Of a stretch of DNA of 64,000 nt, positions 1 through 64,000 are shown one piece after another. The notes beneath the pieces are model-generated. The model worked only from the letters and a program-made list of their open reading frames with translations, made no database searches and was not told the origin of the DNA. This DNA comes from Clostridium sp. Marseille-P3244 (GTDB lineage: Bacteria > Bacillota > Clostridia > Lachnospirales > Lachnospiraceae): assembly GCF_900120155.1 (NCBI RefSeq), contig NZ_LT635549.1, positions 1 to 64,000 of the forward strand. Reading direction: 5' to 3'. The position numbers were made by a program, and so were the translations under genes. Numbering within the stretch: the stretch's first letter is position 1; every line of letters starts with the position of its first letter.

Positions 1-116
1 AGCGGTCCGTTTCCCATGCCCAGAAATCAAGTATTTTTCGATGAGTTTAGCTAATTATAACAGAAAACAGGAGATTTTGCTTAAAAATCCCCTGTAAAAT
101 CTGCAAAAAATAAAGT

Positions 117-1558
117 ATGGTGGAATTTACCTCTTCACTGGAATTTAAAATTTCAATTTAGCGCTCAGGAGGAGTTTTTAGAACATTTAGACCGGTTCTC
201 AACCTTTGAGGAGACTGTGAACGGACTGACAGACCAGGTTGCAGCAGATTTTATAGGACTGACTTTGACAGCTGCGGATACATTGATCCGAGAAAGCGGG
301 AAACGTAAAGCCAGTTATACTGTACAGAGAAGCAGAAACCGAACCCTGATCTCAGGAGTAGGTGATATTACATTCACCCATACTCTATATAAGGATTCGG
401 GGGGGGGGGAAGATACGGTGTCTGCTGGATGAACTGCTCCATCTTCCAAACAGGGAACGGTTTACCCCTGTAGCCGAAGCAAAAGTACTGAGCGAGGCAG
501 AAGTACATTCTTATCAGCACGCAGCAAACTCCGTTCAGACAAAAGGACAAACGATTACTAAAACAACTGTGATGAACAAGGTGCATGCGATCGAAAAAGA
601 GATCCCCCAGATGGAAGAGCTCCCCGTAGAAAAGAAAGTCTGTGAGTACCTCTACATCGAAGCAGATGAAGATCATATCCATCGGCAAAAAGACGGAAAA
701 GAACAGGGATGTTTCATGGGGAAACTGGTCTATCTTTTTGAAGGGAAAGAAGAGGTCTGTAAAAACAGGCGGAAACTGATCTCACCTTTCTATTTTGGAG
801 GGCTTTATACAGGGACAGATCAGAATGCAGCACTATGGGAAGAGGTAGATGCCTATATCCGACAGCACTACGACTATGATGTTTTAAAATGCGTTTACAT
901 CAACAGTGACGGTGCGGGCTGGATCCGGGCGGCAGCGAATTATGTTGGGAAAAGCAAGCTGGTGGCAGACCGGTTCCATCTGATGAAATATATCAACCGG
1001 GTAGCTCGGTATACTCTGGATGAGGAAACGATTACAAAAGGCCGGTTTTATAAATATATTTATAAAAATAAGCTTCTTGCAGCCCAAAAGCTCCTGACCC
1101 GGATAAAAAACCATTGTGAAGGAAGTGATCACGCGGTAGAGGAATGCCGAAAATATCTGTCAGGAAACTGGGAATATATTCAACGTGCGTTTCATGACAA
1201 ACATGTGCTTGGCTGCAGTGCGGAAGGCCATGTAAGCAGCGTGTACTCGGAACGGATGAGCTCCAGGCCAATGGGATGGAGCGAGACGGGTACGGACAGG
1301 ATGTGTAAGCTGAGATGTTTTATTCGGAACTATGGCAGGGAAAAAGTAATTGATTTGGTGAATTATCGAAGAGAACGGGAACTGTCAGCAGCCGCAGCAA
1401 CCGGAACGGATGGGATTATTGAGGAATCCCAACGGAAACAATATACAGCAAAGCAGAAAGAGGTTCAGCGATACGCGGAGGCACTGCATGTAACTCTTTC
1501 CGGGAGTTCTACTGTACGAAAGATCCTTGCAATCAGAGAACAGATAGGGAATATCTGA
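117..1558 (+). pseudogene. ISLre2-family (UPF0236) transposase, frameshifted
   Basis: The reading frames together give about 480 residues, the usual size for an ISLre2-type transposase, but they are broken. An ATG at 117 (MVEFTSSLEFKISI) runs into a TAG at about 159. The next frame picks up at once (FSAQEEFLEHLDRFSTFEETV) and continues to an 11-G run at 399-409. After that run the protein continues in another frame (KIRCLLDELLHLPNRERFTPV) to 1558. The C-terminal part has the family's DDE-like core, for example YINSDGAGWIRAA and ADRFHLMKYINRVAR. So there are two frame breaks, one of them at a slippery homopolymer. I read it as a decaying insertion sequence. A sequencing error in the G run, or phase-variable slippage there, is possible, but the break near 156 would still inactivate it. 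Terminal inverted repeats were not identified. Confidence 0.85.
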
Positions 1559-1681
1559 ACTTGAAAAAACGAACTGCGGGTTGTATGATTGAGAAAATAA
1601 CTCTATGATCATTTTTCTCTAGGGATAGTCTTTTTCATTTCAACTGACAATTCGTTTACTTCATCCTATTTTAAGTTCAAT

Positions 1682-1710
1682 TTGACAATCCTTACTATCT
1701 TTGCTAATAT
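1682..1710 (+). promoter_or_regulatory. Promoter of the putative antitoxin RNA
   Basis: Consensus-like sigma-A promoter: TTGACA at 1682-1687, a 17-bp spacer, and TAATAT at 1705-1710. It fires rightward, toward the 3' end of the small toxin gene encoded on the other strand. Confidence 0.75.
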
Positions 1711-1716
1711 AATTAT

Positions 1717-1815
1717 AGAAATAGGCACTACCGATAAGCGGTTAGTCCAAATTCATATTAGTTACGAAAAGTAACCGCAATCCTTTGGTCGAGGGGCGGT
1801 TACTTTTTCGTATGA
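1717..1815 (+). ncRNA. Putative antisense antitoxin RNA of a type I toxin-antitoxin pair
   Basis: Expected transcript of about 95 nt from the promoter at 1682-1710 to the hairpin at 1763-1812. It overlaps the 3' end of the toxin message, which is transcribed convergently, so the two RNAs are complementary across the shared terminator hairpin. Its 5' segment (aggcact...gcggttagtcc, 1723-1751) is nearly the same as the 5' segment of the toxin mRNA (minus strand, 2000-1968). The gcggtta in that segment can also pair with taaccgc in the hairpin. The layout resembles Fst/TxpA-type loci; the RNA itself is inferred. Confidence 0.6.
1763..1812. terminator. Shared bidirectional terminator of the type I toxin and antitoxin
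   Basis: The arms 1763-1778 (tacgaaaagtaaccgc) and 1796-1812 (gcggttactttttcgta) form a long stem with one bulged T. It lies between two convergent transcripts and includes the toxin stop codon at 1800-1802, so it can terminate both RNAs and give them complementary 3' ends. Confidence 0.7.
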
Positions 1816-1892
1816 TTGATATATGCTATTAAGATCGTAACGACAATACCAAGTATCATCAAAACGATGGAGAGCATTTCATAATCACTCAT
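1800..1892 (-). CDS. Small hydrophobic type I toxin (holin-like toxin, Fst/TxpA type)
   Basis: A 30-residue peptide: MSDYEMLSIVLMILGIVVTI, then LIAYINHTKK. It is one membrane helix (about residues 7-25) with an acidic N-terminus and a basic C-terminus, the pattern of the putative holin-like toxins (Hol_Tox family). A strong ribosome binding site (aaaggaggg) sits 9 nt before the ATG. It has its own consensus promoter at 2007-2035, a long 5' leader of about 108 nt, and a convergent small RNA sharing its terminator. Toxins of this type insert in the membrane and depolarise it when the antisense RNA is lost. Function is inferred from size, shape and RNA layout, not from an alignment. Confidence 0.75.
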   Translation of the reverse strand: MSDYEMLSIVLMILGIVVTILIAYINHTKK

Positions 1893-2006
1893 AAGTTCGC
1901 CCTCCTTTCCCAGATTTCCCTTCACAGAGATTTCTATGTAATCAGAGGGTTCAGTCCCTCTGTCGAAGGACTAACCGCCTACCGTTCTCTGGCAGTGCCT
2001 AATTGC

Positions 2007-2035
2007 ATTTTATCAGAACAAACATTCGATATCAA
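2007..2035 (-). promoter_or_regulatory. Promoter of the small toxin mRNA
   Basis: On the minus strand: TTGATA (2035-2030), 17-bp spacer, TAAAAT (2012-2007). The expected start at about 2000 puts aggcact at the very 5' end of the message, the same sequence found near the 5' end of the antisense RNA. Confidence 0.7.
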
Positions 2036-2330
2036 GCAAAATATCTGCTATTCCTTGATAACTGACTGCAATGAATGTTATTGTGTCGCTTCTCGTTTCT
2101 TTTCTTCTATGCGCTCATGAATTTTTGTCTGCTCCATGGCATAGATTTTCTGCTCCGTTTTCTTCATCTTCTGCAGAAATTTCATATATTCTTCCATAAC
2201 TGGGGAAATGTCAGGGGAAATTTCCCACTGCGATAAATCTCCATGGCCTTCGCCTCGCCTGAATAATATATTCTCTGGATTCTTTTTCCCCCCGTTCCAC
2301 GACATTCCACAATGTTTCCGGAGAAGTGAA

Positions 2331-2363
2331 AAACCCCGGAAACATAAGGAGTTTCCAGGGTTT
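2331..2363. terminator. Hairpin, possible original rpsI terminator left of attL
   Basis: Arms aaaccccggaaac (2331-2343) and gtttccagggttt (2351-2363) pair over 13 bp with one wobble and a 7-nt loop. It lies 47 bp beyond the rpsI-like repeat at 2411-2427. The present rpsI terminator (15069-15103) lies at a similar distance from the other repeat copy. This suggests the ancestral rpsI terminator was pushed away by the insertion; that is inference. Confidence 0.4.
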
Positions 2364-2410
2364 GTAAGCATTTCGATATTCTCTTTTGATTATCTCTTGG
2401 GTAACCGAGA

Positions 2411-2427
2411 TTAACGTTTGGAGAACT
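2411..2427. repeat. Candidate attL: copy of the rpsI 3' end
   Basis: ttaacgtttggagaact matches ttatcgtttggagaact at 15129-15145 (stop codon and last codons of rpsI) in 16 of 17 positions, same orientation, including 13 identical bases in a row. The integrase gene lies just inside the other copy. The spacing of 12.7 kb fits a phage satellite or small integrative element. Confidence 0.5.
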
Positions 2428-2504
2428 TGCAGCGGCGTATTTAAGCTATTTTCATAGGTTTTGAGTGCTATAGCTGTGTTACACATTTCAATTTTTGTCT
2501 ATTT

Positions 2505-3395
2505 TTAAACACTCATAACCTTTATATATTTCTGTTCCAACTCTGCCCGGCGTAGTGCAATATATTCAACTATTGAGTCTCCATGCTCTTTAAATCTGTT
2601 AAATCCAGACCGATAAACTGACGCTTCTGCAATCTCACATTTTTCTCTAATCTCCCGTAGCGGTTTACTCATTCTGAGCCGCCGAAGGCCTGCTGCTCGG
2701 TGCTGTCTTACTCTCTCCAGACTAATGCCAGACTCTCTGGCAATCTCTGATAATGTCTTTCCCTCTCTATAATACTTTCTGATAACCTGTTCCTGCTGAT
2801 TATCTGTATAACGCTCTACAATGCCCCATAATTCGCTCTGCTGATACTCTTTGAATATTTTATCAACCGTATCTTCTTCAAGGCTAAAATCATCCGCTAC
2901 AGTGTCCGCAAGCGATAGTTCTTCATCTGCCTTTATTGGAGCGTCCAGACTGACAATCTCCTGCATATATGTTTTAATCTTCTGTATTTCGGATAGCGGC
3001 AGCAGGCTATAATCCGCTATTTCTTCATCTGTTGGCGTATGTCCATATGTCTGTTCAAACTCTTGTACGGTTTTCTTGTAACGTGCTATTTTCTGCCTGT
3101 ATGCGCTTGATATTCGCAGTATAGAGCCGCTGTTCTCCATGTACCGCTGAATACTCTGCTTAATCCAATACCGAGCATAAGTCATAAACAAAACATTCTC
3201 AGAGGATTCATAATGCCGGACTGCCTCCCACAATCCAAAATATGCCTCCTGCAATAAATCTTCCTCCGATTCATAATATGCGTATGGCTTTATGAATTTC
3301 TTGATTAAAGGCAGATTGTTCTCATAAAGCACCTGCATATTTTCCGTTACATGATAACCGTTTCTGATCCGCTCAACAAGTTCCTCATTACTCAT
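2505..3395 (-). CDS. Sigma-70 family RNA polymerase sigma factor on the island
   Basis: The protein is 296 residues. Start chosen at the ATG at 3395 (MSNEELVERI), preceded by ggaaaggtgg; longer frames lack a good site. Region 2 is clear (ENNLPLIKKFIKPYAYYESE, DLLQEAYFGLWEAVRHYES, FMTYARYWIKQSIQRYMENS). It is followed by a region-3-like stretch (residues about 125-190) and a region 4 helix-turn-helix (TLSEIARESGISLERVRQHR). It is therefore a group 2/3-like sigma, not a small ECF sigma. It sits at the left end of the leftward gene run inside the putative element, where it could direct transcription of late element genes or alter host expression. It may equally be a helper for conjugative or phage genes; targets are unknown. 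The C-terminal ~50 residues after region 4 are an unexplained extension. Confidence 0.85.
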   Translation of the reverse strand: MSNEELVERIRNGYHVTENMQVLYENNLPLIKKFIKPYAYYESEEDLLQEAYFGLWEAVRHYESSENVLFMTYARYWIKQSIQRYMENSGSILRISSAYRQKIARYKKTVQEFEQTYGHTPTDEEIADYSLLPLSEIQKIKTYMQEIVSLDAPIKADEELSLADTVADDFSLEEDTVDKIFKEYQQSELWGIVERYTDNQQEQVIRKYYREGKTLSEIARESGISLERVRQHRAAGLRRLRMSKPLREIREKCEIAEASVYRSGFNRFKEHGDSIVEYIALRRAELEQKYIKVMSV

Positions 3396-3523
3396 TGCAT
3401 TTACATCCACCTTTCCATATAATATAGGTAGATGTATCACAGTGGGAAGTCTTAGCATATGGCAGCAGGACTTCCCTTTTCTCAATTATAGCAGAAAAAG
3501 CGGCACAATGGCCGCTCATTCTT

Positions 3524-3685
3524 TTAATCTGAATAATTCTTATCAAGATATTCCCTAAGATTTTTAGCTTTATTTGACATTCGTTCTGCGTCTGCAAGAA
3601 GTGCTTTACACATATCCTCATAAAATTTGATCTGTTCCTCAATCTTTTCTCTTTGCTCCTTGATAATTTCTGTTGCTAAAATCAT
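3524..3685 (-). CDS. Small coiled-coil protein, unknown function
   Basis: A 53-residue protein beginning MILATEIIKEQREKIEEQIK and ending EYLDKNYSD. It is rich in charged residues and predicted to be almost entirely helical (coiled coil). A strong AAGGAG lies 9 nt before the ATG. The start overlaps the stop of the upstream 80-residue gene (ATGA), a sign of translational coupling. I recognise no family. It belongs to the leftward run that ends in the sigma factor. Confidence 0.7.
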   Translation of the reverse strand: MILATEIIKEQREKIEEQIKFYEDMCKALLADAERMSNKAKNLREYLDKNYSD

Positions 3686-3924
3686 AATGACATCTCCTTT
3701 TCAATATTTTCTTGAATACACATTGCTTTCTGCACATAATCCCAAGCAATGCGGATTTCCGTTAAAATAGAACTCCTATTCTGTGCAAACAACAGATCGT
3801 CTGTCATGTCCGTACTTACTTTCTGTAAATCGTAACTTTCTTCCAACGAACTCAACATATGCTCCGCCTTATCGAGGCAATCTTCTAACTCAACAAATTT
3901 GCATTCCAATTCCTGTTTAGTCAT
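3682..3924 (-). CDS. Small acidic helical protein, unknown function
   Basis: An 80-residue protein (MTKQELECKFVELEDCLDKA...) with heptad-like leucines and many acidic residues. It is probably cytoplasmic and helical. The ribosome binding site is gaaagga. Its stop overlaps the ATG of the next small gene, so the two are almost certainly co-translated. No recognisable domain. Its place in the element suggests a role in element biology rather than metabolism. Confidence 0.65.
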   Translation of the reverse strand: MTKQELECKFVELEDCLDKAEHMLSSLEESYDLQKVSTDMTDDLLFAQNRSSILTEIRIAWDYVQKAMCIQENIEKEMSL

Positions 3925-4033
3925 AATCTAAATCCTTTCTTGATTTCTGACCGGACTGCCTCTATAATTAAGACAATCCGGCTTTTCCTATGTGTTGTCG
4001 GGTTACTTAGCCTTTGTTGAAGTGCCAGCTTCT

Positions 4034-4147
4034 TCAGAGGCTTTTCTCAGTTTCTAATATGGTTTTTACAAAGAAATAGATATTTCTTAGAAACCGTTCG
4101 TTTTTCATCTCTTGTATCATTTCAATAATAAGTTTCTTATAGTCCAT
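4034..4147 (-). CDS. Very small protein (37 aa), unknown function
   Basis: MDYKKLIIEMIQEMKNERFL... ends in TILETEKSL. An AGGAGGT lies 6 nt upstream of the ATG, which argues for real translation. It is helical and amphipathic, with alternating basic and acidic residues. I recall short proteins of this kind next to regulators in clostridial mobile elements, but I cannot name a family with confidence. It lies between the 106-residue gene and the 80-residue gene. Confidence 0.6.
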   Translation of the reverse strand: MDYKKLIIEMIQEMKNERFLRNIYFFVKTILETEKSL

Positions 4148-4233
4148 GTGTACCTCCTATATTTAATTTTACTCCTACCTATAGTTAAACACCACGACAA
4201 AAAACCGCCATAAATCCGCCACAAAACCGCCAT

Positions 4234-4554
4234 TTAAAACGTCTGAACCTGTGAACGTCCAAAGAACCGGGCTTTATAAATTGCGCCGTCTCCACGGCTT
4301 CCCCAGATCAACGTTACACCAAACAGAGCCTTGCTCCCGTGTGCTACTTCGTAACCTTTTTTCTTCCACTCGCTCCATGTGTTCGTTTCTTCCTCAACGC
4401 CTGCTGCCGCTTTTGCGTCCTCTATGCGTTTCTGGTTGATTGTAACGGCTTTAGCTGAAAGCCATGCCCTATGAAGTGCTTCAGCAAATGTGACTTTGCC
4501 TTTTCTGAAAAGTTCCCATGCCTTTTTCATTATCTGGCTTAAATTGTACTTCAT
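4234..4554 (-). CDS. Hypothetical protein of mobile-element type (106 aa)
   Basis: The N-terminus is MKYNLSQIMKKAWELFRKGK, followed by a second similar helical stretch (FAEALHRAWLSAKAV). Proteins with this opening seem common in clostridial integrative elements. It may have two short repeated helices and no catalytic motif is visible. An aaggaggt precedes the ATG. It is the first gene of a leftward transcript whose promoter (4726-4754) carries a 14-bp operator-like repeat in its spacer, so it is probably repressed by the ribbon-helix-helix protein encoded divergently at 4867. Confidence 0.65.
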   Translation of the reverse strand: MKYNLSQIMKKAWELFRKGKVTFAEALHRAWLSAKAVTINQKRIEDAKAAAGVEEETNTWSEWKKKGYEVAHGSKALFGVTLIWGSRGDGAIYKARFFGRSQVQTF

Positions 4555-4725
4555 CTTGTTACCTCCTTATCTGGAACAGCCCCGACAGGTCTTAAAGCTA
4601 TCTAAGGTTTCTTGACCGTCTCATTATCCCCTTACCCTTGTCCGGTGTTATGTTGGTGTCTCCGGTACGCTTTCGCCACTTCGTTTTCACCCTTCGCTGT
4701 TCCGTTTCCTTTATCTTATGGTCTT

Positions 4726-4754
4726 ATTATACTGTATATGGTCGTATCTATCAA
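4726..4754 (-). promoter_or_regulatory. Leftward promoter with an operator in the spacer
   Basis: On the minus strand: TTGATA (4754-4749), a 17-bp spacer, TATAAT (4731-4726). The spacer contains one full copy of the repeat TGTATATGGTCGTA (4733-4746). Bound repressor would cover the promoter completely. Confidence 0.65.
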
Positions 4755-4810
4755 TAGACATACTTCACAAATATACGACTATATATTTGTTTATCTTGTA
4801 TATGGTCGTA
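4733..4810. repeat. Operator-like 14-bp repeats between divergent genes
   Basis: TGTATATGGTCGTA occurs exactly at 4733-4746 and 4797-4810, with an inverted imperfect copy at 4774-4787 (tacgactatatatt). The first copy fills the spacer of the leftward promoter. The second overlaps the -35 and spacer of a rightward promoter (TTGTAT 4796-4801, 16 bp, TAATAT 4818-4823). These are likely binding sites of the ribbon-helix-helix protein at 4867-5082. The rest of the 4555-4866 gap shows nothing else I can name. Confidence 0.6.
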
Positions 4811-4866
4811 CATCTTATAATATGGTATATTCTAAATAAGAATTTTTATGAAAGAAGGTGTAGATA

Positions 4867-5082
4867 TTGGCAGATAATAAGAAAAGTACATACAGAGGCT
4901 TTACTCCTGCTCAGGCAGAAGCGCACAAACGATATATGAAAGATTTTGTAGAGATTAAAGTCCGCATGACCGCTGATAAAAGAAGTCTGGTTCAGAGCCA
5001 TGCCGCCAAAATGGGCGAGAGTGCAACCGGCTTTATCAATAGGGCGATTGATGAGACTATGGAGCGTGATAATCAAGAGTAA
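4867..5082 (+). CDS. Ribbon-helix-helix (Arc/CopG-like) DNA-binding protein
   Basis: A 71-residue protein starting at TTG (MADNKKSTYRGFTPAQAEAH) after gaaagaaggtg. The C-terminal half has the Arc-like pattern: a beta strand (VEIKVRMTADKRSLVQSHAA), a turn, then a helix (GESATGFINRAIDETMER). Proteins of this type bind DNA as dimers of dimers at short repeats. Directly upstream are three copies of a 14-bp repeat overlapping both divergent promoters. The simplest reading is an autoregulator that also controls the leftward genes at 4554 and below. The non-ATG start fits low expression. Confidence 0.75.
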   Translation: MADNKKSTYRGFTPAQAEAHKRYMKDFVEIKVRMTADKRSLVQSHAAKMGESATGFINRAIDETMERDNQE

Positions 5083-5256
5083 CCGTTACAGAATAACCGT
5101 ACCTGTCGGATTTTGTGTTGTAACGGATATTAAATCCCACAACCATTATAATTAATACCAAAATTTCTCTTGATAATTTGAGCAATTTGACAGTATCTTT
5201 TTTTACGTTTTCGTGTATAATATAGGTAAGGAATCAAATGATTTCTGTTTTGAGGC

Positions 5257-5346
5257 GTTTGTCAAAAGTGCCTGTCTAAAAAAAATTGAAGAAATTGTGT
5301 AGGGGTTTGTCGGATGTACCTGTCTAAAAAAAACCGAAGAAATTAT
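5257..5346 (+). ncRNA. Type III antitoxin RNA: two 48-nt-period direct repeats
   Basis: Two direct repeats of about 40 nt lie at 5257-5296 and 5305-5344. Both read gtttgtc....gt.cctgtctaaaaaaaa..gaagaaatt and they are spaced 48 nt apart. A hairpin follows at 5347-5368, then a toxin gene with the ToxN/TenpN pattern. In type III systems the repeat RNA is cut by the toxin into units that bind and block it, and the hairpin between repeats and gene limits toxin expression. The number of repeats (two) and their period fit the range known for such antitoxins. A TATAAT at 5216-5221 could start the transcript; its -35 is unclear. Confidence 0.7.
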
Positions 5347-5368
5347 AAGGGGCTTAAACAAGTCCCTT
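5347..5368 (+). terminator. Attenuating hairpin between antitoxin repeats and toxin
   Basis: aaggggctt...aagtccctt forms a 9-bp stem with a short loop and a U-rich tail (attttat). In type III toxin-antitoxin loci such a terminator gives excess antitoxin RNA and a smaller amount of read-through toxin mRNA. Confidence 0.65.
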
Positions 5369-5390
5369 ATTTTATACATAGGAGTTAAAA

Positions 5391-5876
5391 ATGATTGAAC
5401 CTCATTGTTGTTTTATTAAAGAACAGTATTTTATTGACAATCCAAATTTAATAAATATGCTTGATCCTGGAAATACAGATAAGCAATCGAAAAGGACTCA
5501 TTTATGTGTTGAAATAAATATCAACAATAATACTGTATACTTACCATTAAGAAACAATCTTGGTATTCCAGTCCGTAAATTCGGAAAGATTGGCTACCCT
5601 GTTCCTTCAAATAAACGTCCGAATGCCGGGCTTGATTATAGATACAGCTTAATAATTAATGATAAAAAATACATAGAATTCCATACCGCACAGAAACTAC
5701 CAAATTCACAATATAATGTTATAAGTAGGGATTATGATATTATAAAGCAAGAGCTTAACGAATATATCACAAAATATGTAAAAGCAGCCAAAAAGAAGCG
5801 CCATACAATAGAGCCACTTTTTAAGCTATCTAGTTTAATTAACTTTCACAAAGAATTAGGAATAAAAGACAAATAA
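5391..5876 (+). CDS. Type III toxin-antitoxin endoribonuclease (ToxN/TenpN/AbiQ-like)
   Basis: A 161-residue protein with the layout of the ToxN/AbiQ superfamily. It has an N-terminal segment FIKEQYFIDNPNLINMLDPG, a beta strand pair with VYLPLRNNLG, the GLDYRYSLII strand, an IPS-like segment replaced by KLPNSQYNVISRD, and a C-terminal SLINFHKELGI. The PLR(S/N)N and GLDYS-like motifs and the FH.ELG ending match what I remember of TenpN-type toxins best. The decisive support is the context: tandem repeats and a terminator hairpin directly upstream. These toxins cleave RNA and often act in phage abortive infection or in stabilising mobile elements. Ribosome binding site aggag, ATG at 5391. The gene is AT-rich compared with the core genome, as expected for acquired cargo. 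Assignment to a subfamily is tentative. Confidence 0.75.
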   Translation: MIEPHCCFIKEQYFIDNPNLINMLDPGNTDKQSKRTHLCVEININNNTVYLPLRNNLGIPVRKFGKIGYPVPSNKRPNAGLDYRYSLIINDKKYIEFHTAQKLPNSQYNVISRDYDIIKQELNEYITKYVKAAKKKRHTIEPLFKLSSLINFHKELGIKDK

Positions 5877-5887
5877 TCATATTATTT

Positions 5888-5920
5888 AAAGGACTTTCCA
5901 CGAGAGAACAGTCCTTTTTT
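5888..5920 (+). terminator. Rho-independent terminator after the type III toxin
   Basis: aaaggact...agtccttttttaaa: an 8-bp stem followed by six T, directly downstream of the toxin stop. Confidence 0.8.
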
Positions 5921-6036
5921 AAATTTGCGGCAGATTTTGGACGTTACTACCCGTCAGCGTACACCGCCACAAGACCCCTCCCTACCGTCTGATCTGGATA
6001 GAGAAAAAGAGCAGTACCGAAGCACCGCCCTAATCA

Positions 6037-6717
6037 TCACATATTCTCTTTAAGCTGTCTCTTGTATTTATAAAAACTATTCCGGGATATTCCTATCAGT
6101 TTCATGCAATCCAGATCATTCAAACTTCCGTTGAAATCCTTGGAATGTTTCATAATATCTTGCTTCGCCTGTTTTGCTTTCTTAGTCTCTATTGTGCTGC
6201 CCTCAGCTCTACCTACTGGCTTGCCCTCTGCTTTTCTTCGTGCTATCCCCTCACTGACTCGCATATGTAGGTATTCCACCTCTTGAGCCGCTGTATTAAA
6301 AGCAATCTCTATTTGCTTCTTAGCCAGTATCATAAGATATTCATTAACACCCTGCAATATACAGTCTACATCAGTGCCAGTTAAGGCTATATGATTATTA
6401 AGCGTCTGCCTATATACTTCCGTATCTATATGGCGCTCCTTTAGGAATACAAGGTTAATTCCCCTATTGTACAAATCTAAATAGGTTTCAAAGCCTTCCT
6501 GTGCGTTCCTTGCCATTCTTGATACTTCATCAAAGATAACTGTATCTCCGGGTTTCAACGCCTTTACTAATTTATTCCATTTCGGTCTATCCATGCTCGT
6601 ACCTGTATAGGACTCATCAATAATAACTGCATTAGGATATTCTTTCTTGATATTGGCAATCTGCCTTTCTACTTTCTGCTTCAATGTGCTAACCCTCACA
6701 TATCCATATACACACAT
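6037..6717 (-). CDS. Serine site-specific recombinase (resolvase/invertase family)
   Basis: A 226-residue protein. The N-terminal catalytic domain begins MCVYGYVRVSTLKQKVERQI, with the nucleophilic serine in YVRVST. It continues with the DESYTGTSMDRPKWNKLVKA and DTVIFDEVSRMARNAQEGFE segments, the latter carrying the usual arginine-rich active-site helix. A long helix (residues about 120-165) links to a small C-terminal helix-turn-helix region (LDCMKLIGISRNSFYKYKRQ). Size fits a small resolvase/invertase rather than a large serine integrase. Ribosome binding site gaggaaa. A good promoter lies at 6772-6800. Inside an element that already has a tyrosine integrase, it may resolve multimers, invert a segment, or be a relic of a second element. 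Confidence 0.9.
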   Translation of the reverse strand: MCVYGYVRVSTLKQKVERQIANIKKEYPNAVIIDESYTGTSMDRPKWNKLVKALKPGDTVIFDEVSRMARNAQEGFETYLDLYNRGINLVFLKERHIDTEVYRQTLNNHIALTGTDVDCILQGVNEYLMILAKKQIEIAFNTAAQEVEYLHMRVSEGIARRKAEGKPVGRAEGSTIETKKAKQAKQDIMKHSKDFNGSLNDLDCMKLIGISRNSFYKYKRQLKENM

Positions 6718-6771
6718 TGGCTTTCCTCCTATTCTGTACCATGTTAGACTATAGTTAATAGTTGTACTACC

Positions 6772-6800
6772 ATAATACCCGAATACAAGAGAAAAGTCAA
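6772..6800 (-). promoter_or_regulatory. Promoter of the serine recombinase
   Basis: Minus strand TTGACT (6800-6795), 17-bp spacer, TATTAT (6777-6772). A short inverted repeat (actatagttaatagt, about 6748-6762) follows just downstream and could be an operator. Confidence 0.6.
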
Positions 6801-6838
6801 TAATTTTAATACTATTTCAAAAAGGTTTATTTTAATAC

Positions 6839-7195
6839 TTATGATGGTAAACCGTGAGGGAAGAACCATGTTACTTTATCCGGCTTCGGTTCAGTAGGAA
6901 TAAAATAATCGTCCGGGTTTTCGCCTGCTGCCGTCAGTTCTTCTCTGCATTCCTCTATCCTACTCAATATTTCACCTTTGGACTCGCCTGTGATCTCAGC
7001 AACGTCCTCCAAAGAAAAATACTCATGCTCTCCTGTAAAATGCGCCAGACTCATTCTAACGCCATTATAAGCGGCTCTCACACTAAACTCATGTTCTCCT
7101 ATGCCGCTATTCAGTAAATCAGCCAAAAACTCACGTTCATAACCGTATTTTCCATATTTTTCACATAATGCGTCTAATGCTTTTTGAAATGTCAT
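6839..7195 (-). CDS. Hypothetical protein (118 aa), unknown function
   Basis: MTFQKALDALCEKYGKYGYE starts a soluble acidic protein. It contains a SLEDVAEITGESKGEILSRI stretch that looks like a helix-turn-helix, so DNA binding is possible. I do not recognise a named family. It belongs to the leftward operon of the element (about 9.3 to 6.8 kb). Confidence 0.55.
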   Translation of the reverse strand: MTFQKALDALCEKYGKYGYEREFLADLLNSGIGEHEFSVRAAYNGVRMSLAHFTGEHEYFSLEDVAEITGESKGEILSRIEECREELTAAGENPDDYFIPTEPKPDKVTWFFPHGLPS

Positions 7196-7297
7196 TTCCG
7201 TAAAATCCTCCTGCCTCCAAAGATACCGTTACATATAAAAATACCGTCTGAGGGATTTAGGCGGCTACATGAACCGCCTGCGCCCTCTCATATAGTT

Positions 7298-7582
7298 CTA
7301 TGCTGTGACAAACTGCACCTTATCATCTTCCGGGATGAATTTAGCAGGTGTGCGCCCGATATATCCGGCTGAATAGCTTGTTACTTGTCCGTTATTCCTT
7401 TGCGGTTTGAGTTGCATATCAATCCAGTCTCCCGGCTCAAAAATATCACTAATAATTGTCAAAGTAGTAGTGTCGCCCCATGGCAGAGGAATAGTGACGG
7501 TATTCTCCTGCACCTTTAAAATCTTGCAAGCCACAATATCATTATTATGTCTGTTCATTTCTGTTGTCTGTCTGTTATCCAT
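7298..7582 (-). CDS. Hypothetical beta-rich protein (94 aa)
   Basis: After a polar N-terminus the chain alternates short beta-prone stretches (IVACKILKVQENTVTIPLPW, TTTLTIISDIFEPGDWIDMQ) and ends KFIPEDDKVQFVTA. This suggests a small barrel fold. No catalytic motif is seen. Ribosome binding site aaggagatt. It is co-oriented and closely spaced with its neighbours in the element operon. Confidence 0.55.
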   Translation of the reverse strand: MDNRQTTEMNRHNNDIVACKILKVQENTVTIPLPWGDTTTLTIISDIFEPGDWIDMQLKPQRNNGQVTSYSAGYIGRTPAKFIPEDDKVQFVTA

Positions 7583-7598
7583 ATTCTTTAATCTCCTT

Positions 7599-7763
7599 TC
7601 AATTCCTGCTATGCTCTATTTCCCACTGTAAAACCTTGTGGTATCGCTCCTGCATGATTTGGTAACGACTCTTTGCAGATTGATTATTAAACCGAATACC
7701 AGATAAATAAATCCGTCTGCCTGTACCATCACAGTGTATGTGCCTGTCCTGCGTATCGCCCAT
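7599..7763 (-). CDS. Small protein (54 aa), unknown function
   Basis: Start chosen at the ATG at 7763 (MGDTQDRHIHCDGTGRRIYL), preceded by aaaggag with good spacing; an upstream in-frame start lacks one. The C-terminal half (SAKSRYQIMQERYHKVLQWE) is helical. It overlaps the end of the 56-residue gene at 7729-7899 in another frame. No family recognised. Confidence 0.5.
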   Translation of the reverse strand: MGDTQDRHIHCDGTGRRIYLSGIRFNNQSAKSRYQIMQERYHKVLQWEIEHSRN

Positions 7764-7899
7764 GTGAAGCTCCTTTCTCGGCAGCAGACAGCAGATTATA
7801 AATATCCGGGTATCTGTCATAAAGTTCTGTCCGCTCTTCCAAATTCATGTGATGAAACTGTTCAAAAGTAATCTGCCCGGCTTTCTCTCTGGTAGACAT
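7729..7899 (-). CDS. Small protein (56 aa), unknown function
   Basis: MSTREKAGQITFEQFHHMNL then EERTELYDRYPDIYNLLSAA. The composition looks like a real protein, and the open frame extends further 5' without a better start. The ribosome binding site is weak (aaagatt). It ends inside the next small gene, an overlap of 35 nt. It may be translated through coupling with the preceding gene. Confidence 0.45.
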   Translation of the reverse strand: MSTREKAGQITFEQFHHMNLEERTELYDRYPDIYNLLSAAEKGASHGRYAGQAHTL

Positions 7900-7975
7900 A
7901 TCAATCTTTACTCTGTCAAATCTCTGTGATCCTGCGTCTGAAACATATCCTCGTGCTAACGTTCTTCATATCCCC

Positions 7976-8581
7976 CTATTCGTCTGGTAACTGTTCAATA
8001 AGTTCTGAAATGCTTTCTCTCTGCACCTGTTCCGCAATCTGATGTATTTCTTCCTGTGATAATGCTATCTGATCTGATGTAGTAGTAGTCTCTGCCTGTA
8101 GCTTAAATTCGGAAACATTCCGATAATCGCCATTATTGACTTGATCGAAGATAGCGTAAACTGTCGGTATCTGCTGATGAAATGCCAATTCTTTTTTAAC
8201 CGACATGATTGCATTTTTAATCTGGTCTATCTGTTCTTTCCAGTCCTCGCCCCTGTTGCGTTCATAAAGGCTTAATGTGTTTCTAGTAATCCCAAGAAAA
8301 ACCGTTAAACCCTCAATATCTGGAACTATCTTCTTACAGTCTGGTCTTTGGTTCTGCTCCTGTATGTATTCCAGATACCCAATGCAATTATTTCTAAAGC
8401 GTTCAAGTCCTTCTGAAGATTCCTCATAGGCAGCAGGCCGCCCCCTTAGCCGTTTTATTGCCACATCTATAATAGGTGCTATATTGTCTGGTTCTCCTGC
8501 CTCTGCCACATCATACCTTTTGTATGAGTCAAGGTATCTGCCGCCTCTCTCGTCATGTTTCTGTGTTGTTTTTCCTGCCAT
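7976..8581 (-). CDS. Terminase-small-subunit-like DNA-packaging protein
   Basis: A 201-residue protein with start at 8581 (MAGKTTQKHDERGGRYLDSY) after aaaggagag. A central helix-turn-helix-like segment (IEGLTVFLGITRNTLSLYER) is followed by WKEQIDQIKNAIMSVKKELA. This is the pattern of small terminase-type proteins that recognise phage DNA for packaging. The C-terminus is acidic and Gln-rich. The HNH gene two positions upstream supports this, since HNH proteins commonly neighbour terminase genes. No large terminase, portal or capsid gene is present. In phage satellites the island carries only a small terminase and borrows the rest from a helper phage. The family call is from pattern and context only. 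Confidence 0.5.
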   Translation of the reverse strand: MAGKTTQKHDERGGRYLDSYKRYDVAEAGEPDNIAPIIDVAIKRLRGRPAAYEESSEGLERFRNNCIGYLEYIQEQNQRPDCKKIVPDIEGLTVFLGITRNTLSLYERNRGEDWKEQIDQIKNAIMSVKKELAFHQQIPTVYAIFDQVNNGDYRNVSEFKLQAETTTTSDQIALSQEEIHQIAEQVQRESISELIEQLPDE

Positions 8582-8626
8582 AATGTCTCTCCTTTTTATG
8601 TGTAATATTTTCTGCATGAAACTTGC

Positions 8627-8863
8627 TTATCCATGCTTTTTAGGCATATCTTTATAAATCCGCTCCAGTTCATCAAGAATACAAAGTACCAGACTCTTTG
8701 CAAATTCTCCCTCTGGTACGCTCTCATATTTCTTATACAGTGCGCTTGCCCCGTCAACTACCTGCTGCCAGTATTCATCATCTTCTCTGACCTCTGCAAA
8801 CTTCCTATGAAAATTCACAATATCTGCGTACAATGTCCAATAAGCTGTTTCTTTAAAATTCAT
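8627..8863 (-). CDS. Hypothetical protein (78 aa)
   Basis: Start chosen at the ATG at 8863 (MNFKETAYWTLYADIVNFHR). It has an AGGAGG 8 nt upstream and overlaps the HNH stop (ATGA). It is a helical, acidic protein with no motif I can name. It is translationally coupled to the HNH gene and lies directly before the terminase-like gene. Confidence 0.6.
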   Translation of the reverse strand: MNFKETAYWTLYADIVNFHRKFAEVREDDEYWQQVVDGASALYKKYESVPEGEFAKSLVLCILDELERIYKDMPKKHG

Positions 8864-9117
8864 GCTGTGCGCCTCCTGTTGTAATATGCGTGTATCTTCA
8901 TATGACAAGAAGGACATAAACTCACAAGATCATCATAAACATTTTCCTGCCCTAGAGGTTTTTTATAATTCGCGTGATGACACTGTAGTCCATTCTTACA
9001 CTTCGACTCCGGGCGTCCGCACATAGCACAACAATGATTATCAATCTCCAACCGCTCCGCTTTTTTCTTCTCCCATTCTGGACTTCTGATATATCGTCTA
9101 TATTCTTCTGACTGCAT
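8860..9117 (-). CDS. HNH endonuclease
   Basis: An 85-residue protein. Start taken at 9117 (MQSEEYRRYIRSPEWEKKKA), with gaggagtga in front; a TTG five codons earlier is less likely. The HNH fold is clear. A first zinc pair lies in CAMCGRPESKCKNG, the HNH core in LQCHHANYKKPLGQENVYDD, and a second zinc pair in LVSLCPSCHMKIH. Small HNH proteins nick or cut DNA and are widespread next to phage terminases, where they help packaging. Here it is followed by a coupled 78-residue gene and the terminase-like gene, supporting a packaging or replication role. Confidence 0.9.
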   Translation of the reverse strand: MQSEEYRRYIRSPEWEKKKAERLEIDNHCCAMCGRPESKCKNGLQCHHANYKKPLGQENVYDDLVSLCPSCHMKIHAYYNRRRTA

Positions 9118-9121
9118 TATC

Positions 9122-9349
9122 TCACTCCTCAAAACATCTCAACAGATAATCTACAACTTCATCAATACAATCCCTGCAATAGACATCACAATTCGCTTTC
9201 AGTACCGAACAATCAACCAATAATTCCTGTCTCAATTTATCTACCGATTCTCCTGCTCTGACCCGTGCAATCAACGGTCTATATCGCTCATAAAGTGCAA
9301 CTGCCTCCGCTGGTGCTGACTTGACATCTGCCAAAGAAATAACTCCCAT
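9122..9349 (-). CDS. Hypothetical protein with a Cys cluster (75 aa)
   Basis: MGVISLADVKSAPAEAVALY... ends in CDVYCRDCIDEVVDYLLRCF. The four cysteines near the C-terminus could hold a metal or be structural. Ribosome binding site aaaggagat. It is the first gene after the putative origin region and precedes the HNH gene by 4 nt. Confidence 0.55.
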   Translation of the reverse strand: MGVISLADVKSAPAEAVALYERYRPLIARVRAGESVDKLRQELLVDCSVLKANCDVYCRDCIDEVVDYLLRCFEE

Positions 9350-9436
9350 AATTTATGATCTCCTTTCTGAAAATCCGTTACCATGAAAAGATACGTTCTA
9401 ATCTAAAAAGTCTGGAAACCCTTGATTTTACTGGCT

Positions 9437-9518
9437 TTGTGCAATTTGTGTAATTAATATGTAAAGGTTGAAAAACTAACTCTATAGACACTTTACATTC
9501 TATTTGCACAAACTGCAC
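9437..9518. other. Candidate replication origin of the element
   Basis: An imperfect inverted repeat with 28-nt arms (9439-9466 and 9491-9518, 23 of 28 paired) surrounds a 24-nt AT-rich centre. The arms are built from short iteron-like units: tttgtgcaa (9437-9445), tttgtgtaa (9446-9454), and inverted ttgcacaaa (9504-9512). It lies directly downstream of the primase-helicase gene. Staphylococcal pathogenicity islands place their Rep-bound iteron origin in the same position. Replication function is inference; a strong terminator for the primase gene is an alternative. Confidence 0.5.
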
Positions 9519-9529
9519 ATTTACCAATT

Positions 9530-11842
9530 TTAGTCAAATGGCAAAGGCTCATTTTCATCAACCGACATGAACTCTTCATTTGCTAAAACATACCCTCTGA
9601 CAATATTTCGAACGGTTTTTCCATTAACGGTTCCGCTTGCTCCGAATAATCCTCTTGTCTTAAGCTCAATATAGAAATTATTCCGTCCATCAACTCCTAA
9701 TCCAGAATCAGAACACCACTTCGAGTATGTTTCATAAACATCTTTTGCGGATGTATTTTTATCTGACTTCACCAGACACTCTGAAATGAACCGTCCTATT
9801 TTATCTGAATCAGCCTCATATTCATCTGTAGAATCTCTAACGGCAGTGGGCGGCTCAAGACCTTCCTTGCGATACAGATACAAGCCCCTAATCATCCAGT
9901 TTAATATTCCATTGGCTTCTTTACGCAACTCATCTTTCAGCTTTTTGTTCTGCTCATGCTCTCCAAAATGTTTATTAAATGAAACAACTCGAATACGTCC
10001 AGATTTAAAAACTGTCTGATCTGTAATTGTCGGCAGATAATTTGTGTTGATAAGCAACTTGAATTTAGGTGTAAAACAAAATTCATTTTGATGTAAAAAT
10101 CGTGCCGTTACCCTATCTCTGCCCGTCAACGTTTTTACGAGAGACGTATCAAATATCATCTTCTTCGGCGGCTCACTTGCAATTACAAGCCTCGTTCCTG
10201 CCAATTTTGCGATGTCCGGCGAAGCTGTCCTCGAGTCCTTGTTTGCTTTGACCGCTAATGTCTCTGGTGAAATAGTCGCACCATAATCATTAAGGATGGA
10301 GAGAACGGTTTCGCATATTGTTGACTTGCCATTTCGGGTTGATGCTCCGTAAAAGAAATACAGTTCCTCTTCCGCTGTAATCCCTGTCAAACACAATCCG
10401 AGGATTTTCTGCAAATATCTGATTTTTTCTTCATTGCCTTCCATAATTTCATTGATGGTTTTCTCCCACAGCTTACAAGTTGCTTGTGGATCGTAACTTG
10501 CATTACAACATTTTGATAAAAGCAAATCGGCATTATGCTCTAACACCTTCGGCATGTCTCCCGATAGATCAAGAACACAATTCTTAAGATTTAGAAGTAA
10601 ATCATCCTTGTCGAGTTCCGTATTTTCAAAGAAGTTAAGGTCTTTAGCATCATTGACCATTGTGTTTCTATCTCTATAGTTCATCAGCCGCGACGCATAT
10701 TTCAGATAATTCTCTCTATCTAATTCGGACACGTTTACTGCATATGACAGAATGGCGTCCGCAAGTTTTTTTGCATTTCGCTTAGCTTTCATTCCTTCGG
10801 TGTCTGCAATCCACTTGATACCGTTGTAATACATCCAGTCTTTTTGTGTTGGATTATATCGGCTCACATTCTTAAAAACTGTAGAGAACAATTCTGCTGA
10901 CCCCTTATCATTAGTTGCAAATCTCTTAGCCGCATCCAGTTTGACAAGCTGATTGACAAGCGGTGTACCTTTAGGTACGGAGCTACTTCTAACAGTTGTG
11001 CCTGTGGGTACGGTTATATCTGTAACGGCTGTATTTTCAGCTATGAGCTTTTGTAAATCCTCTTTGGAATGATTGCTCATATAATCTGTAATATCGCCTT
11101 TTTCTGGCACCTCTGGCGGTATAATGACTCTTGCCCGTCCGACTGTATTTATCAGTCCGGCAATCCTGTTAGCGTCCGCACGCCCCGGATTATCATTGTC
11201 TCCAAACACAATCACGTTAGCACCTTTTAAATAAGGTAGTATTGCCTGCTTGAATGTTCGCACAGCTCCACAAGTAAAAGCGATATATCCATACTTCCAT
11301 AAAGTAAGAGTGTCTTTCTCGCCCTCTGCATAACAGATCAGCGTTCCTTGCTTGATTGCCTGCTGAAGCTGTTTAATGCGACCGTTACAAAAAACCGATA
11401 GAGATGTATCTATTCCATCCAACCCGTCAATCCACGTATTATTTTCATCATAATGGCCTTGCGGAAATTGTTTCTTACCCTCTCGATCTAGAATCTTGTA
11501 TTTTGTATGAGTTTGTTCTCCTGTGTTAATGTTGTATAGGTCATATCGTGCCTGAGAATATTTTTCGAGCCAATATTGTTTTTTAGATACTCGCTTCGCT
11601 GTTTGTTGTGGTGATTGATAATCTGTCCACAATCCGGCATCCTTCTTGCACCTATGATATATACTTCCGCATACATGGCAATAATGAAGAACCTTTTCAT
11701 TTTCTAATGTAAGAAATGCGCTTTCCGCTTTATCGTCATGATATAGGCAACAATATCGAATACCATTTTTATAAGGAATAACCTTTTTACTTCTTGAGCG
11801 AATATATCTTTCTGTGTCTCGGTATTCTTCCTGCGGAGTCAT
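9530..11842 (-). CDS. Primase-helicase (P4/D5 type, SF3) replication protein
   Basis: A 770-residue protein. The N-terminus has a primase-type zinc motif (CCLYHDDK...HYCHVCG, with further cysteines). Then comes a TOPRIM domain with LICYAEGEKDTLTLWKYG and VIVFGDNDNPGRADANRI. A linker rich in Thr and Ser (residues about 275-300) leads to a D5-N-like region. The SF3 helicase core follows, with Walker A GASTRNGKSTICE, the ATPase segment LAGTRLVIASEPPKKM, and the arginine region FKLLINTNYLPTITD. The C-terminal domain (about 690-770) is D5-C-like, probably for origin binding. Such fusions start and unwind replication of satellites like P4 and of SaPI-type islands. It overlaps the upstream gene by one base. 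An iteron-rich inverted repeat lies just past its 3' end. Confidence 0.9.
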   Translation of the reverse strand: MTPQEEYRDTERYIRSRSKKVIPYKNGIRYCCLYHDDKAESAFLTLENEKVLHYCHVCGSIYHRCKKDAGLWTDYQSPQQTAKRVSKKQYWLEKYSQARYDLYNINTGEQTHTKYKILDREGKKQFPQGHYDENNTWIDGLDGIDTSLSVFCNGRIKQLQQAIKQGTLICYAEGEKDTLTLWKYGYIAFTCGAVRTFKQAILPYLKGANVIVFGDNDNPGRADANRIAGLINTVGRARVIIPPEVPEKGDITDYMSNHSKEDLQKLIAENTAVTDITVPTGTTVRSSSVPKGTPLVNQLVKLDAAKRFATNDKGSAELFSTVFKNVSRYNPTQKDWMYYNGIKWIADTEGMKAKRNAKKLADAILSYAVNVSELDRENYLKYASRLMNYRDRNTMVNDAKDLNFFENTELDKDDLLLNLKNCVLDLSGDMPKVLEHNADLLLSKCCNASYDPQATCKLWEKTINEIMEGNEEKIRYLQKILGLCLTGITAEEELYFFYGASTRNGKSTICETVLSILNDYGATISPETLAVKANKDSRTASPDIAKLAGTRLVIASEPPKKMIFDTSLVKTLTGRDRVTARFLHQNEFCFTPKFKLLINTNYLPTITDQTVFKSGRIRVVSFNKHFGEHEQNKKLKDELRKEANGILNWMIRGLYLYRKEGLEPPTAVRDSTDEYEADSDKIGRFISECLVKSDKNTSAKDVYETYSKWCSDSGLGVDGRNNFYIELKTRGLFGASGTVNGKTVRNIVRGYVLANEEFMSVDENEPLPFD

Positions 11843-12039
11843 TATTCATTCCACCGCCCTTCAAGCAAGCCTCTGATATATTCAGTCTCATCATTTAACT
11901 TCTGCATTTGCCTTTCGGCATAACTGTAGAAATCTGGATCGTAACTGAAATCTCTCTGCATGGCTTCATATTCTCTGTAACGGCGCATGAGGGTTTTCTG
12001 CTCCTGTTCAAGTTTTTTTCTTTCTGCTTCAGTCATCAT
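11842..12039 (-). CDS. Small coiled-coil protein before the primase gene
   Basis: MMTEAERKKLEQEQKTLMRR followed by a Tyr- and Gln-rich helical stretch, 65 residues. It overlaps the HTH gene upstream by 11 nt and the primase gene by 1 nt, so the three are translationally coupled. No family recognised; a helper of replication is possible. Confidence 0.6.
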   Translation of the reverse strand: MMTEAERKKLEQEQKTLMRRYREYEAMQRDFSYDPDFYSYAERQMQKLNDETEYIRGLLEGRWNE

Positions 12040-12238
12040 TCCCCTCCCACAAAAAGCCCGTCTCTTGATAAAATTTCAATGGACTGATTAGATAGCTGTA
12101 GTTCCTGCTGCCCGGACGCTTATAAGCTAATCCCCAACTCACCAAATTATTCTGAAGAAGAACTCTCACGGTTTGAGAATCTACTTGCAAAGCCTTCGCC
12201 GCCACCGCTACAGGCATATTTGCCTTTTTGAACTCCAT
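12029..12238 (-). CDS. Excisionase-like helix-turn-helix protein
   Basis: A 69-residue protein (MEFKKANMPVAVAAKALQVD). It has a short winged-helix/MerR-like helix-turn-helix: PVAVAAKALQVDSQTVRVLL, then a wing-like GLAYKRPGSRNYSYLISPLK. Small proteins of this type act as recombination directionality factors (Xis) or as regulators. Its place as second gene of the leftward operon, opposite an integrase, fits an excisionase. I see no direct proof. Confidence 0.6.
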   Translation of the reverse strand: MEFKKANMPVAVAAKALQVDSQTVRVLLQNNLVSWGLAYKRPGSRNYSYLISPLKFYQETGFLWEGNDD

Positions 12239-12424
12239 CTACTCACCTGCCTCTGCTGCCAGTTCATCAATAATTTTTCTGATTTCCTGCTTCTTATCAC
12301 AAGGAAGTTCATGTCTCAGAACTCTAGAGAACGCCGTCTCATGTGCATATCCCAATTTCTCTGATACTTGCCAAAGATTAACTCTTTTATTTTTTGCGTA
12401 CTTCCTAATATCTTGATTTTTCAA
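12239..12424 (-). CDS. Small HTH regulator, Cro-like
   Basis: A 61-residue protein (MKNQDIRKYAKNKRVNLWQV). The helix-turn-helix covers NLWQVSEKLGYAHETAFSRV, followed by a helical tail. This short protein type is common as the first leftward gene opposite a repressor in clostridial elements. It is adjacent (0 nt) to the next gene. It probably binds operators in the divergent promoter region 12425-12557. Confidence 0.7.
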   Translation of the reverse strand: MKNQDIRKYAKNKRVNLWQVSEKLGYAHETAFSRVLRHELPCDKKQEIRKIIDELAAEAGE

Positions 12425-12463
12425 TTAAATACTCCTTTCTCACCTGCAATAACAATAAATTCT

Positions 12464-12524
12464 TTGACAAAGCTCCGTCTTAGTGCTATGATTATAGCAA
12501 CAATAAAGGAGAATTAAAATTCTC
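12464..12524. promoter_or_regulatory. Divergent control region of the element switch
   Basis: Rightward promoter: TTGACA (12464-12469), 17 bp, TATGAT (12487-12492), driving the repressor-integrase pair. Its -10 overlaps a possible leftward -10 (TATAAT on the minus strand, about 12495-12490), so the two directions would interfere. A palindrome gagaatt-aa-aattctc at 12509-12524 lies just downstream and is a good operator candidate. Confidence 0.6.
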
Positions 12525-12557
12525 AAATATTTCTCATTTTGGAGGATTTTGTGATTT

Positions 12558-13277
12558 ATGAGAAAATTATTTCCCACTATTTCAAAAGATTTTGGCGTGC
12601 GATTAAAGGCACTTATGTACTTCAACAATATAACTACCAGCATGGAGCTCGCTGTTAAGCTATGCGGATACGAACAAAAGCCAAAAACTGGAACAAGTGA
12701 ATATGAAATATGCCGTACCAAAGAACGAACTATTAAAAACCATTTAAAGCTCGGAAATCTTACAAATTTGAATAGCAGTGAAAGTTTAACAACGATATAT
12801 ATTGCCGAATATTGTCATTATTTTCATTGCTCAGCAGACTATTTGCTAGGCTATATCGACTACCCCACACATTCTTATACAGATATAGGAGAAGAAACCG
12901 GATTATCGGTTTCTGCAATAAACTCCATAAAACAAATTAATAATTCATGGGATCCTATTGAAAGCGAAGTTTTTGATTTTATATTAAAGGACAGCAACGT
13001 ATTTTCAGACTTTTTAAAATGGATTTCAATATATATTGATAATACATATACTACTCCCATTACCAGGAACCCACAAACAGGATCTTTTGAACAATGTGGC
13101 TATTCTGTTGATGGGAAAAATGCAATCTCATTTGGACAAGAAATAATAGACAATAAAGGAAATCCCGGATATAAACAAATTGGCATAGGAGTAGATATTC
13201 TTGAATCCCATGCAATGTTAAAGATTCAAGAAATACTTATGAATTGGAAAAATGAGAAAAAGAAGGACGGTGATTAA
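12558..13277 (+). CDS. Repressor-like HTH protein controlling the element
   Basis: A 239-residue protein beginning MRKLFPTISKDFGVRLKALM. The N-terminal half looks like an XRE-type domain interrupted by an insertion. Its sensor-like segment IAEYCHYFHCSADYLLGYID is typical of clostridial phage and ICE repressors (the C.C.DYLLG motif). The C-terminal half (residues about 100-239) has no known domain and could bind an inducer or helper-phage protein. Ribosome binding site ttggaggat. The gene abuts the integrase with no gap (TAA then ATG), so both share the promoter at 12464-12492. In satellites, a repressor of this kind (Stl type) is removed by helper phage proteins; that role here is inference. 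Confidence 0.75.
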   Translation: MRKLFPTISKDFGVRLKALMYFNNITTSMELAVKLCGYEQKPKTGTSEYEICRTKERTIKNHLKLGNLTNLNSSESLTTIYIAEYCHYFHCSADYLLGYIDYPTHSYTDIGEETGLSVSAINSIKQINNSWDPIESEVFDFILKDSNVFSDFLKWISIYIDNTYTTPITRNPQTGSFEQCGYSVDGKNAISFGQEIIDNKGNPGYKQIGIGVDILESHAMLKIQEILMNWKNEKKKDGD

Positions 13278-14459
13278 ATGGCACTCATAAAATGCCCCGA
13301 ATGTGGATGGGATAAAGTATCTGATTTAGCGGATAAATGTCCTCAGTGCGGCTATCCCTTACAAAATACCGTTACCACACAAAAGCCCCGTTCTAAACGA
13401 CACAAACGCCCGTCCAGAGCCGCCAACGGTGCAGGAAGTATCTACAATACCGGCAGACCACACAAGCCATTCCGGGCAGTTGCAACACTCGGTTTTGAAC
13501 TTGATCCCGTCACACACAAATCAAAGCAGATCAGAAAAACTGTAGGATATTATGAGACTCGTGAAGCGGCTGTTGTGGCTCTCGCTCGATTTAAGGTAAA
13601 TCCTCTTGCGCTCCCAGAGACAACTACAGTCAGAGAAGTTTATGAGCGTTGGTCTGCAAAGCATTTTGAAGGCAAAAAAGACGGCACAATCAAGAAATAC
13701 AGAGCCGCCTTTAATCTTCTTGTTCCGATATGGGAGAAACCCTTTGCTAATGTACTTTTGGATGAATGGCAGAGCATAGCAGATAATTCAGAGAAGAACG
13801 CTCCCACCCTCAAAGATTATAAAATTCTTGTCGGCCAGCTTTACAAATTCGCTATCATGCACGATATTGTGACGGCATCACAGGATAAATCAAAATATAT
13901 TGACCTGTCGAACTTCGGCAATCCAAACGCCAGAAAACGGAAACGCTTTACTTCTGAAGAAATAGAAACTCTGTGGACGCTCAAAGACTCAGATATTTAT
14001 TATACGGTTATTCTCATGCTGATTTATACGGGTGTCCGCATATCAGAATTTCTTGAACTAAAAAAAGAGAATGTAAATCTCACAGAACGGTGGTTTGATG
14101 TAACGGCTTCTAAAACCTCCGCTGGAGTCCGTAAAGTTCCGATTGCAGACAAGGTATATCCGTTCTTTGAATATTGGTATCATCTGAATGACTGTGAATA
14201 TCTGTTATCTACGCCGGACGGAGCAGGCTTCAAATACAGAAATTATTATGATGGTTATTGGACACCTCTCATGAGTGCCGCCCAGATGGATCACACGCCG
14301 CATGATACCCGTCATACCTGCATTTCATTGTTGACAGAGGCCGCAGTTGATGAACGTCTTATTCAGCAAATCGTAGGGCATAAAGGTGCAAACGTCACAC
14401 GGTCTGTCTACACTCATGTAGATATTGCCAACCTGTTAGGAGCAATCAATAAAATATGA
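13278..14459 (+). CDS. Tyrosine recombinase (integrase) with N-terminal zinc ribbon
   Basis: A 393-residue protein. Residues 1-27 form a zinc ribbon with two CxxC pairs (CPECGWDKVSDLADKCPQCG). After a basic linker (RSKRHKRPSRAANGAGSIYN) comes an arm-binding domain, a core-binding SAM-like domain (about residues 115-210), and the catalytic domain. The catalytic Arg is in TGVRISEFLE, the HxxR in HDTRHTCISL, the second His in VGHKG, and the Tyr in SVYTHVD. It integrates and, with an excisionase, excises the element. The gene is co-transcribed with the repressor. Arm-type repeats (gggtgctat twice, about 14996-15014) and the rpsI 3' end lie about 0.5-0.7 kb downstream. The zinc ribbon is an added DNA- or protein-binding part not present in Tn916-type integrases. 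Confidence 0.93.
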   Translation: MALIKCPECGWDKVSDLADKCPQCGYPLQNTVTTQKPRSKRHKRPSRAANGAGSIYNTGRPHKPFRAVATLGFELDPVTHKSKQIRKTVGYYETREAAVVALARFKVNPLALPETTTVREVYERWSAKHFEGKKDGTIKKYRAAFNLLVPIWEKPFANVLLDEWQSIADNSEKNAPTLKDYKILVGQLYKFAIMHDIVTASQDKSKYIDLSNFGNPNARKRKRFTSEEIETLWTLKDSDIYYTVILMLIYTGVRISEFLELKKENVNLTERWFDVTASKTSAGVRKVPIADKVYPFFEYWYHLNDCEYLLSTPDGAGFKYRNYYDGYWTPLMSAAQMDHTPHDTRHTCISLLTEAAVDERLIQQIVGHKGANVTRSVYTHVDIANLLGAINKI

Positions 14460-14472
14460 CCGTTGCAAAGAA

Positions 14473-14498
14473 AAAGAGTCGGTTTGTTCCGGCTCTTT
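14473..14498. terminator. Bidirectional terminator between integrase and RHH gene
   Basis: aaagagtcgg / ccggctcttt form a 10-bp stem (one G-T) with a 6-nt loop and A/T tracts on both sides, between convergent genes. Confidence 0.75.
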
Positions 14499-14920
14499 CA
14501 TCGTTTATGTGACTTCACTATAATTCTTCTAAGTTCTGCTGTCTTATCGCACTGGATCAGCCTGCTGCCCGTCACATCATTTATATATCCTTTTTTCAGT
14601 TCTATTGTATAGTGCTTATTCATTCCGTTTATGGTATCAACGTGCATTCTCTGGATCATATCCCGGTATTTTTGTGCCACCTGCCATTTATCAAGCAATG
14701 CCTGCTGTTCCTCTGTAAATTCCGGGTTCAGTTTCTCCCCCAGTCTGCTTTTGCCGGACACCAGATCATCACACACAAGGGCATACAGATATTCATTAAC
14801 GGACATCTTCAATTCACTGGCCGCCTGCTTTATCCTATCCTTCTCGCCTTTTGGTATAGTAAAGTTGATACGGTCATAATTTTCTTTAATGTGCTGATTT
14901 TTATATTCTGTGCGGTTCAT
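14498..14920 (-). CDS. Ribbon-helix-helix protein (140 aa), possible regulator or mobilisation accessory
   Basis: The N-terminal part (YDRINFTIPKGEKDRIKQAA, then SELKMSVNEYLYALVCDDLV) is an Arc/MobC-like ribbon-helix-helix. The C-terminal half (about residues 75-140) is unassigned. It lies in the last kilobase of the element, transcribed toward the integrase. Its promoter has a perfect 14-bp palindrome over the -35, which suggests autoregulation. A relaxosome accessory role is also possible, since MobC proteins have this fold, but no relaxase gene is present in the window. Confidence 0.65.
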   Translation of the reverse strand: MNRTEYKNQHIKENYDRINFTIPKGEKDRIKQAASELKMSVNEYLYALVCDDLVSGKSRLGEKLNPEFTEEQQALLDKWQVAQKYRDMIQRMHVDTINGMNKHYTIELKKGYINDVTGSRLIQCDKTAELRRIIVKSHKR

Positions 14921-14936
14921 ACAATCACTTCCTTAC

Positions 14937-14972
14937 CCATATCATACCATGCCCAAAAGTCTTGCGCAAGAC
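14937..14972 (-). promoter_or_regulatory. Promoter with palindromic operator
   Basis: Minus strand: -35 TTGCGC inside the perfect palindrome gtcttgcgcaagac (14959-14972), 17-bp spacer, -10 TATGAT, then aaggaagtg before the ATG of the RHH gene. A dimer bound at the palindrome would cover the -35. Confidence 0.65.
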
Positions 14973-14995
14973 ACTAATTCACATGATTTTATTTT

Positions 14996-15014
14996 TGGGT
15001 GCTATTGGGTGCTA
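14996..15014. repeat. Tandem repeat, possible integrase arm-binding site
   Basis: gggtgctat occurs twice in a row, one base apart (gggtgctattgggtgctat). It lies about 120 bp inside the candidate attR. Integrases of this family bind short direct repeats near the element ends. No matching pair was found near the left end. Confidence 0.4.
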
Positions 15015-15068
15015 TAGACCACTTTTCTACACAATTTTCAGCCATTTAAGAACATTCTTGATATAAAG

Positions 15069-15103
15069 AAAACCCTTGAAAATACTGGACTTTCAAGGGT
15101 TTT
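15069..15103 (-). terminator. Terminator downstream of rpsI
   Basis: aaaacccttgaaa / tttcaagggtttt: a perfect 13-bp stem with a 9-nt loop and a T-rich tail on the minus strand. It terminates the rplM-rpsI operon. If the rpsI 3' end is the attachment site, this terminator came with the element. Confidence 0.85.
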
Positions 15104-15128
15104 GCTAATTTCTTTAATTGTCGATAAA

Positions 15129-15145
15129 TTATCGTTTGGAGAACT
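15129..15145. repeat. Candidate attR at the rpsI 3' end
   Basis: ttatcgtttggagaact covers the rpsI stop and last codons and matches 2411-2427 in 16 of 17 positions. The rpsI reading frame is intact, as expected when an element uses the 3' end of a gene as its site. Confidence 0.5.
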
Positions 15146-15521
15146 GCGGAGCTCTTCTCGCTGCTTTGAGTCCGTATTTTTTACGTTCTTTCATTCTCGG
15201 GTCACGAGTCAGGAATCCTGCGCTCTTGAGCACCGGTCTGTAGTCAGCATCTGCCTCTACAAGCGCCCTCGCGATACCGTGACGGATGGCTCCGGCCTGT
15301 CCCGTATATCCGCCGCCTTTTACATTTACAAGTACGTCAAATCTGTCAAGTGTGCCCGTAGCCACCAGCGGCTGGCGGACAACAACTTTCAGCGTCTCCA
15401 GTCCAAGGTACTCGTCAATGTCTCTCTTATTGATCGTAATCTTGCCCGTTCCCGGTACAAGGTATACTCTTGCAACTGATTTTTTTCTTCTTCCTGTTCC
15501 GTAATATTTTGCGTTAGCCAC
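15129..15521 (-). CDS. rpsI: 30S ribosomal protein S9
   Basis: 130 residues, full length for bacterial S9. It begins [20 protein letters not shown] and ends in the conserved basic tail APQFSKR, which reaches the P-site tRNA. It lies 26 nt after rplM, the usual L13-S9 operon. Ribosome binding site aaaggaggat. Its 3' end appears to serve as integration site for the island to the left; the coding sequence is not damaged. Confidence 0.98.
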
Positions 15522-15547
15522 TGTTATATCCTCCTTTCAACCTCTGC

Positions 15548-15976
15548 CTAAAATGTCAGAACTTCCGGCTTCTGAGCCTGGTGCGCATGCTCTGGTCCGG
15601 CATAAACATGAAGCTTCTTGATCATGTCTCTTCCCATAGGTCCTTTCGGGAGCATTCCTTTAACAGCCAGCTCGACCACCTTCTCCGGCTTCTTTGCCAT
15701 CATTTCGGCAAGTGTGGTCTCTCTCATGCCTCCGACATACTCGGAGTGATTGTAGTAGATCTTCTGCTGAAGTTTCTTTCCTGTTACTTTTACTTTCTCT
15801 GCGTTCACGATAATAACGTAATCGCCTGTATCAATGTGAGGTGTATACTCCGGCTTGTTCTTGCCTCTGAGCACTTTGGCTACCTCGGATGCAAGGCGGC
15901 CCAGTGTACAGCCGTCAGCGTCCACCACATACCATTTTCTCTCAATCTTGTCAGGGTTAGCCATATAAGTTTTCAT
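15548..15976 (-). CDS. rplM: 50S ribosomal protein L13
   Basis: 142 residues, full length. Typical features are [20 protein letters not shown] near the N-terminus, [20 protein letters not shown] in the middle, and the [20 protein letters not shown] segment. It is an early assembly protein of the large subunit. First gene of the rplM-rpsI operon, behind a consensus promoter (16086-16114) and a structured leader of about 100 nt. Ribosome binding site aggagga. Confidence 0.98.
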
Positions 15977-16079
15977 GGGTGTTCCTCCTAATAAAAATCA
16001 TCAGATAACATTGCCTTGTGTATATGAAATCAGTACACTCCGGGGCTTATGGCGTATACTGTTTCTCCTTTAGTCATGC
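15977..16079 (-). ncRNA. Structured 5' leader of rplM-rpsI (L13 leader-like)
   Basis: About 100 nt lie between the predicted transcription start (~16079) and rplM. They include a hairpin with arms cagtatac and gtgtactg (16050-16020 region) around a CCCCGG loop side. Firmicutes L13 leaders bind L13 and give feedback control. The similarity is in position and hairpin presence only; I could not test it against the family model. Confidence 0.45.
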
Positions 16080-16085
16080 CATGAT

Positions 16086-16114
16086 ATTATAGTACCTGAG
16101 CCCGCCCGTGTCAA
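16086..16114 (-). promoter_or_regulatory. Promoter of the rplM-rpsI operon
   Basis: Minus strand TTGACA (16114-16109), 17 bp, TATAAT (16091-16086): a perfect consensus, fitting a ribosomal protein operon. Confidence 0.9.
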
Positions 16115-16131
16115 GATTTTTTTAACGTTTC

Positions 16132-17016
16132 TCACTTTTTACGTCTTCTAATCATTATAATGAGTACAACAAGAATAAGGATCAGCGCCGCCGTGGCCGC
16201 TGTGATCCCGGCCCACAGCCCGATCTGAGAATCATCCCCTGTCTTGGGACTCATAAAGGATGTTCCAGTCCCCGTCTGCACTGCCGCCGGAGGATTTGTT
16301 TTTTCCAGTTCCAGTTTTTCAACCTTTTCTGTTGGGTCCAGGGATTCCGGAAGCTCCGGCTCTACTTTCTTCTCCATCAAAGCAAATATCCCCATATGAT
16401 CTGTGGAAAACACTGCCATCATGCTCCCTGAGGGGTCAGTCTCCGTCCGGTATGGCAGCTCAGTCCGCTGTGGTACAGAGCCTTCCATACTGATCTCGCT
16501 GATCACAAGCCGGGACAAATCATAGTCGGCAGGAACCGTAAGAGAGACATCCACTCCCTCCTCCGGCTGCACAGGCTGCCCTGTTGAGCCGTCTGTAAAC
16601 CCGGTCACCAAGTAGATCTGAAACCGTTCTGAAGACAGTGCCAGAAAACTGCTCAGCTGTTCAAATAATTCTCCCTGGCTGACGGGTATGACACTGGCGA
16701 TAATCTCCACAGACTGTCCGTCTCCGTCTTCCGGTGTATCCAGATCGTCTTCTGGCGTGTCCGAGTTCTCCCCGCCGGTATCCGATCCGTCCACAATCTG
16801 GGCCTGAGGCAGGGTTTTTATTTCTTCCACCCCGCTGTCTCCTGTCGGTGTTTCCGGAAGCGTTTCTGTTTCTGTACCTTCCTGTGTGTCTGCTTCCTCT
16901 GCCTTTACACTTCCCATGCCACAGGGGAAAAGAGTCAGCACAAACACAGCCAGCAGCGCGGCTGCTGTCATTCTCCCAGTCCTGATCCTGTACCGTCTGA
17001 ATTTTTGTCTGTACAA
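16132..17016 (-). CDS. Secreted surface protein with SPKTG sortase motif
   Basis: A 294-residue protein. The basic N-terminus and hydrophobic stretch (MTAAALLAVFVLTLFPCGMG, then SVKAEE) form a signal peptide with likely cleavage after VKA. Residues about 40-100 are a low-complexity stalk rich in Thr, Glu, Asp and Pro. The middle (about 100-215) is a beta-rich domain with no clear family. The C-terminus has SPKTGD, a membrane helix (about 268-288) and RRRKK, a typical cell wall sorting signal. SPKTG fits the (S/P)PxTG type used by class B-like clostridial sortases rather than LPxTG. No sortase gene is nearby. It ends 18 nt from the rplM promoter. Function is unknown; display on the cell surface is the safe reading. 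Confidence 0.75.
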   Translation of the reverse strand: MYRQKFRRYRIRTGRMTAAALLAVFVLTLFPCGMGSVKAEEADTQEGTETETLPETPTGDSGVEEIKTLPQAQIVDGSDTGGENSDTPEDDLDTPEDGDGQSVEIIASVIPVSQGELFEQLSSFLALSSERFQIYLVTGFTDGSTGQPVQPEEGVDVSLTVPADYDLSRLVISEISMEGSVPQRTELPYRTETDPSGSMMAVFSTDHMGIFALMEKKVEPELPESLDPTEKVEKLELEKTNPPAAVQTGTGTSFMSPKTGDDSQIGLWAGITAATAALILILVVLIIMIRRRKK

Positions 17017-17297
17017 AGTAGATCCCTCCGATCACAGTGTTCCTGCCAGGGACAGGAGACATCCATTTCTTTAATTTTAGTATACAATTCCCGGATAACA
17101 GTGTCAATTCAGAGTCCTCCATTTCCTGCTCCTCATCTTCATTTTCTGTCCCACGCTTCTTTTTCTCCCCGGATTGTGTTATACTGTCAGACAACGGCAT
17201 CTCTTACGGGCGGTTTGAGAACGCGCCTGTGAAAGGGCCAGGATCTGCCGAAGCGGATCCCAGAATATTACCAGAATATTAAAGGAAGGAACTTGAC

Positions 17298-18626
17298 ATG
17301 TGGGCTTACAATGAAACTTTTTATCAGATATATCCGATCGGATTCTGCGGAGCGCCGACCCAGAATGACGGAGTCACGGAGCACCGGATCTTGAAGATCG
17401 GAGAATGGGCAGGTTATCTGCAGGAACTGGGCGTGGGGTCGATCCTTTTAAACCCGGTATTCGAGTCAGACAATCATGGATACGACACAAGAGATTTCAG
17501 GAAGATCGACTGCCGGCTTGGGACCAATGATGATTTCAGGACTGTATGCCGGCAGCTGCACGATCACGATGTCAAAATTGTACTGGACGGTGTCTTTAAC
17601 CATGTCGGAAGAGGATTCTGGGCATTTAGAGACGTACAGGAGAAGAAATGGGATTCTCCCTACAAGGACTGGTTCCATATCAATTTCGACGGTAACAGCA
17701 GTTATAATGACGGGTTCTGGTACGAGGGATGGGAGGGCCATTTTGAGCTTGTCAAACTGAACCTTCAAAATCCGGCGGTAGTGGATCATCTTCTAAGCTG
17801 TGTCAGAATGTGGATGGAAGAATTCGGCATCGACGGCCTGAGACTGGACGTAGCCTACTGTCTCGACCACAATTTTATGCGCAGGCTTCGTTCCTTCTGC
17901 CAGGAACTAAATCCTGATTTTGTACTGATCGGAGAAGTGCTTTTCGGAGACTATAACCTGATCGTAAATGATGAGATGCTCCACAGCTGTACGAACTACG
18001 AGTGCTATAAAGGCATCTACTCCAGCTTCAACAGTATGAACATGTTTGAGATTGCTCATTCGTTGAACCGTCAGTACGGTCCGGAACAGTGGTGCATTTA
18101 CCGGGGCAAACATCTCATGTCCTTTGTGGATAATCATGACGTGACAAGATTGGCTTCTATACTGACCAATAAAGAGCATATTCCGCTTGCCTACGGCCTT
18201 CTTTTCGGCATGCCCGGCATCCCCTGCATTTATTACGGAAGCGAATGGGGAGAAGAAGGACAGAAAGCCCCTGACAATGATTATGCGCTTCGGCCCTGTT
18301 TTATAGAACCAAAGCCCAATGAGCTGACGGAATTTATCCGGGATCTGATCTCTGTCCGTCGGGAAAGTGACGCACTGTGCAACGGTTCCTATCGGAATAT
18401 TGTTATCACCAATCACCAGCTGGTATTCGAACGCAAGACGGATAAAGAACGGATCCTGGTGGCGGTCAACGCAGGAGATTCAGCATTTACCGCAGGCAGC
18501 CACGAACTCCAGGGCAGTTTTATCCCTCTTCTTTCTTCAGACACATCTGACGGGCCAGACACTGTGGAACTTCAGGGAACCCTTATTATGCCGCCCTACA
18601 GTGTACAGTATCTGAAAATGATATAA
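17298..18626 (+). CDS. GH13 alpha-amylase family glycosidase
   Basis: 442 residues, no signal peptide, so intracellular. The four GH13 motifs are visible: region I VLDGVFNHVG, region II GIDGLRLDVA with the catalytic Asp, region III LIGEVLFGD with the acid/base Glu, and region IV FVDNHDVTR. A short C-terminal beta domain follows. It resembles neopullulanase/cyclomaltodextrinase-like or maltodextrin glucosidases that act on imported malto-oligosaccharides. It is shorter than those enzymes because the N-terminal CBM34-like domain is absent. Ribosome binding site aaaggaagga. It stands alone, with a terminator hairpin at 18649-18673. Confidence 0.9.
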   Translation: MWAYNETFYQIYPIGFCGAPTQNDGVTEHRILKIGEWAGYLQELGVGSILLNPVFESDNHGYDTRDFRKIDCRLGTNDDFRTVCRQLHDHDVKIVLDGVFNHVGRGFWAFRDVQEKKWDSPYKDWFHINFDGNSSYNDGFWYEGWEGHFELVKLNLQNPAVVDHLLSCVRMWMEEFGIDGLRLDVAYCLDHNFMRRLRSFCQELNPDFVLIGEVLFGDYNLIVNDEMLHSCTNYECYKGIYSSFNSMNMFEIAHSLNRQYGPEQWCIYRGKHLMSFVDNHDVTRLASILTNKEHIPLAYGLLFGMPGIPCIYYGSEWGEEGQKAPDNDYALRPCFIEPKPNELTEFIRDLISVRRESDALCNGSYRNIVITNHQLVFERKTDKERILVAVNAGDSAFTAGSHELQGSFIPLLSSDTSDGPDTVELQGTLIMPPYSVQYLKMI

Positions 18627-18648
18627 GAACAGGTTATAGAAAACGGAA

Positions 18649-18673
18649 AATACGGCGGCCAGGCCGCCGTATT
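18649..18673. terminator. Bidirectional terminator between convergent genes
   Basis: aatacggcggcc / ggccgccgtatt form a perfect 12-bp stem between the amylase gene and the oppositely oriented YbaK-type gene. Confidence 0.85.
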
Positions 18674-18680
18674 CTATATT

Positions 18681-19223
18681 CTACAGTTCCACCATCTTCG
18701 GCTCATGTTCCATGGCCGGTATGACCTTCTCCATCAGATCTTTCGTCCGGAATCTGAGGCTGGATGTGTTGATGCAGGGATGACATGCAAAAAACTCGCC
18801 TTCCAGTACATCCTTATCGATCAGAAGCTGTACCTTTTTCTCCCTGTCATTCATCAGACCCATCACGCTCACTGATCCCGGTGTAATGTCCAGATATTTT
18901 TCCATATATTCCGGCTTAGCGAAAGACAGCCGGGAAGATCCAATCTGTGCTGAAAGATCTTTTGTCTTAAATGGCTTGTCCCCCGGAAGGAGAAGAAGGT
19001 AAAAATCTGTTTCCTGGCGGTTGCAGAGAAAAAGATTCTTGCAGATCTCCACACCCTCCCCCAAAGTCCTGTCAATCTCCTCACAGGCATCCATGGTCAT
19101 GGCAGCCTCGTGATCGATCCTCTGATAGGCCACGTTCAGCGAATCCAGAAGATCGTATACCCGAATCTCTTTTTCCAGTCTCCCCGAGACATCTTCCGGT
19201 CTTCCTTCCACTAATTTCAGCAT
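18681..19223 (-). CDS. YbaK/ProX-type aminoacyl-tRNA deacylase
   Basis: 180 residues. The fold is the prolyl-tRNA-synthetase-associated editing domain: YQRIDHEAAMTMDACEEIDR, KNLFLCNRQETDFYLLLLPG, GSRLSFAKPEYMEKYLDITP, and GSVSVMGLMNDREKKVQLLI. The conserved Lys in KNLFL and the GSVS loop fit free-standing ProX (PrdX) proteins that hydrolyse Ala-tRNA(Pro). These prevent alanine misincorporation at proline codons. It acts in the cytoplasm. It is followed 42 nt upstream by an unrelated ATPase gene; the two may be co-transcribed. Confidence 0.85.
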   Translation of the reverse strand: MLKLVEGRPEDVSGRLEKEIRVYDLLDSLNVAYQRIDHEAAMTMDACEEIDRTLGEGVEICKNLFLCNRQETDFYLLLLPGDKPFKTKDLSAQIGSSRLSFAKPEYMEKYLDITPGSVSVMGLMNDREKKVQLLIDKDVLEGEFFACHPCINTSSLRFRTKDLMEKVIPAMEHEPKMVEL

Positions 19224-19265
19224 ATTTTTGTCTCCTTTTATACGTTGTTGTTATGGATGTCTTTT

Positions 19266-20969
19266 TCAGATCTTCAGTCCCCGGTAACGGTTAAAGCAGG
19301 CAAAGATCTCCTGTCTTCTGGGCATTGCCATGCAGGATACGCCGGACGCATTCTCACAGAGAGCGGCCAGAGATCCTTTCTGCATCACTCTTTCCAGTTC
19401 ATCCACGACCTGCCGCAGATCCTTTCTTCCATCCAGAATATGCCGCTGAGCGTACCTCATACAGTATCCCAGCGCCGTCACCTGCTCACTGTCGGTGATC
19501 TGTTCCACATAGCGCAGGTCGATAGTCTCTTTATTGATCATCACAGCTTCCCTGCCCATAGTCTTCATCTTGATCCGGTCATTCCCTTTAAATGCCGCGC
19601 CCGGCCTGGGGCATCTTTTAAAGTCCGGCTGCACCGCCGGTTCCTCCGGCACGCTGATCATTGGGAAACTGTCTGCCTCCTTCTTGGCGTACGCCGTGAT
19701 GTCTTTGGGAACATAGCGGTCCATCTGGATAATGCTGTCCGCGATGTGGAAATAAGCTCCGGAGCTCCCGGCCACAATCACCGTGGAAATGCCATACTCT
19801 TCATACAGCTCCCGAATGCGTTCGATAAAAGGAGTAATGGGTTCCATATTTCTGTGGATGACCCTCTGCATCAATTCATCCCGGATCATGAAGTTAGTGG
19901 CACTGGTATCCTCATCGATCAAAAGCAGGGATGTCCCTGCCTCGATACTCTCGATCACGTTGGCCGCCTGGGAGGTGCTTCCGCTGGCATCTTCCGTACA
20001 AAACCCTACGGTATCCTTCCCATTAGGCAGATCATTAATAAACATAGAGATATCCGTCTTCTGAATGCTGCGTCCATCTTCGGCCCGTATTTTCATGGCC
20101 GTGTTATCTGTGATCACATATTCCCGGCCATCCCCCGCGATATGATCGTAAACCCCCAGTTCCAGCGCTTTCAGCAGCGTAGATTTTCCATGATACCCTC
20201 CGCCTACGATAAGCGTGATTCCTTTTCGTATCCCCATTCCTGTGATCTTTCCTCTATGGGGAAGGTCCATCTCCACTGTAAGCTCTTTTGGAGATTGAAA
20301 CTTTACGCCGCCCCGCATGGGTCTGGGAGAAATGCCGGACTCTCTGGGCAGAATGCTTCCATCCGCCACAAAGGCACACAGTCCCATTTCGGGAAGCTTT
20401 TCTCTGATATAATGCTGGTCTTCCGCCAGATCAATGATCGAACGGAGACGTTTCGCATCCATATTTTTATAGAAAAGGGATCCTTTCACACACTCCGGGA
20501 CAAATTCAAACAGGATCTTCTCCAGTTCCCGGGCGTTGATGGTCCGCCCATTGGCGGGAAAGCCGATCTCCATCCGCAGGATGACATCTCCGGTCCGCCC
20601 ATCGAGAGTGCAGGCCGTCCTTTCCAGCACTTCCTGTCCGCAGCGGCTCACTGAGATGAGACCGCTCTTTCCCGAGCCTTTTGCCTTGAAGGCAAACTGT
20701 TCTGCTTTTCTTCCAAACTGTCTTGTCAGCTCGTCCTGGAGCGCGATACGCTGATGATCTTCCTTATACAATTCCTGAGGAAATCCCGCTGTCTTTCCGC
20801 TTACCCGTACACTGACCTTGGACGGCGCCGCGAACGGATCTCCCTGTACATGATCGATAGACAGCACGTAGCCTGGAAACTGATACATTCCTTTTGTATC
20901 TTTATAGGCGGGATAGCCGCGATGGTCGATCCTGTTTAACAGGCTTCTTAAATCTGTTGACGACTGCAT
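19266..20969 (-). CDS. ABC-class ATPase domain protein (DUF2791/COG3044 type)
   Basis: 567 residues. The ATPase core has Walker A GGGYHGKSTLLKALELGVYD, a signature-like region DASGSTSQAANVIESIEAGT, and Walker B LLLIDEDTSATNFM. A STVIVAGSSGAYFHIADSII segment matches the switch region. There is no membrane part, so it is not a classic transporter. The family is found as a stand-alone cytosolic ATPase in many bacteria with no settled function. The N-terminal ~230 residues are family-specific. It is a long intact gene, so probably functional. Confidence 0.85.
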   Translation of the reverse strand: MQSSTDLRSLLNRIDHRGYPAYKDTKGMYQFPGYVLSIDHVQGDPFAAPSKVSVRVSGKTAGFPQELYKEDHQRIALQDELTRQFGRKAEQFAFKAKGSGKSGLISVSRCGQEVLERTACTLDGRTGDVILRMEIGFPANGRTINARELEKILFEFVPECVKGSLFYKNMDAKRLRSIIDLAEDQHYIREKLPEMGLCAFVADGSILPRESGISPRPMRGGVKFQSPKELTVEMDLPHRGKITGMGIRKGITLIVGGGYHGKSTLLKALELGVYDHIAGDGREYVITDNTAMKIRAEDGRSIQKTDISMFINDLPNGKDTVGFCTEDASGSTSQAANVIESIEAGTSLLLIDEDTSATNFMIRDELMQRVIHRNMEPITPFIERIRELYEEYGISTVIVAGSSGAYFHIADSIIQMDRYVPKDITAYAKKEADSFPMISVPEEPAVQPDFKRCPRPGAAFKGNDRIKMKTMGREAVMINKETIDLRYVEQITDSEQVTALGYCMRYAQRHILDGRKDLRQVVDELERVMQKGSLAALCENASGVSCMAMPRRQEIFACFNRYRGLKI

Positions 20970-21237
20970 ATGAAAACTCCTCCTTATCCCATACGAAAAA
21001 GGCCACGGCGCAGTGTTAACGATCTGCCGCCTTCCGGCCTACGTCTTTTACTTTATTCTATAAAACAGAATTCGTCAATACGGTCGTCTGGATAATATTT
21101 CATCATACCGCGCCGAGCTCTTACGCCATATTTGCAATGTTATATATTGCAAAATATAATCTTAATATTGCATTTATATCATTTTCAACTTTCCAACTTC
21201 ACCATATTGAATATTCGTCATATCAGGAAGTTTAAAA
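20970..21237. other. Intergenic region with TTGCAAT inverted repeat
   Basis: AT-rich gap between the ABC-class ATPase start and the glnN terminator. It holds ttgcaat-gttatat-attgcaa at about 21129-21149, a 7-bp inverted repeat with 7-bp spacing, and a further half-copy (atattgca) about 20 bp later. These look like a regulator binding site for the ATPase gene promoter. I see no gene or known RNA motif here. Confidence 0.4.
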
Positions 21238-21268
21238 AAGACAGGCGAAATTTCTTTCCGCCTGTCTT
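21238..21268 (-). terminator. Terminator of the glutamine synthetase gene
   Basis: aagacaggcg / cgcctgtctt, a 10-bp stem followed on the minus strand by a run of T. Confidence 0.85.
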
Positions 21269-21311
21269 TACATGACTCTATAACATCAGCCTTTGTTATT
21301 GTCACCTGTTT

Positions 21312-23426
21312 CTACACTTCAAAGATCAGATCCCCGTAAGACGGCATCGGCCATGCCTCTTTGTCGACTACCATCTCCAGCTGGTCAACCGGATCCCGGA
21401 GCGCGTCCATAGCCGGATGAACTTCGTGATAATATCTCTGAGCTTTGTCCGGCCCATCGGGCAGTTCCGACACTTCTTCTGTCACCTTCTCTAATTCCAT
21501 CAGTGCGGATCTTGCTTCCTTTAAAAGTACGGTAATCTCAGAAAGAGTCTCCGACTGTACACTGGCATCCGCTCCTGCCTCTTTCACTGCGTTGACTGTG
21601 TCTGCCAGTGTCTTTGTATATTTGATGATGGCCGGCAGGATCTGCTTTCTGGCCATATCGATCATCGTACGCGCCTCAATGTTGATCGCCTTGGAGTAGT
21701 TTTCATAGCTGATCTCCGCGCGGGACTCCAGCTCTGCTCTTGTAAACACTCCGAATTTTTCAAAAAGGGCTACCGCTTTGTCCGATACGATCGCCGGGAT
21801 CGCGTCTACCATAGAACGGATATTGGGCAGGCCTCGTCTCTCGGCCTCGTCTACCCATTCCTGTGAATATCCGTCGCCATTGAAAATAATTCTCTGATTC
21901 TCAGTGGCATATTCTTTAATAAGATCATGTACTGCTTTCTGGAAATCATCTGCTTTTTCCAGAACTTCGCATGCCTCGGAAAAGGCCTCCGCCATGATCG
22001 TATTAAGTACAGTATTTACCGACGCGACTGAATCTCTTGATCCCAGCATACGGAACTCAAACTTATTTCCTGTAAAGGCAAACGGAGAGGTACGGTTTCT
22101 GTCAGTCGCGTCTCTCGTAAATTCAGGCAGGGTACGTACACTTGTCTCCAGCTTTCCGCCCTTCAGACTGTGAGTAGCCTCCCCTGTGCTGATCAACTGC
22201 TCGATCACATCTTCCAGCTGCTCGCCAAGGAATACAGAAATAATAGCCGGTGGAGCCTCGTTGGCTCCCAGTCTGTGATCATTTCCAGGATCTGCCGCGG
22301 CTTCCCTCAGAATATCTGCATGACGGTTCACTGCTTTTAGAATACAGGTAAGCACTAGCAGGAACTGGATGTTCTCATGAGGTGTCTTTCCCGGATCCAG
22401 CATGTTGATCCCGTCGTCCGTAGTCAATGACCAGTTATTGTGCTTTCCTGATCCGTTCACTCCTTTAAACGGTTTCTCGTGAAGCAGACATTTCATTCCA
22501 TGCTGGCATGCCACTCTCTTCAACGTCTGCATAATGATCTGGTTGTGGTCCACCGCAATATTTGCCTCGGCATAGATCGGAGCAAGTTCGTGCTGAGCCG
22601 GCGCCACCTCATTGTGCTGAGTCTTGGCTGTGACTCCCACCTTCCACAACTCCTCATTTACATCTTTCATAAAGGAAGCAATCCGCTGACGGATGGTCCC
22701 GAAATAGTGGTCATCCATCTCCTGCCCTTTCGGCGGCATGGCTCCAAACAGTGTACGGCCTGTGTAGATCAGATCCTTTCTCTGCAGGAACTTCTCGGCG
22801 TCCACCAGAAAATACTCCTGTTCCGCCCCTACTGAAGGGGTTACCTTTTTCGAAGTCGTATTCCCGAACAGTCTCAGCAGCCGGATTGCCTGTGTATTAA
22901 CCGCTTCCATGGAACGCAGCAGCGGTGTCTTCTGGTCAAGCGCTTCTCCCGTATAGGAACAGAATGCCGTCGGGATACAGAGCGTAGCCCCCGCCGCGTC
23001 CTGTCTGACAAATGCCGGTGATGTGCAGTCCCACATCGTATACCCTCTCGCCTCAAATGTGGCTCTTAATCCGCCTGACGGGAAGGAAGACGCATCCGGT
23101 TCTCCCTTGATCAGTTCTTTCCCCGAAAAACTCATCAGCACCTTGCCGCTTGGCTGGGGAGCAGATATAAAAGAATCATGCTTTTCTGCAGTAACACCTG
23201 TCAGCGGGAGGAACCAGTGGGTGTAGTGAGTCGCGCCTTTTTCAATTGCCCATTCTTTCATCTCATGCGCGATAACGTCGGCTGTCTCCAGATCAAGTTC
23301 CCTTCCCTCTTCGATCGTCTGCTTCAGATTTTTATATACCTTCTTCGGAAGACGCTCCTGCATTACAGTATCGTTAAATACATTTTCTCCGAAAATGTCT
23401 GCTACGTTTATCTTTTCTGTGCTCAT
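21312..23426 (-). CDS. glnN: Glutamine synthetase type III
   Basis: 704 residues, the size of GSIII (type I enzymes are about 450). It shows GSIII features: [20 protein letters not shown] and [20 protein letters not shown] at the N-terminal side, [15 protein letters not shown] for metal-binding glutamates, and [40 protein letters not shown] is the substrate/ATP site, and [20 protein letters not shown] carries the Arg and Glu residues near the active site. It makes glutamine from glutamate, ammonia and ATP. GSIII is common in Bacteroidetes and some Clostridia as the main nitrogen-assimilation enzyme. It stands alone downstream of fba, separated by a terminator. No riboswitch was recognised in its leader. 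Confidence 0.95.
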
Positions 23427-23483
23427 AACATACCCTTCCTTCCTGCCTTTTTACTGTATGGTTCACCCAGGTGTATAGATATG

Positions 23484-23519
23484 AAAAAAGGGCACTCCAC
23501 CTGTGATGGAACGCCCTCG
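23484..23519 (-). terminator. Terminator between fba and glnN
   Basis: Hairpin with agggc / gccct base and inner tcca / tgga pairing, followed on the minus strand by six T. It ends the fba transcript. Confidence 0.7.
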
Positions 23520-23608
23520 TTCATTTCTATGCCAGTCAGTATACCTCACCTTTTTAAAAAAGGCAAGAGTTTTTTTAATAAATTTTATTCAGGCCTCCTG
23601 AAAATATT

Positions 23609-24472
23609 TCAGGCTTTTCCCACAGAACCGAATAATTCCATTTTCTCTTTCACTTTTGCCATAATAGCTTCCGTACCCGGTTTCAGAAGTTTACGGGGAT
23701 CAAATCCCTTGCCCTGTCTGTCCTTTCCGGCCTCAATGTACTCGCGGGTCGCCTCTGCGAATACGATCTGGCACTCTGTGTTCACATTGATCTTAGCCAC
23801 GCCAAGATCGATCGCTTTCTTGATCATGTCGTCCGGAATTCCGGTGCCTCCGTGAAGTACAAGAGGCATATCGCCTGTTTTCTGCTGGATCGCGTCCAGA
23901 GTCTCGAAGCTTAAGCCTTCCCAGTTGTCCGGATATACACCGTGGATATTACCGATACCTGCTGCCAGGAAATCGATTCCCAGATCAGCGATTCTCTTGC
24001 ATTCCTCGGGATCCGCGCACTCGCCTCTTCCGATAACACCGTCTTCCTCTCCGCCGATGGAACCCACCTCTGCCTCAAGAGACATGTTATGATCATGAGC
24101 GATCTTGACAAGTTCTTTTGTCTTTTCCACATTCTCATCGATCGGATAATGGGATCCGTCAAACATGATGGAGGAGAATCCCGCCTCCACACACTTCAGG
24201 CATCCGTCGTAGCTGCCGTGATCCAGGTGAAGCGCTACCGGAACAGTGATGTTCATCTCTTCGAGCATCCCGTTTACCATACCCACTACTGTCTTGTATC
24301 CTGTCATATATTTCCCGGCGCCTTCAGATACTCCGAGGATGACCGGAGAATTACACTCCTGAGCCGTCTGAAGAATCGCCTTTGTCCACTCAAGGTTGTT
24401 GATATTAAACTGTCCCACTGCATAGTGTCCTGCTTTTGCTTTCTGAAGCATTTCTGTTGCTGATACTAACAT
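23609..24472 (-). CDS. fba: Class II fructose-1,6-bisphosphate aldolase
   Basis: 287 residues. Start chosen at the ATG at 24472 (MLVSATEMLQKAKAGHYAVG), preceded by ggaggg. Metal ligands appear in VPVALHLDHGSYDGCLKCVE and in VLHGGTGIPDDMIKKAIDLG. The EAEVGSIGGEEDG segment and NVNTECQ complete the class II pattern. It splits fructose 1,6-bisphosphate into two triose phosphates with zinc, in glycolysis and gluconeogenesis. It is monocistronic, with its own terminator. Similar tagatose-bisphosphate aldolases exist, but the central metabolic role is more likely. Confidence 0.93.
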   Translation of the reverse strand: MLVSATEMLQKAKAGHYAVGQFNINNLEWTKAILQTAQECNSPVILGVSEGAGKYMTGYKTVVGMVNGMLEEMNITVPVALHLDHGSYDGCLKCVEAGFSSIMFDGSHYPIDENVEKTKELVKIAHDHNMSLEAEVGSIGGEEDGVIGRGECADPEECKRIADLGIDFLAAGIGNIHGVYPDNWEGLSFETLDAIQQKTGDMPLVLHGGTGIPDDMIKKAIDLGVAKINVNTECQIVFAEATREYIEAGKDRQGKGFDPRKLLKPGTEAIMAKVKEKMELFGSVGKA

Positions 24473-24631
24473 ATTATTTCCCTCCAATTCTGATGTGTCC
24501 GCCGGATGGCATAGGATGTCCGGCGGATGATCCAATCTTTTTTTATTATAGCTTATCCAGGGGAAAAAGACAATCTCAAATCAGGCACTGAGACAGGAAA
24601 TGATGAAAAAAAGGAAAAAACAAAAAAATGC

Positions 24632-24661
24632 TTGCATGTTAAGAACGTATGTGATATAGTA
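24632..24661 (+). promoter_or_regulatory. Promoter of tRNA-Glu
   Basis: TTGCAT, 17-bp spacer, TATAGT, about 35 nt before the tRNA gene. Confidence 0.65.
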
Positions 24662-24695
24662 ATATTCGCTGTGAGGCTCCTTACAGATATAATAT

Positions 24696-24767
24696 GGCTC
24701 CGTGGTCAAGCGGTCAAGACGCTAGCCTCTCACGCTGGAATCAGGGGTTCGATTCCCCTCGGAGTCA
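24696..24767 (+). tRNA. tRNA-Glu (anticodon CTC)
   Basis: A full cloverleaf. The acceptor GGCTCCG pairs with CGGAGTC, the anticodon stem ctagc/gctgg has loop ctctcac (anticodon CTC, reads GAG), and the T arm is ggggttcgattcccc. The CCA end is not encoded. A single tRNA, followed by a terminator (24774-24812). Confidence 0.92.
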
Positions 24768-24773
24768 CTGAAA

Positions 24774-24812
24774 AATCCCGGAAGCTCTTGTATCTCAAGG
24801 CTTGCCGGGATT
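24774..24812 (+). terminator. Terminator after tRNA-Glu
   Basis: aatcccgg / ccgggatt stem with a longer inner stem (aagc/gctt-like) and a ttcttttt tail. Confidence 0.8.
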
Positions 24813-24829
24813 CTTTTTACTTTTTCATC

Positions 24830-25756
24830 TTAGGATCTGTCCCCGGCCACAGACAGGCTGGCAGCCACTTCCTGCCTTACCATGATCTGAAGGGCCTGTT
24901 TCTTATCTCTGATCAGGACTTCTCTGTGGGCGCCGCCAAACTCACCATCCCGTGTCCATGGAATTTCTTCCTCACATTCAAACTTTACCTCCCCGGATTT
25001 AAAAGAGTACATCCGTTCCGGGTTGATCTGCCGCATTACGATCGCTCCAAGCAGTTCATTCAGCTCAATCGGATTTCTGGGAGTTTTGATCAACGTAACT
25101 TCAAATACCCCGTCATCAAACACGATCTCCGGCCCTATGATCCCTTTAAACCCGCCGACAGATCTGGAATTTGTCACCATCCCAAAAATAAACTCATCCT
25201 CTATTATTTCGCCGTCATGGCAGACTTTCATTCTATATGAAGGAATATTAAAGATCCGTTTCGCTCCTTCCAAAAGATACGCCATATGTCCCAGGATATT
25301 CTTCATACTCTGCTTTGTCTCGTAAGATACATCCGTAAACAGACCAAACGCCGCGATATAAATAAAATAGTCTTCATTGAACATTCCCACATCACACGGG
25401 AAGGGGACTCCGTTAACAGCGACCGACGCGGCTTCCACGATCTCTTTCGGAATACCAAGACTTGCGGCAAAATCATTAGTCGTTCCGGCCGGTATATATC
25501 CCAGAGGTGTATCCTCACCTCGGAGCTGCAGTCCCGTGACAACTTCATCCAGTGTACCGTCCCCCCCGCTGCAGACGATCAGATCATATTCTCTGGAACA
25601 GGTCCTCGCTTTTTCGACAGCATCGTGATACTTCTGTGTCGGATAAACCGTGACTTCATATCCGCCTTTCACAAAAATATCCAGAACATCGGAAATCTTT
25701 GGCTTCAGGGTCCCTGTTCCGGCATTGGGATTATAGATAAAAAGCATCTTTTTCAT
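24830..25756 (-). CDS. Diacylglycerol kinase family lipid kinase (YegS/DgkB-like)
   Basis: 308 residues. The N-terminus MKKMLFIYNPNAGTGTLKPK and the nucleotide loop VCSGGDGTLDEVVTGLQ are diagnostic. PLGYIPAGTTNDFAASLGIP follows, then the C-terminal beta domain with PWTRDGEFGG, the conserved DGE. These enzymes phosphorylate diacylglycerol or related lipids and feed phosphatidate back to phospholipid synthesis. It acts at the inner face of the membrane without membrane helices. It converges on the tRNA-Glu terminator; upstream is a hairpin (25800-25830) that ends the crh-like operon. Confidence 0.93.
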   Translation of the reverse strand: MKKMLFIYNPNAGTGTLKPKISDVLDIFVKGGYEVTVYPTQKYHDAVEKARTCSREYDLIVCSGGDGTLDEVVTGLQLRGEDTPLGYIPAGTTNDFAASLGIPKEIVEAASVAVNGVPFPCDVGMFNEDYFIYIAAFGLFTDVSYETKQSMKNILGHMAYLLEGAKRIFNIPSYRMKVCHDGEIIEDEFIFGMVTNSRSVGGFKGIIGPEIVFDDGVFEVTLIKTPRNPIELNELLGAIVMRQINPERMYSFKSGEVKFECEEEIPWTRDGEFGGAHREVLIRDKKQALQIMVRQEVAASLSVAGDRS

Positions 25757-25799
25757 AGTTTAATACATCTCCCGTCTCTGACTGATATATTCTGACAGT

Positions 25800-25830
25800 A
25801 AAGGGCTGTACTATAAATGCACAGCCCTTT
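25800..25830 (-). terminator. Terminator after the crh-like gene
   Basis: aagggctgt / acagccctt stem with a 12-nt loop, downstream of the murB-rapZ-whiA-crh-like operon. Confidence 0.65.
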
Positions 25831-25876
25831 TCCATCTCTTTATCTGAATTCTGCCTTGCCCGGGCAAAACACTCTA

Positions 25877-26134
25877 TTATTTAGCGGCCGCAAAAAATGA
25901 CCGGATATCTTCTGCCGCTTTTTTCTCATCTTCTCCATCAGTCACAACTGTGATCTGTTCTCCTCCGGCCAGGCTAAGACTCATCATACCCATAATACTC
26001 TTGGCATTAATCTTTTTTCCGCCGGTCTGGATATACACCTTGCTCGCGTACTGGCTTGCTTTCTGTACCAAAAGTGCGATCGGTGTACCGTCTAATCCTT
26101 CTTCTGTCTTTACTACAACAGATGTTTTGATCAT
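25877..26134 (-). CDS. Crh-like HPr family protein with Asp15 and Ser46
   Basis: 85 residues with the HPr fold. The active-site loop reads EEGLDGTPIALLVQKAS, where HPr has GLHARPA; the phosphorylated His15 is replaced by Asp. The regulatory serine is kept at position 46 in NAKSIMGMMSL. Loss of His15 with retained Ser46 is the mark of Crh, the catabolite-repression co-regulator that cannot carry sugar phosphate in the PTS but can be phosphorylated by HPr kinase on Ser46. B. subtilis crh lies in yvcI-yvcJ-yvcK-yvcL-crh; here the same order is kept with rapZ (yvcJ) and whiA (yvcL). The gene overlaps whiA by 4 nt, so it is translationally coupled. An Asp at position 15 may mimic a phosphate-like charge; that is speculation. 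Confidence 0.85.
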   Translation of the reverse strand: MIKTSVVVKTEEGLDGTPIALLVQKASQYASKVYIQTGGKKINAKSIMGMMSLSLAGGEQITVVTDGEDEKKAAEDIRSFFAAAK

Positions 26135-27090
26135 AATAATCCTCCTTGTTCTTGCCTTACCTTGTCTGCCATCTCACTCAGTCTGCGCAGCCTGTGATTG
26201 ATCCCGGACTTACCGACAGGAGGAGACATTGATTCTCCCAGTTCCTTCAGAGTCGCGTCCGGATTTTCCAACCGGGCAATAGCGGCCTCCACCAGATTCT
26301 CCGGTACATGTTCAAAACCGACCGTGTCTCTGAGGTATGTAATATCCTCGATCTGTTTCACCGCCGCAGATACCGTCTTATTGATATTGGCAGTCTCGCA
26401 GTTCACCTTCCTGTTCACGGAATTACGCATTTCCTTCAGGATCCTGACATTTTCAAGTTCCATCAGCGCCACATGCGCCTCCATTACATTCAGGACATCA
26501 ACGATCTGGGATCCCTCTTTCAGATATACGACAAATGACTTCTTGCGCGGCACGATCTTGGCATCCAGCTCAAACCCGCGGATCACCTGCTGTATCTGCC
26601 GCGCTGCCTCACGGGATGAACAGACGATCTCAAAATGATAGGATTTATTCGGATCGCTCATAGAGCCTGCCGCCTGAAAAGCTCCTCTGAGAAAAGCTCT
26701 TCTGCAGCATGTCTGCTGGATTATCAGAGGACTGAACGCACAGATTTCTTTCCTGTTCCCGCTGTGTTCAGTGATCATCTTCGCAGCCTGAAGAATCCTC
26801 AGTGCATCCTCATGATTTTTCACCACCACCGTGTAGGATACACTTTCTTTTGCGATATTTCTTCTTACAGAAATATCAGTTTTAATATTAAATGTTTTTT
26901 CTATCAATGTAAAGACTTTTCTTGCAACAAGCAGATTTTCCGAATGGATTTTTATACTCAGCCGGTCAAAACTGTTGACCACAATAGTGCCGCACAATCC
27001 AAGAAAAGCGGCCGTTTCCGCTATCCTGCAGTGTCTGGCCGCACTAATATTTCCGGCCAGTTCCTCTTTCACCTTTCCAGAAAAAGACAT
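26131..27090 (-). CDS. whiA: DNA-binding protein WhiA
   Basis: 319 residues. Start chosen at the ATG at 27090 (MSFSGKVKEELAGNISAARH), with aaggaagtga in front; an upstream extension overlaps rapZ and is unlikely. The N-terminal half is the LAGLIDADG-like fold (FLRGAFQAAGSMSDPNKSYH). The C-terminal part has the sporulation-regulator type helix-turn-helix (LVEAAIARLENPDATLKELG, ESMSPPVGKSGINHRLRRLS). In Firmicutes, WhiA affects cell division and chromosome segregation. It sits between rapZ and the crh-like gene, the usual neighbourhood, though yvcK is missing. Confidence 0.95.
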   Translation of the reverse strand: MSFSGKVKEELAGNISAARHCRIAETAAFLGLCGTIVVNSFDRLSIKIHSENLLVARKVFTLIEKTFNIKTDISVRRNIAKESVSYTVVVKNHEDALRILQAAKMITEHSGNRKEICAFSPLIIQQTCCRRAFLRGAFQAAGSMSDPNKSYHFEIVCSSREAARQIQQVIRGFELDAKIVPRKKSFVVYLKEGSQIVDVLNVMEAHVALMELENVRILKEMRNSVNRKVNCETANINKTVSAAVKQIEDITYLRDTVGFEHVPENLVEAAIARLENPDATLKELGESMSPPVGKSGINHRLRRLSEMADKVRQEQGGLL

Positions 27091-27095
27091 CCTGA

Positions 27096-27974
27096 TCACT
27101 TCCTTTTTGTAACAGCGTCCAGTTCGATATCTCTGTGTTCGATGCGTACTCCATAGCTCTCCTGCTCCTCCAGCATCTGATACAGCGCGTTGGCAATGGT
27201 TACTGATCTGTGTTTCCCTCCGGTACATCCGATAGAGATTACGAGCTGATTTTTCCCTTCGAGAATATAGTTGGGGATAAGAAATTCCACCATATCCTTC
27301 AGTTTATCCAGAAATGTCCTTGTCTTTTCATTTTCCATAACATAGTCCTGTACTTCCGGGTCATTTCCTGTCTTATCCCGCAGTTCATCAATATAATACG
27401 GATTCGGCAGAAATCTGACATCAAAGACGAGATCTGAGTCCTGAGGGATCCCGTATTTAAATCCAAAAGACATCACTGTGATATACAGATTGCAGAAGCT
27501 CTGCCCTTTTATAAATATTTTTTCCAGTTCCAGTTTAAGCTCCCTTGTCAGCATTTTGCTCGTATCAAGGATATAAGTGGCGCGCATCTTCAGGAACATG
27601 ATCTTCTCCCGCTCCTTCGCGATGCCCGTATCAACTCTTCCGGATCCGCTTAAAGGATGCTGGCGCCTTGTCTCTTTATACCGTTTCACAAGGACATCAT
27701 CGTGCGCGTCCAGAAACAGGATCTCATATTTCACCGATTTGTTGTCCATCTCGTCCAGAACATCCTTCAGGCCGGAAAAATCCTGGCCTCCGCGGACATC
27801 AAGCCCAAGTGCCACTTTTTTCACGTCTTCCTCGGGTTCACTGAACATTTCCACGAAACGGGGCAAAAGAGGGATGGGCAGATTATCCACACAAAAATAC
27901 CCCATATCCTCCAGCATCTTGAGAGCTGTTGTCTTTCCGGCTCCTGACATTCCTGTCACGATCACAAAACGCAT
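27096..27974 (-). CDS. rapZ: RapZ/YvcJ nucleotide-binding protein
   Basis: 292 residues. The Walker A loop is VTGMSGAGKTTALKMLEDMG, and DNLPIPLLPRF follows as in the family. Other blocks are VALGLDVRG, FLDAHDDVLVKRYKETRRQH and PLSGSGRV. The C-terminal domain contains IGCTGGKHRSVTIANALYQM. RapZ proteins bind nucleotides, and in E. coli regulate glmS mRNA turnover; in Firmicutes YvcJ affects competence and cell envelope metabolism. It follows murB by 3 nt, so the operon links wall synthesis with this regulator. Confidence 0.95.
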   Translation of the reverse strand: MRFVIVTGMSGAGKTTALKMLEDMGYFCVDNLPIPLLPRFVEMFSEPEEDVKKVALGLDVRGGQDFSGLKDVLDEMDNKSVKYEILFLDAHDDVLVKRYKETRRQHPLSGSGRVDTGIAKEREKIMFLKMRATYILDTSKMLTRELKLELEKIFIKGQSFCNLYITVMSFGFKYGIPQDSDLVFDVRFLPNPYYIDELRDKTGNDPEVQDYVMENEKTRTFLDKLKDMVEFLIPNYILEGKNQLVISIGCTGGKHRSVTIANALYQMLEEQESYGVRIEHRDIELDAVTKRK

Positions 27975-27977
27975 TGC

Positions 27978-28883
27978 CTAAAATTCTCCTATCTTCTTTA
28001 CTTCCGGCTCAAGCCGCACGCCAAATTTTTCCTGTACCCGTTCTGCAACATCCTGCATCAGTCTGAGGACATCTGCGGCCGTGGCATTCCCTCTGTTGAT
28101 CACAAACCCGCAGTGCTTCTCTGAGACCTGAGCGTCTCCCACCCGGTAGCCGCACAGACCCGCGTCCTGGATCAGCTTTCCTGCGAAATATCCTTCCGGA
28201 CGTTTAAATGTGCTTCCGGCGCTGCCGTATTCCAGGGGCTGCTTTTCCACCCTTTTTTCTTTCAATTCTTCCATGCGGCTGCGGATCTCATCCCTGTTGC
28301 CCTGCCGCAGTGACAGAACCGCGCCAAGAGCTACATAATCATTTTTGGAAATGACACTGGTGCGGTACCCCAGTCCGAGTTCTTCCAGAGAAAGATTTAA
28401 AATCTCTCCCTCTGTTGTCAGAACTTTTGCGCTCTCTACGATCTGTTTCATCTCCCCGCCGTAAGCGCCGGCGTTCATCCTCAGCGCCCCGCCTACGGTC
28501 CCCGGAATTCCCGAAGCAAATTCCATACCTGTCAGAGATGCCTCGCAGGCGGCAGAAGCCGTCCTGGACAACAGTGCGCCTGCCTGAGCACAGATCTTTT
28601 CATTCTCCACCTGTATCTGGTTCATCCTTTTATAAATCTGGATGATCACTCCCCGGTATCCCTTGTCGCCCACAAGAAGATTACTTCCGTTTCCGATCAC
28701 ATAATAAGGAACGGATTCTGTCCGGCACAGCCCGATGATCTCCCGGATTTCTTCAGTTGAAGCCGGCATTACAAACAGATCGGCCGGTCCTCCGATGCGG
28801 AAAGTCGTATGCCTGTTCATAGGTTCATTGGCAAGCACGTTTTCCGCCCCTGCCACTTCGCACAGTCTTGTATATAGCTCCAT
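27978..28883 (-). CDS. murB: UDP-N-acetylenolpyruvoylglucosamine reductase
   Basis: 301 residues. The FAD-binding PCMH-type domain has NTTF-like HTTFRIGGPADLFVMPA and NGSNLLVGDKGYRGVIIQIY, plus GIPGTVGGALRMNAGAYGGE. The catalytic region SAGSTFKRPEGYFAGKLIQD contains the serine proton donor. MurB reduces enolpyruvyl-UDP-GlcNAc to UDP-MurNAc in peptidoglycan synthesis, using NADPH. It is the first gene of the murB-rapZ-whiA-crh-like operon; the 190-nt gap to the divergent gene holds both promoters. Confidence 0.97.
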   Translation of the reverse strand: MELYTRLCEVAGAENVLANEPMNRHTTFRIGGPADLFVMPASTEEIREIIGLCRTESVPYYVIGNGSNLLVGDKGYRGVIIQIYKRMNQIQVENEKICAQAGALLSRTASAACEASLTGMEFASGIPGTVGGALRMNAGAYGGEMKQIVESAKVLTTEGEILNLSLEELGLGYRTSVISKNDYVALGAVLSLRQGNRDEIRSRMEELKEKRVEKQPLEYGSAGSTFKRPEGYFAGKLIQDAGLCGYRVGDAQVSEKHCGFVINRGNATAADVLRLMQDVAERVQEKFGVRLEPEVKKIGEF

Positions 28884-29075
28884 AAATTACTCCATTCTAT
28901 TCCTTATCGTTACTCCTTAGACATTATAGAGCACCGGAACGCCAAAGTAAAGGCAACAGACAGAAATCTTGCAAAATCCATCTAAACAGTGTATACTGTC
29001 TGTGTATCTCTATATTTTTTTAAGCCGCACGCCGGCCTTAATTACTTTAATTTCTTAAAGGAGTGAATTCGGACT

Positions 29076-30458
29076 GTGGATTCCAGTGACAGTTTTCAAT
29101 TAATCATACTTGTAATTCTTCTTATGCTCTCAGCATTTTTTTCATCTAATGAGACAGCGCTGATGTCGGTAAATAAGATCCGGCTCCGTTCTCTCGCGGA
29201 TTCCGGGAACAAACGGGCCGCCATGGTACTGGACGTGACAGAAAATCACACCTCCAAGATGCTCAGCGCGATCCTGATCGGGAACAACATCGTCAATCTT
29301 TCCGCTTCTGCTCTTGCCACATCACTTGCCTATACATTCGGAGGCTACATGGTCAGTATCACTACTGCTGTCCTGACCGTCGCTATCCTTGTGTTCGGCG
29401 AGATCACCCCCAAAAACTATGCCACATTGAAAGCGGAAAAAGTAGCGCTGAGATATATTTCCATTATCCGGATTTTTATGACCCTTATGACTCCCGTGAT
29501 CTTCATCATCAACCTGTTCGCTAGGGGGATCATGTTTATTCTCAGGGTGGATCCGAATGCTTCCGCAAAGGTCATGACCGAGGACGAACTGAGGACCATC
29601 GTGGATGTAAGCCACGAAGACGGTATTATTGAATCCGATGAAAAAGAAATGATCTACAATGTGTTTGATCTCAGCGACGCGGACGCGAAAGATATCATGG
29701 TTCCCAGAGTCCATGTTACGTTTGCTGATATTAACAATACCTACGAAGAGCTTATTGAGATCTTCCGTGAAGATAAATTCACTCGTCTTCCCGTGTATGA
29801 AGGCACACAGGACAATATTGTCGGCATCATAAATATGAAAGATCTTCTTCTCTACGACAAGACCGAATCTTTCCACATCAGAGACATCATGCGCAAACCG
29901 CATTTTACCTATGAATACAAGGATATTTCGGAACTTCTTGTAGAAATGCGGGATTCTACGTTCAATATTGCCATCGTCCTCGACGAATATGGGGAAATGG
30001 CTGGGCTGATCACTCTGGAAGACATACTGGAGGAGATCGTAGGCGAAATTCATGACGAATACGACGAAAAAGAGGACGAGCTGGTACAGCAGGTTTCGGA
30101 ACGGGAATATATCATTGAGGGATCTGTAAGTCTTGACGACGTGAATGACCGGCTGGATACCCGCTTTGAGTCTGAAGACTATGACTCACTGGGCGGTTTC
30201 ATTATCGAACATCTGGATCGTCTGCCCGAAGTCGGAGACGAAGTCATAACAGAAGACGAGATCCGTCTCGTCGTAGAATCTCTGGATAAAAACCGGGTGG
30301 AAAGCGTCCATCTGTATCTGCCTCCAAAAAGAGTTGATGGAGATGGAAGCAGCGCAGATATCATTGATTTCCCCCCTGCTTCCAATGGGAAAAGTTCAGA
30401 ATTTTCCGGTTCGGATTTAGATTCCTTAATGGAAAAATCCGGTCCTCCACAACAATAA
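29076..30458 (+). CDS. CNNM/CorC-type membrane protein with CBS pair (hemolysin family)
   Basis: 460 residues, GTG start after aaaggagtga. The N-terminal DUF21 domain has four hydrophobic segments (residues about 5-30, 60-85, 95-115, 125-155) with FFSSNETALMSVNKIRLRSL. Two CBS domains follow: IMVPRVHVTF...DKFTRLPVYEGTQD, then the second around IRDIMRKPHFTYEYKDISEL. The C-terminal CorC_HlyC domain is GGFIIEHLDRLPEVGDEVIT. The family exports or regulates magnesium and cobalt. The C-terminal tail (about 40 residues) is low complexity. It is followed by an amidase gene 92 nt downstream. Confidence 0.93.
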   Translation: MDSSDSFQLIILVILLMLSAFFSSNETALMSVNKIRLRSLADSGNKRAAMVLDVTENHTSKMLSAILIGNNIVNLSASALATSLAYTFGGYMVSITTAVLTVAILVFGEITPKNYATLKAEKVALRYISIIRIFMTLMTPVIFIINLFARGIMFILRVDPNASAKVMTEDELRTIVDVSHEDGIIESDEKEMIYNVFDLSDADAKDIMVPRVHVTFADINNTYEELIEIFREDKFTRLPVYEGTQDNIVGIINMKDLLLYDKTESFHIRDIMRKPHFTYEYKDISELLVEMRDSTFNIAIVLDEYGEMAGLITLEDILEEIVGEIHDEYDEKEDELVQQVSEREYIIEGSVSLDDVNDRLDTRFESEDYDSLGGFIIEHLDRLPEVGDEVITEDEIRLVVESLDKNRVESVHLYLPPKRVDGDGSSADIIDFPPASNGKSSEFSGSDLDSLMEKSGPPQQ

Positions 30459-30550
30459 CCGTAATATCCGGGTGGCTGCGTATAAAGCAGTCACCATTTT
30501 TTTACCCCTGCATACTCTATTATAGATTAATCAGTAAAGGAACTTTGATT

Positions 30551-31381
30551 ATGCCATATTCTATCATGCTGGACGCCGGACACGGAGGCCGTGATCCGGG
30601 AGCTGTCTACAACGGCAGGCAGGAAAAAGATGACACTCTGGCCCTTACTCTCGCCATTGGAGAAATTCTTCAGGACCGAGGACTTGATGTAGAGTATACC
30701 CGCACCACAGATGTGTATGAATCCCCTTATCAGAAAGCAATGGAGGCCAATAATGCGGGAGTAGATTTTTTTGTTTCTATCCACCGCAACTCTTATCCCA
30801 CTGACAATGTCGGTTTTGGGGTGGAGTCCCTTGTTTATGACAAATCAGGGATCAAACTGGAGATGGCAGAAAACATAAACGAACAGCTGGAAGCTGTCGG
30901 TTTTGTGAACAGAGGCGTACAGGCAAGGCCCGGACTGGTTGTGCTGCGGCGGACAAAAATGCCAGCTGTTCTTGTAGAAGTAGGCTTTATTAATTCTGAT
31001 ACAGATAACCAGATTTTTGACGATAATTTTAATGATATCGCCCTGGCCATCGCTGAAGGAATCCTTGATACCCTGCAGATAAACGGAGACGCAGGGGAAA
31101 ACGGAACATCAGACGGAAATAATGGTCCGGGAGGAAACGATTCCGGCGGAATTACAGTTACCCATCCCGGCTACACAGTCCAGACAGGAGCTTTTCGAAA
31201 CGGCGCGTACGCGGACCGTCTGCAGAAAGAGCTTCTGGAGCAGGACTTCCCGGCAGTCACCAGTCAGGGAGATGGATTGTACCGTGTTACGGTAGGCACA
31301 TACCCCACTTTAGATGAAGCGGCAGAGATGGAGCGCCGGCTGAAACGGGCAGGATATCAGACGGTGATTCTTTCCCGGTGA
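30551..31381 (+). CDS. N-acetylmuramoyl-L-alanine amidase with SPOR domain
   Basis: 276 residues. Start taken at the ATG at 30551, with aaaggaac in front. The Amidase_3 domain shows the zinc ligands: MLDAGHGGRDPGAVYNG (His), VEYTRTTDVYESPYQKAM region (Glu), FFVSIHRNS (His), and the catalytic Glu in PAVLVEVGFINS. After a Gly/Asn-rich linker (about 180-205) comes a SPOR domain (YTVQTGAFRNGAYADRLQKE...) that binds denuded glycan at division or spore septa. No signal peptide is visible, so export would be by another route, or the enzyme acts in lysis of the mother cell. Clostridial spore-associated amidases have this architecture. Confidence 0.93.
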   Translation: MPYSIMLDAGHGGRDPGAVYNGRQEKDDTLALTLAIGEILQDRGLDVEYTRTTDVYESPYQKAMEANNAGVDFFVSIHRNSYPTDNVGFGVESLVYDKSGIKLEMAENINEQLEAVGFVNRGVQARPGLVVLRRTKMPAVLVEVGFINSDTDNQIFDDNFNDIALAIAEGILDTLQINGDAGENGTSDGNNGPGGNDSGGITVTHPGYTVQTGAFRNGAYADRLQKELLEQDFPAVTSQGDGLYRVTVGTYPTLDEAAEMERRLKRAGYQTVILSR

Positions 31382-31387
31382 CACAGA

Positions 31388-31443
31388 AAAAGCATATGTA
31401 TACCCGGAAGGAATCTGTCCCTTCCGAGATACATATGCTTTCT
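31388..31443. terminator. Bidirectional terminator between convergent amidase and glmM
   Basis: aaagcatatgtatac and gatacatatgcttt arms form a long stem with an inner ggaagg/ccttcc hairpin. Confidence 0.8.
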
Positions 31444-31481
31444 TTTTGCTTTTATCCTCAGAGTTTTCTATAAATATCTGC

Positions 31482-32825
31482 CTACTCCGTAAGTCCTTCT
31501 TTCTCTATTACTTCTACTACGCTGTCCACATATTTTTCACATATTTCATCGGAAGCGGCCTCGACCATAACGCGGATCACCGGCTCCGTGCCGCTCTCCC
31601 GCACAAGGATACGTCCGTCACTTCCCAGCGCGTCAGACACACTCTGAACTGCTGCCTGTACCGCTGGATTCTCTCTCGCGGTCTTTTTATCCTTCACTCG
31701 CACATTCTTCAGAAGCTGAGGGAAGATCTTAACTTCATCAGCCAGTTTCCCGAGCGTCTGCTTCTTCTCAAGCATTACTTCCATGACCATCAGAGAAGTA
31801 AGGATTCCGTCACCTGTTCTTGCATGCTTGCTGAAAATAATGTGTCCGGACTGCTCACCACCGAGCACGAATCCGTTCTTCAGCATATTTTCATAGACAT
31901 ATTTGTCTCCCACTGCCGTCTGCTCGTATTTCATACCGATCTTGTCACACGCCTTATACAGTCCCAGATTGGACATGACTGTGGTAACAATCGTATTGCC
32001 TTCCAGACGTCCCTGTTCCATCAGATATTTCCCGCACACATACATGATGCGGTCACCATCCACCACATTTCCGTTCTCATCCACTGCGATGCATCTGTCT
32101 GCGTCTCCGTCATAGGCAAAGCCCACATCCAGCTTCTTTTCCTTTACAAAATTCTGAAGTACTTCTATATGGGTGGACCCACAGTTCGTATTGATATTTG
32201 TTCCGTCCGGCTCATTATTGATAACATATGTCTTGGCGCCGAGAGCGTCGAACACGCTCTTCGCGATGGAGAAAGAACTTCCATTGGCGCAGTCCAGTCC
32301 GATTCTCATATCTTTGAAAGAACGAGTCGCCAGAGAGATCAGATGCCCGATATAGCGGTTCCTCCCCGCCGCGTAATCGATTGTACGCCCGATCTTTTCT
32401 TTGGTGGCAAGGGGAAGTTCATCTGTCTCACCGTCAATGTACGCTTCGATCTTCTCCTCAACCTCTGCCTCCATCTTATGGCCGGCGCTGTTGATGACCT
32501 TTATTCCGTTGTCATAAAACGGATTATGGCTGGCGGAGATCATGATACCGCAGTCAAAATCTTCTGTTCTCACAACATAGGATACGCTCGGTGTGGTTGT
32601 GACATGAAGAAGATACGCGTCCGCTCCGGAAGCAGTAAGTCCTGCTGCCAGCGCATATTCAAACATATAGCTGCTTCTTCTGGTGTCTTTTCCGATCACG
32701 ACTCTGGCTTTGTGATCCTGCCCGAAATACCAGCCGAGATAGCGGCCCACTTTAAATGCATGCTCTACTGTGAGGACTACATTCGCCTCTCCGCGGAATC
32801 CATCCGTCCCAAAATATTTTCCCAT
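31482..32825 (-). CDS. glmM: Phosphoglucosamine mutase
   Basis: 447 residues. Start chosen at 32825 (MGKYFGTDGFRGEANVVLTV), with gaggaaa upstream. The catalytic phosphoserine loop is MISASHNPFYDNGIKVINSA. The metal-binding motif is FAYDGDADRCIAVDENGNVV, and the sugar-binding loop is LGGEQSGHIIFSKHARTGDG. The C-terminal phosphate-binding site is ILVRESGTEPVIRVMVEA. The enzyme converts glucosamine-6-P to glucosamine-1-P for UDP-GlcNAc and wall synthesis. It is activated by phosphorylation of the serine. The long 5' gap to the divergent HAD gene (33041) holds both promoters. Confidence 0.97.
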   Translation of the reverse strand: MGKYFGTDGFRGEANVVLTVEHAFKVGRYLGWYFGQDHKARVVIGKDTRRSSYMFEYALAAGLTASGADAYLLHVTTTPSVSYVVRTEDFDCGIMISASHNPFYDNGIKVINSAGHKMEAEVEEKIEAYIDGETDELPLATKEKIGRTIDYAAGRNRYIGHLISLATRSFKDMRIGLDCANGSSFSIAKSVFDALGAKTYVINNEPDGTNINTNCGSTHIEVLQNFVKEKKLDVGFAYDGDADRCIAVDENGNVVDGDRIMYVCGKYLMEQGRLEGNTIVTTVMSNLGLYKACDKIGMKYEQTAVGDKYVYENMLKNGFVLGGEQSGHIIFSKHARTGDGILTSLMVMEVMLEKKQTLGKLADEVKIFPQLLKNVRVKDKKTARENPAVQAAVQSVSDALGSDGRILVRESGTEPVIRVMVEAASDEICEKYVDSVVEVIEKEGLTE

Positions 32826-33040
32826 AATTGTTTTCCTCTTTGTTTTCTTAATATTTATGCCTGAGCCGGAAAATCCATATCCTTTTCCTGACATAATCAC
32901 ATTATATTACCATTACAAAAAAGTTACAAGTATTTCTTTTTTGTTACAAGTTTACACCTGAACAAATTTAAGATATACTGTCTGTTGTTGTTTATTCTGA
33001 TTTGTATATAATATGTTTCTCGGAAATGAGGTAATATTTT

Positions 33041-33829
33041 ATGATAAAACTGATCGCAAGCGATCTGGACGGCACCCTTCTGAAAAACGGTTCTCAGGAA
33101 CTGACTCCCCGGGCACTGGATCTGATCCGTCGTCTGACAGACAAAGGGATCCGCTTTGTTGCCGCAAGCGGACGACAGTACGCCAATGAACGCCAGGTAT
33201 TCCATCCGATCAGAGACAGGATTTCCTATATTGCGGAAAATGGATCTCTCTGCGTACATCAGGGGAAAGTGATCTCCCGGGGGATTCTTCCGGATGATCT
33301 GGCCCGCCGGATCATTCTTGAAATTAAAAAAGAACCCGGCTTTGAAGTAGTGGTATCCCGTGAAGACGCCTGCTTTATGGAAAATAATAATTCGCTCCTG
33401 GTGGACCATATTGTAAATGTAATGAAAAACTCTACCGTGATCATAGATGATATCACAAAGGTGCCTTTTCCCGTCATTAAAATTTCGGTTGCCAATATGA
33501 CAACCAACGACCTGAACGGATATCTGCGGCATCTCCAGGAAATGTTCTCCTCAGAAATCAATGTGGTAACTTCCGGAAATGTATGGATCGATTTTATCGT
33601 CCCGGGATATAATAAAGGAACTGCTCTGAAACGGTTCATGGATCTTTTCGGCGTCAGTCCAAAAGAATGCATGGCCTTCGGTGACCAGTATAATGATGTA
33701 GAAATGCTGCAGCTGGCCGGCGAAAGCTATGCCATGTCGGACGCGGCCCCCGGGATCGCCGGGTACGCCGCACATGTCACCGATTCTGTGGAAGACGTAC
33801 TGGAGGAACTTCTGCGCAGCCTGCCATAA
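33041..33829 (+). CDS. Cof-type HAD hydrolase (sugar phosphatase family)
   Basis: 262 residues. HAD motif I is LIASDLDGTLLKNGSQELTP, motif II FVAASGRQYANERQVF, motif III lysine in NKGTALKRFMDLFG, and motif IV AFGDQYNDVEML. The cap between residues about 80 and 190 is the C2B type. Cof/YidA-type enzymes dephosphorylate small sugar phosphates and similar metabolites with broad specificity. The window has a second member at 45274. Substrate cannot be set from the sequence. Confidence 0.92.
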   Translation: MIKLIASDLDGTLLKNGSQELTPRALDLIRRLTDKGIRFVAASGRQYANERQVFHPIRDRISYIAENGSLCVHQGKVISRGILPDDLARRIILEIKKEPGFEVVVSREDACFMENNNSLLVDHIVNVMKNSTVIIDDITKVPFPVIKISVANMTTNDLNGYLRHLQEMFSSEINVVTSGNVWIDFIVPGYNKGTALKRFMDLFGVSPKECMAFGDQYNDVEMLQLAGESYAMSDAAPGIAGYAAHVTDSVEDVLEELLRSLP

Positions 33830-33854
33830 CCTGCCTTTTGCTCCGCGGCAGATC

Positions 33855-34604
33855 TCAGCTGTTCTTCTTTATCTCTACAACTGCGTACAGATTTCCCCTT
33901 CCATCACACAGCTCCGTCACAATCCGGTCGGGCTCCTCCGCCAGCCTTGGATAAATCATGTCTCCGTATACAGCTGACTTTTTATAATCCACTCTGACCT
34001 GTCCGACACGAATTTCCGCCGGAAGCATTTCCAGTGCCATCTGCACATACTGGCAATTGTTTACATGTTCATTCGTATCAATATGGTATCTGCGTACAGG
34101 AAAAGGTTCCTTTTCCATGTATTCTTCCGGCAGAAGGATCTTGCGTCCTTCATAGGGCATGTCCAGGGGAGCGTGCAGGTCGTAGGGGGCAATATCTTCT
34201 TCCGCCGGGCGGGCCGGGCGGGCCTTTTCCAGATCCATAAAAACCCAGATAGAATTGGCACAGGCAATCTGTTTACCTTCCCCGTCCTTCATATAGAAAT
34301 TTCTGTTTCCGTACAGACCTTTGAACCCAGTTGGGAATGTTCCCGTGGTAATATTTTCGCACAGCCGGGGATACCGTTTTACAATGATCTGCCAGTAGGA
34401 CAGCACCCATGCTTTTTTCTCTTTTTTCAGTCTTTCCATTCCAACTCCTGCTGCCTCTGAATGAAATGTACTGCAATCCTGAAAATAATTGATCAGCGCC
34501 GGCAGTGTCATGGTGCCTCTGTGATCGATCTCGCTGTAGCGTACTCTGCTTTCAAATTCATATCCATCTGATCCAAGTGCTGTATTTTTCTCTGCCATGT
34601 CCAT
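33855..34604 (-). CDS. Acyl-ACP thioesterase (FatA/FatB-like, double hot-dog)
   Basis: 249 residues. Start taken at 34604 (MDMAEKNTALGSDGYEFESR) with gaggagtga in front. The first hot-dog has YSEIDHRGTMTLPALINYFQ and WVLSYWQIIVKRYPRLCENI. The second carries VRRYHIDTNEHVNNCQYVQM, the conserved Asp/Asn/His site of bacterial acyl-ACP thioesterases. The enzyme releases fatty acids from acyl carrier protein. It lies 4 nt after a cation efflux gene and is probably co-transcribed with it and spoIIR. Confidence 0.9.
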   Translation of the reverse strand: MDMAEKNTALGSDGYEFESRVRYSEIDHRGTMTLPALINYFQDCSTFHSEAAGVGMERLKKEKKAWVLSYWQIIVKRYPRLCENITTGTFPTGFKGLYGNRNFYMKDGEGKQIACANSIWVFMDLEKARPARPAEEDIAPYDLHAPLDMPYEGRKILLPEEYMEKEPFPVRRYHIDTNEHVNNCQYVQMALEMLPAEIRVGQVRVDYKKSAVYGDMIYPRLAEEPDRIVTELCDGRGNLYAVVEIKKNS

Positions 34605-34608
34605 TTTC

Positions 34609-35793
34609 TCACTCCTCTGTCTTGGCCACATAGTCATATTCTACGGTTATCACGCATTCATACCTGGTATCCAGTTCCTTGATCTTCTGCGACAGACGCA
34701 GCGGAAGATCACTGCGTGTCTTTTCATCGTAATCGATAGGGATCACCATGTCAAAAATAAGATTGGTCTGATGTTCTCCATGGACAAGCCGGAAATCGTG
34801 GATGCTGCACGCCGGATCTAATTCTCTTAGGATATTTACGACCTGATCTCTTACCTTCAGTACCCGCTCATCCTTCATTTCCACAGGATCCATATGGATC
34901 ACAAGGAAGATCCCCAGCTCCTTCGCCGCCTCCCGCTCGATCCTGTCAATAATTTCGTGAGATTCTTCAATATCCGCGTCGTTCGGCACTTCCGCATGGA
35001 TAGAGGCCATACTCCTGCCGGGTCCATAGTTATGTACGATCAGATCATGAGTGCCCTCGATCCCTTCATATCCCTCGACAAACTGTTTGATCTGTCCGTA
35101 GATTTCCGGATCGATGGCCTGGCCGATCAGGGGTTCCAGCGTATCCCTGGCAATCCCCACGCCGGCCCACATAACCACCAGGGCCACGCCCACGCCCACG
35201 AACCCGTCAATATTGATCCCGGTCACCGCAAAAAAGATAAGGGACAGGACCGTAGCGCCTGTGGTAATCACATCTCCCATAGAATCCGTGAACACCGCCT
35301 TCATCACCTTGGAATCAATCTTTTCTCCCAGTTTTCTGTTAAACAGTCCGAGCCACAATTTTACCCCGATAGACACCAGCAGGATAAGAACGGACACCAC
35401 CTGGAAGTTCAGTTCCTCCGGAGTTCGTATTTTCCCGATGGAATCTTTCAGAAAACTGAATCCCACCTCCAGTACAAGGAAGGAGACGACCAGAGCCGCT
35501 ATGTACTCGATCCTTCCGTGGCCGAAAGGATGATCCTTGTCTGCAGGCTTTTCTGCCATCTTCACCCCCACAAAACTGATAATAGATGACCCTGCATCGG
35601 ACAGATTATTGAATGCGTCCGCCGTAACCGACACACTGTGCAGGAACAAACCTACCACAAACTTTACTATAAATAAAAAGACATTGCAGAAGATACCCAC
35701 AATGCTGGCAAGCACCCCGTATGCTGTCCTCACGGATATCTTCTCCACGTCTCTGTAGTCTTTGACAAAGTGTTTCACTAAAAATTCTGTCAT
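34609..35793 (-). CDS. Cation diffusion facilitator (CDF) transporter
   Basis: 394 residues. Six membrane helices are expected in the first ~200 residues. Helix II carries SVTADAFNNLSDAGSSIISF, and helix V VITTGATVLSLIF with TDSMGD just before; these Asp residues bind metal. The DKDHPFGHGRIEYIAALVVS motif is typical. The C-terminal cytoplasmic domain (from about 205) includes GPGRSMASIHAEVPNDADIE and is longer than the minimal CDF, with a second alpha-beta repeat. It likely exports Zn, Mn or Fe. It is 1 nt from spoIIR and just upstream of the thioesterase gene. Confidence 0.93.
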   Translation of the reverse strand: MTEFLVKHFVKDYRDVEKISVRTAYGVLASIVGIFCNVFLFIVKFVVGLFLHSVSVTADAFNNLSDAGSSIISFVGVKMAEKPADKDHPFGHGRIEYIAALVVSFLVLEVGFSFLKDSIGKIRTPEELNFQVVSVLILLVSIGVKLWLGLFNRKLGEKIDSKVMKAVFTDSMGDVITTGATVLSLIFFAVTGINIDGFVGVGVALVVMWAGVGIARDTLEPLIGQAIDPEIYGQIKQFVEGYEGIEGTHDLIVHNYGPGRSMASIHAEVPNDADIEESHEIIDRIEREAAKELGIFLVIHMDPVEMKDERVLKVRDQVVNILRELDPACSIHDFRLVHGEHQTNLIFDMVIPIDYDEKTRSDLPLRLSQKIKELDTRYECVITVEYDYVAKTEE

Positions 35794-35794
35794 A

Positions 35795-36442
35795 TTACTT
35801 TCCTTTCCAGAAATACCAGCTTATCTTAAAATCTGATGTGGCCGTTATGCTGGAATATTCCTCTTCCGTCAATATATTCTTAAGCTTCTTTTTCCCTTCT
35901 TCCGGAACCACAGCGTTCGTTGTGTCAAGAAAACACAGGCTTGGATACAGCACACACCACCAGTTATGTCCTTTTGCTTCTCCGATCTCAACCCGGAGCG
36001 CTTTATAGTTCCCCGCGGGGAATGTCAGATCCCCATAGGTCCTGTCCGGGAACCAGCAGGTCGTGACCGCCGCGCTGACTGTATAGTCCGCTCCCTCGTC
36101 TGCTACTGTTTTTCTTCCCACCGCCTCGATCTCATCAATATGAGTTCGTATCCACCGGGCAGCGCCAGACGCGTCCTCTGCTTCCGGCATATTTTCTTCC
36201 ATATATCCCAGGATTGCATCACGCACCTTAAGCTTTAAGGCCTGATCCTCATCACTGTCGCTGTTGGCAAGCACATGGAATCTCAAGACCCCCTCAGCCA
36301 GATGCGACTGCATATCTGCCTGGGCCGCAGCCTCCGTCACGTGATAGACAATTCCCGTAAATATCCCTGAAATTAATACAGTCAGGAAAAATATAATTTT
36401 TATCGCATTTCTTTGAATTTTCTCAATATATGTCCTATACAT
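35795..36442 (-). CDS. spoIIR: Stage II sporulation protein R
   Basis: 215 residues. Start chosen at 36442 (MYRTYIEKIQRNAIKIIFFL) with ggaggg 7 nt upstream. One N-terminal membrane or signal helix (about 10-32) is followed by the secreted domain: LRFHVLANSDSDEDQALKLK, VRDAILGYMEEN and NWWCVLYPSLCFLD. SpoIIR is made in the forespore, crosses the membrane, and activates SpoIIGA to process pro-sigma-E in the mother cell. It indicates a spore former. In Clostridia it often stands near division or cell wall genes. Confidence 0.95.
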   Translation of the reverse strand: MYRTYIEKIQRNAIKIIFFLTVLISGIFTGIVYHVTEAAAQADMQSHLAEGVLRFHVLANSDSDEDQALKLKVRDAILGYMEENMPEAEDASGAARWIRTHIDEIEAVGRKTVADEGADYTVSAAVTTCWFPDRTYGDLTFPAGNYKALRVEIGEAKGHNWWCVLYPSLCFLDTTNAVVPEEGKKKLKNILTEEEYSSITATSDFKISWYFWKGK

Positions 36443-36507
36443 ATGTATACCCTCCATATTTTTACTGATATATGGAGTATGGACAGAAAATTCTGGAAAT
36501 ATTCTTC

Positions 36508-36547
36508 ATCGGGGTCAGGCCCCTTTTAAAAGGGGCCTGGCCCCGAT
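36508..36547. repeat. Dispersed palindrome, copy A
   Basis: A 40-bp near-perfect palindrome (atcggggtcaggcccctttt and its mirror, one mismatch). Related copies lie at 38177-38210 and 47073-47106. A flank similar to tctgaaaattct lies beside each. It stands downstream of the gntR-type gene and may act as terminator, but the repeated presence suggests a REP-like mobile palindrome. Confidence 0.75.
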
Positions 36548-36569
36548 TTGCAAAGTTATCTGAAAATTC

Positions 36570-37250
36570 TCACGTCTCGTCTCGATGCCGCAACGTACCT
36601 ACTACTGTATCTACCTGATTATTAATATGCTGTCCGGTAATTTCCGTGGCCTTATCCTTATCGTGACCTTCGATCGCCTGAATGATCGCCTGATGTTCTG
36701 CCAGCAACTGTGGATAACATTCCTTTTTCTTTAAATATTCAATCCGGTAACGATACATCTGCTCTCTGAGATTATTCAGCAGCTGGATCAGTCTTCCATT
36801 GTTTGTTGACGTAAATATCACATCATGAAAGGCTTCATCTGCCTGAGCGATCTGAGTAATATCATCACTGTCCAGAATATCCCGAAAATGATCTGCTGCC
36901 GAGTGCAGCTCCTTTAACTCTTTTTTATCGATCCGGTCGCAGGCAAGCTGTACTGCCAGTTCCTCAAGCGCGCAGCGCACTTCCAGTACATCCCTTAGAT
37001 TCTTCTCAGTAATCTCAGCTACCTCCGCGCCTTTTCTTGGTATCATGAGCACCAGCCCTTCCAGCTCAAGCTTTCGGATCGCTTCCCGTATAGGAGTACG
37101 GCTCACCCCCAGTTTATTGGCCAGCTGGATCTCCATCAGCCGCTCACCTGGTTTCAGCTCTCCCCTCAGAATGGCCCGGCGCAGCGTATTAAACACTACA
37201 TCTCTTAATGGAAGATACTCATTCATTGTAACTTCAAAATCAATCGACAT
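36570..37250 (-). CDS. GntR family regulator (FCD domain)
   Basis: 226 residues. The N-terminal winged helix is RRAILRGELKPGERLMEIQL and ANKLGVSRTPIREAIRKLEL, followed by GLVLMIPRKGAEVAEITEKN. The C-terminal all-helical FCD domain (about 90-220) has LEVRCALEELAVQLACDRID and ADEAFHDVIFTSTN, with metal-binding His and Asp expected in QADEAFHD and LLAEHQAIIQAIE. Such proteins respond to small organic acids. Its start overlaps the end of ispE by 11 nt, so it is co-transcribed and coupled. The target is unknown. Confidence 0.92.
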   Translation of the reverse strand: MSIDFEVTMNEYLPLRDVVFNTLRRAILRGELKPGERLMEIQLANKLGVSRTPIREAIRKLELEGLVLMIPRKGAEVAEITEKNLRDVLEVRCALEELAVQLACDRIDKKELKELHSAADHFRDILDSDDITQIAQADEAFHDVIFTSTNNGRLIQLLNNLREQMYRYRIEYLKKKECYPQLLAEHQAIIQAIEGHDKDKATEITGQHINNQVDTVVGTLRHRDET

Positions 37251-38127
37251 TCTGATTCCTCCTCACACTGTGTATACTTGTCACATAGACCTGTCTGGCT
37301 AATGACTTTTCTCTGATCTGTCTCTGTGCCTCTCTTGCGTCTGCCTTGCTGGTAAACAGGCCGAATACTGTGGGGCCGCTTCCGCTCATCATTGCGTTCA
37401 GCGCTCCCGCTTTTTTCATTTCCTGCTTGATCTTATCGATCACCGGATGCATTGGCACGGTCACTTCTTCAAGAACATTTCCCATTGCAGCCGCTGTCTG
37501 CTCCAGATTTCCGTTTTCCAGTCCTCTTATAATACCGTCTATGTCCGGATGTTTTAAGATTTTTTTCGCATCCAGAGCCTCATAAACCGTTTTTGTCGAC
37601 ACACTCACCGGCGGTTTGGCAATAAGTACAGTACATTTTGGCATTGGCGGAAGCTCCGACAGTTCTTCTCCGATCCCCTCTGCCAGTACTGTCCCTCTCA
37701 TAATGCAGTAGGGAACATCCGCTCCCAGCTTAACACCTCTCTCCATCAGCTCCTTCCGGCTCAGTCCCAGATGAAACATCCGGTTCAACCCGAACATAAC
37801 TGCTGCCGCGTTGGAACTTCCACCCGCGAGACCCGCAGCTACTGGTATATGTTTGTTCAGCATGATCTTTATCCCGCTCTCGATCTGAAACTCCTCTTTC
37901 AGCATCTGAGCCGCCTTATATGCAATATTCCCTTTTCCCACGGGAAGAAATTTTAAATTTGTCTCCACAGCAATGCCAGGTGTTTCTGACTTTTCAATCT
38001 TTACCTCATCATACAGATAAACGGACTGCATGACCATACGCACGTCATGATAGCCATTTTCTCTTTTTCCAAGTACATCCAGTCCCAGATTGATCTTTGC
38101 CAGTGCCCTTAGTTCAATCTGATTCAT
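37240..38127 (-). CDS. ispE: 4-diphosphocytidyl-2-C-methyl-D-erythritol kinase
   Basis: 295 residues. Start taken at 38127 (MNQIELRALAKINLGLDVLG) after ggaggacag. The GHMP kinase motifs are AKINLGLDV, HIPVAAGLAGGSSNAAAVMF (ATP loop), and MMSGSGPTVFGLF near the C-terminus. IspE phosphorylates CDP-ME in the MEP pathway for isoprenoids. It precedes a GntR-type regulator with overlap. A palindromic repeat (38177-38210) lies just upstream. Confidence 0.96.
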   Translation of the reverse strand: MNQIELRALAKINLGLDVLGKRENGYHDVRMVMQSVYLYDEVKIEKSETPGIAVETNLKFLPVGKGNIAYKAAQMLKEEFQIESGIKIMLNKHIPVAAGLAGGSSNAAAVMFGLNRMFHLGLSRKELMERGVKLGADVPYCIMRGTVLAEGIGEELSELPPMPKCTVLIAKPPVSVSTKTVYEALDAKKILKHPDIDGIIRGLENGNLEQTAAAMGNVLEEVTVPMHPVIDKIKQEMKKAGALNAMMSGSGPTVFGLFTSKADAREAQRQIREKSLARQVYVTSIHSVRRNQNVD

Positions 38128-38176
38128 CCTCTGTCCTCCATAAAATAATCTGAAAATTCTGAATACATAGGCAAAA

Positions 38177-38210
38177 GGTGCCTGACCCCTTTTAAAAGGT
38201 ACACGGCCCC
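38177..38210. repeat. Dispersed palindrome, copy B (degenerate)
   Basis: ggtgcctgaccccttttaaaaggtacacggccccatt keeps the ccttttaaaagg centre of the repeat, but the outer arms have decayed. A tctgaaaattctgaa flank precedes it, as beside copy A. Confidence 0.65.
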
Positions 38211-38243
38211 ATTGCTCAAATTTGTATTCTGTATACATTATGC

Positions 38244-39803
38244 TTATAGTATACTCACATTTTCTTTAAAAATCAACAATTTATCTCCCGGTGTTATATT
38301 CTGGCTCTCAAGCCCGTTCACTTCCATTATCCCCTCTATGGTCGTCATATATTTCTTTGCCAGCCCCCAGATATCTTCTCCTTCCTGTACGATATGTCCC
38401 ACGATTCCCGGCCGCCCGGCCAGTGTTTCCATATCCAGAGGTTCTATTCTTACTTCCGTGATCATCTCGACCGGCACTATTTTCCGCAGGAAAATATCAA
38501 ACGCAAGGACAGCCTTGATCTCTACGGCCTCGCTTCCCGCCAGTGTCACAGCAAGCTGTTCGACATGATAGGCCAGACTGCTCTCCGCGTTTTGGGGCAG
38601 CTCCGGATACTCGATAAGATAGGAGAAGGGCACGATCCCCTGCCAGCTTCCATAAGGTTCTGCATCATCTCCACGGAGATAGAGGAAAGTAAGATGGAGT
38701 ATACCTTCTACTCTTATCCCTTCTTCTGTGTGCTGTTTGCTCTCTACCTGGATGCTCCCCTGGCTGTGTATGATCTGGAGCACATCTTCTTTCAGTTCCG
38801 GAAGCGCCAGACGTTCCGACATCTTGCATCTGGATTGGTTCTGCATCAGCAGCTCTTCGTACACTGCGTCCCGCGTTTCAAATACACACTGTTGTTCAAG
38901 GGAATACATATCCTTCAGGATCTCTGTTTCCTCTTCTTCATAAAGATTCATGCGCAGAGCTATGGTAGCCTCGATTCCAAGGATCCTGGCCTCTCCGTCT
39001 TCATCCAGCCGGATATCTACCAGAGTGTCCTCAACGGAATGCTGGATATGATGATACATTCCCTCAGAGGCACCCTCACATGGAATGCGCCCTTCGTAGG
39101 GAACGCTCTGCTCGATCCAGTCTGCCTTCCCCTCTCCGGAAACATACATACAGAACACGAGCAGTTCTCCGCGGAGCAGCACTTCATCCTCCCCCATCCG
39201 TATGTCCAGTTTCCGACTGTCGATATCCGTCAACAGGATCTCCCCGATACTCTCTTTTGTTCCGGGCAAGGTGATCTCTTCCTTGATCCGGTATGTATCT
39301 TTCTTTGAAACTGCCAGCTTCAACAGATTCATTTTCTGCATTTTCCGGTAAACAGGTATGTCACTTTCCACATCCACCGTCATCTCCTCGTCCCGCAGGC
39401 TTTCCCTTCCCAGTTCCATCTCGGCCATCACCCTCAGGCTCAGCTTTCTGGAATGGACAACTGTCACTGTAAATTCTGTCCTGACATTTCTCAGAAAAAA
39501 TGTCTCCTGCCCGTCGCTTTCCGCATAGACCATCTCCTCAAAAGGAAGCTTGCCCTCCAGTACGGCAGGACCGGGTTCTGCGGAATCTGTAATATAGAGA
39601 ATACGGAAAAACACTTTGCCTGTAACTTTAATATAGTTTTCGACCGGGCGGATATCCTCTGTCCGCAGCTCAGCCGTCCCCTGGATTATTCTGCGTACAT
39701 CCTCTTTCTTCTCCGGCACATTATAGTCTTCGTCCAGGTAAAACTGGTCAAAGATACTCTTTCCTTCCTGTGTATAATGGATCGGTTTTCTGATCAGCTC
39801 CAT
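38244..39803 (-). CDS. sipL: Spore coat/IVA-interacting protein SipL (DUF3794 + LysM)
   Basis: 519 residues. Start chosen at 39803 (MELIRKPIHYTQEGKSIFDQ) with aggaggaaa in front. It contains three DUF3794-type repeats, for example IKVTGKVFFRILYITDSAEP, VLLRGELLVFCMYVSGEGKA and IRVEGILHLTFLYLRGDDAE. It ends in a LysM domain (GHIVQEGEDIWGLAKKYMTT). In C. difficile, SipL binds SpoIVA and is needed for spore coat assembly around the forespore. Length and domain order match. Next to the small lipoprotein gene (39815-40273), 11 nt apart. Confidence 0.92.
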   Translation of the reverse strand: MELIRKPIHYTQEGKSIFDQFYLDEDYNVPEKKEDVRRIIQGTAELRTEDIRPVENYIKVTGKVFFRILYITDSAEPGPAVLEGKLPFEEMVYAESDGQETFFLRNVRTEFTVTVVHSRKLSLRVMAEMELGRESLRDEEMTVDVESDIPVYRKMQKMNLLKLAVSKKDTYRIKEEITLPGTKESIGEILLTDIDSRKLDIRMGEDEVLLRGELLVFCMYVSGEGKADWIEQSVPYEGRIPCEGASEGMYHHIQHSVEDTLVDIRLDEDGEARILGIEATIALRMNLYEEEETEILKDMYSLEQQCVFETRDAVYEELLMQNQSRCKMSERLALPELKEDVLQIIHSQGSIQVESKQHTEEGIRVEGILHLTFLYLRGDDAEPYGSWQGIVPFSYLIEYPELPQNAESSLAYHVEQLAVTLAGSEAVEIKAVLAFDIFLRKIVPVEMITEVRIEPLDMETLAGRPGIVGHIVQEGEDIWGLAKKYMTTIEGIMEVNGLESQNITPGDKLLIFKENVSIL

Positions 39804-39814
39804 CTCTTTCCTCC

Positions 39815-40273
39815 TCAATCAAATAAAACATCTTTTTTTATATCATCAAGCTGTACCACCACATAGGGAAATGTGGCGATTTCTTTTGTCTCCTCTCCTT
39901 TTTCCGGCCCCATCAGGTTTGTGTGGATATGGACCGCATCCTCTGTCTCATACAATTCTTCTACTTCCACACTGTACCCTGTCGTAGGCTGAGTCCCATA
40001 CCCTTCTGCAATATACAATATCCCCTGATCTGCATAAGTCAGTTTGAAGGGCTCGGCTTTTTTCTCCTCGATCACCGTTTTAAACTCCGCGGGCACCATC
40101 TCCTTATCTGTCACGGTAAATTCAATCTCCCTGATCTTCTCGGTTTTCTGCCGGCGTGTGATACATCCTGATGCAGTACAGATCAGTGCCGCCACGCAAA
40201 GGATCAGGGACGCTATATGCCGTCTGCCCTTCGCAGGCCTGCCGGGCGCGGCCGTATTCCATGTTCTTGCCAT
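39815..40273 (-). CDS. Lipoprotein with PrcB-like C-terminal domain
   Basis: 152 residues. Start chosen at 40273 (MARTWNTAAPGRPAKGRRHI); longer frames have no good start. A signal peptide with lipobox (ICTASGC) is followed by a linker and the PrcB-C-like protease-complex domain: FTVTDKEMVPAEFKTVIEEK, KLTYADQGILYIAEGYGTQP, and TTGYSVEVEELYETEDAVHI. The domain is common in small clostridial lipoproteins of unknown role. It is transcribed with sipL, suggesting an envelope or sporulation role. Confidence 0.7.
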   Translation of the reverse strand: MARTWNTAAPGRPAKGRRHIASLILCVAALICTASGCITRRQKTEKIREIEFTVTDKEMVPAEFKTVIEEKKAEPFKLTYADQGILYIAEGYGTQPTTGYSVEVEELYETEDAVHIHTNLMGPEKGEETKEIATFPYVVVQLDDIKKDVLFD

Positions 40274-40436
40274 TCCCCTGTTCCTGCAGCATATTTTCCC
40301 TATAATCATATGTATTTTTTCTGCGCAATATTCCCGACACCGGAGAGTCTTATACCTCTTGGTTCGTGCTTGTTTTTTCTTGATTCCCGCTGTATAATTT
40401 ACAATAATTACTAAACAGAGAAAACGAGGGCACCAT

Positions 40437-41171
40437 ATGATACGGTTTATAATTATTGTAATCTTTCTTATCTTATATCTCATCCTGACAATCCCTGTAC
40501 TGCTTATAGAATGGCTCATTGGGAAATTCAGTCCCCACGCGCGGGACATCAGCTCTCTTCGCATCGTCCAGTGGGGCTTCAAAGTCATTCTGGCACTGGC
40601 CGGAGTGAACGCGACCGTGATCGGGGAAGAAAATATACCCGATGAACCGGTACTGTTCGTCGGAAATCATCGCAGCTATTTTGACATTATCCTGACCTAC
40701 AGCAGATGTAACCGGCTGACAGGCTATATCGCGAAAAAAGAAATGCTGCGATATCTGACCCTGACACTTTGGATGAAACGTGTATACTGTCTCTTCCTCG
40801 ACCGTCAGGATCCGAAACAGGGGCTAAAAACAATTCTCACAGCTATTGACTATATCAAACGCGGGATTTCAGTCTGTGTATTTCCGGAGGGGACCCGCAA
40901 TGACGGTGAGGAGCTCAGTCTGCTTCCATTTAAAGACGGGGCTTTCAAAATCTCTACGAAGACCGGCTGTCCGATCATTCCCATATCCATGAATAATACG
41001 GCGGAGATCTTTGAGAATCATATTCCAAGAGTCAGAAAGACTCATGTCGTTATCGAGTATGGAAAGCCGATCTACCCTGATCAGCTGGATAAAGAGACGA
41101 AAAAGCATATTGGAGATTATGTGGAAAATATAATAAAAGAAACCATCTACAAAAACGCAGAACTTGTATAG
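40437..41171 (+). CDS. plsC: 1-acyl-sn-glycerol-3-phosphate acyltransferase
   Basis: 244 residues. An N-terminal membrane helix (about 3-25) precedes the acyltransferase domain. The HX4D motif is in FVGNHRSYFDIILTYSRCNR, and the substrate motif is VFPEGTRNDGEELSLLPFKD; a third block is GCPIIPISMNNTAEI. It adds the second acyl chain to make phosphatidic acid at the membrane. It is separated from pncB by a 108-nt gap. Confidence 0.93.
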   Translation: MIRFIIIVIFLILYLILTIPVLLIEWLIGKFSPHARDISSLRIVQWGFKVILALAGVNATVIGEENIPDEPVLFVGNHRSYFDIILTYSRCNRLTGYIAKKEMLRYLTLTLWMKRVYCLFLDRQDPKQGLKTILTAIDYIKRGISVCVFPEGTRNDGEELSLLPFKDGAFKISTKTGCPIIPISMNNTAEIFENHIPRVRKTHVVIEYGKPIYPDQLDKETKKHIGDYVENIIKETIYKNAELV

Positions 41172-41279
41172 AGTCATTTTCTTTTACTTTTGCCTGACTT
41201 GTGCTATAATCGAAAAGAAAATCACACAAACCGTGCCGGCCTTCCGGCGCTTCAGGCAAATGAAAAGAGGGAAAATGCG

Positions 41280-42758
41280 ATGAGTGCACAGAATCTTACT
41301 CTGCTGACTGATCTTTATGAACTGACCATGATGCAGGGCTATTTTGAAACCCAGGAAAATGAGACTGTCATTTTCGATATGTTCTTCCGCGAAAATCCAA
41401 ATAAAGGCGGATATTCAGTCATGGCAGGACTGGAACAAGTCATAGAATATATTAAAAATCTGAACTTTTCTTACGAAGACGTAGATTATCTGCGTGGTCT
41501 CGGACTCTTCAGCGAAGAGTTTCTTCATTATCTAAGTGGTTTTCATTTCAGCGGAGATATTTACGCGATTCCGGAAGGCAGCGTTGTCTTCCCAAGAGAG
41601 CCCTTAGTAAAAGTCATTGCGCCGATCATGGAAGCGCAGCTCGTCGAGACAGCTATTTTAAATATCATCAATCATCAGTGTCTGATCGCCACCAAAGCAT
41701 CCCGGGTGGTCCATGCCGCTCAGGGGAACGGAGTTATGGAATTTGGACTCCGCCGCGCGCAGGGTCCGGACGCAGGGTTATACGGTGCCAGAGCCGCAAT
41801 GATCGGGGGCTGTGTGGGAACATCCAACGTATTGGCCGGTGAAATGTTCGATGTTCCGGTTCTGGGTACCCATGCCCACAGCTGGATCATGAGCTTTAAA
41901 GACGAGTACACCGCATTCAAAGAATACGCGCGCCTGTATCCCGACGCCTGCACTCTTCTTGTAGACACATACGATACGCTGAAATCCGGTGTCCCCAACG
42001 CCATCCGGGTCTTCCGTGAGATGCGCGAAGCCGGCATCCATCCAAAGAGCTACGGCATCCGTCTGGATTCCGGAGACCTTGCCTACCTTTCAAAAAAAGC
42101 AAGAAAAATGCTGGATGAGGCAGGATTTACCGACGCCGTCATCGCTGCTTCCAATGATCTGGATGAATTTCTGATCAATGATCTGAAGATTCAGGGCGCA
42201 GCCATTACTTCCTGGGGAGTAGGGACGAATCTGATCACTTCCAAAGACTGTCCTTCCTTCGGAGGAGTATATAAGCTGGCCGCGATCCAGAACGAAAAGG
42301 GTGAGTTTGTTCCAAAGATCAAAATTTCCGAGAATACCGAGAAGATCACAAATCCGGGCAATAAAACCATCTACAGGATCTATGACAAAGAAACAGGGAA
42401 AATGCGCGCGGACCTGATCTGTTTTGCAGATGAAAAATACGATCCCTCTCAGGATCTTCTCTTGTTTGATCCCAATGCTACATGGAAGAAAACACGTCTG
42501 GAAGGCGGCACCTACACAATGAAAGAACTGCTGAAACCGGTCTTTATTCACGGGGAGTGCAAATATACGTCACCTTCTGTCAAAGAAATCGCTGAATTCT
42601 GCAGACAGGAAAAGGACACTCTGTGGGATGAGACGAAACGACTCTTCAATCCCCACAAAGTTTACGTGGATCTGTCCAGAAAACTTTACGATACAAAAGC
42701 TGCTCTTCTTGACAGCGTAAATATTCCGGACAAAGGAAAGGAGTATCGATCATTATGA
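41280..42758 (+). CDS. pncB: Nicotinate phosphoribosyltransferase
   Basis: 492 residues. Start chosen at 41280 (MSAQNLTLLTDLYELTMMQG) with agaggg upstream. The NAPRTase pattern includes MDFFFR-like IFDMFFRENPNKGGYSVMAG, the active-site region GLRRAQGPDAGLYGARAAMI and HAHSWIMSFKDEYTAFKEYA. The phosphate-binding IRLDSGDLAYLSKKARKMLD and GVGTNLITSKDCPSFGGVYK follow. It converts nicotinate and PRPP to nicotinate mononucleotide in NAD salvage. It overlaps the ddl start by 4 nt. Confidence 0.96.
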   Translation: MSAQNLTLLTDLYELTMMQGYFETQENETVIFDMFFRENPNKGGYSVMAGLEQVIEYIKNLNFSYEDVDYLRGLGLFSEEFLHYLSGFHFSGDIYAIPEGSVVFPREPLVKVIAPIMEAQLVETAILNIINHQCLIATKASRVVHAAQGNGVMEFGLRRAQGPDAGLYGARAAMIGGCVGTSNVLAGEMFDVPVLGTHAHSWIMSFKDEYTAFKEYARLYPDACTLLVDTYDTLKSGVPNAIRVFREMREAGIHPKSYGIRLDSGDLAYLSKKARKMLDEAGFTDAVIAASNDLDEFLINDLKIQGAAITSWGVGTNLITSKDCPSFGGVYKLAAIQNEKGEFVPKIKISENTEKITNPGNKTIYRIYDKETGKMRADLICFADEKYDPSQDLLLFDPNATWKKTRLEGGTYTMKELLKPVFIHGECKYTSPSVKEIAEFCRQEKDTLWDETKRLFNPHKVYVDLSRKLYDTKAALLDSVNIPDKGKEYRSL

Positions 42759-43813
42759 GGATCATTGTACTGGCCGGGGGCCTGAGCACAGAGCGAGATG
42801 TCTCCCTTGTCTCCGCCGCGGGAATATGCAGGACACTGACAGAGAAAGGACATGACGCTTTTCTGCTGGATGTATTCCTGGGTCTGGAACATGCGCCTGA
42901 CAACCTTGAGGACGTGTTCGCGCTCCCGGGCCATGGTCTGGAGATTGCCGGGAATATCAGCACAGAAGAGCCGGATCTGGAGAAGGTAAAAGCCTCCCGC
43001 CCGGATCAGTCCCCCTGTTTTTTCGGTCCCAATGTTATTGAACTGTGCCGCCTGGCAGACATTACTTTTCTCGGTCTGCACGGCGGAGAAGGGGAAAATG
43101 GCAAACTGCAGGCAGCTTTTGATCTTCTGGGCATCCGTTACACAGGACCTGACTCTCTTGGCTGCGCGGTGGCAATGGATAAAGGATTTACCAAGCAGGT
43201 CTTCCTGCAGGCCGGCATCGACACTCCCAGAGGGATCTGTCTGCACAAAAACGCGCCTGACCGTTCTCTTTCATCGGCAGGGCTGTCGCTTCCCGTAGTG
43301 GTAAAACCCTGTTCCGGAGGGTCCAGCATTGGCGTTTACATTGCCCACACAGAAGAAGAATACCGGGAATCACTGGAGAAATCTTTCCGCTATGAAGATG
43401 AAGTTATTATCGAGGAATACATCAAAGGGAGGGAATTCGCCTGCGGGATTGTTGGCGGAGAGGCTCTGCCGCCCATCGAGATCATTCCCAGATCAGGATT
43501 TTTTGACTACGCAAACAAATATCAGGCTGATGCCACCCAGGAAGTTTGTCCTGCCGATATCCCGGAAGAAACTGCTTCCCGCATGAAGGACCTCACAGTC
43601 AGGGCATTCCGGGCGCTGAAGCTCAATGTATACAGCCGCGCAGATTTTCTGCTGGATGAAAAAGGGAATCTGTACTGCCTTGAAATGAACACTCTGCCCG
43701 GCATGACGGCTGCCAGCCTCCTTCCAAAGGAAGCCCAGGCAGCAGGAATTGAATACGGAGATCTGTGTGAGCGCATTATCCAGGAGTCTCTCCGGGCAAG
43801 ATACAGCCTTTGA
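42755..43813 (+). CDS. ddl: D-alanine--D-alanine ligase
   Basis: 352 residues. The N-terminal Rossmann part begins MRIIVLAGGLSTERDVSLVS. ATP-grasp elements are FLGLHGGEGENGKLQAAFDL, GRKFS-like PVVVKPCSGGSSIGVYIAHT, VIIEEYIKGREFACGIVGGE and LYCLEMNTLPGMTAASLLPK (metal ligands). It makes D-Ala-D-Ala for peptidoglycan. It overlaps pncB and is followed by murF, which uses the dipeptide, so the two work in sequence. The region LNVYSRADFLLDEKG carries the Arg/Asp of the active site. Confidence 0.95.
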   Translation: MRIIVLAGGLSTERDVSLVSAAGICRTLTEKGHDAFLLDVFLGLEHAPDNLEDVFALPGHGLEIAGNISTEEPDLEKVKASRPDQSPCFFGPNVIELCRLADITFLGLHGGEGENGKLQAAFDLLGIRYTGPDSLGCAVAMDKGFTKQVFLQAGIDTPRGICLHKNAPDRSLSSAGLSLPVVVKPCSGGSSIGVYIAHTEEEYRESLEKSFRYEDEVIIEEYIKGREFACGIVGGEALPPIEIIPRSGFFDYANKYQADATQEVCPADIPEETASRMKDLTVRAFRALKLNVYSRADFLLDEKGNLYCLEMNTLPGMTAASLLPKEAQAAGIEYGDLCERIIQESLRARYSL

Positions 43814-43871
43814 CGACTTTATGGCAATCATACAGGCAGCGTAAATCCGGATATCAGAAAGGACTGTTTTT

Positions 43872-45248
43872 ATGAAACATATGTCTTTACAGGAGATCAC
43901 CACCGCCTGCGGCGGTACATACTGCGGCAGCAGCTCACTGACGGCCCGGCAGGTCAGCAGTGTTGTCATTGACAGCCGAAAGGCAGAGAAAGGAAGCCTG
44001 TTCATAGCCATTCGGGGAGCCCGTGTGGACGGCCACAGTTTTATTCCCCAGGTGATGGAAAACGGTGCGCTGTGCGCCGTGTCGGAGCAGGACCTGGGCG
44101 AGGTTCCTTATCCGTACATCAAAGTGGATTCCTGCCAGCAGGCATTAAAAGATATCGCAGAACACTACCGCCGCTCAATGGATATCAAGGTGGTGGGCAT
44201 TTCCGGAAGTGTGGGAAAGACCAGCACAAAGGAGATGATTGCTTCTGTACTCGGCAGGAAATACAATGTCCTTAAGACCGAGGGTAATTTCAACAATGAG
44301 ATCGGGCTTCCCCTCACAGTGTTCCGTATACGGGAAGAGCACCAGATTGCTGTCCTGGAAATGGGGATCAGTGATTTTGGGGAAATGTCCCGGCTGGCAA
44401 AAATCGCCCGTCCCGATATCTGTGTGATCACCAATATCGGTGCGGCTCACCTGGAAAATCTTGGCTCCAGAGACGGGATCCTGAAGGCCAAGACGGAGAT
44501 GTTTGACTATATGGATCCGAACGGCGCTGTCATCCTGAATGGAGATGACGATAAACTTCGCGGATTTATCCCGTCCAACGGCATATCTCCCGTCTATTTT
44601 GGTCTGGATGGATCCTGTCCATTCCATGCGGAACACATTGTAAGCCAGGGCCTGAAAGGAACCGATGCTGAATTTGTCACGCCGGTTTCCCGGTTCCGGG
44701 CTCATATCCATATTCCCGGAAGCCACATGGTGTACAATGCTCTTGCCGCAATTGCCGTCGGATATTCTCTTCATATGACAGATGCTGAAATTGCCGCCGG
44801 TATCGAGGCCAATCTGCCCATCTCCGGACGCAACAATCTGATCGAAACAGAACGTTATACAATCATAGACGACTGCTACAACGCCAACCCTGTTTCTATG
44901 AAAGCCTCCCTTGATGTACTGTCCTGCGCGGACACCAGAACGGTTGCCATCCTTGGCGATATGGGGGAACTGGGGACCGATTCGGCCAAGATGCATCGCA
45001 GTGTGGGCGTTCACGCTGTAGATGCGGGGATCGACGTTCTAGTCTGTATCGGCCCCCTCGCCTCAGAAATTGCCCATGGAGCTCAGGAATCAGCCGGAGA
45101 AAAGAATTTCCCGATGGAAATCCATATTTATGACGGGAAAGAAGACTTTCTGGAGGAAGCTGAAACCATTCTTGAACCGAATGACACTGTTCTTATAAAA
45201 GCATCACATATGATGGAATTTTCTGAGCTTGTCAAGAGACTGCAATGA
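43872..45248 (+). CDS. murF: UDP-MurNAc-tripeptide--D-alanyl-D-alanine ligase
   Basis: 458 residues. The N-terminal domain (VVIDSRKAEKGSLFIAIRGA) binds UDP-MurNAc. The ATP loop is VVGISGSVGKTSTKEMIASV, and the Mur ligase middle domain has EGNFNNEIGLPLTVFRIREE, NIGAAHLENLGSRDGILKAK. The C-terminal domain has IIDDCYNANPVSMKASLDVL and ILGDMGELG. It attaches D-Ala-D-Ala to the UDP-MurNAc-tripeptide. It follows ddl by 58 nt, a logical pairing for the last cytosolic precursor steps. Confidence 0.97.
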   Translation: MKHMSLQEITTACGGTYCGSSSLTARQVSSVVIDSRKAEKGSLFIAIRGARVDGHSFIPQVMENGALCAVSEQDLGEVPYPYIKVDSCQQALKDIAEHYRRSMDIKVVGISGSVGKTSTKEMIASVLGRKYNVLKTEGNFNNEIGLPLTVFRIREEHQIAVLEMGISDFGEMSRLAKIARPDICVITNIGAAHLENLGSRDGILKAKTEMFDYMDPNGAVILNGDDDKLRGFIPSNGISPVYFGLDGSCPFHAEHIVSQGLKGTDAEFVTPVSRFRAHIHIPGSHMVYNALAAIAVGYSLHMTDAEIAAGIEANLPISGRNNLIETERYTIIDDCYNANPVSMKASLDVLSCADTRTVAILGDMGELGTDSAKMHRSVGVHAVDAGIDVLVCIGPLASEIAHGAQESAGEKNFPMEIHIYDGKEDFLEEAETILEPNDTVLIKASHMMEFSELVKRLQ

Positions 45249-45273
45249 TATACTGTTTGGAGGAACTACATTT

Positions 45274-46083
45274 ATGAAATATCAGGTTCTCGCACTTGAC
45301 CTGGATGGTACGCTCACCAATTCCAGAAAAGAGATCACAGCCCCTACCAGGGAGGCGCTTCTTGACATACAGAAAAACGGAAAGACCGTCGTTCTGGCCA
45401 GCGGACGCCCGATCAACGGCGTGGCCCCACTGGCGGAAGAGCTGCAGATGGCCCGTTTCGGCGGCTATACTCTTTCTTTTAACGGAGCCCGCATTACGAA
45501 ATGTTCCACCGGAGAAATCATTTATAACCGCACTCTCCCACCGGAGGTCATCCGGCCGGTCTGGGAATATGTCAGGACTTTCCCCGGGCTGGATATCATT
45601 TCATATACAGATACCAAGATCATCTCCGGGATCAGACCCAATCAGTATGTAGAGATTGAATCCGGGATCAACAGTATGGAAATCATTCAGGTGGAAAATT
45701 TCCCCGAATTTTTTAATTTCCCAGTAAACAAACTTCTGATCTCGGGCGATCCCCAGATTGTTTCGGGCCTCATCGATCCTTTACGGGAAACCTATCACGG
45801 ACTCCTGAATATCTATCTGTCGGAACCGTTTTTTCTCGAGATCATGCCCCGCAACGTGGACAAGGCCCAGTCTCTCCAAAAGCTTCTGAACAGCATCGGC
45901 CTTACGGCAGATGAAATGATCTGCTGCGGAGACGGTTATAATGATCTGTCCATGATCGAATATGCCGGCCTTGGAGTGGCAATGGAGAACGCCCAGCCGG
46001 TTCTGAAAGAGACCGCTGATTTCATCACACGCTCCAACGACGAGGACGGCATCCTGCACGTAATCGACCTGTTTATGAGATAG
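45274..46083 (+). CDS. Cof-type HAD hydrolase (sugar phosphatase family)
   Basis: 269 residues. Start chosen at 45274 (MKYQVLALDLDGTLTNSRKE) with tttggagga in front. HAD motifs are ALDLDGTLTNSRK, VVLASGRPINGVAP, the Lys in PRNVDKAQSLQKLLNSIG, and CCGDGYNDLSMIEYAGLGVA. The cap has DIISYTDTKIISGIRPNQYV. Like the 33041 gene it belongs to the YidA/Cof group, with broad activity on sugar phosphates. It sits 25 nt after murF and is likely in that operon. Confidence 0.92.
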   Translation: MKYQVLALDLDGTLTNSRKEITAPTREALLDIQKNGKTVVLASGRPINGVAPLAEELQMARFGGYTLSFNGARITKCSTGEIIYNRTLPPEVIRPVWEYVRTFPGLDIISYTDTKIISGIRPNQYVEIESGINSMEIIQVENFPEFFNFPVNKLLISGDPQIVSGLIDPLRETYHGLLNIYLSEPFFLEIMPRNVDKAQSLQKLLNSIGLTADEMICCGDGYNDLSMIEYAGLGVAMENAQPVLKETADFITRSNDEDGILHVIDLFMR

Positions 46084-46099
46084 AATCATCATACGAATT

Positions 46100-47029
46100 T
46101 TATTTGTCTGCAGCTCTAATTTCAGGGCTGCATTTTTGTACCACTTTTTTCTTACCCGGGATCTGCGCCAGGATCACTGCGGTAAACATAAGGGCACATC
46201 CAAACAGTTCTCTGCCTGACATCTGTTCCCCCAGGATGACCCAGCCGGTCAGCGCGGAAAATACAGACTCCAGGCTGAGCAGCAGGCAGGCCACTGTGGG
46301 ATCTGTGTTTTTTTGCGCGATGATCTGAAGGGTATAGGCTACCCCGGAGGACAGGACTCCCGCATAGATGAGCGGCATCCATGCCGCTGTGACTTGGCTG
46401 TTCATTGGCTGTTCACTTACGAACATAGGAATTCCGCACAAAATCCCGCTGACAAAAAACTGAATACAGGAAAGACAGACTCCGTCCACCTTCGGGGCGA
46501 AATAGTCAATAACAAGGATATGAACAGAAAATACGATTGCACATAAAAATACAAGAAGATCTCCCCGGGATATGGATAATCCATCTGTGATACAGAGAAA
46601 ATACATGCCTGCCACGGCAAGCGCCACTCCGAACCATACCCGGATCCCGGCTCTTTTCCCAAGGAACAGACCCAGGATCGGAACGATCAGGATATACAGC
46701 GCCGTGATAAATCCGGCCTTGCCCGCTGTGGTGTACATAATACCGATTTGTTGGAGAGAACTGGCTGCGGCGAGTGCTATGCCACAGCACAATCCTCCAA
46801 TGATCAAGGTCTTCCTGTCTCCCGTATGTCTGTCTTCTCCCTTTGTGTCTGCTTTTCTTTTTCGGATAAATATCACCGGCAGCAAAGTAATGCCGCCCAT
46901 AATACTTCGGATCGAATTGAAAGTGAATGGCCCTAAATAGTCCATGCCCACACTCTGCGCGACAAATGCACTTCCCCAGATAAACGCGGTCAGAAGCAGA
47001 AGTAGATTATTTGTTGAACTGCGTTTCAT
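46100..47029 (-). CDS. DMT/EamA family transporter
   Basis: 309 residues with ten expected membrane helices in two EamA repeats. The first begins LLLLLTAFIWGSAFVAQSVG and the second near LVFLCAIVFSVHILVIDYFA. The linker between helices 3 and 4 is charged (RKRKADTKGEDRHTGDRKTL), on the cytoplasmic side. These carriers export or import amino acids, purines or other small metabolites; the substrate is unknown. It is convergent with the HAD gene. Confidence 0.9.
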   Translation of the reverse strand: MKRSSTNNLLLLLTAFIWGSAFVAQSVGMDYLGPFTFNSIRSIMGGITLLPVIFIRKRKADTKGEDRHTGDRKTLIIGGLCCGIALAAASSLQQIGIMYTTAGKAGFITALYILIVPILGLFLGKRAGIRVWFGVALAVAGMYFLCITDGLSISRGDLLVFLCAIVFSVHILVIDYFAPKVDGVCLSCIQFFVSGILCGIPMFVSEQPMNSQVTAAWMPLIYAGVLSSGVAYTLQIIAQKNTDPTVACLLLSLESVFSALTGWVILGEQMSGRELFGCALMFTAVILAQIPGKKKVVQKCSPEIRAADK

Positions 47030-47072
47030 GTACGGTCTCCTTTGGATGAATTGTCTGATAATTTTGAGAAAT

Positions 47073-47106
47073 GGGGACAGGCACTTTTTAAAAAGTGCCT
47101 GTCCCC
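47073..47106. repeat. Dispersed palindrome, copy C (perfect)
   Basis: ggggacaggcacttttt and its exact mirror form a 34-bp perfect palindrome, preceded by ttgtctgataattttgag. The pattern GGGGACAGGCAC...GTGCCTGTCCCC recurs in many bacterial genomes and is linked there to REP-associated (Y1) transposases. No such transposase is in this window. Confidence 0.8.
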
Positions 47107-47125
47107 GTTCACAGTTTTTTCACAA

Positions 47126-48001
47126 TTACTCAAAAAACTTCTCCATCACTTCCTGTGCAGGCATCTTCTGTCCTGTAAACAGTTCAAATGCAGCAGCACC
47201 CTGCCACAGAAGCATTCCGATGCCGCCTACCGCTGCGCGGCACCCTGCCTCTTTCGCCTTTTTCAACAGCAGAGTCTCTCTGGGATTATAGACAACATCC
47301 GCCACTGCCAGATCTTTATGCAGAAATTCTGCCGGCACCGGCATCACATCCTCCAGCGGACTCATCCCGGCACGTGTCGCATTGACCAGGATATCACTTT
47401 CTGCGATGGCCTTTTCCAGCGCCTCCCGGTCATCCAGGTCCTCAATATATACATTTCCGATCTCTGGAACCGCTTTCTTTATTTTCTCTACCGTCCGCTG
47501 ACCGTTTGCATAAAACTCATCCTTTCGGTTGAAGACAGCGATCTCGGCAGCTTTATCCAGAGCTGTCTGAACTGCGATAGCCGTGGCTGCTCCTCCGGTC
47601 CCGATCAGCACGATCTTTCTTCCGGATACCTCAATGCCGTGTTCCTGCAGATTGCGGACAAATCCGGTGCCGTCCGTGATATGCCCGGTCATCGTCCCGT
47701 CAGATTCAAACACCACAGTATTGCAGGCTCCCACCAGTTCTGCCGCAGGAGACAGCCTGTCCACAAGACGGGCCACCGCTGTTTTATCCGGCATCGTTAC
47801 ATTAAAGCCGCCCGCGTGAAGTGTGCGGAGCGCGCGGACGGCATCCTCCGTCTTCTCAAGCGGCACATCAAAGGCCAGATAAGCCGCGTCTATCCCCAGC
47901 TTTTCAAAGCTGTAATTGTACATCGCCGGTGATCCTGAATGTCCCACCGGTGATCCGATAAGTCCGTAGAGTTGTGTATGTCCTGTGATCCTTCTTTCCA
48001 T
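47126..48001 (-). CDS. aroE: Shikimate dehydrogenase
   Basis: 291 residues. Start chosen at 48001 (MERRITGHTQLYGLIGSPVG) with caggaggc upstream. The substrate-binding motif is GSPVGHSGSPAMYNYSFEKL. The catalytic Lys and Asp are in GGFNVTMPDKTAVARLVDRL and HITDGTGFVRNLQEHGIEV. The Rossmann loop is VLIGTGGAATAIAVQTALDK, followed by NRKDE. It reduces dehydroshikimate with NADPH in aromatic amino acid synthesis. It stands alone in this window, beside a dispersed palindrome. Confidence 0.95.
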   Translation of the reverse strand: MERRITGHTQLYGLIGSPVGHSGSPAMYNYSFEKLGIDAAYLAFDVPLEKTEDAVRALRTLHAGGFNVTMPDKTAVARLVDRLSPAAELVGACNTVVFESDGTMTGHITDGTGFVRNLQEHGIEVSGRKIVLIGTGGAATAIAVQTALDKAAEIAVFNRKDEFYANGQRTVEKIKKAVPEIGNVYIEDLDDREALEKAIAESDILVNATRAGMSPLEDVMPVPAEFLHKDLAVADVVYNPRETLLLKKAKEAGCRAAVGGIGMLLWQGAAAFELFTGQKMPAQEVMEKFFE

Positions 48002-48152
48002 TGTGAACCAGCCTCCTGAACCGGAAAAATATTTCTCCTGTTTTTCAAGTACCAAATGCAGATACAGTATAACACAGAGGGAAAAACTCTTCAATACTTT
48101 AAAGTGTGAAGATTTTAAAGTGACACATTGACAAATATTCCACGATTTTTTC

Positions 48153-48443
48153 TTACGATTTCTTTCCGATCTGCCCGATGATCTGTTTTACATAGGTGCT
48201 CACTCCGGCCACAACAATTCCCTGCGTAACCGCCGTAAACGCAGCCATTGCCACGTCTCTGGGACCGCCGCATTCGCAGGTGGCAAACACATAAAGTGAA
48301 CAGATCAGGATTCCGGCCAGGCCTGTAATAAACAGAATATATTTCTCCTGTATCACAGAACTTTTCCGCAATGCCATATCAAGAAAATAAAGCGCCAGAG
48401 CAACCACGATCAGTTCCGGCTTGATATAATCTGTGATCTCCAT
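48153..48443 (-). CDS. Orphan phage holin (A118-like)
   Basis: 96 residues. Start chosen at 48443 (MEITDYIKPELIVVALALYF) with aagggggat in front. Three to four short hydrophobic segments (about 10-26, 40-58, 66-90), a Lys-rich C-terminus and the KPEL(I/L)VV opening are those of A118-type holins. These form membrane pores to release phage endolysins; in Clostridia, holin relatives such as TcdE also release toxins. No endolysin or phage gene is near, so it may be a domesticated remnant or serve release of another protein. The gene is intact. Confidence 0.75.
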   Translation of the reverse strand: MEITDYIKPELIVVALALYFLDMALRKSSVIQEKYILFITGLAGILICSLYVFATCECGGPRDVAMAAFTAVTQGIVVAGVSTYVKQIIGQIGKKS

Positions 48444-48521
48444 AAAAATCCCCCTTTCACCGCACACAGTAAAATATATGCGAAAAGGGGGATTTCTGTG
48501 TTTTGTTACATAACGGAGATT

Positions 48522-49343
48522 TTAACTTGCCACGACAATGATTTTTGTCAGTCCCGTTATGATAGCAATTATGATAAATACGATAAATACTCTCGTAATC
48601 TTCCAGTTCTTTTTATCCAGAAGGTACCAAGCCAGCAATGTCAGGGCCAGCGGAAGCAGTCCGGGCATGATGCTGTCCAGGATGCTCTGCAGTGAGTATT
48701 CTACGTCAGAGGTCGTATACACAAGACCTGAAGGAGCACTGACATATTGGGCGGAAATGGCCCCCACCACGATCAGGCCGACTACATTAGCGGCACGGGT
48801 GATCGCGTCTTTCCTTCCACCTGCAAAGAGGAACTCTGTTGCGTTGATCCCGAGTTTATATCCTCTGGAAAACAAAAGCCATGTTACGGGAATAATGATT
48901 CCGAGCCACGCGACCATATAGAAGATCGGTCCCGAGATGCTTCCGCTGGTCGCCGACAGCCCCATCGCAATGGAGAGAAGGATCGGACGCAGCGTTCCTC
49001 CGATAAGGGAATCTCCCATCCCTGCAAAAGGTCCCATCAGCGCGGTCTTTGTGCTCTGGATCAGTTCGTCAGGAATGTCCTCGCCTTCAGCCCGCTTTTC
49101 TTCCATACCCAGAACAATACCGGGAACAATGGCGCCCATCGCCTCCTCCGTATTGAAAAACTGTGTATGTCTCTCCATCAGTGCCTTCTGCTCTTCCGGA
49201 TCATCGTACAGTTTGCCGGCCACCAGTCCCATCATCCTTACAAAAGCCGGGGCCATCATACGTTCCATGTTCTGGCATCCAAGTGCAAAGGTAAGCCAGT
49301 TGACATAACATTTCCGAATATCTTTTTTATTAAGTTTTGCCAT
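48522..49343 (-). CDS. PTS mannose-family IID component
   Basis: 273 residues. The conserved start LNKKDIRKCYVNWLTFALGC and the N-terminal ERMMAPAFVRMMGLVAGKLY are family marks. The GPFAGMGDSLIGGTLRPILL segment is the substrate-related motif. At least one C-terminal membrane helix is present (WKITRVFIVFIIIAIITGLT). With IIC it forms the membrane channel for the sugar. Last gene of the PTS set, 1 nt after IIC. Confidence 0.93.
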   Translation of the reverse strand: MAKLNKKDIRKCYVNWLTFALGCQNMERMMAPAFVRMMGLVAGKLYDDPEEQKALMERHTQFFNTEEAMGAIVPGIVLGMEEKRAEGEDIPDELIQSTKTALMGPFAGMGDSLIGGTLRPILLSIAMGLSATSGSISGPIFYMVAWLGIIIPVTWLLFSRGYKLGINATEFLFAGGRKDAITRAANVVGLIVVGAISAQYVSAPSGLVYTTSDVEYSLQSILDSIMPGLLPLALTLLAWYLLDKKNWKITRVFIVFIIIAIITGLTKIIVVAS

Positions 49344-49344
49344 G

Positions 49345-50106
49345 TTAGTTTACCTCCTCTGCTTTCTGTGTACCTTTGTAGTCAATGTAGGCGATAAACA
49401 GCGCGATCACCGTAATCGGCACGATCGGCATGTTCAGGACAGCCATCAGGATAAATCCTACGAGTACAAATAAGAGCTCAATGTTCTTCTTAAGTGTGAA
49501 CTTGATCAGCAGACCAAATCCGACTGCCGGAAGGATGCCTCCAAGTACCTGGAAGATTGTTCCCAGCCACTCGGGTATCATCTCGATCACTCCCGAAATA
49601 TAGTCAGCTCCGAAGTAGCATGCCAGGAAGATCGGGAAAAAGCGGACTACAAATTCTGAAATATTGGCATAAATCGGAATGCGGGCAGCCTGTTTTAATT
49701 TGCCCTCCGCGATCCATTTCTCCTGCTTGTGTACGAACACTGCGTTAAAAGTAGCCACACCGTAGATCGCGACCACACCCATAAGGCTTAAAGGTACGGA
49801 GATGCCAACCGCATACTCCGGTGTGGCGTTTGCTGCCAGAGCCAGCGGAATGCCGATATAGGACGCAAAGTTTACGTCGCCCGGAACGGACATTCCCGGT
49901 GTGACCAGCCCCACATACAGCGCCTGGATAGCGGCACCGATAAGAATTCCGTTTTTCACATCTCCCATAATGAGTCCAATGATCGCTCCCGCTACGATTG
50001 GACGGCCGATTCCATTCCAGCCTCCGATCGTACCGAAAAGAAATGTTCCGTAAATAGAGCCAAGATATCCTAAAAGTGCGATTAATAATGCTTGAATAAG
50101 TGACAT
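49345..50106 (-). CDS. PTS sorbose/mannose-family IIC component
   Basis: 253 residues with seven or eight hydrophobic segments. Typical blocks are GRPIVAGAIIGLIMGDVKNG, ILIGAAIQALYVGLVTPGMS, and PGDVNFASYIGIPLALAANA. It carries the translocated sugar together with IID. Between IIB and IID in the operon. Its sequence alone does not tell mannose, sorbose, N-acetylgalactosamine or glucosamine types apart; neighbouring nanE suggests an N-acetyl amino sugar. Confidence 0.92.
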   Translation of the reverse strand: MSLIQALLIALLGYLGSIYGTFLFGTIGGWNGIGRPIVAGAIIGLIMGDVKNGILIGAAIQALYVGLVTPGMSVPGDVNFASYIGIPLALAANATPEYAVGISVPLSLMGVVAIYGVATFNAVFVHKQEKWIAEGKLKQAARIPIYANISEFVVRFFPIFLACYFGADYISGVIEMIPEWLGTIFQVLGGILPAVGFGLLIKFTLKKNIELLFVLVGFILMAVLNMPIVPITVIALFIAYIDYKGTQKAEEVN

Positions 50107-50166
50107 ATTGTCCTCCTCTCTGAATTATTTCACTTCATCTCATGTTATTTTTATTTCATCCCGGAT

Positions 50167-50643
50167 TTATTTCACATCGTTCCACTCGATCTCTTTCTCC
50201 CCGGGCACCTGCTGAAAGTAGACTCGAACTCCCATGTCCGTCAATGCATTGCAGGCATCCTTCTCTCTGTCAAGAAGGAAGGAGAAAAAAGTTGCCTTTG
50301 TGGTCTCTCTCCGATTGCTCATGGGTCCGATGTTCAGTGCCTTTGGAAGTTTGTCGGTCCTTTTCTGCAGCTCTAACGCTACCACCGGATCTTTCACGAG
50401 CACCAGTGTGCTGTCGCCTGACTCCGCTGACGCCTCCACTGCGGGCACAGCTGTATCCACATCATGGGCTTCCAGTTTCACTGTCGGCGGCACCGACATT
50501 TTATAAATGTTACTCATCACAGGATTGGAAGCAGTAAACGGATCCACCAGGATAATGTGATCGATCTTGTAATCATTCAGAACTTTCACGATACACTGCC
50601 CATGAATCAGTCGATCGTCGCATCTTAAAATTGTAATTGCCAT
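50167..50643 (-). CDS. PTS mannose-family IIB component
   Basis: 158 residues. The phosphorylated His is H14 in RCDDRLIHGQCIVK. Other marks are IILVDPFTASNPVMSNIYKM and LNIGPMSNRRETTKATFFSF. It receives phosphate from IIA and passes it to the sugar at IIC/IID. It lies between IIA and IIC; the 60-nt gap to IIC is the widest in the PTS set. Confidence 0.93.
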   Translation of the reverse strand: MAITILRCDDRLIHGQCIVKVLNDYKIDHIILVDPFTASNPVMSNIYKMSVPPTVKLEAHDVDTAVPAVEASAESGDSTLVLVKDPVVALELQKRTDKLPKALNIGPMSNRRETTKATFFSFLLDREKDACNALTDMGVRVYFQQVPGEKEIEWNDVK

Positions 50644-50665
50644 AATATCCTCCTTTCTGTTTTCC

Positions 50666-51061
50666 CTATATCAATTCTTCTTTTGTGATCCATCGGAAAG
50701 CTTCTCCGGCAGTCTGCTCAATGCTGCCGCGAAGATCTTCCCCGTCAGCCGCTGTACGGCTCATGACAAAATCGAGCAATATCGGCAGGCTGACTCCTGT
50801 GATCACTTCATAATCCTCCTGGGAAGCAAGCATGCATCCGGCATTGCACGGGGTAGCCCCGAACATGTCACAGAACAGCCAGATCTTTTTACAAGACATG
50901 GCCTTTGCAGCTTCCCGGATCTTCTCCATCAGCGTCTCCATGCCATCTCCTTCTCTGAGGCCGATCGCCGCGAGATCTTCCTGCTTTCCCGCGATCATCT
51001 CGACCGCTTCTTTCAGGCCCTCGGCAAATCCTGCATGTGTGACAATGATCCCTCCTGTCAT
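50666..51061 (-). CDS. PTS mannose-family IIA component
   Basis: 131 residues. The phosphoacceptor is H9 in GGIIVTHAGFAEGLKEAVEM, close to the canonical His10. IWLFCDMFGATPCNAGCMLA and the ITGVSLPILLDFV block follow. It takes phosphate from HPr. The gene overlaps the aminotransferase upstream by 4 nt, linking the transport and metabolic genes in one transcript. Confidence 0.92.
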   Translation of the reverse strand: MTGGIIVTHAGFAEGLKEAVEMIAGKQEDLAAIGLREGDGMETLMEKIREAAKAMSCKKIWLFCDMFGATPCNAGCMLASQEDYEVITGVSLPILLDFVMSRTAADGEDLRGSIEQTAGEAFRWITKEELI

Positions 51062-52221
51062 ATCGTCCTCCTTTCCTGCATCATCCTATCAATCCTGAGT
51101 AATGCTTCGTTTAATATTTTCTTTGGGCACGCAAAGTTCAATCGAACATATTCCTCTGCGTCCGGATGAAAATCTGTACCTTTGTTCAGAGCAACACGGG
51201 CCTCTTTTATCAGTCTTTCATATATATCGGGGACCCCGGAAAATCTCAGCCAGTAAAAATAGGTTCCCTCGGGCTCATATCCCTCTACCCACTGTCTGTC
51301 TTTCACAAACTGCGTGACAATGGCCCGGTTCTCTTTCAGATAATCCAACAGTTTCTCCTGCCACTCCTGTGATCTTAAATAGGCTGCTTTCACCGCCTCC
51401 ATGGCAAACAGATTGATACTGCTGATCCCGATGACCGCCGCGTATTTCCGAAAGCGTTCCCGCATCTTCGTATTCTTGATAAACACTGCGGAAATCTTGA
51501 TCCCTGCCAGGTTAAATGCTTTTGTAGGAGCGACACAGCAGATGGTGTTCTCCTTTGCGTAGGAACTGGCCATCATAATGGAGGAAAACTGGTGTCCCGG
51601 GTAAATAAAATCATTGTGAATTTCATCAGATATGATCAGCAGCTGATGCCTTTCACACAGATCCGAGATTGCCTGAAGTTCCTCTTCATCAAAAATCCTT
51701 CCGGTAGGATTATGTGGATTACACAGAAGCAGAGCCCTGCAGCGGGATGCGTATCTTTCTGCCGCTTCCATATCCGGAACAACTCTGTCCTCCTTATGTT
51801 TCATATCCACATAAACCGGAATCCGGCCTGTATTTTCCACCGCGTCCACAAACGGATGATAGCAGGGACGAAAGATCATGATCCCGTCTCCCTCCGCTGT
51901 AAAAAGGTTCAGCGCTGCCGTGACCGAGTACATCACTCCCGTTGAAAGGATGACATCTTCTTCCTCTACATCGAAACCATGGTGCTCCCGAAACCGGTCG
52001 GCAAATAGTCTGTAATACTGCCTGCCTCTGTCCGTATATCCGTAGATCGGATGAGAAGCTCTCCTGATCAGTGCCTCTCTGATGGCGTCACTGACTGGGA
52101 AATCCATATCCGCCAGCCACAGCGGAAGAAGGTCTTCATCCTGGTACTGCATCCGCAGCCTGTCCCATTTTGTGGACTCAGTTCCCTTGCGGTCAATGAC
52201 TTTGTCGAAATCTACAGGCAT
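51058..52221 (-). CDS. MalY/PatB-type PLP-dependent aminotransferase or C-S lyase
   Basis: 387 residues. Typical class I fold: LPLWLADMDFPVSDAIREAL near the start, YGYTDRG, ILSTGVMYSVTAALNLFTAE, LLCNPHNPTGRIFDEEELQA, and the PLP lysine in CVAPTKAFNLAGIKISAVFI. The MADMDF-like motif and YGY mark the MalY/PatB group, which includes cystathionine beta-lyases. Its place between nanE and the PTS genes is unusual: it may modify an amino-sugar intermediate or simply be co-regulated. Substrate is unknown. Confidence 0.88.
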   Translation of the reverse strand: MPVDFDKVIDRKGTESTKWDRLRMQYQDEDLLPLWLADMDFPVSDAIREALIRRASHPIYGYTDRGRQYYRLFADRFREHHGFDVEEEDVILSTGVMYSVTAALNLFTAEGDGIMIFRPCYHPFVDAVENTGRIPVYVDMKHKEDRVVPDMEAAERYASRCRALLLCNPHNPTGRIFDEEELQAISDLCERHQLLIISDEIHNDFIYPGHQFSSIMMASSYAKENTICCVAPTKAFNLAGIKISAVFIKNTKMRERFRKYAAVIGISSINLFAMEAVKAAYLRSQEWQEKLLDYLKENRAIVTQFVKDRQWVEGYEPEGTYFYWLRFSGVPDIYERLIKEARVALNKGTDFHPDAEEYVRLNFACPKKILNEALLRIDRMMQERRTI

Positions 52222-52227
52222 ATCCTC

Positions 52228-52944
52228 TCACCTGCCTCTCTTCATGTTTTCCACCAGATACCGGGTCGTCTTCATCGGATTCGTGATCGCGCTTCCGATG
52301 GTTACCATATCCGCGCCGCATTCCCAGACACGGTTCAGCTGTTCCAGATTCCAGATCCTCCCCTCTCCATTTACGAAACATCCCGTATGCTCCTTAAGGT
52401 CTCTGATCAACTGGTAATCCGGCTCCAGACCACTCTTCTCCTTTGTTTCTGCTGTATAGCCGCTGAGAGTAGAGGAGATGATATCGAACCCCATTTCCGC
52501 ACATGCGACTCCTTCTTCCAGAGTTGCCAGATCTGCCATAAGCGGCACCTCCGGGAACTCTTCCTTCAGCCGTTTTACAATATCCTCCAGTTTCTCTCCG
52601 CCGGGTCTTTCCCGCAGGGTCCCGTCCAGCGCCACAATATCGCACCCGGCCTCTATAACTGCTTTTGCCGATTCATAAGTGGGAGTGATAAATACAGAGT
52701 GATACATGTCAAAATTATCTCCATCTATCACTTTATTGATGCCGATCAGCGGTACATCTGTCAGCTTTCTTATCTCCTGGATCGCTTCCGGCCAGCATGC
52801 TCTCAGGCCTTCCGCGCCGCCTTTCAGTACACATCTGGCCAGCGTCTCCATATTTTCAGTCCCATACAGAGGGTTATCTTCATAGGCCTGGCATGAGACC
52901 ACCAGTTTTCCTTTTAATCCGTCTAATAGTTCCTGTTTCTTCAT
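52228..52944 (-). CDS. nanE: N-acetylmannosamine-6-phosphate 2-epimerase
   Basis: 238 residues. A TIM barrel with KLVVSCQAYEDNPLYGTENM at the start, GGAEGLRACWPEAIQEIRKL, VPLIGINKVIDGDNFDMYHS, and VALDGTLRERPGGEKLEDIV (catalytic Lys region). FDIISSTLSGYTAET and VNGEGRIWNLEQLNRVWECG follow. It turns ManNAc-6-P into GlcNAc-6-P. With a PTS and a SIS protein next to it, ManNAc or a related sugar may be the transported substrate. No nanA lyase or nagA/nagB is in this window. Confidence 0.92.
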   Translation of the reverse strand: MKKQELLDGLKGKLVVSCQAYEDNPLYGTENMETLARCVLKGGAEGLRACWPEAIQEIRKLTDVPLIGINKVIDGDNFDMYHSVFITPTYESAKAVIEAGCDIVALDGTLRERPGGEKLEDIVKRLKEEFPEVPLMADLATLEEGVACAEMGFDIISSTLSGYTAETKEKSGLEPDYQLIRDLKEHTGCFVNGEGRIWNLEQLNRVWECGADMVTIGSAITNPMKTTRYLVENMKRGR

Positions 52945-52953
52945 ATAATTCTC

Positions 52954-53676
52954 CTAATACTGCCGGGTATACTTCGCAAAATATTCATCGTTCACATGTT
53001 CTGTGCCCTCGCTGTTCAGGCTGACAAACACAGGGGGCTTTTTCCCTGCTTCCATGATGTATTCTGCGCACTGTACACTGATAGCCTGTACGATAAAAGC
53101 GTTTGCCATGGATGAAGTAGGACAGACAGCCGTGTCCAGTCCTTCCATTTTTAACGCGCAGTCTCCGGGAACTCCACAGTTGTCGATCACCACATCCGCA
53201 ATATCCAGAAGATGCTTCCCACTGGCGTGCCGGGATGTAGTCGCGTTGGAGTGGGCCACACTTGTGATACCGATGACCTTGGCACCTCTTTTTTTCGCCT
53301 CCAGGGCCAGCTCAATAGGATAAGCATTTCGTCCGGAATTTGACGCGATCAACACTACATCATCTTCCTGAATATGATAAAGTTCCGCCAGGATCTCTGC
53401 ATATCCGCTCAGACGCTCAATAAAAGAACTCTTTGTCGGATGCTCGTTCAACGTCAGCTCCGTGGTAAGGATCGGTTTCACAAAAGCCAGTCCGCCGGCT
53501 CTTCCGTAGAATTCCTCAGACACTGTATGGGAATGTCCGCTGCCGCTGACAAAAAACGTATGCTCTCCCACAAAACAGTCTGCGATCATTTTTGCCGCGG
53601 TGTCCAGGGCTTCACTCTGTGTCTCCTGAATCTTTTTCACGACAGAAATGCCTGTTTCAAATACTTCATTGATCAT
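52954..53676 (-). CDS. SIS domain sugar-phosphate protein
   Basis: 240 residues. A single SIS fold: FVSGSGHSHTVSEEFYGRAG, VLIASNSGRNAYPIELALEA, and KVIGITSVAHSNATTSRHAS. The N-terminal helix (MINEVFETGISVVKKIQETQ) and overall pattern match the group annotated UPF0309/sugar isomerase. SIS proteins isomerise phosphosugars or act as sensors. It overlaps the upstream YcxB-like gene by 11 nt and precedes nanE by 9 nt, so it is part of the amino-sugar operon. Confidence 0.85.
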   Translation of the reverse strand: MINEVFETGISVVKKIQETQSEALDTAAKMIADCFVGEHTFFVSGSGHSHTVSEEFYGRAGGLAFVKPILTTELTLNEHPTKSSFIERLSGYAEILAELYHIQEDDVVLIASNSGRNAYPIELALEAKKRGAKVIGITSVAHSNATTSRHASGKHLLDIADVVIDNCGVPGDCALKMEGLDTAVCPTSSMANAFIVQAISVQCAEYIMEAGKKPPVFVSLNSEGTEHVNDEYFAKYTRQY

Positions 53677-54280
53677 GTCTCTCCTCCTTCGTCTTTCTTT
53701 GCATACAGTTCTCCATTACTGATACGTAAAAACGACGCCAGCTGTCCTTGTCAGGAAAGATTCTTTTTGGTATAATAAGGACCTCTTTTGTCTTCAGAGT
53801 GAGTATCAGCAGCCTCTGGAACTGGATGCAGTGTGTTACCAGCTCATATGGATATGTTTTTTCCCTCCCTCTGCTCTCGTACCGGATCTGGCTGTCATCA
53901 AAACTGAGATGGATCTTCTCATAGGACCGGCCCTCCTTTTTCAGCTTTCTTAAAATCTGCCGTTTCAGGATGCCGTCCATGAACAGCCCGCTGAATATCA
54001 GCCACACGATACAGACGCTAAGGACCAGAATAATCTGAGCCATCTTCTGATCCAGCCGGAATAGAATCGCCCCGCCCAGGACGATTATGCAGACAAGCCA
54101 TCGGACCACTGCCTTCTGCCTCTTGACAGAAACTGTCTGTGCTTTCTGGAAGGTCAGATAAGAACTATAATCATTTACGTTTAACTGATATGATATCTCG
54201 TTCACAGGCTCACCGCTTTCCACTTTTTGGATTTTACTCCACTTTTTTAAAACTTTATGAAATTTGCTCCACATCTGCAT
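53666..54280 (-). CDS. YcxB-like membrane protein
   Basis: 204 residues. Two close membrane helices (about 60-78 and 83-103), then a soluble C-terminal part with KIHLSFDDSQIRYESRGREK, TYPYELVTHCIQFQRLLILT and VLIIPKRIFPDKDSWRRFYV. The latter fits YcxB-like domains in Firmicutes, whose role is unknown. It overlaps the SIS gene and is thus probably co-expressed with the PTS operon. Confidence 0.65.
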   Translation of the reverse strand: MQMWSKFHKVLKKWSKIQKVESGEPVNEISYQLNVNDYSSYLTFQKAQTVSVKRQKAVVRWLVCIIVLGGAILFRLDQKMAQIILVLSVCIVWLIFSGLFMDGILKRQILRKLKKEGRSYEKIHLSFDDSQIRYESRGREKTYPYELVTHCIQFQRLLILTLKTKEVLIIPKRIFPDKDSWRRFYVSVMENCMQRKTKEERHDQ

Positions 54281-54341
54281 AATAGCATACTTTAGCCATC
54301 ATGTAAATACATAAAATCAATTTTTTCTATCTTTTTTGCAC

Positions 54342-54391
54342 AAAAAAAGACTGTCCCGCCGACGAAATTCGTCAGGTGTAACAGTCTTTTT
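54342..54391 (-). terminator. Terminator after the RpiR regulator gene
   Basis: aaaaagactgt / acagtcttttt arms with an inner cgacgaaattcgtc hairpin. It separates the regulator from the downstream sugar operon. Confidence 0.75.
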
Positions 54392-54407
54392 ACGCTGAAA
54401 GTCTGAA

Positions 54408-55223
54408 TCAGTCGTTAATCTTATTCATAACAGAACGGGCGATCTTCTCACGCGGTTTTGCAGTATCATCAATATATCGGATGGCATAGCCGCTGATGAC
54501 CAGATCCAGAAGGAACATCTGGGAGACCATGGTAGAAAATGTCCCCGCGTTTACCACATTCGTCTTCCCATAACTGATCAGTACGCAGTCCCCCAATTTC
54601 GCCAGAGTGGAATGGATGTGGTTGGTTATGACAATGATCCTGGCTCCCGCCTCCTTCGCCAGCGACACCGCTTCTATCAGGTCCTTCGTCTCTCCGGACA
54701 CAGAGACCGTGATGATCAGTGAATTTTCGTCACACAGGCTGGCCTGCATGCTCTGAACGTGAGAGTCCGTGACTGCTTTTGTCCTTTTTCCAAAACGGAA
54801 CAGCCTTGCCTCACCCATGGACGCCGACAATCCGCTGGTCCCGATCCCGAAGAAATAGATATCCTCCGCTTTCCGGATCATCTCCACCGCCAGATCGATC
54901 TGTTTCTGAGAGACCATCTCATCCGTCATCTCAATGGTGTTGATCAGGTTGCGCTTGATATCCTCCCGTTTTCCCTCAGAAGGATCATTCGCCTCCGTGC
55001 TTTCCACCGCCAGAGTAAACTTCAGCTCCTGGAAGCCTTTCAGATCGATCTTCCTGCAGAAGCGGACGATCGTGGCCTCTCCTACTCCCAGCATCGAAGA
55101 AAACTCTGCCAGAGTAATATGCTCGATCCCTTCCTTCCTGTGTTCCAGAATATAGTCCGCCACCTTCCTTTCCGACTTGGTAAAAGTCGGATAACACGTT
55201 TCAATACTCCCTATGGTCTGCAT
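54408..55223 (-). CDS. MurR/RpiR family transcriptional regulator
   Basis: 271 residues. The N-terminal RpiR helix-turn-helix (ITLAEFSSMLGVGEATIVRF, CRKIDLKGFQELKFTLAVES) is joined to a SIS sensor domain (YFFGIGTSGLSASMGEARLF, LIITVSVSGETKDLIEAVSL, RIIVITNHIHSTLAKL). Such regulators sense phosphosugars and control adjacent sugar genes. It is the natural regulator of the PTS-nanE operon downstream, which starts after its terminator. It could also control the BSH and pentose genes upstream. Confidence 0.92.
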   Translation of the reverse strand: MQTIGSIETCYPTFTKSERKVADYILEHRKEGIEHITLAEFSSMLGVGEATIVRFCRKIDLKGFQELKFTLAVESTEANDPSEGKREDIKRNLINTIEMTDEMVSQKQIDLAVEMIRKAEDIYFFGIGTSGLSASMGEARLFRFGKRTKAVTDSHVQSMQASLCDENSLIITVSVSGETKDLIEAVSLAKEAGARIIVITNHIHSTLAKLGDCVLISYGKTNVVNAGTFSTMVSQMFLLDLVISGYAIRYIDDTAKPREKIARSVMNKIND

Positions 55224-55275
55224 ATCAATACAATCTCCTGAATCTCTTTTTTCAGGGATACCGCCGGGGCTCCAC

Positions 55276-56409
55276 CTAAGTCTCCTTCTTCGGCCTGCCG
55301 TTCCCGCCCGATGGTCCTGTCTGATTTAAATTGTACTCCATGCATTTTTCTTTTTCAACTGATTCGTTCTGCCACTTTATATTCTGTTCTGTTTCCAGCC
55401 CATATCCGATCAGTTTTTTTCCATCCGTACCGGCATTCTCCAGTCTTACCGCATTGATCTGACTGTTCTCGTACGTCCTGTAATAATATACTCCGGTGCG
55501 GACATTGACACAGCAGGAATAGACTGTTATGTCACACCTGCCCTCCTCTGTATACACAGATCCCCTCGTCATGGCCACACCATCCAGAATGTGGAAAAAC
55601 TGGGATACATTGGACATCTCATCCTGAGCGCACACGGAATTCCACTTCAGGAACGCGGCCCGGATAAACCGGGAAGCAGAAGAGGGATCCCCCGGAAGCC
55701 CCAGGGCTCCCATTCCCTGGGAGTACGGCGCAAGCCGAAGCGTCTTCTTTTCCATTTCCGTCTCCGGATCCCGGCCCCCGGCAAACCGCGGGACAGGAGG
55801 TCCGGAAGTAAGATTCAGATAGTTGTTCAAATTAGTAGAATGATATTCAAAAGGCGGATTATTGGTCAGCACACCGACCGGATTTTCATAGATCTTAAGT
55901 CCTCCTTCCATCTGTTCCAGAACCAGGCACTGTTCCCGATCCGCCAGCATCCAGTGCAGCGGAGCCGGAGGCATATCCGCCGAAAAGGCGTCATCCGTAA
56001 TATTGAGTGTCCGAAGCTGTTCCTGTGCCTCACGGACCGTGCCACAGGTTCCCAGGATCCACGGGATCAGCTCAAAGGAAGCCAGATTCCTGCCGCCCTC
56101 TGCCGGCTTCCTGTAACAGGCGCTGCCGGGAAAGTTCAGTCCCGCCATGCACAGCCCTTTCTCATTGACCGCCTCTGCATAGAGCGGAAACGGGGAAGTC
56201 CCCCCGCCGCTCTTTTTTCCGGCGGTTGTCATACCGGCCGATGACGCCATCCCGATCATCGCGTAATGGGCCGCCTGATCCGGAGCATGGCGGAATTGAA
56301 GATGGAAATTCCTGGGAGTCACGACGATCTGCTCTCCAAAGGAATACTCCAGATCCAGGTTCCTTCCAAAATAAAAGTCTCCGTTTTCAAAAGTAATACA
56401 TGTACACAT
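55276..56409 (-). CDS. bsh: Bile salt hydrolase (choloylglycine hydrolase family)
   Basis: 377 residues. Start chosen at 56409 so that Cys2 becomes the N-terminal nucleophile (MCTCITFENGDFYFGRNLDL). Other active-site features are GRNLDLEYSF (Arg and Asp), EKGLCMAGLNFPG (Asn), VGVLTNNPPFEYHSTNLNNY (Asn), and GLPGDPSSASRFIRAAFLKW (Arg). FFHILDGVAMTRGS and YYYRTYENSQINAV are close to known clostridial BSH. The enzyme frees taurine or glycine from conjugated bile acids in the gut. It is longer than the usual 315-335 residues because of an insertion near residue 60 and a C-terminal tail of about 45 residues. No signal peptide. It lies 6 nt after the FGGY kinase gene in the same direction. Confidence 0.88.
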   Translation of the reverse strand: MCTCITFENGDFYFGRNLDLEYSFGEQIVVTPRNFHLQFRHAPDQAAHYAMIGMASSAGMTTAGKKSGGGTSPFPLYAEAVNEKGLCMAGLNFPGSACYRKPAEGGRNLASFELIPWILGTCGTVREAQEQLRTLNITDDAFSADMPPAPLHWMLADREQCLVLEQMEGGLKIYENPVGVLTNNPPFEYHSTNLNNYLNLTSGPPVPRFAGGRDPETEMEKKTLRLAPYSQGMGALGLPGDPSSASRFIRAAFLKWNSVCAQDEMSNVSQFFHILDGVAMTRGSVYTEEGRCDITVYSCCVNVRTGVYYYRTYENSQINAVRLENAGTDGKKLIGYGLETEQNIKWQNESVEKEKCMEYNLNQTGPSGGNGRPKKET

Positions 56410-56481
56410 AAAATGTCCCTCCCGGAATGATCTCTGTCTCTCATTCTGACCGGAAGGGACATCTCTGTCAAGCACCCATTC

Positions 56482-58080
56482 TTATTCTGTTTTTATTTTT
56501 TCGACAGCGGTCCTTTCAATATCCAGCCCCGCCCGGAATCTTTCCATAAAAGTACAAAATCCCCTGCTTTCTCCGCCATCCGGTTGTATCACGGTTCCTT
56601 CCGCTCCCCGGAAGACTTTCTGCTCCAGATAATCTGCCAGCGTCTCCCCCAGCTCCCGGCAGATCATATAGGACGCCAGGACCGCAATCCCCCAGGCACC
56701 TCCTTCGCCTGCGGTGGCCATGACTTTTACGGGCACCTCCAGGGCATCCGCCATGATCTTCTGAGTGGTCCCTTTCGTCTTGAAGAATCCGCCGTGCCCG
56801 ACGATAACATCTACTTTTACGCCTTCTGCCGCCAGGATATCCATCCCGATTTTAATGGTTCCCAGCGAAGCATACAGATTCGTCTTCATAAAATTGGCCA
56901 GATCAAACCGGCTTTCCGGAGTGCGGATAAACATCGGCCTGCCGTCTTCCAGCCCGGTGATATGTTCTCCGGACAGATAGTTGTAAGCCAGCATGCCCCC
57001 GCCGTCGGGCTCTCCTTCCATTGCCTTGTTATACAGGATCCGGAAAATATCCTCTCTTTTTATCTGCAGTCCCGCGGCTTCGGCAAACTCCCGGAAAAGC
57101 CCGATCCAGGAATTCAGGTCGGAGGTCAGATTATTGCAGTGTACCATTGCTACCAGATGGCCGTCCGGAGTCACCACCTGGTCGATCTCCGGGTATACTC
57201 TGCTCAGCTCTTTTTCCAGAACCAGCATGGCGAAGACAGAAGTTCCTGAGGAAATATTTCCAGTGCAGGGCCTGATGCTGTTGGTCGCCACCATTCCCGT
57301 TCCCCCGTCACCTTCCGGCGGACAGAAAGGAATTCCCGCCTCCAGTGTACCGGACGGATCAAGAAGTCTGGCTCCTTTTTCTGTCAGTTCCCCGGCATTT
57401 TCTCCCACGTCTACGATCTCCGGAAGAATATCTCCCAGTTTCCACGGATACCCTTTTCCCCGGATTGCTTCCTGGAACTTACCGATCATCGTACTGTTAA
57501 ACTTCCGGGTCTTCAGATCAATGGGGAACATTCCGGACGCTTCGTTAAGCCCCACTGCCTTCCGGCCCGTCAGCTTCCAGTGCACGTACCCCGCCAGCGT
57601 GGTCATAAACGCGATCCGGGGCACATGGGGCTCCTCATTTAAGACAGCCTGATACAGGTGGGCGATACTCCACCGCTGGGGGATCGGATAATGGAACAGC
57701 TCCATAAGCTCCTCCGATGCTTCCTTTGTGATCGTATTTCTCCATGTCCGGAACGGTACCAGCTGATTTTCCGCTCTGTCGAACACCATGTATCCGTGCT
57801 GCATGGCGCTGATCCCGATGGCTCCGATTTTCGTAAGTTCCGCCCCGTACTGACCTTTCACCTGTTCTTTCAGATTCTGATAGCTCCCCTGAAGTCCCTT
57901 CCAGACATCCTCAAGAGAATAAGTCCATATCCCGTCCAGGATCTGATTTTCCCATTCAAAACTTCCCACGGCAAGGACGTTCGTCTCAAGATCCGTGAGT
58001 ACCGATTTTATGCGTGTTGACCCCAACTCGATTCCCAGAACGGTTCTTCCGTGTTCTATCTCATACTTTTTCTCGTTCAT
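56482..58080 (-). CDS. FGGY family carbohydrate kinase
   Basis: 532 residues. N-terminal phosphate 1 motif VLGIELGSTRIKSVLTDLET, AIGISAMQHGYMVFDRAENQ for sugar binding, and ASGMFPIDL. The C-terminal half has ISSGTSVFAMLVLEKELSRV, VDVIVGHGGFFKTKGTTQKI, and the adenosine loop VMATAGEGGAWGIAVLASYM. The family phosphorylates xylulose, ribulose, fuculose, rhamnulose or similar. With an AraD-type epimerase and two isomerases nearby, an L-ribulokinase/xylulokinase-like role is likely. It overlaps the SIS gene by 4 nt. Confidence 0.9.
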   Translation of the reverse strand: MNEKKYEIEHGRTVLGIELGSTRIKSVLTDLETNVLAVGSFEWENQILDGIWTYSLEDVWKGLQGSYQNLKEQVKGQYGAELTKIGAIGISAMQHGYMVFDRAENQLVPFRTWRNTITKEASEELMELFHYPIPQRWSIAHLYQAVLNEEPHVPRIAFMTTLAGYVHWKLTGRKAVGLNEASGMFPIDLKTRKFNSTMIGKFQEAIRGKGYPWKLGDILPEIVDVGENAGELTEKGARLLDPSGTLEAGIPFCPPEGDGGTGMVATNSIRPCTGNISSGTSVFAMLVLEKELSRVYPEIDQVVTPDGHLVAMVHCNNLTSDLNSWIGLFREFAEAAGLQIKREDIFRILYNKAMEGEPDGGGMLAYNYLSGEHITGLEDGRPMFIRTPESRFDLANFMKTNLYASLGTIKIGMDILAAEGVKVDVIVGHGGFFKTKGTTQKIMADALEVPVKVMATAGEGGAWGIAVLASYMICRELGETLADYLEQKVFRGAEGTVIQPDGGESRGFCTFMERFRAGLDIERTAVEKIKTE

Positions 58081-58757
58081 AACATCACACCTTCACTTCG
58101 AAGAATATCACCGACCCCGCCGCCGGTATGGATCAGATAAAACTCTTCCTTTGTATACCCTGTCTCTTCCATGGCAAGAAATGCTGCCGCGTCAAATGCC
58201 GAAATAAACGCCAGCGTGCTGGCCGAGGAAATGATCCCCCATTCATCCGGTTCTTTACCGATATCAATCCGGAGAACAATATCACTTTCCTTCCCAAGCC
58301 GGGAGTCCTCGTTTTCTGTCACCCCGATAACTGTCAGGCCCTTTTTATGTGCCGCGGTCAGATAATTTAATATTTCCTGTGTGTTCCCGCTCTTGCTGAA
58401 GAGGATCAGGATATCTCCCTGCTGCATGGCTCCCATTCCGCCGTGGACCGAATCCGCAGGTGATAGGAAAAATGCGGGAATCTCTACGACACACAGCGTG
58501 TGGGCAACCCGCCTGGCCGCCATCCCCGCGGTGCCACATCCGGCCAGGATCACCTTCTTACTGTTCTTCTTCACCGAACAGAGCAGTTCTGTGATCCGGC
58601 ACAATACAGAATAGTCAATCTCCCCGGCCATTTTCAGGATCGCGTTTCCCTCGTCCTGTATCACTTCTTTTAATCTTGCCTGTCTTCTCTCTTCCGTCTG
58701 TCCCAAAATCTCTTTCCTCCACTGAAATGCTTTCCGAAATATAGCCCGTTCTTCCAC
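58077..58757 (-). CDS. SIS domain phosphosugar isomerase (KpsF/GutQ-like), copy 1
   Basis: 226 residues. SIS motifs: VILAGCGTAGMAARRVAHTL, FLSPADSVHGGMGAMQQGDI, and LFSKSGNTQEILNYLTAAHK. It lacks the CBS pair of KdsD/GutQ, so it is a short form. It is paralogous to the SIS protein at 59985-60623, sharing the GCGT.G.AA..VAHTL, PAD..HGG.G and KEPDEW/REPDEF blocks. KdsD-type enzymes interconvert ribulose-5-P and arabinose-5-P, or related ketose/aldose phosphates. It overlaps the kinase gene. Confidence 0.82.
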   Translation of the reverse strand: MEERAIFRKAFQWRKEILGQTEERRQARLKEVIQDEGNAILKMAGEIDYSVLCRITELLCSVKKNSKKVILAGCGTAGMAARRVAHTLCVVEIPAFFLSPADSVHGGMGAMQQGDILILFSKSGNTQEILNYLTAAHKKGLTVIGVTENEDSRLGKESDIVLRIDIGKEPDEWGIISSASTLAFISAFDAAAFLAMEETGYTKEEFYLIHTGGGVGDILRSEGVML

Positions 58758-58820
58758 AAAAAGACTCCTGAACGGGCAAAGCGGCCCGCTGTTTCCCGCA
58801 GCAGACCGCCCAAGATCAGA

Positions 58821-59978
58821 CTAGTTCACTTTTACCCACACATTGCCCTGTTCCTGGCTGTCTACACAGGCATTGAAGAATTTCACTCCGTCTACGCCCA
58901 TGTCGATCGTCGGATAACCATAATCGTCCTCGTTGATCTCTTTTCCGTCCATTTTATCGTAGATCGCGTCGCAGAAGGAACGGTAGATATTGCCGAACGC
59001 CTCTGTCAGTCCCTCCGGATGTCCCTTGGGTGTCCGGACATATTTCAGTGATTCTTCCGTACAGTAAGTACTTCCTCTGGAAATTCTCTCCATTGGTTTG
59101 TTTCTCGGCCGGAGAATCAGATAGTTGTTGTCCTCCTGCCAGAATTCCATGGATCCCTTCTCGCCCAGAAGCATGACTTTAAAGGCATTGTCATATCCTA
59201 CAGCCACCTGGGATCCCCAGAAGAACCCGGATGCCCCGTTCTCATATTTTACGATTACCTGGAAGTTGTTGTCCAGCATGGTGCCGGCGCCGACCGCTTC
59301 CAGATTAGCCAGTACTTTATCGATCTTCAGTCCCGTTACAAACTCCACCCAGTTCTGCATGTGGGACCCGATATCTCCAATGGACGCTCCTCTTCCAGAC
59401 ATTTCCGGGATCGAACGCCATGTCTTTTCATCTTCTGTCTCTTTCTCAAGCGCGTCTACGAGCCAGTCCTGGGGATACTCAACCACGACCGTCCGCAGAT
59501 CTCCGATAACTCCTTTCCTGTACAGCGCCCTTGCCTCCCGGGACATCAGATGGCCGGTAAACGTATGGGTCAGACAGAAAAGTGTCTTTGTCTTCTCAGC
59601 TGTCTTCTTCAGATCTTCAGCTTCCTCCGGGGTCAGGCACAGAGGTTTGTCACATGCCACATGGATCCCCTTCTCCAGAAAAGCCTTCGCCGCCGGATAG
59701 TGGAAACAGTTGGGGGTACAGATCACGACAAAATCAATACCGTCCTCTCTGGCTGCTTCTGCTTCGGCCATTTCCTCATGGGACCGGTAGATCCTGTCCG
59801 GATTTACACCAAGCTCTGCTCCCACTGTTTTTGACTTTTCAAAGTCATGAGAGAAGGATCCTGCCACCAGATCCGCGTCATTGTTCAGGCGAAGAGCATT
59901 CCTGTGGATCACTCCCACACTGCCCTGCGAGCCTCCCCCTACCATTCCGTATCTCAAACGTCGTCTCTTGTCTGCCAT
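58821..59978 (-). CDS. Gfo/Idh/MocA family oxidoreductase
   Basis: 385 residues. The Rossmann start is RYGMVGGGSQGSVGVIHRNA. FVVICTPNCFHYPAAKAFLE and HVACDKPLCLTPEEAEDLKK carry the EKP-like catalytic Lys. The C-terminal domain has GIGDIGSHMQNWVEFVTG-type residues (ASIGDIGSHMQNWVEFVTGL) with the catalytic His/Asp. It oxidises a sugar or sugar alcohol with NAD(P). Its place between two SIS isomerase genes suggests a dehydrogenase step in the same pathway. Confidence 0.9.
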   Translation of the reverse strand: MADKRRRLRYGMVGGGSQGSVGVIHRNALRLNNDADLVAGSFSHDFEKSKTVGAELGVNPDRIYRSHEEMAEAEAAREDGIDFVVICTPNCFHYPAAKAFLEKGIHVACDKPLCLTPEEAEDLKKTAEKTKTLFCLTHTFTGHLMSREARALYRKGVIGDLRTVVVEYPQDWLVDALEKETEDEKTWRSIPEMSGRGASIGDIGSHMQNWVEFVTGLKIDKVLANLEAVGAGTMLDNNFQVIVKYENGASGFFWGSQVAVGYDNAFKVMLLGEKGSMEFWQEDNNYLILRPRNKPMERISRGSTYCTEESLKYVRTPKGHPEGLTEAFGNIYRSFCDAIYDKMDGKEINEDDYGYPTIDMGVDGVKFFNACVDSQEQGNVWVKVN

Positions 59979-59984
59979 AATATC

Positions 59985-60623
59985 TCAAGCTCCTTTCTTC
60001 TCTCCAAATTTTATAACATCCGTCTCTTCTGATAATTTTTCTCCGACCGCTCCGCCCGGATGGATCATGGCGAAATCTTCTCTGGAGAACCCGGTCTTCT
60101 GCATCACGCATACAGCGATGGCATCCATCACAGAGATGACGGACAGTGTGCTGGCAGTAGCCAGCATATTGAATTCATCCGGCTCTCTGTCTACCCTGAC
60201 TTTCAGCCAGATGCCGCACACATCGGTCAGAGGTGTTCCATCCTTCTCTGACACTGCTACCGTCGCCGCGCCTCTCTCATTACAAATGCGTGCCAGCCGG
60301 ACCAGTTCCGGCGTAGCGCCTCCCTTTGACAGAAACACCGCCACGTCTCCCGCCGCGACTACGCCCAGACCGCCATGGGGCGCGTCTGCCGGATTGAGAT
60401 AGACAGCCGGACGGTCGATACAACAGAGTGTATGGGCGATCTTTTTCGCCGCGGCTCCGGAAGTACCGCATCCTGTGACAAGGATCTTGCCACGGCAGTC
60501 ACAGAACAGATCCACCACTTTCGCGGCGGCATCCATGTCGATCACGTTCAGCTGATCCATAACAGCTCTGCTCTCCGCAGTGATCACATTTTTGATTATT
60601 GTCTCTATATTGATCATTTCCAT
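59985..60623 (-). CDS. SIS domain phosphosugar isomerase (KpsF/GutQ-like), copy 2
   Basis: About 212 residues. Start is placed at 60623 (MEMINIETIIKNVITAESRA), with caggaa nearby; the ATG two codons later (60617) is also possible. The SIS blocks are ILVTGCGTSGAAAKKIAHTL, VYLNPADAPHGGLGVVAAGD and FLSKGGATPELVRLARICNE. Like its paralogue at 58077, it has no CBS pair. Two copies within 3 kb suggest two isomer steps or a heteromer. It follows the araD gene by 4 nt and the dehydrogenase lies next to it. Confidence 0.82.
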   Translation of the reverse strand: MEMINIETIIKNVITAESRAVMDQLNVIDMDAAAKVVDLFCDCRGKILVTGCGTSGAAAKKIAHTLCCIDRPAVYLNPADAPHGGLGVVAAGDVAVFLSKGGATPELVRLARICNERGAATVAVSEKDGTPLTDVCGIWLKVRVDREPDEFNMLATASTLSVISVMDAIAVCVMQKTGFSREDFAMIHPGGAVGEKLSEETDVIKFGEKKGA

Positions 60624-60627
60624 ACCT

Positions 60628-61320
60628 CTATTCCTGTCCGTAGTAAGCGTCCTCTCCGAATTTTCTGTCATAATGCTTTTTCAGCTGAGCGCTTCCCAGT
60701 TCCTTCGTTCCGGAATCCGCCGCCATTTTTGTAAACAGATCCATCTTGGCCACATTTTCCAGCACGATGGCGTTGTGCAGCGCGTCGGAAGCGGAACTTC
60801 CCCATACGAACGGCCCATGGCCTTTCACCAGAACAGCCCGCATTACCTCAGGATCAATGTCCCGGAAGGTCTCCACAATAACTTCCCCTGTGCTTTTTTC
60901 ATAATCCGCCTTGACCTCATCCGGTGTCAGCTCCCGCGTTACCGGGATCACGCCCGGGAAATAATCCGCATGGGTCGTTCCATAGCAGGGAATCCCGGCC
61001 CCGATCTGGGCCCACACAGCCGCGAAAGTAGAATGGGTATGTACGATCCCATGGATATTTTTAAAATTCCGGTACAGTACCAGATGTGTCGGGAGATCGG
61101 TTGACGGGTGAAGTTTTCCCTCCACGACATTTCCCTCCGGATCTACAACAACAAGATCATCCTCGGTCATGATGTCATACCGGACTCCGCTTGCCTTGAT
61201 CACGATCAGCCCTGTTTCCGGATCCCGGCCCGAGACATTTCCCCACGTCAGCACGACCAGATTCTCTGTCTGCAGGCGCTTGTTGGCCTTAAGAACTTCT
61301 GTCTTTAATTGTTCAAGCAT
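60628..61320 (-). CDS. araD: L-ribulose-5-phosphate 4-epimerase (class II aldolase fold)
   Basis: 230 residues. The start MLEQLKTEVLKANKRLQTEN and the active blocks VVLTWGNVSGRDPETGLIVI, VEGKLHPSTDLPTHLVLYRN, IHGIVHTHSTFAAVWAQIGA (zinc His pair), and VLVKGHGPFVWGSSASDALH are those of AraD/UlaF. It epimerises L-ribulose-5-P to D-xylulose-5-P, the entry to the pentose phosphate route. Here it sits between the ABC importer and the SIS-dehydrogenase-kinase genes. UlaF-type activity is an alternative. Confidence 0.9.
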   Translation of the reverse strand: MLEQLKTEVLKANKRLQTENLVVLTWGNVSGRDPETGLIVIKASGVRYDIMTEDDLVVVDPEGNVVEGKLHPSTDLPTHLVLYRNFKNIHGIVHTHSTFAAVWAQIGAGIPCYGTTHADYFPGVIPVTRELTPDEVKADYEKSTGEVIVETFRDIDPEVMRAVLVKGHGPFVWGSSASDALHNAIVLENVAKMDLFTKMAADSGTKELGSAQLKKHYDRKFGEDAYYGQE

Positions 61321-61338
61321 ATTGAATTACCCCATTTC

Positions 61339-62307
61339 TTAAACCACTACATTTTTCGCCTTAACGCGCTGTGAAAAACTGTCAAACGCGACTGCCGCGA
61401 TCAAAACAAGTCCCTTGATCACCTGCTGCGCGTAGTCATTGATGTTGTTCATGACCATTCCCGTAGTCAGAGTTCCCATGATCACGACTCCGACGATCAC
61501 AAGCCAGATATTTCCCTTGCCTCCGTTCATGCTGACACCACCCAGAACGACCGCCGTAATAGCGTCCATCTCCGCGCCGTCCGCGGCAGAAGGCTGTCCG
61601 CTGTTTGTCCTGGAAAGAAGCACAAGGCCCGCTACAGCTGCCAGAAAACCGCTGACAACATATACAATGATCTTCGTCTTTACCACTTTTACTCCGGACA
61701 GCCTGCTGGCTTCCTCGTTGCCGCCGACTCCGTAAATATAACGTCCGGTCCTGGTACAGAAGAGAACAAACGCTCCGATGATAAAGATCACAAGCATCAG
61801 GATGACCGGATAGGGTATCCCGGCGATGCTTCCCTGAGAAAAGTTTTTTATATTCGGATCAAACCCGTAGATCGGACTTCCGTTTGACAACAGGTACGCG
61901 GCTCCTCTGAGGGAGGTCATACTTCCAAGAGTCGCGATCAACGGCGGAATATGGAATATTGTCACGCAGATACCGTTGATCAGGCCGCAGACCGCCCCCA
62001 CCAGAAGACACAGAAGACATGCCGCCACTGTCGGCAGTCCGCCTGATGTCATCAGCCATGCGGCGAGAACGCCTGCCACCGCCGCTACGGAGCCCACGGA
62101 AAGATCGATCCCTCCTGTCAGCATGACAAAGGTCATACCAACAGAAATAATACCTGTCACGGCCACCTGTCTCAGTATGGTAAATATCGTGCTGGAAGAC
62201 AGAAATCTGTCAGACAGCAGAGAGAACAGGATAAACAGAGCGATCAGTACGATTACGATCCCGTAATCCAACAGATAATTTATTGTCTTTTGATTTTTAT
62301 TTTTCAT
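61339..62307 (-). CDS. Sugar ABC transporter permease (RbsC type)
   Basis: 322 residues. Start chosen at 62307 (MKNKNQKTINYLLDYGIVIV) with ggagg 8 nt upstream. About nine membrane helices are expected. Typical motifs are SVGMTFVMLTGGIDLSVGSV, GLINGICVTIFHIPPLIATL, and GRYIYGVGGNEEASRLSGVK. ITAVVLGGVSMNGGKGNIWL marks the ribose/xylose-type permease. It forms a homodimer channel with the ATPase encoded just upstream. Substrate is probably a pentose or sugar alcohol. Confidence 0.93.
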   Translation of the reverse strand: MKNKNQKTINYLLDYGIVIVLIALFILFSLLSDRFLSSSTIFTILRQVAVTGIISVGMTFVMLTGGIDLSVGSVAAVAGVLAAWLMTSGGLPTVAACLLCLLVGAVCGLINGICVTIFHIPPLIATLGSMTSLRGAAYLLSNGSPIYGFDPNIKNFSQGSIAGIPYPVILMLVIFIIGAFVLFCTRTGRYIYGVGGNEEASRLSGVKVVKTKIIVYVVSGFLAAVAGLVLLSRTNSGQPSAADGAEMDAITAVVLGGVSMNGGKGNIWLVIVGVVIMGTLTTGMVMNNINDYAQQVIKGLVLIAAVAFDSFSQRVKAKNVVV

Positions 62308-62323
62308 GTTCATTTCCTCCAAT

Positions 62324-63814
62324 TCAGACTTTACTGGACGCATATTCCAGAATCGTTTCCTGGGCAAATTCTCCCCGGTTCAGTTCTCCGGAAACACTTC
62401 CGTTGCTCATAACGATGATCCGGTCCGACATGCCGATCAGTTCCGGCATATCTGAGCTGATCATAATGATGCTCTTTCCCTTGGAGGTAATTTCCCGCAT
62501 CAAAGTATAAATTTCCTGTTTCGCGCCGACGTCGATCCCTCTGGTCGGCTCGTCAAAGATCAGTACATCACAGTCTGCCGCCATCATCTTCGCAAGTACG
62601 ACTTTCTGCTGGTTTCCGCCGGACAGATTTTTGACCAGCTGGCCGGCCGACGGTGTCTTGATCTTGAGTTCTTCTATATATTTTCTGCTGCACTCGTGCT
62701 CTTTTTTCTTATTTAATGAAATATGGTTCGTAACCATCTGTTTCAGTATGCTGATCGTTGTGTTGCCCTCCACTGACATTTCCATGATCAGTCCCTGGGT
62801 CTTTCTGTCTTCCGGGATCAGACCGATCCCATGGGCAAGGGCATTTGACGGATTTTTAGGGCTGTACGGTTTTCCTTTCAGGATAAGCTCGCCTTTTTTG
62901 ACCGGATCCGCCCCGAAAAGAGCCCGGGCCATCTCCGTCCTTCCCGCTCCTACCAGACCTCCAAATCCGAGCACCTCTCCCTTTTTCAGGTAAAAGCTTA
63001 CATCTTTGAGCTTTGAGTTGGTAAGCCCTTTCACTTCCAGTATGTTTTCTTCCGACGCCATGTCCCCTTCCGGGTAGGTATCGGCCAGCTCACGCCCTAC
63101 CATATAGGAGATAAGCTGTTTCCGGTCCACGTCTTTTACATCTTTTGTTACAACGAACTTTCCGTCACAGAATACAGTCACTCTGTCACACAGTTCAAAA
63201 ACTTCCTCCAGCCTGTGGGAGATAAAGATGATCGTCGCTCCGTTTTCCTTCAGCTGACGGATGATCTTGAAAAATGTCTCCGTCTCATTCACAGTCAAAG
63301 GCGCCGTGGGCTCGTCCATAATGAAAAATTTTGCCTTGTTGGACACAGCCTTTAAAATTTCCACGATCTGCTGCTGCGCGATTCCAAGCGATTCGACTTT
63401 TGCCTTTGGATCAATGGAAATTCCGATGGATTCACAGAGTTTTCGCGTCTCTTCTTCTGCCTTTTTTCTGTCTCTTATAATTCCTTTGACAGGCTCCCGT
63501 CCGAAAAACAGGTTATCGGCCACCGAGAGGTAGGGTACAAGAGTAAACTCCTGATAGATCGCCCTTATCCCGGCCTCCATGGCCTTTCCTGGATTCATTT
63601 CCGTATAGGTCGCGCCGTCAAATTCAAAATTTCCACTTGTGGGCCGGATGGCGCCGGTCAGGATCTTAATCAATGTAGATTTCCCGGCGCCATTCTCCCC
63701 GCACAGAGCATGCATTTCGCCTTCCTGTATTTCAAAGCTGACATCATCCAGAGCCTTTACACCGGAGTAATATTTTGAGATGTGGTTCACCTTTAAAATA
63801 CTTCTTGCGCTCAT
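62324..63814 (-). CDS. Sugar ABC transporter ATP-binding protein (RbsA type, duplicated)
   Basis: 496 residues with two ABC domains. First: Walker A LCGENGAGKSTLIKILTGAI, signature-like LGIAQQQIVEILKAVSNKAK, Walker B FFIMDEPTAPLTVNETETFF. Second: FGGLVGAGRTEMARALFGAD (degenerate Walker A), NLSGGNQQKVVLAKMMAADC, VLIFDEPTRGIDVGAKQEIY. This is the RbsA/XylG/MglA architecture. It energises uptake through the permease 16 nt downstream. Confidence 0.95.
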   Translation of the reverse strand: MSARSILKVNHISKYYSGVKALDDVSFEIQEGEMHALCGENGAGKSTLIKILTGAIRPTSGNFEFDGATYTEMNPGKAMEAGIRAIYQEFTLVPYLSVADNLFFGREPVKGIIRDRKKAEEETRKLCESIGISIDPKAKVESLGIAQQQIVEILKAVSNKAKFFIMDEPTAPLTVNETETFFKIIRQLKENGATIIFISHRLEEVFELCDRVTVFCDGKFVVTKDVKDVDRKQLISYMVGRELADTYPEGDMASEENILEVKGLTNSKLKDVSFYLKKGEVLGFGGLVGAGRTEMARALFGADPVKKGELILKGKPYSPKNPSNALAHGIGLIPEDRKTQGLIMEMSVEGNTTISILKQMVTNHISLNKKKEHECSRKYIEELKIKTPSAGQLVKNLSGGNQQKVVLAKMMAADCDVLIFDEPTRGIDVGAKQEIYTLMREITSKGKSIIMISSDMPELIGMSDRIIVMSNGSVSGELNRGEFAQETILEYASSKV

Positions 63815-63870
63815 AATTTATTCACTTTCTTCATTCTTTCATGATTTGTTTTGATCACTGATTATCTGTT

Positions 63871-64000
63871 TTACTCGCTGTCCTCATTCATCAGATCTTC
63901 TTTTGTCACAGGACCCATGTCGAGCGTCACACTCTCGTGTTCTTCCGGCAGCCCGTTCTTAAGATATTCAAGAATCATCTCCACTGCCTGATAACCGCTC
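63871..64000 (-). CDS. Sugar ABC transporter substrate-binding protein, C-terminal part
   Basis: Only the last ~43 residues are in the window (...SGYQAVEMILEYLKNGLPEE, HESVTLDMGPVTKEDLMNED, SE). The C-terminal helix and the position directly upstream of the ATPase gene fit a periplasmic-binding-protein-like lipoprotein of the ribose type. The gene continues past the right edge. Confidence 0.7.
   Translation of the reverse strand, partial: SGYQAVEMILEYLKNGLPEEHESVTLDMGPVTKEDLMNEDSE

What the first reader, a model, noticed from the sequence alone, without database searches (positions are those of the whole stretch)
5257..5876. Type III toxin-antitoxin locus (repeat RNA plus ToxN/TenpN-like nuclease)
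Seen: two 40-nt direct repeats with 48-nt period, a terminator-like hairpin, then a 161-residue gene with PLRNN, GLDY and FHKELG motifs. Known: type III systems have exactly this order, and the toxin is inhibited by the repeat RNA it cuts. Inference: this is a complete type III system carried as cargo of an integrative element, so it may serve stabilisation or phage defence. The repeats are only two and seem to differ at about eight positions, so the pseudoknot unit may be unusual.
Basis: partly seen in the sequence, partly recalled or inferred. Interest (0 to 1): 0.8.

Follow-up and report, generated by a model that had tools for sequence, protein, structure and literature searches.

The report
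TenpIN-type RNA-antitoxin toxin pair
A bacterium's mobile element carries a known kind of toxin gene held in check by a small folded RNA made of two repeats; in its relatives the two repeats are two different, separately conserved RNA knots, and some phages carry the same RNA pair without the toxin, which suggests a natural way for phages to disarm this defence.

Summary
Confirmed: 5216-5876 holds a -10 element, 5' hairpin, two 48-nt repeats, terminator hairpin, RBS and a 161-aa toxin gene. [quoted passage not shown]), and an AlphaFold model whose best PDB matches are ToxN and CptN. Two repeats of about 50 nt is normal for TenpIN. The repeats fit H-type pseudoknots: on 71 distinct units helix S2 is paired in 284 of 284 cells with both-side changes at all four pairs. 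The units are not equivalent: same-position units are more alike than different-position units (0 of 5000 swaps reach it), and the fourth S1 pair is standard in 38 of 47 first units but G.A in 42 of 47 second units. The locus is cargo of a 12.7-kb satellite-like element in rpsI, with an empty site in 4 of 29 relatives' loci. Unexpected: five complete phage genomes and one viral contig carry the unit pair, and a sixth phage one unit, with no toxin found; perhaps natural RNA decoys. Function is inferred throughout.

The parts
5216..5221 (+). -10 element TATAAT of the likely antitoxin promoter (no good -35 at 17 nt; a TTGACA lies 23 nt upstream)
   Evidence: sequence; the best -10 in the last 75 nt before unit 1 is 6 of 6 in 36 of 49 loci, picked as the best match; the consensus scan did not call a promoter here; inference
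5229..5246 (+). 5' leader hairpin, 7 pairs (one G.U), loop 4, just after the expected transcription start
   Evidence: leader stem scoring at least 5 in 37 of 49 loci against 12.8 expected from shuffled leaders, at least 6 in 31 against 4.5; for the window alone 18 of 200 shuffles do as well
5253..5300 (+). antitoxin unit 1; S1 5253-5256 with 5270-5273 (AGGC/GCCU), S2 5262-5265 with 5286-5289 (UCAA/UUGA), A-rich loop between
5301..5348 (+). antitoxin unit 2; S1 5301-5304 with 5318-5321 (AGGG/ACCU, fourth position G.A), S2 5310-5313 with 5334-5337 (UCGG/CCGA)
5345..5370 (+). terminator-like hairpin between antitoxin and toxin (overlaps the last 4 nt of unit 2)
   Evidence: z -4.8; at this place in 43 of 49 loci by a strict rule (0.1 expected from shuffles) and 48 of 49 by a permissive one (5.1 expected)
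5380..5384 (+). ribosome-binding site AGGAG
   Evidence: sequence
5391..5876 (+). tenpN-like toxin gene, 161 aa, predicted endoribonuclease
   Evidence: NCBIfam NF047358 E 4e-22; AF2 pLDDT 93.6; Foldseek ranks 1-4 are 4ato, 4rmo, 2xd0, 7d8o, and 4glk is sixth
2410..2427 (.). attachment-site copy at the far end of the element
   Evidence: 18-nt direct repeat with 15128-15145, 17 of 18 identical
15128..15145 (.). attachment-site copy at the 3' end of rpsI
   Evidence: empty site in 4 of 29 relatives' rpsI loci
13278..14459 (+). tyrosine integrase of the element
   Evidence: PF00589 1.3e-20, phrog_1 1.4e-48
9530..11842 (-). D5-type primase/helicase of the element
   Evidence: phrog_6088 5.7e-111; PF08706
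7976..8617 (-). small-terminase-like protein of the element
   Evidence: PF16677 2.5e-8, above its cut-off; phrog_606 5.8e-7

Best explanation
A type III toxin-antitoxin locus of the TenpIN family, cargo of a satellite-like integrative element. One transcript from the promoter near 5216 makes a short RNA with a 5' hairpin and two H-type pseudoknot units, mostly stopped at the terminator; read-through yields a little toxin mRNA. The toxin, a MazF/ToxN-fold endoribonuclease, would cut its own precursor RNA into the two units and be held by them in a closed protein-RNA complex. When RNA synthesis is disturbed, as in phage infection or loss of the element, the unstable RNA decays first and the toxin cleaves cell RNA, stabilising the element or aborting infection. 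Shown here by computation: gene order, family, predicted fold, two covarying helices per unit, positional conservation of the units, element and empty site. Inferred from the known family: transcription, cleavage, neutralisation, complex, biological role.
For: TenpIN model match for the window protein and for 44 of 44 aligned relatives, the window included. AF2 model pLDDT 93.6, pTM 0.89; Foldseek against PDB: 4ato ToxN E 4.4e-4, 4rmo CptN 2.4e-3, 2xd0 and 7d8o ToxN, 4glk AbiQ, probability 0.99-1.00, TM 0.52-0.61. Units in 53 of 56 toxin loci examined with the unit profile (49 of 52 without duplicate contigs). Covariation: S2 284 of 284 cells paired, 4 of 4 pairs with both-side changes; whole structure 93.5% paired against 18.7-52.5% when slid. 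A unit model run over 392 genomes without using the toxin gave 12 strong matches, all in pairs ahead of six tenpN genes in five genomes.
Against: The toxin scores 79 bits, under the curated 90-bit equivalog cut-off. No relevant PDB match by sequence; only one Foldseek match has E below 0.001. No PADLOC match and no Rfam match at its cut-off. RNAalifold on the 71 units predicts S2 but not S1 (it cannot model pseudoknots), one S1 pair never varies and another is unpaired in 36 of 71, and the count of further pair types does not beat shuffles (169 of 500 reach it). Units occur in phages without a toxin found, so units alone do not prove an intact TA locus; 3 of 56 toxin loci have no unit upstream. 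No expression, cleavage or toxicity data.
Confidence: 0.93

Rival explanations
1. The two units have become specialised: unit 1 (fully paired S1) and unit 2 (G.A at the fourth S1 pair) are both needed and sit at different places of an asymmetric complex, or one is the stable and one the labile inhibitor.
For: Same-position identity 0.735 against cross-position 0.686 over 45 loci, 0 of 5000 swaps reach the difference; in clade B u1-u1 0.92, u2-u2 0.89 but u1-u2 within a locus 0.50, while toxins are 0.67 identical; fourth S1 pair standard in 38 of 47 first units, G.A in 42 of 47 second units.
Against: Over all 45 loci the two units of one locus are on average as alike (0.738) as same-position units, and in Clostridium-type loci they are nearly the same (0.89), so specialisation is not general. 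The clades were chosen by eye after seeing the units. A single CptI repeat is fully antitoxic in the solved CptIN system (PMC4627078, section 12 read).
Confidence: 0.4
2. The two units diverged only because diverged repeats are less prone to deletion by recombination or slippage, or by drift without homogenisation; both do the same job.
For: phiCDIF1296T carries one unit that reads as the 5' part of the AR1086-1 first unit joined to the 3' part of its second unit, as a deletion between repeats would leave. S2 is kept in every unit.
Against: Drift alone does not readily explain 0.89-0.92 identity within each position where toxins are 0.67 identical, nor the position-specific G.A.
Confidence: 0.4
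3. The locus serves mainly to stabilise the element rather than to defend against phages.
For: Carried on a 12.7-kb integrative element; relatives on plasmids (210 records); CptIN stabilises plasmids and did not abort phages in E. coli (section heading and passage of PMC4627078).
Against: Antitoxin units without toxin in phages suggest that the family matters to phages; TenpIN of Photorhabdus aborts phages (passages of PMC5377504 and PMC5449768).
Confidence: 0.35
4. Degenerate relic: toxin or RNA no longer works.
For: Interrupted T run of the terminator and no good -35 in the window.
Against: Toxin open over its full length; both units keep S2 and at least three S1 pairs, with compensating differences between them.
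Confidence: 0.05

Closest known systems
TenpIN family (Type III ENdogenous to Photorhabdus), NCBIfam NF047358
   Same: Toxin family, two repeats of about 50 nt, terminator between RNA and toxin gene, mobile context
   Different: 79 bits, below the model's 90-bit cut-off; its own sequence type of unit (about 46-49 nt period); positional unit types and a 5' leader hairpin that I did not see in the papers searched (the 2012 classification paper is not held)
CptIN of Eubacterium rectale (PDB 4RMO)
   Same: Two genetic repeats, H-type pseudoknot with a long A-rich loop (PMC4627078), toxin fold (Foldseek rank 2)
   Different: Different toxin family by sequence; its crystal is a 2:2 complex of one 45-nt repeat; no solved TenpIN complex appeared or 75
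ToxIN (P. atrosepticum, B. thuringiensis, E. coli) and AbiQ
   Same: Fold and gene order
   Different: 34-36-nt units, 2.8 to 5.5 copies (PMC5086642 section 5; the three systems named there)
phage phiTE pseudo-ToxI
   Same: Phage-borne copy of a type III antitoxin RNA without toxin
   Different: Wild-type phiTE has 1.5 repeats that do not make one full unit; escape needs expansion (PMC3475682 passages). Here five complete phage genomes and one contig carry two complete units, and a sixth phage a single hybrid unit

Membership tests
Type III TA, TenpIN | toxin homologous to the TenpIN toxin family | tested here: met
   E 4e-22 over profile positions 16-141 of 141; 44 of 44 aligned relatives match
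Type III TA, TenpIN | reaches the curated equivalog cut-off (naming threshold, not a biological feature) | tested here: inconclusive
   79 against 90 bits; five further relatives of the same unit type 67.7-88.7, Listeria 78.1, but Bacillus, Klebsiella, Vibrio and L009 homologues 103-136
Type III TA, TenpIN | ToxN/MazF-like fold | tested here: met
   five type III toxins within the first six Foldseek ranks, MazF-like chains in most of the other listed rows
Type III TA, TenpIN | tandem repeats upstream on the same strand | tested here: met
   units in 53 of 56 loci
Type III TA, TenpIN | terminator between repeats and toxin | tested here: met
   43 of 49 loci by a strict rule, 0.1 expected
Type III TA, TenpIN | repeat unit can form an H-type pseudoknot | tested here: met
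   covariation of two interleaved helices; strong for S2, good for three of four S1 pairs
Type III TA, TenpIN | toxin is an RNase that cuts its antitoxin precursor | not testable with these tools
   needs biochemistry
Type III TA, TenpIN | RNA neutralises the toxin by direct binding | not testable with these tools
   needs kill/rescue test
PICI-like phage satellite (the carrier) | integrase, att repeats, replication gene, small terminase, no capsid or tail genes | tested here: inconclusive
   integrase, primase, terS-like and att found; not every small ORF of the element was scanned, so absence of structural genes is not fully tested
PICI-like phage satellite (the carrier) | induced and packaged by a helper phage | not testable with these tools
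   needs induction experiments

The most novel reading that the evidence does not exclude
In this TenpIN subfamily the antitoxin is a two-part RNA whose two pseudoknots are not interchangeable, and phages of related hosts naturally carry the complete pair without the toxin as an RNA decoy that disarms TenpIN from the start of infection. In two of the three phage loci scanned with Rfam the pair lies near skipping-rope RNA (and, in one, drum RNA), RNAs whose function I believe to be unknown (recalled), so these may belong to islands of counter-defence RNAs.
Probability: 0.45. Interest if true: 0.75.

Novelty: new member of a known kind. Interest (0 to 1): 0.5.

Why it matters
The locus itself adds a member to a known family. 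What is new is testable: it gives a covariation-supported pseudoknot model for TenpI, for which no solved structure appeared in my searches; it asks why a two-unit antitoxin keeps two different units; and it points to sequenced phages that already carry the antitoxin pair. RNA mimicry of a type III antitoxin is described for phage phiTE, whose wild type lacks a full unit; these phages suggest it may be a standing strategy. It would also offer a first guess at the role of neighbouring phage RNAs.

Tried and rejected
Rfam on the locus: 9 matches up to E 10, none near its gathering score. PADLOC: nothing. PDB by sequence, single and profile: nothing relevant. Plain RNA folding of single units gives hairpins with unremarkable energies (z -1.4 and 0.2), as expected since pseudoknots are not modelled; covariation was used instead. 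Domain-swapped pairing between units: in the 17 of 47 loci whose two units differ in S2, own pairing is 136 of 136 and crossed pairing 106 of 136, so each unit pairs better within itself. Orphan units in bacterial genomes: none among the 12 strong matches in 392 genomes; five weak matches (E 0.002-0.005) were taken as chance, and that search used stricter filters. The other eight toxin-positive genomes hold more distant toxins and no strong match to this unit type. Relation of the element to phages at DNA level: no megablast match; two short faecal contigs share the integrase, one of them also a small ORF. Single-protein scans of genome and viral contigs found nothing; alignment-based scans did. 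Pfam DUF5093 (E 0.0047, below cut-off) dismissed: 1 of 44 relatives, the window itself.

Rows dropped: from 56 toxin loci, 3 have no unit (L024, L046, L062), 4 are duplicate contigs (L002, L005, L006, L014), 2 have unit 1 split by an insert (L035, L052), leaving 47; 45 after removing identical pairs. L066 and L067 are fragments and were not examined; the more distant L004, L007-L013 and L016-L020 were read only for tandem repeats. In one search, 12 of 20 loci beat all 50 shuffles; five of the other eight had been read on the wrong strand and were re-read without shuffles (lag scores 19.5, 32.5, 10, 39, 44); L015 has two diverged units found later by profile; L011 shows two units by eye; L004 shows none. 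L043 (stop in frame), L052 and L064 (partial), L063 (length not a multiple of three) and L029, L031, L065 (near-duplicates or not chosen) were left out of the toxin alignment A4, as were the more distant toxins. The script misread the S1 3' strand of two orphan units (CB473P3 unit 1, L109 unit 1); by eye these are GUCU and GUCC, four pairs each with one G.U in the first.

Full report
Observation. The features are present at the coordinates given. Two tandem 48-nt copies lie at 5253-5300 and 5301-5348, 38 of 48 positions identical; the lag-48 score of 26.5 compares with a maximum of 11 in 50 shuffles. A hairpin with 11 pairs follows at 5345-5370 (z -4.8), then AGGAG and a 161-aa ORF at 5391-5876. 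A unit profile finds no other unit in the 64 kb (next best E 0.86), an exact pattern finds none elsewhere in the 2.97-Mb genome, and the toxin occurs once in it.

Toxin. The only NCBIfam match is TenpIN, E 4e-22, 79 bits against a curated 90. All 44 rows of the alignment, the window included, match the same model. Of ten further proteins scanned, Bacillus, Klebsiella, Vibrio and L009 homologues exceed the cut-off; Listeria and five of this unit type do not. With 44 sequences AlphaFold2 gives pLDDT 93.6 and pTM 0.89. Foldseek against the PDB puts ToxN of B. thuringiensis first (E 4.4e-4, probability 1.00), then CptN, ToxN of P. atrosepticum and of E. coli, a MazF, and AbiQ sixth (TM 0.61). Only the first has E below 0.001, but the type III toxins also hold ranks 1 to 5 with an earlier, weaker model. 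Columns invariant in all 44 include P52-L53-R54, A79-G80-L81-D82, R84, Y125, K135, R137, S147 and N151; which of them are catalytic was not established.

Distribution. The toxin is in 13 of 392 genomes of the order, the window's own included, in 47 loci of named genomes, 21 of them titled Lachnospiraceae and the rest mostly other Clostridia, in 4 viral contigs, in 4 phage records and in 210 plasmid records, 142 Staphylococcus and 27 Listeria. None of the 36 other genomes of the genus that were searched has it, which fits recent gain.

Antitoxin units. A profile of the unit finds units upstream of 53 of 56 toxin loci (49 of 52 without duplicate contigs): two in 51 of them and, in L035 and L052, two with unit 1 split by an insert in its A-rich loop. 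Two is therefore the rule in this group; a passage of PMC12373285 quotes 2.1 repeats of 50 nt for TenpI. A covariance model run over 392 genomes without using the toxin gave 12 strong matches (E 4e-11 or better), all in pairs ahead of six tenpN genes in five genomes, and five weak ones; the other eight toxin-positive genomes hold more distant toxins and no strong match.

Pseudoknot. On 71 distinct units, S1 (alignment columns 3-6 with 20-23) and S2 (12-15 with 39-42) interleave as in an H-type pseudoknot. S2 is paired in 284 of 284 cells and all four pairs show changes on both sides. S1 is paired in 87% of cells: three pairs in 70 or 71 of 71 units (one of them never varies), the fourth in 35 of 71. 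The whole structure is 93.5% paired against 81.4% in column shuffles (0 of 500 reach it) and 18.7-52.5% when slid by 1-3 columns; the number of further pair types does not exceed shuffles (169 of 500 reach it). RNAalifold, which cannot nest both helices, predicts S2 alone. Where the two units of a locus differ in S2 (17 of 47 loci), own pairing is 136 of 136 and crossed pairing 106 of 136. The long A-rich loop resembles that of CptI (PMC4627078, section 12 read).

Two kinds of unit. Over 45 loci, units at the same position are more alike (0.735) than units at different positions in different loci (0.686), and 0 of 5000 random swaps reach this difference; on average the two units of one locus are as alike (0.738) as same-position units. 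The picture differs by group; the groups were drawn by eye after seeing the units. In ten loci of clade B the two units of one locus are 0.50 identical, yet first units are 0.92 and second units 0.89 identical across loci whose toxins are 0.67 identical; in 16 window-like loci the figures are 0.78, 0.84, 0.88 and 0.62; in eight Clostridium-type loci the two units are alike (0.89) and positions are not distinct (0.78, 0.80, cross 0.78). The fourth S1 pair is a standard pair in 38 of 47 first units, and G.A in 42 of 47 second units. I infer separate selection on the two units in two groups; whether they differ in function is open.

Leader and terminator. Between the -10 and unit 1 many loci have a short hairpin whose sequence varies: stems scoring 5 or more in 37 of 49 loci against 12.8 expected, 6 or more in 31 against 4.5, from letter shuffles; for the window itself 18 of 200 shuffles do as well. 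A terminator-like hairpin precedes the toxin in 43 of 49 loci by a strict rule (0.1 expected) and 48 of 49 by a permissive one (5.1 expected). I infer that the leader hairpin protects the RNA's 5' end.

Carrier. An 18-nt repeat, 17 of 18 identical, at 2410-2427 and 15128-15145 lies at the 3' end of rpsI. In 4 of 29 relatives' rpsI loci the sequence left of 2427 runs straight into rpsI over about 140 nt (L084, L085, L079, L074); the other 25 match only to the right of the junction or within about 45 nt of it. The element carries an integrase, a D5 primase/helicase, an HNH protein, a small-terminase-like protein, a sigma-like factor and a serine recombinase, a gene set like that of phage-inducible islands. 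Not every small ORF was scanned, and induction cannot be tested here.

Units without toxin in phages. Pattern and blastn searches showed units in phage genomes where no toxin was found. Enterocloster phages CB473P1, CB473P2, CB473P3 and CB457P2 have two units each (36.5-57.6 bits) in an intergenic stretch. In CB473P1 a TTGACA-18-TAGAAT site lies 48 nt before unit 1; it is the best of 6 promoter-like sites there, where 4.4 are expected by chance. Clostridioides phage AR1086-1 has two units (51.8 and 68.1 bits) about 220 nt before a tRNA-Ser gene; phiCDIF1296T has one (49.3 bits), which reads as a fusion of the two. Viral contig L109 has two (38.0 and 59.1 bits). By eye, the 9 distinct orphan units keep all four S2 pairs (two of them G.U in phiCDIF1296T) and three or four S1 pairs. 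Three of the four Enterocloster pairs are identical, so these records are not independent. tblastn with the window toxin (E 1e-5) and with a clade-B toxin (E 0.01) each finds a toxin in 4 of 50,697 phage records, none of these; a strongly diverged toxin is not excluded. Three of these loci were scanned with Rfam: in L134 (CB473P1) a skipping-rope RNA begins 34 nt after the pair, L109 has two drum RNAs before the pair and a skipping-rope RNA 0.76 kb after it, and L136 has only the tRNA. The nearest precedent is phiTE, whose wild type has 1.5 pseudo-ToxI repeats that do not make one full unit (PMC3475682 passages). My reading, at about even odds, is that these are natural RNA decoys; a relic of a lost toxin, or another use of the RNA, is not excluded.

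Literature limits. I searched the held open library for TenpIN and for diverged or phage-borne antitoxin repeats and saw no report of positional unit types or of complete TenpI pairs in phages; most papers appeared only in listings, and the 2012 classification paper is not held, so this is not proof of absence. Passages were read of PMC5377504, PMC4885055, PMC12373285, PMC3475682, PMC5449768 and PMC11481870; passages and two sections of PMC5086642; passages and one section of PMC4627078.

Verdict. Interest is raised by the two unit types and the phage copies, both of which are simple to test.

Noticed in passing
L133, L134, L135, L139 (Enterocloster phages OP172757, OP172755, OP172754, OP172756), locus 3993-4088: Pair of TenpI units in an intergenic stretch of complete phage genomes in which no toxin was found; three of the four pairs are identical.
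   Followed up: yes
L136 3155-3248 (OR397124) and L137 4336-4381 (CP011970): Units without toxin found in two C. difficile phages; the second has one unit that looks like a fusion of the first phage's two. A C. difficile plasmid record, NZ_CP083617.1, also matches (not fetched).
   Followed up: partly
L109 5703-6915: Viral contig with two drum RNAs, an orphan TenpI pair, a PemK/MazF-like gene and a skipping-rope RNA within 1.2 kb, and a homing-endonuclease-like gene upstream: possible island of counter-defence RNAs.
   Followed up: partly
L134 4121-4200: Skipping-rope RNA (RF02924) directly after the orphan unit pair, a second case of the association.
   Followed up: no
L035 and L052, upstream of the toxin: Unit 1 is split by an insert (hairpin-like in L052) inside the A-rich loop; the S1 and S2 strands remain on either side.
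   Followed up: no
window 4727-4746, 4791-4810 and 4867-5082: A repeated 20-mer ahead of a small 71-aa protein with weak matches to small DNA-binding families; possibly an operator and its repressor next to the TA locus.
   Followed up: no
L106 and L107 (MT836660, 9.8 kb; MT836114, 12.9 kb): Short phage-collection contigs from human faecal samples with a related integrase (55% and 49%), possibly packaged satellites.
   Followed up: partly
L019 1474-1953 (Vibrio phage 10N.286.49.B11_PE001): A TenpIN toxin with two nearly identical 49-nt units beside an integrase-like gene near the end of a 13.7-kb Vinavirales phage genome.
   Followed up: no
L043 3001-3447, L063 3001-3457: Toxin copies with a stop in frame (L043) or a matched length that is not a multiple of three (L063), while both antitoxin units remain.
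   Followed up: no
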